Origin: a virus
DNA length: 25,090 bases
Strand: one strand, 5' to 3'
IMG/VR virus record: IMGVR_UViG_3300020465_000090
Span: 1-25,090 of that record
Shown here: one piece after another, positions 1-25,090 of the stretch
Position numbering within the stretch: position 1 is the first letter of the stretch
Layout of the letters: every line of letters begins with the position of its first letter
The notes under the pieces: generated by a model
The model's input: the letters and a program-made list of their open reading frames with translations, nothing else
Database searches by the model: none
What the model was told of the DNA's origin: nothing
Made by a program: the position numbers and the translations under genes

Positions 1-1061
1 CCGCTACGAGTAGTTTGAGTGGCAGATACAATCGGAAGGTTCGCCTCAACTGCGAGACCCCGTAATTCTTCTGCGATTGCTTTGATGAACGAGTAGGAAT
101 TGACATTACTTCCTGCTTTGTATCTGGATGAGGCACAAATATTAAGATAGTCTATGAATATTATATCAGGTCTAAATGACTTTTTCAATGCTAACTCTTG
201 GAGTAATGATTTAAAATGACCACTATGTGCAGATGCAGTAGGGTACTCTTTTATAATCAATGTTCCTTGTGTCTTCTTTGCTATATTATTAACCTTCTTA
301 TCAAACATGAGTTTAGGAAGATCAACTATATCCTGTATAGGAACGTTGAGAAGGTTAGCATCAATTCTCTCCGCAATTTTTTCTTCAGCCATCTCAAGCG
401 TGATATATAATACATTTTTACCCTGTAAGAGTATGGAAGCAGCGACATGACACATAAACAAAGATTTACCAACACCAGTGCCAGCGAGAGCAATGTTGAG
501 AGTCTTATTCGGTATTCCACCTTTCGTAATCTTGTTAAAATATTCCAAGTCGAATGGTATGAGGTCTTCTTTTCTATGGTAGATATCATATCTCTGTTCA
601 TAATCGTTTAAGTAATCATGACCAATATTATTGTCAAATGATACTGCTAATGCATCTGAAAGAATAGATGGAATAGCATCCCGATTCTTCTTCTCATCAT
701 TACCATCAGCAATATGAATTGATTCCATCAGTGCAAGATAAATTGCTCTATCTCTACACCACTTCTCAGTAGTATCTAGTAACCATTGACCATCAACTAC
801 AGACTCTGTTAGGGAATTATTAATATCACGAACTTCTTTTATTTCAGTTTCAGTAAGATCTGATCTATTTTCAGTTTCTATATTAAGTGCTTCAATAGTA
901 ATTGCAGAATCATACTTAGTAATAAATTCAACTATTTCCTCAAAGATTATTTTCTCAGTTCTTTGCTCAAAAAAATCCGACCTAATAAAAGGTATTACCT
1001 TTCTAGAATATTCCTCATTGAATATGAGATTACGAAGAATAGTAGTTTCAATTCGTTCCAT
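1..1061 (-). CDS. 41: gp41-like replicative DNA helicase (DnaB family), C-terminus cut by window edge
   Basis: This is the T4 gp41-type hexameric 5'-3' helicase that unwinds the replication fork. The frame is open from the ATG at 1061 to the window edge, giving 353 codons; T4 gp41 is about 475 residues, so roughly the last quarter is missing. The N-terminal domain is helical. The RecA-like motor domain starts near residue 165 with a Walker A motif GTGVGKS at 194-200. A Walker B-like stretch (IIFIDYLN) and the conserved SATQTTR motif lie just before the edge. The start overlaps the stop of the upstream 2OG oxygenase by one base (TAATG), which suggests coupled translation. It is the last visible gene of the operon that begins with the Sm-like genes. 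Family assignment is secure; the exact end is unknown. Confidence 0.93.
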   Translation of the reverse strand, partial: MERIETTILRNLIFNEEYSRKVIPFIRSDFFEQRTEKIIFEEIVEFITKYDSAITIEALNIETENRSDLTETEIKEVRDINNSLTESVVDGQWLLDTTEKWCRDRAIYLALMESIHIADGNDEKKNRDAIPSILSDALAVSFDNNIGHDYLNDYEQRYDIYHRKEDLIPFDLEYFNKITKGGIPNKTLNIALAGTGVGKSLFMCHVAASILLQGKNVLYITLEMAEEKIAERIDANLLNVPIQDIVDLPKLMFDKKVNNIAKKTQGTLIIKEYPTASAHSGHFKSLLQELALKKSFRPDIIFIDYLNICASSRYKAGSNVNSYSFIKAIAEELRGLAVEANLPIVSATQTTRS

Positions 1062-1609
1062 TATACAAAAGAAAAATAACCAGTGAGTACATATCGATCT
1101 AATCCTTTCTTACAAGGATTGCCTTTATGTTCATGAGTAAAGTATGCTGGAAATATTATACCACATCCTGCCTTACTTTCAACACTAGGATATCTTTTAA
1201 AATCAGTTGAACAATCATTATCACTTAAGTATATCAAATAAGTCAAAACCCTATAGGGTTCTCCTTTCATATGTTCAGAATGCCATTTAGAAAAATACCG
1301 ACCTGGTTGCCACCATTGAAATCTAATATGCTCCAATTCCCAATGATTCATATTACAACATTCTGGATACTTTTTCATATAACCTTCTAACATATTATCA
1401 ACAGCACCTTTAAGTGGTGTTAATAGGGGTGGAGAAAGAACTTGATGAAAATTTTCACCAACATTCATAATCTCACATGAATCATATCCAGTATATACTT
1501 TCGTATCTTCGTTTGTCTCTAATTTTTTATTATCAAATACCCACTTAATAATTCCATCACACTCATCCCTAGTTAATAAATTTTCATCCTTATGAATGAA
1601 ATCAACCAT
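1061..1609 (-). CDS. 2-oxoglutarate/Fe(II)-dependent oxygenase (prolyl-4-hydroxylase-like)
   Basis: A 182-residue protein resembling the small 2OG-Fe(II) oxygenases common in marine T4-like phages. These use 2-oxoglutarate, O2 and Fe(II) to hydroxylate a substrate. The putative metal triad is H110 and E112 in KWHSEH (an HxE in place of the usual HxD) and H161 (or H159) in FTHEHKG. R172 in the closing DRYVLTGYF would bind the 2OG carboxylate. The segment IRFQWWQPGRYFSKWHSEH matches the strand leading into the metal site. It sits between uvsX (8-base overlap) and gp41 (1-base overlap), so it is expressed with the replication genes although its substrate is unknown. Possible targets are protein side chains or nucleic acid bases; the sequence does not decide. 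Confidence 0.75.
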   Translation of the reverse strand: MVDFIHKDENLLTRDECDGIIKWVFDNKKLETNEDTKVYTGYDSCEIMNVGENFHQVLSPPLLTPLKGAVDNMLEGYMKKYPECCNMNHWELEHIRFQWWQPGRYFSKWHSEHMKGEPYRVLTYLIYLSDNDCSTDFKRYPSVESKAGCGIIFPAYFTHEHKGNPCKKGLDRYVLTGYFSFV

Positions 1610-2603
1610 AACTAAATTCTCTCTGTGCTATTTCATCAAGTGCTTGCATTACATCATCAGTAAAGTATTCTTCAGGATTAGCAAGTATCTGTTTAGCATA
1701 TATCTTCTTACCATTCATCTCATAGCGACCTGCTACATTCTTCCACAATCCTCCTATCTCTCCTAGTTCAAGGAGACCATAGTATCTATCAAGACCTCTA
1801 TCATCATAGTAGAGACGTATCTCAACAGTTTTATTCTCTTTACTTAAACGTGATTTGTGAGTCTTAGCTTTGATAATGTTTCCGATAATTTCTTTTCCAT
1901 CTTTCTCTTTTTTCTTGCTAAGATATATGATTGTACTTGCAGCATACTTGAGTCCCGAACCTCCTCCCATTTCTTTAGTTGGAACATAAGCTCCGATGAC
2001 ATCATACGTATGGTTTGTGACAATGAGTGGGACATTCGCTTGGCCAAGTTTGAGAGTAAGCATTCTAAATGCACCTTTCACAAGTTGAGATTTAGTCATA
2101 TCACGGACTTGTTTATCGTCCAGTGCATCTCTAATTTCTTTTTCTGTGGAAAGCATTCCCAAGGAGTCTAACACAAACATACATGGTTTGCGATCTTCTA
2201 TTTGGGTTTTAAGATATATATCAATTGCCTTAAGTGCTTTCGACCTAAACTCTTCAATGGTGACAACATTTACCACCACAAGACGATTCATGTCAATCCC
2301 ACGAGACTCAAGTAATCCTTTATTAACTGCTGCTTCAGTATCAAAATAGAGGCAGTACCCATCAGGATTACTATCAAGAAAGTTCTTGACAACAGCAAGG
2401 GAAAAATACGTTTTACCAGTAGAAGACTCACCAGCGATGGCAGTAATCTTATTGCTAGATACGCCACCAAAAACGGAACCTGACACCACTGCATTAAAGA
2501 TGTACGAACCTGTGTCGATGAAGTTTTCTTCTTCGTTGATGTCTGCTGCGACTTGGGTGTATTCGTCACCTATCTCTTTTACAATTTCTTTTAAAAAATC
2601 CAT
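1602..2603 (-). CDS. uvsX: UvsX RecA-like recombinase
   Basis: A 333-residue strand-exchange protein of the T4 UvsX/RecA family, somewhat shorter than T4 UvsX (about 390). It coats single-stranded DNA and drives strand invasion for recombination-dependent replication and repair. The Walker A motif GESSTGKT is at residues 58-65. The Walker B aspartate is D146 in MFVLDSLGML. A QxNVPLIVTNHTY-type sensor segment follows, then a glycine-rich loop (MGGGSGLKYAAS) that corresponds to a DNA-binding loop. The ATG at 2603 overlaps the stop of the upstream 56-aa gene by one base. UvsX works with gp46/47, which supply resected ends, and with UvsW; all are encoded in this window. Confidence 0.95.
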   Translation of the reverse strand: MDFLKEIVKEIGDEYTQVAADINEEENFIDTGSYIFNAVVSGSVFGGVSSNKITAIAGESSTGKTYFSLAVVKNFLDSNPDGYCLYFDTEAAVNKGLLESRGIDMNRLVVVNVVTIEEFRSKALKAIDIYLKTQIEDRKPCMFVLDSLGMLSTEKEIRDALDDKQVRDMTKSQLVKGAFRMLTLKLGQANVPLIVTNHTYDVIGAYVPTKEMGGGSGLKYAASTIIYLSKKKEKDGKEIIGNIIKAKTHKSRLSKENKTVEIRLYYDDRGLDRYYGLLELGEIGGLWKNVAGRYEMNGKKIYAKQILANPEEYFTDDVMQALDEIAQREFSYG

Positions 2604-2773
2604 TAAATACTAATTCCTTTTTCTTCACGTAAAATTTTCTTGTATGGTCCATCAGGATTAAGTTCCCTGACTTCCTTCACTTCTTTCAAAAGATGATACA
2701 ATCTAGCATCTCCCCCAAGAGAAAGAGCATTTATTATTGTCGATAAATCTTTATCGTTGATAGGTAATTCCAT
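2603..2773 (-). CDS. conserved small phage protein between polymerase and uvsX
   Basis: A 56-residue acidic/basic helical protein of unknown function. The frame is open further upstream to 2818, but the ATG at 2773 is preferred: it overlaps the polymerase stop by one base (TAATG) and the longer form would run 45 bases back into gp43. Its stop overlaps the uvsX start by one base in the same way. Visible elements are an N-terminal LPINDKDL stretch, a GGDARLYHLLKEVKEVREL helix and a C-terminal PYKKILREEKG segment. Small genes with this position occur in other cyanophage replication clusters as far as I recall, but I know of no function. Neighbourhood suggests a replication or recombination accessory. 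Confidence 0.75.
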   Translation of the reverse strand: MELPINDKDLSTIINALSLGGDARLYHLLKEVKEVRELNPDGPYKKILREEKGISI

Positions 2774-5268
2774 TAAGAAAAGAATGATTCTAAGTTTACA
2801 GTTTTTTCCACACTCCATCCTATCGCATCAAGGATGGCTTTAAGTGGTTCTACGAAACTCTTCTCAAATTGTAAGTCATAATCTACGTATTTGTCAAGTC
2901 CAAGTTCTGTAGGAAATTCTTGAATAAAGGAAACTACGTTCTCTTGGATTATATTTGGTTTTTTCAGATAAATGAACTTGACTTTTTCTCCATTACCAAT
3001 AAGTGAGTACTTATTAGTAAGATTTTTCTTCTTCACATAGTGATTAAAAAGAAGAGCACCACGTATATGTATAGGAGTTCCTTTTGCATATATCGTAGAA
3101 GATGCAGAATACTTTCTAACATCAGATGCTGTACGAGGAAATGCAATATCTTCTGGATCAAGTTTTCTAAACTTAGTCCTACATTCTTCAATAAACTTTT
3201 GGACATTATCCTCAGTATCATTCATAATTAACTTGAGAGCATCCTTAATCATTGTGCGACAAGGTGCAGGTGTAGAGGATTTAACTGCCTCAATACCCAT
3301 CATCTTTAGTTTAGGTTCTTCATATCGAACACCCTCACTATCCCAAACGTTTAAAATGTATCTTTTCTTGGCAGTCCAGATACCACGTTCAGCAATATTC
3401 TCCCTCTTCATGATCATCTTCTGATCATAAGCATTTACATACTTGGCCAACGCTTCATAAGAACTCTCAATAAAAGGCTCAAATTGAGTTTCACACACCT
3501 TATTAAGGAACGTGACAATGCCTTCATTAGTTTTCTCTCTGCCCTTGTATACAGCATCAACCAGAGGCCCCATATTAAGATAAATGGAATCAGTATCTGA
3601 AGCAATAACATAATCTTCACCCTCAGTTTTTAAAATTTTATTAATATGAGCATTCATCTTATTCTCAATCCATCGAATAGATACCTGCCCAGATAAAGTT
3701 ATTGCCTCCGCATTTGCTAGTTTGTAATACCTAAAGTACTGATTGCCGATAGCACCATAAGCAGAGTTAAGTTGAATCTTCCTTGCCATCTGGATGTTGT
3801 TACACCTAGCAATCTCCTTCTCAAGTGTCTTCGTTTTCGTCTTTTCATATTGCTGCTTTGCGGCAAGCATCTTCTTCTTGTAGATTGTCCTGTCTTTGTA
3901 AATCTTCTCCATGAGTTCAGGAAGGAACCCACGCACATCCTTCCTATATTGTGCTCCATTCGCACAAACTGCATAATCTCCATCAATCTTTATCTCCTGA
4001 TTTAAGAGCCCCTCAACGCTCGCACTGGGATGTCTAGTCTCCCTGATGGTCTCTGGCGAGATGTTATATTGCATAATAAGATGAGGATACAGACTATTGA
4101 GGTCAAAACTAACCACCCAATCATACTTTCCTGGAATCGGTTCCTTGACATAAGCTCCTGCGTATTTTGCGTCCTTATCGGATCTTTCTTTTGGTGGAAT
4201 AACTATATTCCTCTTCTTTAAATAGTTATAGATTATAGTATCCCACATACGAACCTGAGAGAATACATCAGCATAATTTGCCTTTGCGTCATATGCCATA
4301 ACAATGGCAAGTTCAATCAGTTTCATCTTGTCTTCCATACGGTCAACAAGTTCCACGTCAATTATATTATACTCCACAAACTTCTGCCAACCCTTTGTGT
4401 AGAAGTCCTTAAAAGTATCAAACTCAGAGTGATCTAATTTCTTCTGCCCAAGTTCTACACTAGCAATATAATCCAACCTATAAGACTCTTGTGCCTTATA
4501 AGTAAATTTCTTATAAAGATTGAGATAATCTAACTGAGTAACACCACCAATATCATAAGAAATATTTCTACGTCCTGCAATATAAATCTCTCTTTCACTC
4601 ACCAAACCCCAAGGTGACATACGACGCATCAACTTCTCACCAAGGATTCTATCAAGACGACGAACAAGATATGGAATATCATATAACTCACTATTCCAAC
4701 CAGTAATAACTTCAGGAGTATTCTCTTCAATCATCCACCAGTTAATAAAAGAACTAAGAAGTTCATACTCAGTCCTAAATGATTTGTATATTACATTATC
4801 CTGCTTATTATTAAATGGACCTAAACCCCAAGTTCTAATCTGTTTTGTATTATAATCCTGAAGTGTAATAAGAAGCACTTCCTCTGCAGCAGATTCTACA
4901 TCAGGGAATCCATTCTCTGATGCAACCTCAATATCGATTGTGGTTATCTTAATATGATTAGTATCAAACTTAATCTCATCCTCTGGATATTTCTCAGAAA
5001 TATATTGATAGATGTACCTATCATTACCATATATTTTAAAGTTCTCTACACCATCATACTTTTTTATAAACTCCCTACAATCTCTAACAGAACCAGGTTC
5101 AACTGATTCAACATATTCTCCTTCTAAAGTTTTATACTTAGACTTCCTTTTAGAAGGAACGAAAAGGGTTGGATAAAACTTCTCACGAGTTGCGAAGTGT
5201 TTTCCATTCTCAACACCACGAACCAAAAAGTTGTCACCAACCATCTGGACGTTTGTATAGAATCTCAT
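2773..5268 (-). CDS. 43: gp43 DNA polymerase (family B)
   Basis: The replicative polymerase with 3'-5' proofreading, 831 residues against about 898 in T4. Exonuclease motif I is D112/E114 in DIEVAS, the same numbering as in T4. Exo II has D197 in GWNSELYDIPY, and Exo III has Y300 and D304 in YNIIDVELV. Polymerase motif A is SFDLNSLYP with D389. Motif B is K497-x3-N501-SAYG, with 502-505 as SAYG. Motif C is ASDTDSIY with D558 and D560. All catalytic residues are present, so it should be active in both reactions. It follows two Sm-like genes and precedes a 56-aa gene and uvsX, each joined by one-base overlaps. In T4 the orthologous mRNA is controlled by gp43 itself and by RegA; I see no clear operator hairpin here. 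Confidence 0.97.
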   Translation of the reverse strand: MRFYTNVQMVGDNFLVRGVENGKHFATREKFYPTLFVPSKRKSKYKTLEGEYVESVEPGSVRDCREFIKKYDGVENFKIYGNDRYIYQYISEKYPEDEIKFDTNHIKITTIDIEVASENGFPDVESAAEEVLLITLQDYNTKQIRTWGLGPFNNKQDNVIYKSFRTEYELLSSFINWWMIEENTPEVITGWNSELYDIPYLVRRLDRILGEKLMRRMSPWGLVSEREIYIAGRRNISYDIGGVTQLDYLNLYKKFTYKAQESYRLDYIASVELGQKKLDHSEFDTFKDFYTKGWQKFVEYNIIDVELVDRMEDKMKLIELAIVMAYDAKANYADVFSQVRMWDTIIYNYLKKRNIVIPPKERSDKDAKYAGAYVKEPIPGKYDWVVSFDLNSLYPHLIMQYNISPETIRETRHPSASVEGLLNQEIKIDGDYAVCANGAQYRKDVRGFLPELMEKIYKDRTIYKKKMLAAKQQYEKTKTKTLEKEIARCNNIQMARKIQLNSAYGAIGNQYFRYYKLANAEAITLSGQVSIRWIENKMNAHINKILKTEGEDYVIASDTDSIYLNMGPLVDAVYKGREKTNEGIVTFLNKVCETQFEPFIESSYEALAKYVNAYDQKMIMKRENIAERGIWTAKKRYILNVWDSEGVRYEEPKLKMMGIEAVKSSTPAPCRTMIKDALKLIMNDTEDNVQKFIEECRTKFRKLDPEDIAFPRTASDVRKYSASSTIYAKGTPIHIRGALLFNHYVKKKNLTNKYSLIGNGEKVKFIYLKKPNIIQENVVSFIQEFPTELGLDKYVDYDLQFEKSFVEPLKAILDAIGWSVEKTVNLESFFS

Positions 5269-5525
5269 TATGAAGTTAATTCAATATATTTGTCTATAAC
5301 TGTACCAGTAGGGTCTGCAATTGTCAAGATATCTTCAGCACGAATCATAAATTCTGTTTGATTAGTAACCTCTTGTTTCCAAGGTGTCATATTACCATCA
5401 ATATCAAAAAGAAATGGATTAACTAATTTGCAATTAGGATCACCTATTTCTGCATCAATCTCAATAAGTTCTGTAATAAGAACATTATCAACATCAATTA
5501 AAACACATTTAATTACTTTGTCCAT
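5268..5525 (-). CDS. Sm-like (Hfq/LSm-fold-like) cyanophage protein, divergent copy
   Basis: An 85-residue protein, the most diverged of three related genes in this window. Like the copies at 5509-5826 and 22450-22872 it has a short N-terminal strand, a conserved hydrophobic patch at residues 35-40 (VNPFLF here, TSPHIV and THPVTI in the others), a central tryptophan (W49), and a C-terminal DILTIADPT...VIDKYIEL segment that aligns with the D-x-VVT-x-x-E...I...Y pattern of its relatives. Structural genomics work described an Sm-like protein of putative cyanophage origin, and this family looks related; that link is from memory. Its start overlaps the preceding Sm-like gene by 17 bases and its stop shares a base with the gp43 start. 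A role in RNA binding is inferred only. Confidence 0.55.
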   Translation of the reverse strand: MDKVIKCVLIDVDNVLITELIEIDAEIGDPNCKLVNPFLFDIDGNMTPWKQEVTNQTEFMIRAEDILTIADPTGTVIDKYIELTS

Positions 5526-5826
5526 TTACCTTTTCCTCGTACATTTTAATTACTGACTTTATAGGTTCAACAGCAGTCACAACCCAATCAGGTGTCACCA
5601 CTACTTCTTTATCTGCGGATAAAAGAATCCAAGGTGATAAAGAAACTTCAACACTTCTATCATTTTCATGCTGATCTTCAGTCAATAAAATTGGTTGTGT
5701 AGAAGTTACTATATGTGGGCTTGTTAATAAGTATCCACGAAGTTCTTTTTCATCAGGTTCTACCAATTCTTTGGCATCAGCAATTAATTGCTCACCAGAT
5801 TTCAGTATGATTAATTTAACCGACAT
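5509..5826 (-). CDS. Sm-like (Hfq/LSm-fold-like) cyanophage protein
   Basis: A 105-residue, strand-rich protein that starts the polymerase operon. It has the order expected of an Sm fold: a first strand with SGEQL at residues 10-14, a TSPHIV motif at 35-40, a variable acidic loop, a strand with W66, a last pair of strands (VVVTPDWVVTAVE, 75-87) and a helical tail. The protein at 22450-22872 shows the same GE-x-I/L, HP/SP, W and VVT-x-x-E landmarks. Sm-like proteins form rings that bind U-rich RNA, but RNA binding here is an inference from fold similarity. A strong sigma70-type promoter lies directly upstream (-10 at 5848-5853), and a GAGAGAGG purine tract about 12 bases before the ATG could serve as ribosome binding site. 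Confidence 0.6.
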   Translation of the reverse strand: MSVKLIILKSGEQLIADAKELVEPDEKELRGYLLTSPHIVTSTQPILLTEDQHENDRSVEVSLSPWILLSADKEVVVTPDWVVTAVEPIKSVIKMYEEKVNGQSN

Positions 5827-5847
5827 TTTAAATAATTTCCTCTCTCT

Positions 5848-5876
5848 ATTATAGCAAGAAAAAAGGGGATCGTCAA
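5848..5876 (-). promoter_or_regulatory. sigma70-type promoter nested in the hsp20 terminator
   Basis: On the minus strand, TTGACG (5876-5871) is followed by exactly 17 bases and then TATAAT (5853-5848), with an extended -10 TGC directly before it. This matches the bacterial consensus closely. Transcription should start near 5841 and read the Sm-like genes, gp43, uvsX and gp41. The -35 box is formed largely by the loop of the terminator hairpin at 5860-5888. Confidence 0.8.
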
Positions 5877-5888
5877 GATCCCCTTTTT
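5860..5888 (-). terminator. rho-independent terminator after hsp20
   Basis: A perfect 12-bp inverted repeat, AAAAAGGGGATC (5860-5871) and GATCCCCTTTTT (5877-5888), with a five-base loop. It lies immediately after the hsp20 stop codon (5890-5892). Read on the minus strand the GC stem is followed by six T residues. The arms are symmetric, so it could also stop plus-strand transcripts. Confidence 0.88.
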
Positions 5889-5889
5889 C

Positions 5890-6324
5890 TTATAAGTATT
5901 CTTTTCGAGCATGATGATCTGGAACTATCTTCTTTAACTCCACGGTGAGGAGTCCGTCTTCAAACTTGACGGATCCAATCTCCGTATCATCTGTGATCGT
6001 CCAGACCCGTTCAAAGGAGCGTTGGGCCAATCCTTTATGGACAAACGTACCATCAACTTCTGATTCTTCTTTCTTGCCTTCAACATATAGTTTTCCAAAC
6101 TCCGTGAAGACTTTGAGTTCATCTTTCTTAAACCCTGCAAGTGCGATCTCCAATTTCGATTCATGATTATTTAATTGTATCAAATTATATGGTGGATAGT
6201 TTGACGTTTGCATTGGTGCATTAAAAAATCTGTCTAGGTAATCATCCATCCCTATGCCATTTTGTCTTATCACCTTCATCAATTCTGGAAGGTTGGCACT
6301 ATGATATGTTGCTAAGTTAGTCAT
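5890..6324 (-). CDS. hsp20: Hsp20 small heat-shock protein (alpha-crystallin family)
   Basis: A 144-residue small chaperone, a typical cyanophage gene. After an N-terminal arm of about 45 residues, the alpha-crystallin domain runs from YPPYNLIQL to ELKKIVP. It includes the AGFKKDELKV strand-loop, a variable loop around EESEVDG, a SFERVWTI strand and the closing FEDGLLTVEL box (the G-x-L signature). The C-terminal tail lacks a clear I-x-I motif. Small Hsps hold unfolded proteins for refolding; in phage infection they may help capsid or host photosystem proteins. AAAGGAG stands four bases before the ATG, an excellent ribosome binding site. The gene looks monocistronic, with about 100 bases of leader region on one side and a strong terminator on the other. 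Confidence 0.93.
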   Translation of the reverse strand: MTNLATYHSANLPELMKVIRQNGIGMDDYLDRFFNAPMQTSNYPPYNLIQLNNHESKLEIALAGFKKDELKVFTEFGKLYVEGKKEESEVDGTFVHKGLAQRSFERVWTITDDTEIGSVKFEDGLLTVELKKIVPDHHARKEYL

Positions 6325-6355
6325 GGTTCTCCTTTAAAAGCGAGTGTTAGTTATT

Positions 6356-6370
6356 GTCCCCGAAGGCGAC
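6356..6370 (-). other. UUCG-tetraloop hairpin in the hsp20 leader
   Basis: On the minus strand GTCGCC-TTCG-GGGAC can fold into a five-pair stem with one bulged G and a C(UUCG)G tetraloop. It lies 31-46 bases before the hsp20 start. There is no T-run after it, so it is not a usual terminator. The rest of the 6325-6421 spacer holds the ribosome binding site and no clear promoter consensus that I can identify. Confidence 0.35.
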
Positions 6371-6421
6371 ATTACTATTTAACCATAAACTACAGAAAAA
6401 GAAGATGTTGAATCCCCCACT

Positions 6422-6865
6422 TTATTGTGTGGTTTCTTCTACCTTCTTCTTTTTAGATCCTATATTGTACTTTGTCTCTAATATCCAGTCACCCTTATCC
6501 TTATAAGCAAGAACTTTAATTTGATTCAATGGTGCAATATCCTGAATTTTTTCAGCATTTACGATATCAACCAATCCCCAATCAGCAAGGAGCTGAGCAA
6601 TACGGTTGCGACGCTGAACGTCGTTAGCAGTAAGGTTAGCGTGTTTCCCATCTAATGCAAATAATTCTTTAAAATGAACAAGATAATACCTTCCTTGCTT
6701 ATGCAGGATATGGCATGATTGATATATCTTTTTTTCTTTTCTGGATGCTACTCCAATTCTCGTTAAAGTTTCACGGACTTTTAGGAAATCGTCAGGTTCA
6801 CTAAGAACCACCTCAACCATTTGTTCGGGTGCCCATTTAACTTCAGGCTCTTGAACCACACTCAT
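6422..6865 (-). CDS. regA: RegA translational repressor
   Basis: A 147-residue homologue of T4 RegA (122 residues), which binds the initiation regions of many early phage mRNAs and blocks translation. Recognisable RegA features include the N-terminal VEVVLSEPDDFLKVRETLTRIGVAS segment (split here for reading: VEVVLSEPDDFL, then KVRETLTRIGVAS), the SCHILHKQGRYYLVHFKELF core and NDVQRRNRIAQLLADWGLV. The C-terminal KKKKVEETTQ tail is an extension. As in T4, it is next to the clamp-loader small subunit gene: the regA start overlaps the gp62 stop by four bases (ATGA). It is the last gene of the long operon that begins with cobS. In T4, RegA also represses its own synthesis and that of gp44, gp45 and gp62. 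Confidence 0.95.
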   Translation of the reverse strand: MSVVQEPEVKWAPEQMVEVVLSEPDDFLKVRETLTRIGVASRKEKKIYQSCHILHKQGRYYLVHFKELFALDGKHANLTANDVQRRNRIAQLLADWGLVDIVNAEKIQDIAPLNQIKVLAYKDKGDWILETKYNIGSKKKKVEETTQ

Positions 6866-7242
6866 TGTCTTCCTCCAGTTTCAAATTTAGATTTTATAAA
6901 ATTAAGTTGTTCTTTAGTTAGGATTCGCAGAGCTTGTTTTGCCTTTTCGTTACTATAACCATAATAACGTTTCACCAAGTCAAGATCTTTAATCTCATCT
7001 TTACGAAGCCAAGGAGCAAATCTCTTCTTGGTTCTCAGACTATTTAGTAAAAAATCATATTGAATCTTCTTTGGTAAAAAATGATACTTATTCATTTCAT
7101 TAACAAACAACACACAATCAAGATGTCCTGATAAACAACGGTTGATTATGTATGGAGAATACTCTTTCTCCATTAAAGGATCTTCATCAATAAGATTCTT
7201 CTTAGTTTGATTTATTGAATTAAGCCAATCCTTGAGTTCCAT
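6862..7242 (-). CDS. 62: gp62 clamp-loader small subunit
   Basis: A 126-residue protein recognised as the cyanophage form of T4 gp62 (187 residues in T4), which joins four gp44 subunits to load the gp45 sliding clamp. Recognition rests on its place directly before regA, its size and the C-terminal YYGYSNEKAKQALRIL and LRKDEIKDLDLVKRYY segments. There is no ATPase motif, as expected for gp62. It overlaps the end of the dam gene by 23 bases. Unusually, it is about 2.9 kb away from gp44, separated by dam, a cassette of small genes and pyrE, whereas in T4 the genes 45-44-62-regA are contiguous. Confidence 0.88.
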   Translation of the reverse strand: MELKDWLNSINQTKKNLIDEDPLMEKEYSPYIINRCLSGHLDCVLFVNEMNKYHFLPKKIQYDFLLNSLRTKKRFAPWLRKDEIKDLDLVKRYYGYSNEKAKQALRILTKEQLNFIKSKFETGGRQ

Positions 7243-8065
7243 AATTAAGTAGAAGTAATTCTTTACGTTGTTGTTGGTCTTTCATATACTCACCAACAGA
7301 ACGCATAGTATATGTCAAATTAAATTCAGCAGCAGTCCAATCTTTAAATCGATCTTTAACTAACTGAGAAGAATTATACGATACCATCATATCTGAAGTA
7401 TGTCTATCACAATCTTCTGCAAACTTATCATGATCAAATCCTTTATGCATAGAACCTTTCCTACCATAAAGATTATCCTTAATATCATAAGGAGGATCTA
7501 AGTACATAAACAATCCATCATGAATATGATTTTCAAAACAATATTCATATGAATATGAATTGATATGCCAATGAGCAATTATCTCTTGATATCCTACTAA
7601 CTTTTCAATACCACGGAAGGAGAAATTGGAGTCTGATGCTTGTTTTGAGAACGAGGAAGACTCAGTGAGACCAGAGAAACTACACTTATTAACAATATAG
7701 AAAGCAACTGCCCTTTCGAGATCTGTTTTTGTACTGTCATTGATAATCTCCTTTGATTCATTAAAAAGATTCCTTGCAGAATCTGGATTTGGATGAGAAG
7801 TTTTAAGATTGAATAAATCTTTACTTAATTCCTCACCAAACATCTGAAGATTACTCCAGAAGTTTATAAGTGGTTCATAAAGATCATTAACCGTGATCTT
7901 TAAATGTGGATACAACTTACTAACATGTATGGCAACACTTCCACCACCTAAGAATGGTTCACGATATTCTACATACTCTCTAAGATCTGGAAAGAATTGT
8001 CCCATCTTAGTACAAGCACGGGATTTGCCACCAGGATACCTAAGAGGGGTCTTCAGTGCTTTCAT
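7220..8065 (-). CDS. dam: D12-class N6-adenine DNA methyltransferase (Dam-like)
   Basis: A 281-residue methyltransferase that should transfer a methyl group from S-adenosylmethionine to adenine N6 in DNA. It has TPLRYPGGK at residues 6-14, an AdoMet-binding FLGGGS at 38-43, and the catalytic DPPY at 190-193. The order of motifs is that of Dam/D12 enzymes. Such enzymes in phages usually protect their own DNA from host restriction. No restriction endonuclease is next to it, so it looks like an orphan methylase. It overlaps the neighbours at both ends (26 bases with the 71-aa gene, 23 with gp62). The recognition sequence cannot be read from the protein; GATC is the usual Dam target. Confidence 0.93.
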   Translation of the reverse strand: MKALKTPLRYPGGKSRACTKMGQFFPDLREYVEYREPFLGGGSVAIHVSKLYPHLKITVNDLYEPLINFWSNLQMFGEELSKDLFNLKTSHPNPDSARNLFNESKEIINDSTKTDLERAVAFYIVNKCSFSGLTESSSFSKQASDSNFSFRGIEKLVGYQEIIAHWHINSYSYEYCFENHIHDGLFMYLDPPYDIKDNLYGRKGSMHKGFDHDKFAEDCDRHTSDMMVSYNSSQLVKDRFKDWTAAEFNLTYTMRSVGEYMKDQQQRKELLLLNYGTQGLA

Positions 8066-8255
8066 TATTAATGTCTGGTAATACAGGAGGATTTTCTTCT
8101 GCGTCTCTTGCAGCCTGTTCTACTGCCTTATTATGACTCCAATAATCATATTTTTCAAAGAGATGATAAGGAATCCAAAGACATTTTTTCACAAACCATT
8201 CTGCCCATAGAAAGGCAACAATGGTAGCATCTACTGGATCTTTAGGGTATTTCAT
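8040..8255 (-). CDS. small conserved phage protein, possibly membrane-associated
   Basis: A 71-residue protein that I do not recognise. The N-terminal half is aromatic and hydrophobic (ATIVAFLWAEWFVKKCLWIPYHLF, around residues 10-33, interrupted by two lysines), which suggests an amphipathic or membrane-surface helix. The C-terminal half is acidic and proline-rich. It overlaps dam by 26 bases and the next small gene by 14 bases, so it is part of a packed cassette of small genes between gp44 and gp62. No function can be assigned. Confidence 0.65.
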   Translation of the reverse strand: MKYPKDPVDATIVAFLWAEWFVKKCLWIPYHLFEKYDYWSHNKAVEQAARDAEENPPVLPDINNESTEDPS

Positions 8256-8436
8256 GATTTAATTCCAATTGAATTGCAGTATCAAAGTTGGTGTAGGTAA
8301 TTGGATGAAGAGCACAATATTCACTAAAGGTAATCATCATTTCCTTACGTGTTAGTTTACAATGGTTTGCTGCTTTTGGCAAGTTCCACTTAGCACAAAA
8401 TAACATTTCCATTGCTTCTCTAGTTTCTATTCTCAT
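8242..8436 (-). CDS. small phage protein with possible helix-turn-helix
   Basis: A 64-residue protein with an ATG at 8436 and a four-base overlap (ATGA) with the gene before it. The middle part, NLPKAANHCKLTRKEMMITF, has the spacing of a helix-turn-helix: an A-A-N-H turn after a helix, followed by a second helix starting at LTRKEM. This could be a small DNA-binding protein, but the pattern is short and the call is tentative. I do not recognise the family. Confidence 0.6.
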   Translation of the reverse strand: MRIETREAMEMLFCAKWNLPKAANHCKLTRKEMMITFSEYCALHPITYTNFDTAIQLELNHEIP

Positions 8437-8660
8437 AGAGAATCTAAGTCTCCACCATGTCTTGGTTTGTGATGTTTCATACCATCATGATTACCATCAT
8501 TAGGCAATTTACCAGTCATAAGATATTCAACAGTCTCCTTACATCCACGAAGATAGTGAAGTTGCTCAACTGTTTTATCTGTTTGTTCTTGTGCTTTAAT
8601 CTGTGCAATTCTCTTAGTAAATCTTGCTAGAAGTTGCTCTAAGTTTTCTGTTTGTTTCAT
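8433..8660 (-). CDS. small coiled-coil phage protein of unknown function
   Basis: A 75-residue protein. The first 50 residues are predicted to be helical with heptad-like spacing (LEQLLARFTKRIAQI, then EQLHYLRGCKETVEYLM). The C-terminus is histidine- and glycine-rich (DGNHDG, KHHKPRHGGD), which could bind metal. The stop overlaps the following 64-aa gene by four bases and the start overlaps the preceding gene by one base. No known family recognised. Confidence 0.62.
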   Translation of the reverse strand: MKQTENLEQLLARFTKRIAQIKAQEQTDKTVEQLHYLRGCKETVEYLMTGKLPNDGNHDGMKHHKPRHGGDLDSL

Positions 8661-8920
8661 TAGTAAAACCTCTCTCTTTGATAAGACTGTTCCAATTCAA
8701 GAACTACGGTATCCATAATACGATTAAAAGATCTTGACATCTGACGATATCCAGATCCAACATATAACTGACCAGCAAATACTGATACAGTTGCAAGACC
8801 CCAAAAGATATAATAGAACTTAGACTTTACTTGATTTCTTTGTTTTTGCCTTAATGATCCAAATTCAGGTTTAGTTTCAGAAGGTATATTCAAATTAATT
8901 TGTTCCATGTTATTCATCAT
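8660..8920 (-). CDS. small single-pass membrane protein
   Basis: An 86-residue protein with one clear membrane segment around residues 35-55 (FYYIFWGLATVSVFAGQLYV), preceded by a basic stretch (RQKQRNQVKSK) that by the positive-inside rule would be cytoplasmic. The C-terminal part is helical and charged. Several methionines near the start (8920, 8917, 8908) are possible starts; the first gives an 11-base overlap with the psbN-like gene. It lies directly after the psbN-like gene, so both membrane proteins are probably made together. Family not recognised. Confidence 0.62.
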   Translation of the reverse strand: MMNNMEQINLNIPSETKPEFGSLRQKQRNQVKSKFYYIFWGLATVSVFAGQLYVGSGYRQMSRSFNRIMDTVVLELEQSYQRERFY

Positions 8921-9179
8921 GTTTATGAGTTAATTTACCAGACATCTCATATGCATCTTTGTTTCCACCGTGTCCATGTGCAATGCCTAGTTCATGCATT
9001 TTAGCATGTTCGTCAATAGGGTCTCTTAAATCAGTCTTACCAGATCCCAATGTAAGATACAAACCGTAACCTACTAAAAATGCAAGTAGTCCGAGAATAA
9101 CAGCAACTAGTTGCCCTTCAGGTGGTAGTCCTGCATAGTTTCCATGCTCTACCCAGTAACTATTAGTAATAAAAATCAT
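8910..9179 (-). CDS. psbN: PsbN-like photosystem II-related membrane protein
   Basis: An 89-residue protein whose middle matches PsbN. The hydrophobic helix at about residues 24-44 (VAVILGLLAFLVGYGLYLTL) is followed by the PsbN signature LRDPIDEH at 51-58; cellular PsbN ends in a closely similar LRDPFEEH. PsbN is a thylakoid membrane protein needed for photosystem II assembly and repair rather than a subunit. Cellular PsbN is about 43 residues; this one has an N-terminal extension of about 20 residues and a histidine-rich C-terminal extension (residues 59-89). A strong ribosome binding site, GGAGGG, stands about seven bases before the ATG. It points to a cyanobacterial host. It could be a PsbN mimic with an altered role rather than a strict orthologue. 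Confidence 0.75.
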   Translation of the reverse strand: MIFITNSYWVEHGNYAGLPPEGQLVAVILGLLAFLVGYGLYLTLGSGKTDLRDPIDEHAKMHELGIAHGHGGNKDAYEMSGKLTHKHDE

Positions 9180-9385
9180 TCTTTACCCTCCTTTTCCTTT
9201 TTAATAAACTCATCCATTCTTTCTATTATATCTTGAGCATCAATAAGATTATCAATGTCTGATAGAAAATTAGCAATATGTTTTGCAACATAAGACTTTT
9301 CTCCTCTTGCTGCAAATGCTAGTGCATCTCTCAAATGTTCTTGAGATGCTCTAAGTGATTCTTCTACTGGTCTTGATAAAGTCAT
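9176..9385 (-). CDS. small helical conserved phage protein
   Basis: A 69-residue, almost wholly helical and charged protein, with a first helix around SLRASQEHLRDALAFAARG and a second around VAKHIANFLSDIDNLIDAQDI. It ends in a basic/acidic tail (KKEKEGKE). It overlaps the psbN-like gene by four bases (ATGA) and starts inside the stop of the 50-aa gene in the same manner. I do not recognise a function. The shape suits a small dimeric helical adaptor. Confidence 0.65.
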   Translation of the reverse strand: MTLSRPVEESLRASQEHLRDALAFAARGEKSYVAKHIANFLSDIDNLIDAQDIIERMDEFIKKEKEGKE

Positions 9386-9534
9386 TTTTTTCTGGACTGT
9401 TCATGTTTTAATTGTTTTTCTAACCCAAATTTAATTGTAGTCAGTGGATGATACAATGGAGATTGTCTCTCAATATAATCTTCCAAATGAGCAATATGCT
9501 CAAGTGCAAAAATTAATTTTGTTTCATCATTCAT
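9382..9534 (-). CDS. 50-residue microprotein between pyrE and the psbN cassette
   Basis: A frame of 50 codons beginning MNDETKLIFALEHIAHLEDY and ending EQSRKK-TGA. It fills the gap between pyrE and the 69-aa gene exactly: the start lies eight bases inside the pyrE end, and the stop overlaps the next ATG by four bases (ATGA). This tight fit and phage-like codon use support a real gene. The sequence is helical in the first half, with a short PLYHPLTT linker and a basic end. No homologue recognised. Confidence 0.6.
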   Translation of the reverse strand: MNDETKLIFALEHIAHLEDYIERQSPLYHPLTTIKFGLEKQLKHEQSRKK

Positions 9535-10096
9535 CCTTGGCATCTACTAAATCTTCCAATTTAAAAAGACTAAGAGATTTAAATCCTGCATCCATAATAG
9601 CACGATCACCCCCTTCTTGTCTATCAATAATGGAAATAATGGTATCAACTATATATCCTGCTTCTATAATCTTTAATGCTGCTTTAACAGAAGATCCACC
9701 TGTAGTGATTACATCTTCCAATATAGTTACTTTAGAACCTCGTTTTAAAGTTGGACCTTCTATCCATGCTTCTGTACCATGCCCTTTTGGTTGCTTACGA
9801 ACTATCAAAGCATCTAATGTTTTTGGACGTTCAACACTATGAGATGCCATTGCAACTCCACTTACTAAAGGATCAGCACCAAGAGTAAGTCCTGCTACTG
9901 CAACAGATTCTTTATCTACCAATTCCAATAATAAATGACTAACTAATGATAACCCCTCACCACTCAGAATAACAGGTTTACAATTAACATAATGATTACT
10001 TTCCAAACCAGATGAAAGAACAAACTTACCTTGACGATAAGAACGTTCTTTGATTAATTTAAGAAGTCTTTCTCTATAATTTTTAAGATTTTTCAT
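9527..10096 (-). CDS. pyrE: orotate phosphoribosyltransferase (PyrE)
   Basis: A 189-residue enzyme that joins orotate to PRPP to give orotidine monophosphate, the fifth step of pyrimidine synthesis. The PRPP-binding loop VTILEDVITTGGSS is at residues 123-136, with the two acidic residues ED at 127-128. The flexible catalytic loop lies around RKQPKGHGTEAW (100-111). The N-terminal FVLSSGLESNHYVNCK segment matches the PyrE hood and orotate site. The frame continues one codon upstream to a TTG, but the ATG at 10096 is the natural start. pyrE is found in a number of cyanophages, where it is thought to help nucleotide supply for phage DNA. It lies between gp44 (plus a 33-aa gene) and the small-gene cassette. 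Confidence 0.94.
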   Translation of the reverse strand: MKNLKNYRERLLKLIKERSYRQGKFVLSSGLESNHYVNCKPVILSGEGLSLVSHLLLELVDKESVAVAGLTLGADPLVSGVAMASHSVERPKTLDALIVRKQPKGHGTEAWIEGPTLKRGSKVTILEDVITTGGSSVKAALKIIEAGYIVDTIISIIDRQEGGDRAIMDAGFKSLSLFKLEDLVDAKDE

Positions 10097-10184
10097 CAAT
10101 TTGTTTTTGCCAATGTTTAATTAAAAATTCCAGTTCTTTAATACGTTCTTTCGCAGTTTTAATTTTTTCAGATAGTTTAGTCAT
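10083..10184 (-). CDS. 33-residue coiled-coil microprotein
   Basis: A frame of 33 codons starting MTKLSEKIKTAKERIKELEF and ending in TAA. Its ATG overlaps the gp44 stop by four bases (ATGA) and its end overlaps the pyrE start by 14 bases. It fills the only gap between these two genes. The heptad pattern of I/L residues (LSEKIKTAKERIKELEFLI) predicts a single helix or a short coiled coil. The function is unknown. Confidence 0.55.
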   Translation of the reverse strand: MTKLSEKIKTAKERIKELEFLIKHWQKQIDEKS

Positions 10185-11122
10185 TTGAATTGACACTCCA
10201 CCATAATTTCAGTTAATGCTGCAAGCATATTTATCTCTTGATCTGCTACAAATGCTACTTGATACTGGTACTTCGCAATAACAAGAACGGCAGCAGGAAT
10301 AGTGCTAGGGACAAGGGATTCGTATAGACTATCGTAAATGCGACGGAATAATACAGAACTATCATTATCCATATTAGCAACGACCCATTTCCTAACTTCG
10401 GCAAAATTTTTCGCCTTAAGGTTTTTAATAAGATCATTTACAGCAATGTCTGAGAAAGACGCAAGTATTCCCGAATCAATTTGTCCTCCAACGGAGTACC
10501 TCTGACATTCGTTGAGAACTCTTCTCCAATCAGGAAAATGTTTATTAATGAGCTGAACAAGAACTTTCTTATCATAATTGATCTTTTCTTGATCCAAAAT
10601 GAAGTTGAGTCGTTTAAAGAATTCAGCAGCGATATTCTGCTTTTCCTTCCCTTTAATACCGAACTCCACAACCGCACATCTGGAATGGAGGGGTTCAAGA
10701 ATTTTATTCTTGTAATTGCATGTAAAGATGAATCTACAATTTCCTGCGAACTCTTCAATAAATGCTCGTAAGAGAAGTTGTACGTCGTTACCTGTGTTGT
10801 CTGCCTCATCGATAATGATAACCTTGTGCTTCGCTTCTGACGCAAGCGAGACTGTCGAGGCAAAGTTCTTAGCGTTATTACGGACGGTATCGAGGAATCT
10901 ACCTTCGTCTGATCCATTAATGACATAATAGTCTGCTCCTAATTGGGTACAAAGTGCCTTTGCTACCGTGGTTTTACCAACACCAGGCGGTCCCGCAAGA
11001 AGCATATTTGGTATTTCTCCCTTATTTAGGAAATCTCTAAAGGTTTTCTTAATATTCTCTGGGAGAATACATTCTTCAATTGTTTTGGGTCTGTATTTTT
11101 CAACCCATATAAAGTTGCTCAT
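10181..11122 (-). CDS. 44: gp44 clamp-loader ATPase subunit
   Basis: A 313-residue AAA+ ATPase, the T4 gp44 homologue (319 residues). Four copies with one gp62 open the gp45 ring and place it on primer-template DNA. The N-terminal WVEKYRPKTIEE signature of clamp loaders is present. Walker A is GPPGVGKT at 44-51, Walker B IIIDEAD ends at the DEAD box (105-108), sensor 1 is FTCNY, and the SRC arginine-finger motif is at 147-149. The C-terminal third forms the collar domain. Three bases separate it from the upstream 177-aa gene and it overlaps the downstream 33-aa gene by four bases. Confidence 0.96.
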   Translation of the reverse strand: MSNFIWVEKYRPKTIEECILPENIKKTFRDFLNKGEIPNMLLAGPPGVGKTTVAKALCTQLGADYYVINGSDEGRFLDTVRNNAKNFASTVSLASEAKHKVIIIDEADNTGNDVQLLLRAFIEEFAGNCRFIFTCNYKNKILEPLHSRCAVVEFGIKGKEKQNIAAEFFKRLNFILDQEKINYDKKVLVQLINKHFPDWRRVLNECQRYSVGGQIDSGILASFSDIAVNDLIKNLKAKNFAEVRKWVVANMDNDSSVLFRRIYDSLYESLVPSTIPAAVLVIAKYQYQVAFVADQEINMLAALTEIMVECQFK

Positions 11123-11125
11123 TAA

Positions 11126-11659
11126 TCATAACCAATTTGGTTTTCTGGATGGGTCACGTAGATAATTAGATGTAACCCAAGGTTTGCTGCTAATGTAATT
11201 TTTGTAAGCAGTAAAAGTGTCAATGCTTGTGTCATGTTTATACTCATCAGGCATTGCACGAGTGAATGATTCTACCATACAATAGCATGTAATTACTTCT
11301 CCTGCAAATTTGTGAAATGTTTTCTTTGCTTCAAACAATGCATCAGCACATCCATGAACCTTACCATAACGATGATTGTATTCATCAACTAAAGCACATC
11401 CATGTTGTATCAACCATGCAGTATTGAATATACTTTCAGCAGCCCATTGGGTACAAGGATGATTTCTGAATGCACCCTTTACAACTGAATACGGTGTTCC
11501 ATCTTTCTTCTTAATCAAATCATCACCCCAGTCATAATACCAGTGTGAGAAGACAATAGAGAGCATTTGACAGGTCTCCAATGGCATCTTGACCACATGT
11601 TTATCAGGCAATACTCTTGCAGATACATATGGATCAGGATTAGTAACAAAGATGTTCAT
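11126..11659 (-). CDS. conserved phage protein of uncertain function
   Basis: A 177-residue protein. The N-terminal pattern, beginning MNIFVTNPDPYVSARVLPDK and continuing VVKMPLETCQML, together with NHPCTQWA and a DEYNHRYGKVH segment, is shared with a family of small phage and bacterial proteins, some of which I recall being annotated as pyrimidine-dimer DNA glycosylase-like. I am not sure of that link and do not assign the activity. The protein contains several cysteines and histidines (CYCM, HPC, HGC) but no clear zinc finger. It sits directly upstream of gp44 with a three-base gap, so it is made together with the clamp machinery. DNA repair would suit the context. Confidence 0.6.
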   Translation of the reverse strand: MNIFVTNPDPYVSARVLPDKHVVKMPLETCQMLSIVFSHWYYDWGDDLIKKKDGTPYSVVKGAFRNHPCTQWAAESIFNTAWLIQHGCALVDEYNHRYGKVHGCADALFEAKKTFHKFAGEVITCYCMVESFTRAMPDEYKHDTSIDTFTAYKNYISSKPWVTSNYLRDPSRKPNWL

Positions 11660-11678
11660 AAGTTATTCCAATGACGGA

Positions 11679-11798
11679 TTACTCCGCTAATAATAAAACA
11701 GTTAGTAATGAGATAAGAAAAGAAAATAAAAGTACGTACCAGAACAACGTAGTTGTCGTAGCGTCTAGTCTTTTCGTCAGAAAAACTACCCAACGCAT
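11679..11798 (-). CDS. 39-residue single-pass membrane microprotein
   Basis: A frame of 39 codons that starts MRWVVFLTKRLDATTTTLFW and continues with a hydrophobic stretch (YVLLFSFLISLLTVLLLAE) before TAA. The basic N-terminus and about 20 hydrophobic residues make a convincing membrane-anchored peptide. It lies in the gap between the 87-aa gene (24 bases away) and the 177-aa gene (19 bases away). A GGA-containing purine tract precedes the ATG. In size and make-up it resembles small photosystem subunits, but no family signature is visible. Confidence 0.6.
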   Translation of the reverse strand: MRWVVFLTKRLDATTTTLFWYVLLFSFLISLLTVLLLAE

Positions 11799-11822
11799 AC
11801 TTCCATATCCTCCATACTCTCT

Positions 11823-12086
11823 TCACCTATTATATCCTGCTGTTCTTCCCAGTGAATTAGATCCACCTTTCCATTCATGTTTCTCATAATCAAAACCTTC
11901 ATGTGGTGGTGATTCATAAACAGGTTCCTTAGATCTATTGTGTATTGCTATAAATTTGTCTGCAGCAAAATGTCCTCCCAGACATACCTCAATCTCATCA
12001 CCATCTTTCCAATTCAACTCACCATTCATTTTGGTGTGCTGCATTGCTAATTGAATTTTATCAATTACTTCTTGTGTTAATCTCAT
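11823..12086 (-). CDS. conserved small phage protein of unknown function
   Basis: An 87-residue protein that I do not recognise. The first half has a helix (LTQEVIDKIQLAMQHTKM) followed by a strand-rich part with GDEIEVCLGGHFAADKFIAIH. The second half is rich in glycine, proline and aromatic residues and probably flexible. Its ATG shares one base with the gp45 stop (TAATG), so the two are likely translated together. Because it directly follows the clamp gene, a clamp-related or general replication role is possible but not shown. Confidence 0.65.
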   Translation of the reverse strand: MRLTQEVIDKIQLAMQHTKMNGELNWKDGDEIEVCLGGHFAADKFIAIHNRSKEPVYESPPHEGFDYEKHEWKGGSNSLGRTAGYNR

Positions 12087-12766
12087 TATCCAAATGTAGA
12101 ATCAGGTTCAAGAGCAATAAAGTACTTTAAATCGTGTTGAGTATTAGTAAATCTGGATAATAACTTAGATGAAACTACAACATCATAAGCACCAGGAATA
12201 ATCTTAATGTTCTCAACCTTAAAGTTGAATACAAATTCCTTATTAGTTTCACCAACTATAACAGCAAATTCATTAGAAGTATCATTCTTCTTATCACGAA
12301 CTACAAGTTTAATAACACCTGCTTCACCAACTGCTGATAAATCAGGTAACTGATAGACTCCTGCTGCCTTAAGTAGTTTCTCCAATGATAAACTCTCTAA
12401 CTGAAAATGTATATCCTCAGATGGAAGAGTAATCTCTTTTTCAGGTGGAGCAACAATAACATTAGGATCTGCATAGAAATATTTTACTCTACGCTGTCCC
12501 TCTTTAATAGAAATATATGATTCGGGACTAAAATCCAAATCAGGATCTTGATGTAATCCAAGTCCATTTAAGAATTGATTTAAATCATAAATTCCAAACT
12601 CACGAGGAAAATCCTCATCAATTTGTGCTTCTGCAAGAATGTTTTTCGCAATAGATATTGTACGAAGTTGGTTTCCTTCCTTTACAAGAATGGAATTATT
12701 AATACCAGCAAAATTCTTAAGAATAGTTAAAGTTTTGTCAGATAAATTCATTGTTTCGATTGTCAT
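12086..12766 (-). CDS. 45: gp45 sliding clamp
   Basis: A 226-residue processivity clamp, close to T4 gp45 (228). It forms a trimeric ring that tethers gp43 to DNA and also activates late transcription together with gp55. The N-terminal NLSDKTLTILKNFAGIN stretch, the FGIYDLNQFL segment and the IKIIPGAYDVVVSSKLLSRF region match the family. The first ATG (12766) leaves a two-base gap to the upstream gene. An internal ATG at 12751 gives the start MNLSDKTL, which corresponds better to the N-terminus of T4 gp45 and may be the real one. All other replisome parts except primase are in this window. Confidence 0.94.
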   Translation of the reverse strand: MTIETMNLSDKTLTILKNFAGINNSILVKEGNQLRTISIAKNILAEAQIDEDFPREFGIYDLNQFLNGLGLHQDPDLDFSPESYISIKEGQRRVKYFYADPNVIVAPPEKEITLPSEDIHFQLESLSLEKLLKAAGVYQLPDLSAVGEAGVIKLVVRDKKNDTSNEFAVIVGETNKEFVFNFKVENIKIIPGAYDVVVSSKLLSRFTNTQHDLKYFIALEPDSTFG

Positions 12767-12768
12767 AA

Positions 12769-13335
12769 TTAAGGCATAGTGTGATCAATGTTTCCACTTG
12801 TCATGGAAGGTTTTCCGTAATGCTCATCAAAATGTAAGAGTAGCATAGCATAATGTATCACTTTCATCAAGTCTTTCTTATTTCTTCCATCTTTACTTCC
12901 ATAGCGACTACCATACTTAAGTATATTTGCTTGACAGAAATCAGATGCTAAATCTCTAGATGCCATCAAATCTATAGTCTGAACATTACGGTACTCATGT
13001 TTAGTGCCTGTGTAATGACCATTGTAAGTACGTGATACATACTCTTCTACATCTTGGAGAATCTCCTTTTCATGGTACTTGTTTCTTGCGTCTGACATTG
13101 TTTCTTCTTTTTTGTCCTCGGTATTTATCTCACCCAATAATGTAGTATCAGGATATGGTGGTCTATACATATAATCTGGTGGATACTCAGTAATACCAGT
13201 AACATCATCAGTCATAGGCAACCCTCGTGCCAATTGCTCCTCTTTCCATTGTTTAAGATTTGCTTCATCATCTGGTCCGTACATTTCGTCGTAAAGTAAA
13301 CTCCAAGAATTAGTCATAACAAAATAAAAAGTCAT
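12769..13335 (-). CDS. DUF3310-like (SaV) protein with N-terminal extension
   Basis: A 188-residue protein. The C-terminal part, from YRNVQTIDLMASRDLAS through CQANILKYGSRYGSKDG and KKDLMKVIHYAMLLL, matches DUF3310, a small phage domain of unknown function that has an N/I-KY-x-x-R-x-G-x-K core. The first 110 residues are polar, with an acidic/tyrosine-rich, proline-rich region (YPPDYMYRPPYPD) that looks disordered. The start at 13335 overlaps pebS by 26 bases; the second ATG at 13317 (MTNSW) is an alternative. An internal ATG at 13098 would yield the DUF3310 part alone. It lies between pebS and gp45. Confidence 0.7.
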   Translation of the reverse strand: MTFYFVMTNSWSLLYDEMYGPDDEANLKQWKEEQLARGLPMTDDVTGITEYPPDYMYRPPYPDTTLLGEINTEDKKEETMSDARNKYHEKEILQDVEEYVSRTYNGHYTGTKHEYRNVQTIDLMASRDLASDFCQANILKYGSRYGSKDGRNKKDLMKVIHYAMLLLHFDEHYGKPSMTSGNIDHTMP

Positions 13336-13933
13336 TGACTAGACTTTCTGCTTTTTCTTTCCCAAACTTACCTTTAAGGTATCCACTTACTGGATCAAGT
13401 CTAGTCATGTAAGCATCAAAGTCTTTATATACACCAGTATCGTTACCAGTGGGTTTTTCATATTCTAGCATATCTTTGTACTTAGTCAAGTAAGTCTTGA
13501 ACATATCAAGATGCTTATCAACTTCATCCATTTTACAATACCTAACAAATATATTCTCTGAGAAATGATTACCCATTTCAAAGAATCTATAATCTTTTTC
13601 TGCTTTTGGCAAATCATCAAAAGATAATAAATGATTTTCCACAGGATGTTGATAGTCAAATACTATTATAACCCTATTCTCATTGAATCCCATAAGATCC
13701 AAACCAAAACAGGGAAGATTACTTCCAGTCTTAGGATAGATGATGTTGTTGTAAATACAAGTTGTTTCATTCCAGATTTCTACCTCTCTAGATTTAATTA
13801 TATAAGGATGAGTGTATGTTTTGGCAGTAAGATAAGTGTTCTTACTTTCCCAATTTGCCCAGACACTACCAACCCCATTATGAAGGTCGATAGTGTCATG
13901 CAATACATTTTTATACTCTTTCCACAGATTCAT
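13310..13933 (-). CDS. pebS: ferredoxin-dependent bilin reductase, PebS type (phycoerythrobilin synthase)
   Basis: A 207-residue bilin reductase that strongly resembles cyanophage PebS, which reduces biliverdin IXalpha to phycoerythrobilin in two two-electron steps with ferredoxin. Shared blocks include YPKTGSNLPCFGLDLM, VIIVFDYQHP, FFEMGNHFSENIFVRYCK, and LDPVSGYLKGKFG, then VNDFLF at the end. The two aspartates that correspond (from memory) to the catalytic D105 and D206 of P-SSM2 PebS are D79 and D180. The N-terminus is about 20 residues shorter than in PebS, in a part expected to be disordered. A PcyX-type enzyme is a possible alternative, since it makes the same pigment. No heme oxygenase is in the window. 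It overlaps cobS by 23 bases and is likely co-transcribed with it. Confidence 0.9.
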   Translation of the reverse strand: MNLWKEYKNVLHDTIDLHNGVGSVWANWESKNTYLTAKTYTHPYIIKSREVEIWNETTCIYNNIIYPKTGSNLPCFGLDLMGFNENRVIIVFDYQHPVENHLLSFDDLPKAEKDYRFFEMGNHFSENIFVRYCKMDEVDKHLDMFKTYLTKYKDMLEYEKPTGNDTGVYKDFDAYMTRLDPVSGYLKGKFGKEKAESLVNDFLFCYD

Positions 13934-15026
13934 TATCGTCTCCAGTATTTAAGTTAAAGTCAGCATCTACCTTGTCATATAATTCAAGGAATGACTGTTT
14001 GGTTTCTTCATCGAACCTATTTACACATACACCAATTGCCTTTGCTTTATCACCAAAGATGCTATAAGCACGTATGATATGAACTAAACGACGAGTACTA
14101 ATGATGTCCTCAATACCACCATCATAGAATGTCTTACGAATAATGTCACCCCAATCTACAAGTCTTGCAAGAAAGTTTGCATCAGTAACACCTAACTTAG
14201 AAGCAACTGCACTTAAGATTTTATTCTCAACAGAAGGTGCTGGATAATCCTGTTCAAAGGTTACAGGGAATCGCTCAAGGAAGGCTTCATTAAGCACGTT
14301 AGTTCCAATAAATCGTCCGTCATCTGAACCTTTACCTTTAGTGTTTGCGGTTGCGATGATGTTGAAACCCTTCGCTGGTTGGATGAATCTTCCGATTTTT
14401 TTAAGGAAAACTCCCTTACCCTCAAGGATTGATTGGAGGCAGAGGATTTTGTTTGAGGCAAGGTCGATTTCGTCAAGGAGCAAGATAGCTCCTCTGTTGA
14501 GAGCTTGAATAACTGGTCCGTCATGCCAGACTGTGGCACCATCAACAAGACGGAAACCGCCAATAAGATCGTCTTCATCTGTTTCAATAGTAATGTTTAC
14601 ACGAATAAGTTCTCTACCTAATTGAGCACATGCTTGCTCTACAGAGAAGGTCTTACCATTTCCAGATAGACCAGTAATAAAAGTAGGATAAAAAATCCTG
14701 CTTTGTATAATTTTTTTAACATCTCCAAAAGATCCGAATTTAACAAATGTGTCATCTTTTTCAGGAACTAAATTTTGCTCTATAGATGGTTCTACAGCAG
14801 GAGCATTAAAAGACTTTTCAATATTTTCTACTACTTTTGTGGTTACTTCAAGATTCCACTTCCCTTTAGATACTTTATATTTCTGTATTTTCTTAGTTAC
14901 TGTTGAATAACCTATGTCATTCATAGCACAAAATGCCTTAACATCAGCAGCAGTAAATTCTGATCCGTATGTACTTCTTAATCCATCAACTGCTTGTTGT
15001 TCTGTCATCTTAAGTTCAAAAGTCAT
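13911..15026 (-). CDS. cobS: CobS-like AAA+ ATPase (MoxR-type)
   Basis: A 371-residue AAA+ protein of the type called CobS in cyanophages. The N-terminal 95 residues are a small helical, possibly DNA- or partner-binding region, followed by a linker. Walker A is GLSGNGKT at 119-126, Walker B LLLDEID at 182-188, and a sensor 1 segment (NIIATANTKG) follows. In bacteria CobS joins CobN and CobT to insert cobalt into the corrin ring; whether the phage protein does so is unproved, and related MoxR ATPases act as chaperones with VWA-domain partners. Such a partner (CobT-like, 15336-17519) lies just upstream. The gene has its own promoter region after the terminator at 15063-15085 and begins a long operon ending at regA. 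Confidence 0.88.
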   Translation of the reverse strand: MTFELKMTEQQAVDGLRSTYGSEFTAADVKAFCAMNDIGYSTVTKKIQKYKVSKGKWNLEVTTKVVENIEKSFNAPAVEPSIEQNLVPEKDDTFVKFGSFGDVKKIIQSRIFYPTFITGLSGNGKTFSVEQACAQLGRELIRVNITIETDEDDLIGGFRLVDGATVWHDGPVIQALNRGAILLLDEIDLASNKILCLQSILEGKGVFLKKIGRFIQPAKGFNIIATANTKGKGSDDGRFIGTNVLNEAFLERFPVTFEQDYPAPSVENKILSAVASKLGVTDANFLARLVDWGDIIRKTFYDGGIEDIISTRRLVHIIRAYSIFGDKAKAIGVCVNRFDEETKQSFLELYDKVDADFNLNTGDDNESVERV

Positions 15027-15038
15027 GATGTAGTGATT

Positions 15039-15046
15039 TATTTATG
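15039..15046 (-). promoter_or_regulatory. possible T4-type late promoter before cobS
   Basis: The minus strand reads CATAAATA, one base from the T4 late consensus TATAAATA recognised by gp55/gp33. It is 13 bases from the cobS ATG, so any transcript would have a very short leader. Chance matches are frequent in AT-rich DNA. Confidence 0.35.
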
Positions 15047-15051
15047 TACGT

Positions 15052-15057
15052 AGTATA
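15052..15057 (-). promoter_or_regulatory. extended -10 sigma70-type promoter before cobS
   Basis: Minus-strand TGC-TATACT at 15060-15052 fits an extended -10 element. It lies 11 bases after the GC stem of the terminator at 15063-15085, with the same arrangement as the promoter at 5848-5876. The -35 position (15075-15080, TTCTAT) is a poor match, so the extended -10 would have to suffice. It would drive cobS, pebS, gp45 and the following genes. Confidence 0.5.
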
Positions 15058-15062
15058 GCAAT

Positions 15063-15085
15063 AAAAAAGGGGGTATAGAACCCCC
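15063..15085 (-). terminator. rho-independent terminator after the CobT-like operon
   Basis: GGGGGT (15069-15074) and ACCCCC (15080-15085) form a stem with a five-base loop. On the minus strand six T residues follow (15068-15063). It stands 24 bases after the stop of the small gene at 15109 and before cobS. Confidence 0.85.
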
Positions 15086-15108
15086 AGTAGTCAGTTTGTT
15101 AAGTGTCC

Positions 15109-15306
15109 TTACTTCTTACCTGAACGCAATTTGACTGGTGATTTTCCACCTACCCATGCCTCATTTTCAGGAGTACTGGGGTCATCTGCAATGTAATGTC
15201 CTTTATCATTACGTGCTCTTTTTGGTTCAGGAGCAGGTTCTACTGCCTTAGCAGCAGGTGCTGGTGTAGAACTACCACCAGACAACAAATCCCCAAAATG
15301 TGACAT
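15109..15306 (-). CDS. small conserved cyanophage protein between cobT- and cobS-like genes
   Basis: A 65-residue protein when started from the ATG at 15306; the frame also extends to a TTG at 15339 that overlaps the preceding stop. The ATG is preferred because a late-promoter-like motif (15330-15337) lies just upstream. After MSHFGDLLSGG comes a low-complexity alanine/proline stretch (TPAPAAKAVEPAPEPK), then a conserved-looking C-terminal part with RNDKGHYIADDPSTPENEAW and a basic tail. The function is unknown. It could be an adaptor of the CobS/CobT-like pair by position. Confidence 0.68.
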   Translation of the reverse strand: MSHFGDLLSGGSSTPAPAAKAVEPAPEPKRARNDKGHYIADDPSTPENEAWVGGKSPVKLRSGKK

Positions 15307-15329
15307 AACTTTATTTGTAACTTTGGAAT

Positions 15330-15337
15330 TATTTATC
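15330..15337 (-). promoter_or_regulatory. possible late promoter inside the end of the CobT-like gene
   Basis: The minus strand reads GATAAATA, seven of eight bases of the T4 late consensus. It overlaps the CobT-like stop codon and stands 24-31 bases before the ATG at 15306, the spacing expected for a short leader. Confidence 0.4.
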
Positions 15338-17519
15338 AAGCAACAAGTTCTACAAACTCACTCAATATTTTCTTATTCATCTTTTTATTTTTAAGACTTT
15401 TGAAAAATGCCCTTTTAATTTGTGCTTTTGTTGCATCACTCTTAACTTCAAATTCATCATCATTTGCTAAAGCACTGGAAGATAAACCAAAATAAGAATG
15501 ATATCCAGAAGTCTTAATATTAATTGCCTTATGTTTTTTCCAATCTGCCATCAATTTATCACGATCTTCATATTCAGAATAAATGCGAATAAAGGGATTA
15601 GCATCTCTACCACCAATAAGACGAATACCAATAAAATTAGTATTAGGGAAAGACTGACGTAAATCTTTCAAAAGAACATTGGTTACACCTGCCCAGTAAC
15701 AAAGACCTTGAAGAGAATAACTATATCCAGTTTTTCTATTACGAATAACAGATCTATCATCAATCTGATTACTTCCCATGAATCCATCTTCACCATCCCA
15801 ATGGCGATGAAATTTTTTACTATATCTTAGAGGAGCACCTTCACCATCAGTAAGAATTACACACTGAACTTTTTCCACATTATACTTTTTCTGGAATGTT
15901 GGAATAATTTTATGTAAAGCAATCAAAGATTCATTTAAAGGTGTTCCAGAAAGATTCATTCCCATAGGGATTGTATAAGTAACCCAACTATTATAATGAA
16001 ATGAACATGCAATACGAAAAACACTTTTCATTTGCTCTTCTAGAGTTTTAGAATTTACATTACTTGTAAATAAATTCATTAAGGAAAATGTTTCTTCCAC
16101 TAAAGCAACATAATCTTCTTTATCATATGCAGGTAATCTTACACCAGTTTTATCATCATTAACAAATGGACAATCATTAGTAAATGCATAAACCTCAAAA
16201 GGAATTTGAACTTTCTTACAGAACCATAGTAAATGGTATAATTGCTTAATAGTATCTTCCATTACTTGTGCCATTGATCCAGACCAATCAAGCACAAATA
16301 CCAATCCATGATTCTTACCATCAGGCAATACAGTTATTTTCTTAAAAAGATCTTCATTATATTTGTAAGTATGAAGTTTTGATGTATTAAGAACTCCTGT
16401 TTTGGCAGTAGTAGCACGAGCATATGCACTAGCAGACTTCTTACACTCAAACTCTTTAACTAGGTAATTAACTTCTTTTTGAGAATCTCTTTTAAACTTT
16501 GCATACTGAGAATCAACTTCTTCAAATATATCTTCGGGAAGATGATGAAATTGTTGTCTCCTTTCAGCAAATCTTTCTATTTCAGCAGCCCAGTGAAGAT
16601 CAATCTCATTATGTATTACATTATTATTGATTATAACTCTATTCAAATCTAACTCAGGAAGTTCTACATAAGTATTTTCACGAGTATTATTCTTATTATT
16701 AAGATTTTTTAATGCTTCACTAAGAGAATCAGCAGTTTGTGCTATTGGTTCATTTGTACCATTCGTACCACCTACAGGATTACTAGGATCGGAATTACTA
16801 TTATCAATATCGCCATTAACATCATCCATCCCAGAACCTTGAGGATCAGACCCAGACTCTGAATCAGAACTAGGATTATAGTCAAGATCAACATCATCTT
16901 CCATACTGCTGGTGGAACTTTCCCCAACAATTTTCCCAGAAACTTGTTCAGTTTCCTGATTGGATTCCTGTTCCTGCTTGCAGAAATTATATAACGCTTC
17001 TGCTGCGGATAAGGTTTCATCAAACGTTTCTGCATTTTTAATTAAATCGACAATCGGAGTTTCAATAGATGAAAAAGAGATATCAACCCACGAACCAACC
17101 TTGAAATATAGATTAACCCTATCAGCAAGATTAAGAGTATCGAGATCTTTATCATCTAATTCAAAGAAATCTTGGTTATTCAATTCATTATAACCTCTAT
17201 AGAAAGTTTTGGCAATACCTCCGTACCTTCTTTTCATCAATTTCTCAATTCTAACATCTTCAGCAATATTGACAAACTGGGGTGACATTTTATATCCTTC
17301 TAACCACCAATCCCTATCAGGTGTGTAAAGAGCATGTCCAACTTCATGTGCTACCAAAGAATCAAATACATTATCACTAGCATAGTCCCAATTTGGTAAT
17401 GTTAAAACTCTAGTGCGTACATTGAACTGAGCAGTTTCTACACTTCTATGCTCTACTATAAGGTCTTCAGTGGCAAGGAGTTTTGCAAGTTGTGATTTAA
17501 TTTCGTGATTAACTGGCAT
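15336..17519 (-). CDS. CobT-like protein: HExxH metallopeptidase-like N-terminus plus VWA domain
   Basis: A 727-residue protein, the largest after gp43. Near the N-terminus is HEVGH (58-62), a zinc-peptidase motif, followed by NIAEDVRIEK (84-93), where an acidic residue could be the third ligand. A long acidic, asparagine/serine-rich linker runs from about 186 to 260. The C-terminal half contains a von Willebrand A domain with the MIDAS start DWSGS at 411-415. This build recalls bacterial CobT and the VWA partners of MoxR ATPases; the phage also has a CobS-like ATPase nearby. The pair may act as a metal chelatase or as a protein-remodelling machine; I cannot decide. A good ribosome binding site (AAAGGA) precedes the ATG, and a TATAAT lies at 17543-17548. 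Confidence 0.82.
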   Translation of the reverse strand: MPVNHEIKSQLAKLLATEDLIVEHRSVETAQFNVRTRVLTLPNWDYASDNVFDSLVAHEVGHALYTPDRDWWLEGYKMSPQFVNIAEDVRIEKLMKRRYGGIAKTFYRGYNELNNQDFFELDDKDLDTLNLADRVNLYFKVGSWVDISFSSIETPIVDLIKNAETFDETLSAAEALYNFCKQEQESNQETEQVSGKIVGESSTSSMEDDVDLDYNPSSDSESGSDPQGSGMDDVNGDIDNSNSDPSNPVGGTNGTNEPIAQTADSLSEALKNLNNKNNTRENTYVELPELDLNRVIINNNVIHNEIDLHWAAEIERFAERRQQFHHLPEDIFEEVDSQYAKFKRDSQKEVNYLVKEFECKKSASAYARATTAKTGVLNTSKLHTYKYNEDLFKKITVLPDGKNHGLVFVLDWSGSMAQVMEDTIKQLYHLLWFCKKVQIPFEVYAFTNDCPFVNDDKTGVRLPAYDKEDYVALVEETFSLMNLFTSNVNSKTLEEQMKSVFRIACSFHYNSWVTYTIPMGMNLSGTPLNESLIALHKIIPTFQKKYNVEKVQCVILTDGEGAPLRYSKKFHRHWDGEDGFMGSNQIDDRSVIRNRKTGYSYSLQGLCYWAGVTNVLLKDLRQSFPNTNFIGIRLIGGRDANPFIRIYSEYEDRDKLMADWKKHKAINIKTSGYHSYFGLSSSALANDDEFEVKSDATKAQIKRAFFKSLKNKKMNKKILSEFVELVA

Positions 17520-17689
17520 CGTTGTCCTTTGTTGTTGAACCTATTATACGACGAAACCCCACGCTTGGTGGGGTTCAATAGACGGTTTATCAACTGTCTT
17601 CTTCTTTTTCTTGCTTGACGCAACGCTTGAGGTTTTAAATGACTCTTCTGTTCCTTCTTGGAATGATGCTGCCAATTAGGGACTTTCAT
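17456..17689 (-). CDS. doubtful small basic ORF upstream of the CobT-like gene
   Basis: An ATG-started frame of 77 codons, rich in lysine and arginine (RQARKRRRQ), that overlaps the CobT-like start by 64 bases. A late-promoter-like AATAAATA at 17712-17719 stands in front. A second frame in the same stretch, starting at a TTG near 17677 and ending with TAA inside the TATAAT box, has codon use closer to the neighbours (about 43 residues, ending AWGFVV). One of the two may be a gene, and the sequence alone does not decide. Neither resembles a known family. Confidence 0.3.
   Translation of the reverse strand: MKVPNWQHHSKKEQKSHLKPQALRQARKRRRQLINRLLNPTKRGVSSYNRFNNKGQRCQLITKLNHNLQNSLPLKTL
17543..17548 (-). 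promoter_or_regulatory. -10 box (TATAAT) before the CobT-like gene
   Basis: A consensus TATAAT on the minus strand, 24 bases before the ATG at 17519. There is no convincing -35 hexamer (CCACCA at 17 bases spacing) and no TG extension, so activity is uncertain. Confidence 0.4.
17555..17575 (-). terminator. GC-rich hairpin, weak terminator candidate
   Basis: AACCCCAC (17555-17562) and GTGGGGTT (17568-17575) form a perfect eight-pair stem with loop GCTTG. Only three T residues follow on the minus strand, so it is a weak terminator. It separates the sulfotransferase operon from the CobT-like gene and, like the other two terminators here, is followed closely by a -10 box. Confidence 0.5.
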
Positions 17690-17711
17690 TGTTTTTAAGT
17701 ATGTTATATTC

Positions 17712-17719
17712 TATTTATT
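17712..17719 (-). promoter_or_regulatory. possible late promoter after the sulfotransferase gene
   Basis: The minus strand reads AATAAATA, seven of eight bases of the T4 late consensus, in the short spacer after the sulfotransferase stop (17728). It would transcribe the doubtful small ORF and the CobT-like gene. Confidence 0.4.
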
Positions 17720-17727
17720 TTACCACA

Positions 17728-18486
17728 TCATATCAAATTTTCATAAAAATCTATTGAATCTTTTAATTTGGATCTTGCTAATTTTAAATCTTCATGAGAT
17801 AATTCAACATTAAAATTCCTTACATTTTGAGGATCAGAAAACACATTAATCATTGGAACTTCAAGAAATTCTGTCAATTGCTTTTGTCTCTTCTGATCTA
17901 GAAAAAAATGTTCAGTGGTCAAACACATGACATTTTCAAAAACTTTTTCATATTTTTCTTTTACATCTTTATATAGAGATTGAAGTTTAAGATTGTTTAT
18001 ATATTCCATAAATAAATCTCTTTTATTTTTAAGATTTACACCAAAGCAACTAGCATCATGATGAAGCATACCAATGTATGAAATTAGTCTTCTAATAGGT
18101 TCCCTATAAATTAAAATTATTTTTACATCAAAATAATCTTTCAATTTATTATTTACTTGATATAAAAATTTTTGTGGTAGAAGAAAATAAGATTGACTAA
18201 AATCAGCTGGATTTGAATGAGAATTTAAATATGATATGTAATTATCTAAATTATATGGATATAATAATCCTCTTCTTTCATTCTCAGTAATGGCATATGA
18301 TACTTGTGGATTAATTAATTCTGATGGATACATTGGATCACCATTATCAGCATTATTATGAAGTAAAGAAAGATAATGAATCTCTTTATGATCTGATCCT
18401 TTAATAATATTATTACAACTTAACAAATTCCATAATGAAGTCGTTCCTGATCTGGGAATACCAGGACATAATATTAATTTTTTCAT
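17728..18486 (-). CDS. sulfotransferase-domain protein
   Basis: A 252-residue PAPS-dependent sulfotransferase-like protein. The 5'-phosphosulfate-binding loop is GIPRSGTTSLW (PRSGTTS at 11-17), and the 3'-phosphate-binding region is IILIYREPIRRLISYIG with R128 and S137. These two motifs at the expected distance make the fold call secure. The acceptor is unknown; sugars, lipids or tyrosines are typical in the family. It follows gp46 with a four-base overlap (ATGA), so it is transcribed with the recombination genes but has no evident role there. Its codons are more AT-rich and lysine/asparagine-rich than neighbours, which suggests recent gain. Sulfotransferase-like genes have been noted in some marine phages as far as I recall. 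Confidence 0.82.
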   Translation of the reverse strand: MKKLILCPGIPRSGTTSLWNLLSCNNIIKGSDHKEIHYLSLLHNNADNGDPMYPSELINPQVSYAITENERRGLLYPYNLDNYISYLNSHSNPADFSQSYFLLPQKFLYQVNNKLKDYFDVKIILIYREPIRRLISYIGMLHHDASCFGVNLKNKRDLFMEYINNLKLQSLYKDVKEKYEKVFENVMCLTTEHFFLDQKRQKQLTEFLEVPMINVFSDPQNVRNFNVELSHEDLKLARSKLKDSIDFYENLI

Positions 18487-20213
18487 TGTTCTTGTATCTC
18501 TTTTGACACCATACTAGAAAATCCCCTAACTTTGTCAAACTTTATGACACTTTGAAATTTGTCATGAAGATCTGTCTTATGGGATATTACAAATATGTTT
18601 GCATCTTTAATTATAAAACGAATGATTTTAAGAAACTCATCCGTACCCAATCCATCAAGAGAACTATCAAATACCTCATCCATAATAAGAAGATTGGTAT
18701 TAACAGAGTTCTTTACTCTAGCAACTTCTCTCCAAGTAAAAAGTAATGCTAAGTCAATTCTCATCTTCTCCCCTTCACTGAATGATGAATATGAAAAGTC
18801 TTCGTGAATTGGTGATTCTATACTTTCATTAAACTCTTCATCAAGTTTAAAATTGATATAGAACTCCATCATCTGCAGATAACGATTAACCTGCTGATTA
18901 ATAAAAGGAAGATACTTTTTAATAATTTTAGTCTTTACACCATCATCCCTTAATAAGGAATATGCAAAATCGTGATGTATTATTTCTTGCTTCTTTGTTG
19001 CTAGATCTTCTGTAGTATTATTGAGATTTGTTTTAAACTCTGCTAATTTCTCATGCTCAGTATTTCTGTTTTTAAGTTGAGTGGTAATAGTTTGAACTTC
19101 TTCTTCAAGGTCTCTGATTTGTTTTTGGTTGACACTGATTCTAGTATTGTTTTGAGAAATGTCATTATTGAGTTTAGTAATCTCCTTAGTAAAATTGTTA
19201 AACTGACGTTCTCGATCCTGTTCCAATTTAATAGTCTCTTCCAGTTCCTTAAAACCTTTCTTGAGATCCCTTGCTTTATTTTGAACGTCAGCAACTTTAT
19301 TTAACCTAAATGATTCTTCTATAGACTGAGTACAAGTAGGACATACCGTATTGTCTGTGAAAAACTTATGTTCTTTCGTAATTGTTGCTACTTTTTGAGT
19401 AATTTTACCTTTAAGATTATTAAGTTTCACTAACTTACTTCCAGCATCTATAACATCTTCTTGCTTCTTTATAACATCATCAATATTACCTTTTATAATC
19501 TCATTCATCTCTATATGAGTATCATTTTCAATACCCAATGTCTTCATTTTATCTTTATGAGAATCTATTTGATCATATCCTTGTTTCTCTATTTCAACAA
19601 TAAATTTATTTTGCATATTCATTTTATCAGTCAGATTTTCCTTTTTAAGATCCAACGATTTAACAATATTTTTCTTATCTTTTAATTGATCTCTAAGTAT
19701 ATTATTCATAGCAGAGAAAATTCTAATATCCAAAAGATCTTCAATAACTTCCCTACGATTAGAACCTGTCAATTGCATGAAAGGAACAAAAGTGCTGCTA
19801 CCCAAGATTACAATTTGAGTAAAGGATTTATAATTTAATTTTAAAACAGTTTCTTCAAGAATTTTTTGTCTAGCACGATCATCTGATTCCTTATTTAAAG
19901 GAACACCATTAACCTCAATATCAAATATATTTGGTTTTATTCCTCTACGAATTATATAATCTCTACTGTTGATAGAAAACTCAACCTCAACCATAGATTC
20001 CCTTTCATTAGTCGCATTAATTAATTGACTTTTATTAATCTTACGAAATGGTTTATTGAATAATGCAAATGTAAGAGCATCTAAAATAGTACTCTTACCT
20101 GCACCATTAGTACCAATAATTAAATTGGTATGGCATTCTTGAAAATTAACTTCCGTATATTGATTGCCTGTAGATAGGAAGTTCTTCCATCTAATCTTCT
20201 GAAATGTTATCAT
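18483..20213 (-). CDS. 46: gp46 recombination nuclease ATPase subunit (Rad50/SbcC-like)
   Basis: A 576-residue SMC-type ATPase, T4 gp46 homologue (560). With gp47 it resects DNA ends for UvsX-driven recombination and helps degrade host DNA. Walker A is GTNGAGKS at 34-41. Two long coiled-coil arms surround a zinc hook CPTC at 291-294. The ABC signature FSEGEKMR is at 478-485 and Walker B LLIMDE at 508-513. The stop overlaps the sulfotransferase start by four bases; the start lies 23 bases inside the DUF3110 gene. Confidence 0.96.
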   Translation of the reverse strand: MITFQKIRWKNFLSTGNQYTEVNFQECHTNLIIGTNGAGKSTILDALTFALFNKPFRKINKSQLINATNERESMVEVEFSINSRDYIIRRGIKPNIFDIEVNGVPLNKESDDRARQKILEETVLKLNYKSFTQIVILGSSTFVPFMQLTGSNRREVIEDLLDIRIFSAMNNILRDQLKDKKNIVKSLDLKKENLTDKMNMQNKFIVEIEKQGYDQIDSHKDKMKTLGIENDTHIEMNEIIKGNIDDVIKKQEDVIDAGSKLVKLNNLKGKITQKVATITKEHKFFTDNTVCPTCTQSIEESFRLNKVADVQNKARDLKKGFKELEETIKLEQDRERQFNNFTKEITKLNNDISQNNTRISVNQKQIRDLEEEVQTITTQLKNRNTEHEKLAEFKTNLNNTTEDLATKKQEIIHHDFAYSLLRDDGVKTKIIKKYLPFINQQVNRYLQMMEFYINFKLDEEFNESIESPIHEDFSYSSFSEGEKMRIDLALLFTWREVARVKNSVNTNLLIMDEVFDSSLDGLGTDEFLKIIRFIIKDANIFVISHKTDLHDKFQSVIKFDKVRGFSSMVSKEIQEQ

Positions 20214-20469
20214 TCGCTCTAGGAGGTATCACAATGTCGTTAGGTGTAATCACAGCGTACTTGTAATTATACACCTTACACGTTTTAATTGCAACCTTCC
20301 CATCAACTTCAATTATTGCCATCTCTGCTTCATCCTGTTCATGTAATTGCATTGCATACCTTTCAGCATCATCTTCTCTCTCAAATAAAAACAGTACTTT
20401 ATCACCATACTCATCCTGAACGGCATAAGCACCTTCTTCTGCTTTTTCTTTAAGTGTAAGAAGAAACAC
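20191..20469 (-). CDS. DUF3110 protein (cyanobacterial family) between gp46 and gp47
   Basis: A 92-residue protein that starts with GTG at 20469, sharing one base with the gp47 stop (TAGTG). The pattern FLLTLKEKAEEGAYAVQ, VLFLFEREDDAERYAMQLHEQD, and VITPNDIVIPPRAND matches DUF3110, a family of small proteins almost limited to cyanobacteria and cyanophages. Its function is unknown. No ATG occurs before residue 39, which would cut the domain, so the GTG start is well supported. It is nested between the two subunit genes of the gp46/gp47 nuclease and overlaps gp46 by 23 bases, so it is co-translated with them. Confidence 0.8.
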   Translation of the reverse strand: MFLLTLKEKAEEGAYAVQDEYGDKVLFLFEREDDAERYAMQLHEQDEAEMAIIEVDGKVAIKTCKVYNYKYAVITPNDIVIPPRANDNISED

Positions 20470-21503
20470 TATTCAACCTCACAAGCTTCTGTGTAAATCT
20501 TCTGTAAAATACCTTTAATGATTGACTTATCACAATCAATCTCAGACTCATCGATATATCTATTTAGAATTGATATGGTATTTTCAGTTTCCTCTACTTC
20601 AAAATCTTCATTTTCTTCAATATTAAAATTCTCTATTATTTTCAATTCTTGTACTCCTATAGAGTATAACTTATCTAAGAATTTTTCAAATGATTTTTGA
20701 TTACTTTTCTTCTTAACAATAACTTTTACAACTTTACCTTTATATTCTGTAGCATTGAATAATTTATAGTTCTCATCTTCATACCAAATATTATAAAACA
20801 ATCTGTATGGATTATTTACAGGAGTCTGTTCTAATGTTTCTGTATCAAATATATGAAATCCTCTAGGATCGTTTACATCATTCCAGAACATCTCATAGGG
20901 ATTACCAAGATAAAATATCTTTCCATCATTAGAACGAGTATGAAAATGTCCAGAAAATACTTTTTCAAACTTATCAAAAATCTTAACATCCATCCCATCT
21001 TCCATCATATGACCACGAGTTGCCTTAAAACCATTAAGTTCTAAATGACCCATAGCAACTTTTGCTTTAGATTTTTTAATCATATTACTAGTCTCATCAT
21101 AATTCTCAGAATTAATCCAAGGTAACATTAGTATTTTTAAACCATCAACTTTAATTTCCGTTGGTTTAGAATAAACCTTTATATTGGAATAATTACGCAA
21201 TAATAATTCAGGTGAATTTACAAAATTAGTATTCTTATAATAACAATCATGATTACCAATAATTGACTGCACATTATACTTCTTAAGTGGTTCAAATATA
21301 ACTCTCTTAGACCATTCTAAAGTTTGTAAATCTATAGATTTTCTACTATCAAATATATCTCCTAAATGAAGTACTGTAGTAATACCTTCCTTCTCTAATG
21401 TAGGAAAGAAAATATCATTATAAAACTTTTCAAAATAATCATGTAGATGTTTAGAACCCTTCCTCGCACCATAGTGAGTATCAGTTATTATTGCTACTTT
21501 CAT
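20469..21503 (-). CDS. 47: gp47 recombination nuclease subunit (Mre11/SbcD-like)
   Basis: A 344-residue metallophosphoesterase nuclease, T4 gp47 homologue (339). All phosphoesterase motifs are present: D8 and H10 in DTHYG, D49 in LHLGDIFDS, N84 and H85 in GNHD, H153 in MGHLEL, and H186 and H188 in SGHFHTR. These residues bind two metal ions. It works with gp46 on DNA ends. The gene starts one base into the stop of the upstream 120-aa gene and is followed by DUF3110. Confidence 0.96.
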   Translation of the reverse strand: MKVAIITDTHYGARKGSKHLHDYFEKFYNDIFFPTLEKEGITTVLHLGDIFDSRKSIDLQTLEWSKRVIFEPLKKYNVQSIIGNHDCYYKNTNFVNSPELLLRNYSNIKVYSKPTEIKVDGLKILMLPWINSENYDETSNMIKKSKAKVAMGHLELNGFKATRGHMMEDGMDVKIFDKFEKVFSGHFHTRSNDGKIFYLGNPYEMFWNDVNDPRGFHIFDTETLEQTPVNNPYRLFYNIWYEDENYKLFNATEYKGKVVKVIVKKKSNQKSFEKFLDKLYSIGVQELKIIENFNIEENEDFEVEETENTISILNRYIDESEIDCDKSIIKGILQKIYTEACEVE

Positions 21504-21865
21504 TATTTACGTACTGGTACTTCAATTGTCCATGATGGTGATTCTAATTTAACCATCTTAAATTGTTTTCGATTCTTCTCATAAGTAGCAGCAGGTTCAT
21601 CACCAGCAGTCTCACCATAATTAGGTTTGTTTGGATTTTTTAAACCCATATAATCTAGTATTGCACCATCTACCATGAAAAATAGTGCATCCCATGTTAA
21701 TGTATCTCTTAAATTAACTGCAATTCTATCAACATCATTTTCATCAAGATACTCACCAGTTGCTACTGCTTTTGAGTAATCTTCATATTGAGTCAAGAGT
21801 TTTGCTCTTGCTTCTACCAACTTATTGAGGTTGATAGAAATTTTTACATCGTCATCAATTGCCAT
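21503..21865 (-). CDS. conserved cyanophage protein between gp55 and gp47
   Basis: A 120-residue protein of unknown function. The first 80 residues are helical (LNKLVEARAKLLTQYEDYSKAV, then DVDRIAVNLRDTLTWDALFFMV). The end forms strands with KMVKLESPSWTIEVPVRK. The two-base gap to gp55 upstream and the one-base overlap with gp47 downstream place it in the gp55-gp47-gp46 operon. I do not recognise the family, though such a gene at this place is usual for cyanophages in my recollection. Confidence 0.68.
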   Translation of the reverse strand: MAIDDDVKISINLNKLVEARAKLLTQYEDYSKAVATGEYLDENDVDRIAVNLRDTLTWDALFFMVDGAILDYMGLKNPNKPNYGETAGDEPAATYEKNRKQFKMVKLESPSWTIEVPVRK

Positions 21866-21867
21866 TG

Positions 21868-22347
21868 TTATCTATTGGAAGACTTGTATTGTACGTTATC
21901 TTTAATAGTGTTATAATCAGAACTAGCACCAGAAAGAGCAGTATCATCTACGACCATAACTTCATCAAATCCTGATCGTTCAATAATCTTTGTTTTAATT
22001 TCTAACTGCTTCTTTTCCTTCTGTATCCTTCTCAGAAAAGCATAATGAATAATCTGAGTAAAGTATGCAAATGGATTCCTAGACTTCTCTGGATCGAAAT
22101 TGTGAATATACTGCACACAATTCTCTATACCATCAGAGATCATATCTTCTCTAAACATATAATTAACAAAGTTTGGTTTAAAAGATAAATGTGTAGCAAT
22201 CTTTAAAAAACATTCACCAATGTAATTGGTAATTCTAGGTTTAGGTTTTCCAAGTTCTGCTGCTTCCGCAACTTTTGCTCTATAAACAATTAATGCTTCT
22301 AACAATTCTTTATTATTTACATAGTGTTCTGATTTCTTTTTTACCAT
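21868..22347 (-). CDS. 55: gp55 late-transcription sigma factor
   Basis: A 159-residue homologue of T4 gp55 (185), the minimal sigma that lets host RNA polymerase recognise late promoters (TATAAATA). The part FREDMISDGIENCVQYIHNFDP followed by SRNPFAYFTQIIHYAFLRRIQKEKKQ is typical of sigma region 2 (core binding and -10 recognition). The C-terminus is short and polar and should contact gp45 as in T4. A strong sigma70-type promoter lies just upstream (22372-22400), which fits early or middle expression before late genes are turned on. Confidence 0.93.
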   Translation of the reverse strand: MVKKKSEHYVNNKELLEALIVYRAKVAEAAELGKPKPRITNYIGECFLKIATHLSFKPNFVNYMFREDMISDGIENCVQYIHNFDPEKSRNPFAYFTQIIHYAFLRRIQKEKKQLEIKTKIIERSGFDEVMVVDDTALSGASSDYNTIKDNVQYKSSNR

Positions 22348-22371
22348 AACATCGTTTTTAATGTTGAATCT

Positions 22372-22400
22372 ATTATAGCATTAGTTTAGGAGCTTGACAA
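22372..22400 (-). promoter_or_regulatory. sigma70-type promoter for gp55
   Basis: On the minus strand TTGTCA (22400-22395) is followed by 17 bases and TATAAT (22377-22372), with an extended -10 TGC in front. Both boxes are at or one base from consensus. The start should be near 22365, about 18 bases before the gp55 ATG. Confidence 0.82.
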
Positions 22401-22422
22401 GACCTTAATCTATCAGTAGAAT
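22394..22422 (+). promoter_or_regulatory. opposing sigma70-type promoter sharing the -35 region
   Basis: On the plus strand TTGACA (22394-22399), a perfect -35, is followed by 17 bases and TAGAAT (22417-22422), one base from the -10 consensus. The -35 overlaps that of the gp55 promoter because CTTGACAAG is nearly palindromic. Transcription would run antisense to the Sm-like and uvsW genes. Confidence 0.5.
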
Positions 22423-22449
22423 ACCTTTGTGAGGGTTGAAGGGGATTTA

Positions 22450-22872
22450 TTAGCTATCCTTTGTAGATTGTTTATATATTCCTTCAAGATATTTACGAGC
22501 ATCATTTACAGTTGATATATATCCCATCTTATCAGTTAATTTATTTTTTACGTTATTGTCTGCTGTTCCGATTTGAGTTATATAAAATTTTTCATCCTCT
22601 AAGTAATTATTATATATTGAAATAATTGCTTTATCTTTAATTTCTGTCATAGTAACAACTTTATCCCATTTAATGACAACTGGATCATCTCCTGGTACAT
22701 TTAACCAAGTAGTTAATTTAACCATAGAACCTTCAATAGAATTAATCATTTTTATAGTAACTGGATGAGTAATTAATATTATAGGATTTTCTGTATCTTC
22801 TTCAACAGAAACTGAACCGAAAATTTCTTCCCCAGTTATTAATTTAATTGTTGCGTAAAATTCATCGACCAT
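22450..22872 (-). CDS. Sm-like (Hfq/LSm-fold-like) cyanophage protein with C-terminal extension
   Basis: A 140-residue protein related to the genes at 5509-5826 and 5268-5525. The Sm-like part spans about residues 5-92: a first strand with TGEEIFG (13-19), THPVTI at 35-40, W56 in LTTWLNV, VVTMTEIKD (72-80), and IISIYNNYL. The last 48 residues form an extra region with a helix (NDARKYLEGIYKQS) not present in the other two. RNA binding is inferred from the fold, not shown. It overlaps the uvsW stop by one base and so is made with this helicase. The 102-base spacer after it holds two opposed promoters and no obvious strong terminator. Confidence 0.6.
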   Translation of the reverse strand: MVDEFYATIKLITGEEIFGSVSVEEDTENPIILITHPVTIKMINSIEGSMVKLTTWLNVPGDDPVVIKWDKVVTMTEIKDKAIISIYNNYLEDEKFYITQIGTADNNVKNKLTDKMGYISTVNDARKYLEGIYKQSTKDS

Positions 22873-24338
22873 TAGTTTTTAAAAGGTATATTAACTATAT
22901 CATAATTGAAATTTTCTTCGTTATAGACTTTTATCCGTTCAATTAAATGGTTTAGTGTATAATTTTTTCTGGATTTGTAACTGATATCATCAGCAATGTC
23001 ATATAAGGTTGCTTTAGTTTTGTTGTCACCTTTTCTTAAGACTCTTCCGATAGATTGTAAGTTTCTAATTCTTGATTTAGAAGGTGAAGCAAAAATGACG
23101 TTATGAAGATTTTTAATGTTAATTCCTGTGGAGAAAGTTCCATAAGATGCCACTATAATTGCGTTGTTTTCCCTTTCGGTAATATCACGAATTTGTTCTC
23201 TATCTTCAGTATCAACACCACCATGTACAAAGAATACTTGGCGATTTTCAATAATGTTATTATTATTTATTAAATTATATAACGGTTCTCCATGCTTTTC
23301 TACTCTAGCAAATAATATTAAAGTATTACCTTTTAAATCTAAAGCAAGATTTTTAATAAAATTATTCCTACGATCATTAGTAATAATGTATTGAACTTCA
23401 TCCTCAAATGTTTCAAATTTATTCGGTGGGTGTTTCAATAGAAGCACATTAATGTCCAACGTCGCAACATGACCTTTCTTCATGAGCTCGTCAGTTTTAA
23501 TAATTTTATAAGAAGGACCAAATAATCCTTCAAGAACCCATTTATGTGTTTGAGTTCCATCAAGTGTGCCAGTAAATCCAAATCTATATTTGGCATCACT
23601 AAGTTTTGTCATTATAGATATTAGTGACTTTGATTTAAACTGGTGAGCCTCATCCCCAACCACAACAGAGAATCTCTCAAAATACTTTCTGGGGAGTTTG
23701 TAGATTGATTGCCAAGTAGTAATAATGACTTGAGAGTTAGTCTCTCTTTCTTTACCTGCGTATATCTTGTGGCAAAATGAACCAACGTCCCAACCATAAT
23801 CCGCAAAGTCTTTATACATTTGCTCTACTAGGGAAGTCGTCGGAACGACTATCAGAGTATTTTTCTTGTTCTCAACAAAATATCTCACAATCGAATATAT
23901 CATCAGAGACTTTCCTGATGCAGTTGGGGATATCAACAACTTTCTATTATGTCTTAGAGCGTCGTATACTCCCTGAACTTGATATTGACGAGGGGAATAT
24001 TTGCAAATAGCATTCATATAATCTTTCACACCTTCTTTTGATATTCCTTCATTAACTTCAAAAGGAAGACCATAATATTTACTTTCTACAAATTCAGAAG
24101 TATATTTGTGATCTCTACAAAATTGCATTATTCTATCTAATAACCCAACATATATTTCTCCAGTCTGGGTATTAAATAGTCTTATCTTACCATCCCAAAA
24201 TTTCTTTTTGTATGCTGGTGAGAATTTTGCACCAGGTACTTCAAAGGTAAATTGATCTGCTAACTCATAATAAATGTGAGGTTCTGCTTTTATCTGCAGA
24301 TAAACCTCATTCTTTTTTGATATAATCAAATGTGTCAT
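22872..24338 (-). CDS. uvsW: UvsW DNA/RNA-DNA helicase
   Basis: A 488-residue superfamily 2 helicase, T4 UvsW homologue. It unwinds R-loops and branched DNA, switching replication from origins to recombination. The N-terminal 110 residues form the substrate-recognition domain. Walker A is SPTASGKS at 137-144, the DEAH box is at 229-232, motif III is GFTGTLDG, and motif VI is QSIGRVLRKG from 428. A late-type promoter at 24361-24368 stands upstream, which matches T4, where uvsW is a late gene. Confidence 0.94.
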   Translation of the reverse strand: MTHLIISKKNEVYLQIKAEPHIYYELADQFTFEVPGAKFSPAYKKKFWDGKIRLFNTQTGEIYVGLLDRIMQFCRDHKYTSEFVESKYYGLPFEVNEGISKEGVKDYMNAICKYSPRQYQVQGVYDALRHNRKLLISPTASGKSLMIYSIVRYFVENKKNTLIVVPTTSLVEQMYKDFADYGWDVGSFCHKIYAGKERETNSQVIITTWQSIYKLPRKYFERFSVVVGDEAHQFKSKSLISIMTKLSDAKYRFGFTGTLDGTQTHKWVLEGLFGPSYKIIKTDELMKKGHVATLDINVLLLKHPPNKFETFEDEVQYIITNDRRNNFIKNLALDLKGNTLILFARVEKHGEPLYNLINNNNIIENRQVFFVHGGVDTEDREQIRDITERENNAIIVASYGTFSTGINIKNLHNVIFASPSKSRIRNLQSIGRVLRKGDNKTKATLYDIADDISYKSRKNYTLNHLIERIKVYNEENFNYDIVNIPFKN

Positions 24339-24360
24339 GAAATTTAAACATCACTAAAAA

Positions 24361-24369
24361 TATTTATAG
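24361..24369 (-). promoter_or_regulatory. T4-type late promoter for uvsW
   Basis: The minus strand reads CTATAAATA, containing the full T4 late consensus TATAAATA (24368-24361). It lies 22 bases before the uvsW ATG in the intergenic space between the divergent genes. Confidence 0.7.
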
Positions 24370-24370
24370 T

Positions 24371-24378
24371 CTAAATAA
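24371..24378 (+). promoter_or_regulatory. weak late-promoter-like motif before the plus-strand gene
   Basis: CTAAATAA on the plus strand, 21 bases before the ATG at 24399, resembles the late consensus in part. There is no better candidate for the only plus-strand gene, and no clear ribosome binding site is seen. Confidence 0.25.
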
Positions 24379-24398
24379 AGTAGTTTTATCTAGAATTA

Positions 24399-25090
24399 AT
24401 GACTGCTCTGATTGACCCGAAAAAATATACTAAAACACTTGACCTATTAAGGTCATTTTTTTTGGCTAGAAATTTCCTAGAAGTCCATACTCAAAACCGT
24501 TTAAGCATTCTTGCTGCATGTGAAGATCCAGAAACAGTAGCAACCTATGAATATAATGGAGAAGTATGGCCATTACCACAAACTGGTCAGATGTGGTTGG
24601 AATATGAACTACTTAAGAACCCAGATGTTGCAGGGTTTTTCTGCTTATCAACTTCATATAGAGCAGAACCAAATCCTGTAGAAGGAAGACATGAAGTTAT
24701 TTTCCCTATGTTTGAGTTTGAGATGCACGGAGGTGTAGAAGAACTTGAAAAAATGGAGATTGAATTATGTGAGCATCTTGGAATACCTTTAGATTCAGAA
24801 AATATTAAAACCTACGATGATTGGTCATGGCAATTTAATGCAAAAGAACTTGAGCATGAACATGAAGAAAAAATTAGTCGTGGTATGATTACTAAATTCC
24901 CTGAATGGACATCACCTTTCTGGAATATGGCACGTAATGATGATAAGACTAGTAAAAAAATTGATGTTATATTAAATGGTATGGAAACTATTGGTAGTGC
25001 GGAACGCAGCACCAATAAGAAACAGATGCGTGATACATTCCATACTATCTCTGATGGTGAATATGCTAACTTACTTTACAAATTATTTGG
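24399..25090 (+). CDS. class II aminoacyl-tRNA synthetase-like protein (Asp/Asn/Lys type), 3' end outside window
   Basis: An open frame of 230 codons to the window edge, on the opposite strand from everything else. It shows the three signatures of the class II catalytic core of the Asp/Asn/Lys subgroup. Motif 1 is RSFFLARNFLEVHTQNRLS (about 18-36). Motif 2 is STSYRAE (84-90), followed by GRH (96-98) and IFPMFEFE (101-108). A stretch at 189-203 (DVILNGMETIGSAER) matches the subgroup pattern D-x4-G-x-E-x-x-G-x3-R before motif 3. There is no room for the N-terminal OB-fold anticodon-binding domain, as motif 1 begins within 20 residues of the ATG. It may therefore be a paralogue with another substrate, such as asparagine synthesis or modification of a protein or amino acid. 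Confidence 0.75.
   Translation, partial: MTALIDPKKYTKTLDLLRSFFLARNFLEVHTQNRLSILAACEDPETVATYEYNGEVWPLPQTGQMWLEYELLKNPDVAGFFCLSTSYRAEPNPVEGRHEVIFPMFEFEMHGGVEELEKMEIELCEHLGIPLDSENIKTYDDWSWQFNAKELEHEHEEKISRGMITKFPEWTSPFWNMARNDDKTSKKIDVILNGMETIGSAERSTNKKQMRDTFHTISDGEYANLLYKLF

Follow-up and report, generated by a model that had tools for sequence, protein, structure and literature searches.

The window analysed here is a viral record of 25,090 nt with T4-like replication genes on board. Its last open reading frame, on the plus strand, starts with an ATG at 24399 and has no stop codon up to the contig end; the gene is incomplete, and residues 1–230 out of approximately 266 are encoded in the contig. 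The following features of the locus are referred to below:

24399..25090 (+): first 230 residues of an AsnRS-like stand-alone catalytic domain (PHROG 29758; 'tRNA ligase', T4-GC 194, of P-SSM2 and P-SSM7)
24339..24398 (no strand): divergent intergenic region of 60 nt between uvsW (−) and the synthetase-like gene (+), from the ORF positions
9527..10099 (−): pyrE-like orotate phosphoribosyltransferase gene, approximately 14 kb from the synthetase-like gene (Pfam Pribosyltran, 18 bits, under the cut-off; 54–61% to pyrE-like ORFs of L024, L067, and L076)

The pyrE-like and synthetase-like genes are not adjacent, though they possibly serve the same pathway. Between them, also on the minus strand, a CobS-like AAA+ protein (13911–15026) and then a CobT/VWA-like protein (15336–17519) were recognized by eye from the translations, in the arrangement of other cyanophages. 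A sulfotransferase-like ORF (17728–18486, −), possibly a cargo gene, was seen by eye between the CobT-like gene and gp46.

The synthetase-like protein

The ORF matched Pfam tRNA-synt_2 (class II D, K, and N synthetases) with an E-value of 1.4e-11 and 44 bits (cut-off 25 bits), and the profile of PHROG 29758, annotated as unknown function, matched its whole length (2.7e-147). Against a 94% identical relative (L001), the first 100 codons had 12 synonymous and no non-synonymous changes, which indicates a real gene under purifying selection. At least 596 relatives of the protein were retrieved by the IMG/VR scan. The nearest named relatives are the 'tRNA ligase' genes of the Prochlorococcus myoviruses P-SSM2, P-SSM5, and P-SSM7, and a cyanophage gene survey tables the gene under that name in gene cluster 194 without comment (PMC3037559). 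In a literature search that took in neither bioRxiv nor most subscription papers, this entry was the only mention of the gene found, and no pyrimidine connection of the gene was found.

Full-length relatives have approximately 263–290 residues and consist of a single class IIb catalytic domain that spans motifs 1 to 3. The elements below were located in the window protein:

24492..24494 (+): Gln32, invariant across the family in the alignments, where class II enzymes have the motif-1 proline
24522..24524 (+): Glu42 (in ACEDP), at the alignment position of the flipping-loop Glu of AspRS and AsnRS
24579..24602 (+): QTGQMWLE, residues 61–68, an AsnRS-type amino-acid loop by alignment (SGQLxxE), lacking the AspRS Lys (SPQxYKQ)
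24654..24722 (+): motif 2, SYRAEPNPVEGRHEVIFPMFEFE, residues 86–108, with the ATP-binding Arg88 and with Glu106 (Glu in AsnRS, Asp in AspRS), from the alignment and invariant columns
24978..25007 (+): GMETIGSAER, residues 194–203, the G-x-E-x-x-G-x3-R element by alignment, with Arg203

A preliminary description, made from the window alone, had called the catalytic motifs clear. This holds for motif 2 and GMETIGSAER, but the hallmark proline of motif 1 is an invariant Gln. Motif 3, for which the description had pointed beyond the window, is GGGIGVTR in the full-length relatives. As the description had stated, the protein begins directly at motif 1, and it stops right after motif 3; thus no anticodon-binding domain, including an N-terminal OB-fold, was found on either side in the window ORF and the full-length relatives. 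Its assignment as a class IIb paralogue lacking such a domain is thereby borne out.

In the tree built with AsnRS, AspRS, LysRS, and EpmA, the family formed one separate clade on a long branch (support 100) and did not cluster inside AsnRS or AspRS, in agreement with the placement outside these enzymes proposed earlier. The tree and the missing anticodon domain rule out an ordinary AsnRS or AspRS. An EpmA-like protein modifier, although EpmA/PoxA (GenX) is also a stand-alone class IIb catalytic domain, was rejected by profile scores and the tree: the NCBIfam EpmA models gave 18.1 and 14.9 bits for the window protein (cut-offs 264 and 287), both EpmA/PoxA and LysRS form separate clades, and their partner genes differ. 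Distant versions (45–50% identity) in two jumbo phages (L083, 735 kb; L084, 484 kb) have no adjacent tRNA and fell on the cellular branch.

AsnRS is the closest known enzyme. Among solved relatives, it gave the best profile match (47 bits), followed by AspRS, LysRS, and archaeal asparagine synthetase. A predicted model of 264 residues (42 aligned sequences, mean pLDDT 92), which covers the catalytic domain only, resembled AspRS, AsnRS, and archaeal asparagine synthetase A with TM scores of 0.75–0.78; those for the class IIb fold of AsnRS (PDB 1x54 and 8h53) were 0.76–0.77. The flipping-loop Glu, the GQxxxE loop, the Glu that follows motif 2, and the arginine of GxxR all align with AsnRS, and motifs 2 and 3 are present. 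The family differs from AsnRS in the absent OB-fold, the motif-1 Gln, the separate long-branch clade, and a type II partner tRNA (see below), and the NCBIfam AsnRS model gave only 21.7 bits for the window protein (cut-off 414).

In an alignment with AsnRS and with bacterial and archaeal-type AspRS, the residues recognizing the side chain agreed with AsnRS and not with AspRS: Glu106, a Leu at the AspRS lysine position, Glu68 of GQxxxE, and Arg203 (GSAER), which aligns with the side-chain-binding Arg of both enzymes. The roles of these positions are presumed to be those in AspRS and AsnRS structures, and Glu42 is likewise presumed to hold the alpha-amino group, as its AspRS counterpart does. Because the side-chain pocket is of the AsnRS type, the enzyme probably activates asparagine.

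A partner tRNA in viral relatives

The window shows no tRNA gene near the synthetase-like gene, as had been described, only because the contig is cut short: relatives have one starting approximately 8 nt past the stop codon, and that of the window phage would be expected approximately 120 nt beyond the contig end. Of the 159 viral loci whose downstream sequence extends for 130 nt or more, 148 had a tRNA 3′ of the stop codon, usually 4–12 nt away and in a few cases up to approximately 200 nt. Since the longer tRNAs are often placed out of register by ARAGORN, a stem-pairing script was used for the tRNA statistics.

All 148 partner tRNAs had the anticodon GUU, and 147 had both U1-A72 and the discriminator G73. 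They were 82–108 nt long, all with a long variable arm (type II), and folded into a cloverleaf in which 19 of 24 pairs showed two-sided changes (covariation). Residue 37 was a pyrimidine (U or C) in 132/148 and residue 33 was not U in 13/148, whereas the other tRNAs of these contigs had a purine at 37 and U33 in 95/98 each. U37 as an absolute feature was dropped, as A37 occurred in 16/148 and C37 in 7/148. The CCA end was encoded in none of the 72 tRNAs of the cyanophage group and in all 76 of the remaining groups.

When the search was reversed and the tRNA pattern was scanned for, 111 new loci were obtained, and the synthetase-like gene lay directly upstream in all 101 that had upstream sequence. 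Together with the covariation, this rules out chance pairing of gene and tRNA. A covariance-model search for the tRNA also matched ordinary type II tRNAs. The tRNA thus sits next to the enzyme gene, is conserved, and did not turn up apart from it, as in a dedicated synthetase-tRNA pair.

The enzyme also occurs without an adjacent tRNA, at L299, L246, L248, L262, L294, L297, L298, and L053 and in the jumbo phages. Cellular family members had no adjacent tRNA of their own. A strict tRNA pattern (GTTT required, with A37 versions outside the pattern) gave no match in cellular genomes with a pyr-linked enzyme, and its matches in the cellular set were confined to records with an enzyme of the viral kind. 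The special tRNA is therefore not strictly required across the family, being absent at some viral loci and from cellular pyr-linked genomes, and it may be an add-on or a stand-in for the host tRNA-Asn.

Some tRNA loci had further peculiarities. At L016, L019, L034, and L049, a block with long inverted repeats (AAAGATGGTCTGAGTATT...AATACTAACTGACCATCTTT) is inserted between gene and tRNA, approximately 90 nt past the stop codon. For P-SSM2 (L081), the tRNA-Asn is annotated at 7825–7910 and placed by ARAGORN at 5813–5900, the record being approximately 2 kb off the sequence position. Downstream of cyanophage tRNAs (e.g., L004 after 6161), usually no more than approximately 20 nt away, lies a T-rich run with TATTTA(T) at its end; it resembles a reversed T4-type late promoter.

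Pyrimidine genes beside the enzyme

In two viral contigs (L278 and L318), pyrD, the enzyme gene, the tRNA, and pyrE (a small PRTase) stand in a row. The order pyrD-enzyme-tRNA was found in L242, L243, L245, and L088, and enzyme-PRTase, with the tRNA missing, in L299. The viral and cellular PRTases belong to one family, with an invariant PRPP motif. In cyanophages, including the window phage, the pyr genes are not adjacent to the enzyme.

A genome scan found homologues with 50–67% identity in Patescibacteria, Midichloriaceae, Chlamydia, Dependentiae, DPANN archaea, Pasteurella atlantica, and others. Among the neighbours of 80 cellular-genome homologues, pyrE/pyrF was the commonest cluster (14 loci), followed by pyrD (12 loci), with which dnaX, from one Patescibacteria synteny group, was tied. 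Examples of the pyr neighbours were confirmed by Pfam. The runs were enzyme-pyrF-pyrE-pyrD-prsA in Midichloriaceae (this order at L102, L103, and L112), enzyme-pyrEF-pyrD in Myxococcota (this order at L124 and L132), enzyme-pyrE-pyrF in Gammaproteobacteria (this order at L140 and L162), and pyrD/enzyme-pyrF-pyrE on the complete P. atlantica chromosome. A pyrE/pyrF/pyrD operon with the enzyme thus recurs in unrelated genomes; many Patescibacteria loci have no pyr neighbour. The preliminary description had suggested a paralogue acting on other substrates, with which the metabolic look of the cellular context agrees, but the link to a tRNA and the pyrimidine setting had been missed.

The early genes of the pathway were searched for by profile in 31 enzyme-bearing genomes, mostly MAGs of small genomes, in which gene absences rest on these searches. 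Small genomes may also have shed the early pyr genes for unrelated reasons, and some parasites, such as Haemophilus, retain pyrD, pyrE, and pyrF without the early steps. CarB was found in 3/31, PyrB over the cut-off in 5/31, PyrC in 4/31, and dimer-type PyrC in none. The late genes were frequent (PyrD 21/31; PyrF 30/38, a match being missing in the other eight), and CarB, PyrB, PyrD, and PyrF each exceeded the cut-off in all 14 control genomes. Incomplete assembly does not explain early genes at 10–16% against late genes at 68–79%. Compared with the canonical CarAB-PyrB-PyrC-PyrD-PyrE-PyrF pathway, PyrD, PyrE, and PyrF are retained beside the gene, but most enzyme-bearing genomes are without CarB, PyrB, and PyrC. 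PyrB and PyrC coexist with the enzyme in several genomes (Coatesbacteria G011, G043, and G044).

On the finished P. atlantica chromosome, CarB was not detected, nor was PyrC with either of its two models. The only carbamoyltransferase match there (116 bits) falls short of the PyrB cut-off of 237 bits and is probably ornithine carbamoyltransferase. A second pyrF, of the Midichloria kind, lies beside the enzyme gene, with another pyrF elsewhere, and the enzyme-pyrF cluster looks like a transferred module. Within the order of Midichloriaceae, the enzyme gene is sporadic (4/131 genomes, one copy broken). A broken copy with several in-frame stops was seen in a Rickettsiales genome (G057:C13:19003-19700).

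Proposed function and alternative readings

The gene context suggests a need for a source of dihydroorotate, so that a pyrimidine precursor would be the product, and the pocket points to asparagine as the substrate. The protein may accordingly represent an undescribed AsnRS-type family that activates asparagine for a CarAB/PyrB/PyrC-independent route to dihydroorotate or orotate, with a dedicated tRNA added in marine tailed phages; we judge the chances of this reading to be about even. It is weakened by the genomes that have PyrB and PyrC as well as the enzyme, by the Patescibacteria loci lacking pyr neighbours, by the eight genomes with no PyrF match, and by the separate position of the pyr genes in cyanophages. 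PyrD, PyrE, and PyrF would then convert the enzyme-derived dihydroorotate or orotate to UMP. The long-variable-arm phage tRNA-Asn(GUU) would act with the enzyme as acceptor, carrier, or cofactor, not mainly in codon decoding, and might take the activated asparagine, hold it, or help catalysis.

A more specific version, in which the enzyme alone replaces CarAB, PyrB, and PyrC by making dihydroorotate from asparagine, bicarbonate, and ATP via Asn-AMP, and phage pyrimidine synthesis is partly tRNA-linked, is offered tentatively and is rather doubtful. Asn-AMP would be formed as in AsnRS, and CO2 would react with its alpha-amine to an N-carboxyanhydride, as aminoacyl adenylates and CO2 are reported to do rapidly (PMC6462974). 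The beta-amide nitrogen would then attack the C2 carbonyl of the anhydride and open the ring to give L-dihydroorotate. The net reaction would be Asn + HCO3− + ATP → dihydroorotate + AMP + PPi.

An unlikely role is that of a translation aid: a minimal AsnRS would charge an orthogonal type II tRNA-Asn for reading AAC and AAU codons during infection, the tRNA being possibly altered against host anticodon nucleases. tRNA genes are common in phages, and some phage tRNAs are known to have altered anticodon loops by which they escape host nucleases. The retained asparagine identity set (GUU, U1-A72, and G73), the AsnRS-like pocket, and the adjoining gene fit such a role. The unusual residues 37 and 33 of the partner tRNA, set against the purine 37 and U33 of nearly all other tRNAs of these contigs, lead one to expect poor decoding, and both the cellular pyr operons and the viral pyrD-enzyme-tRNA-pyrE runs would be left unexplained. 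The pyr operons and the tRNA also speak against an enzyme like archaeal asparagine synthetase A (AS-AR; PDB 3p8t/3rex), which would activate the beta-carboxyl of aspartate and make free asparagine from ammonia, its neighbours being incidental genes of nitrogen metabolism. AS-AR is likewise an AsnRS-derived single catalytic domain of similar length and has the same fold (TM 0.75–0.76 for the predicted model); it was compared by profile and fold, outside the tree. To our knowledge, it has no tRNA partner. The profile match to 3p8t (1.5e-4) reached 24 bits against 47 bits for AsnRS, and Glu106 and the lack of an AspRS-type Lys are better suited to a side chain ending in an amide than to one ending in a carboxylate, so that we regard this activity as quite improbable.

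Equally improbable in our view is an indirect link to pyrimidines, in which importers of dihydroorotate or orotate keep PyrD, PyrE, and PyrF and the enzyme does another job (e.g., RNA modification or asparagine sensing) within the same transferred cluster. The sporadic and once broken gene in the order of Midichloriaceae is consistent with this, and Midichloriaceae are reported to be without nucleotide biosynthesis except for a few genes (PMC10847448). Contiguity with pyrE, pyrF, and pyrD, repeated in several unrelated lineages and in viruses, is unlike that of a random passenger.

Textbooks present de novo pyrimidine synthesis as a single six-step pathway that is nearly universal. If the asparagine route proposed above is correct, this pathway would have a second point of entry, derived from a tRNA synthetase and widespread among Patescibacteria, DPANN archaea, intracellular bacteria, and ocean phages; auxotrophy calls in symbionts and uncultured lineages would change, and nucleotide metabolism would gain a tRNA. 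Should the proposed pathway prove wrong, the many marine viral contigs in which a synthetase-like enzyme is strictly conserved together with a type II tRNA-Asn of its own would still present an unexplained, testable system. In layout, not in kinship, the pair resembles PylRS-tRNA(Pyl) and other dedicated pairs, with a synthetase-like protein beside its own odd tRNA; it differs from them in the ordinary sense anticodon GUU, an anticodon loop that appears ill-suited to decoding, and the nucleotide-metabolism context.
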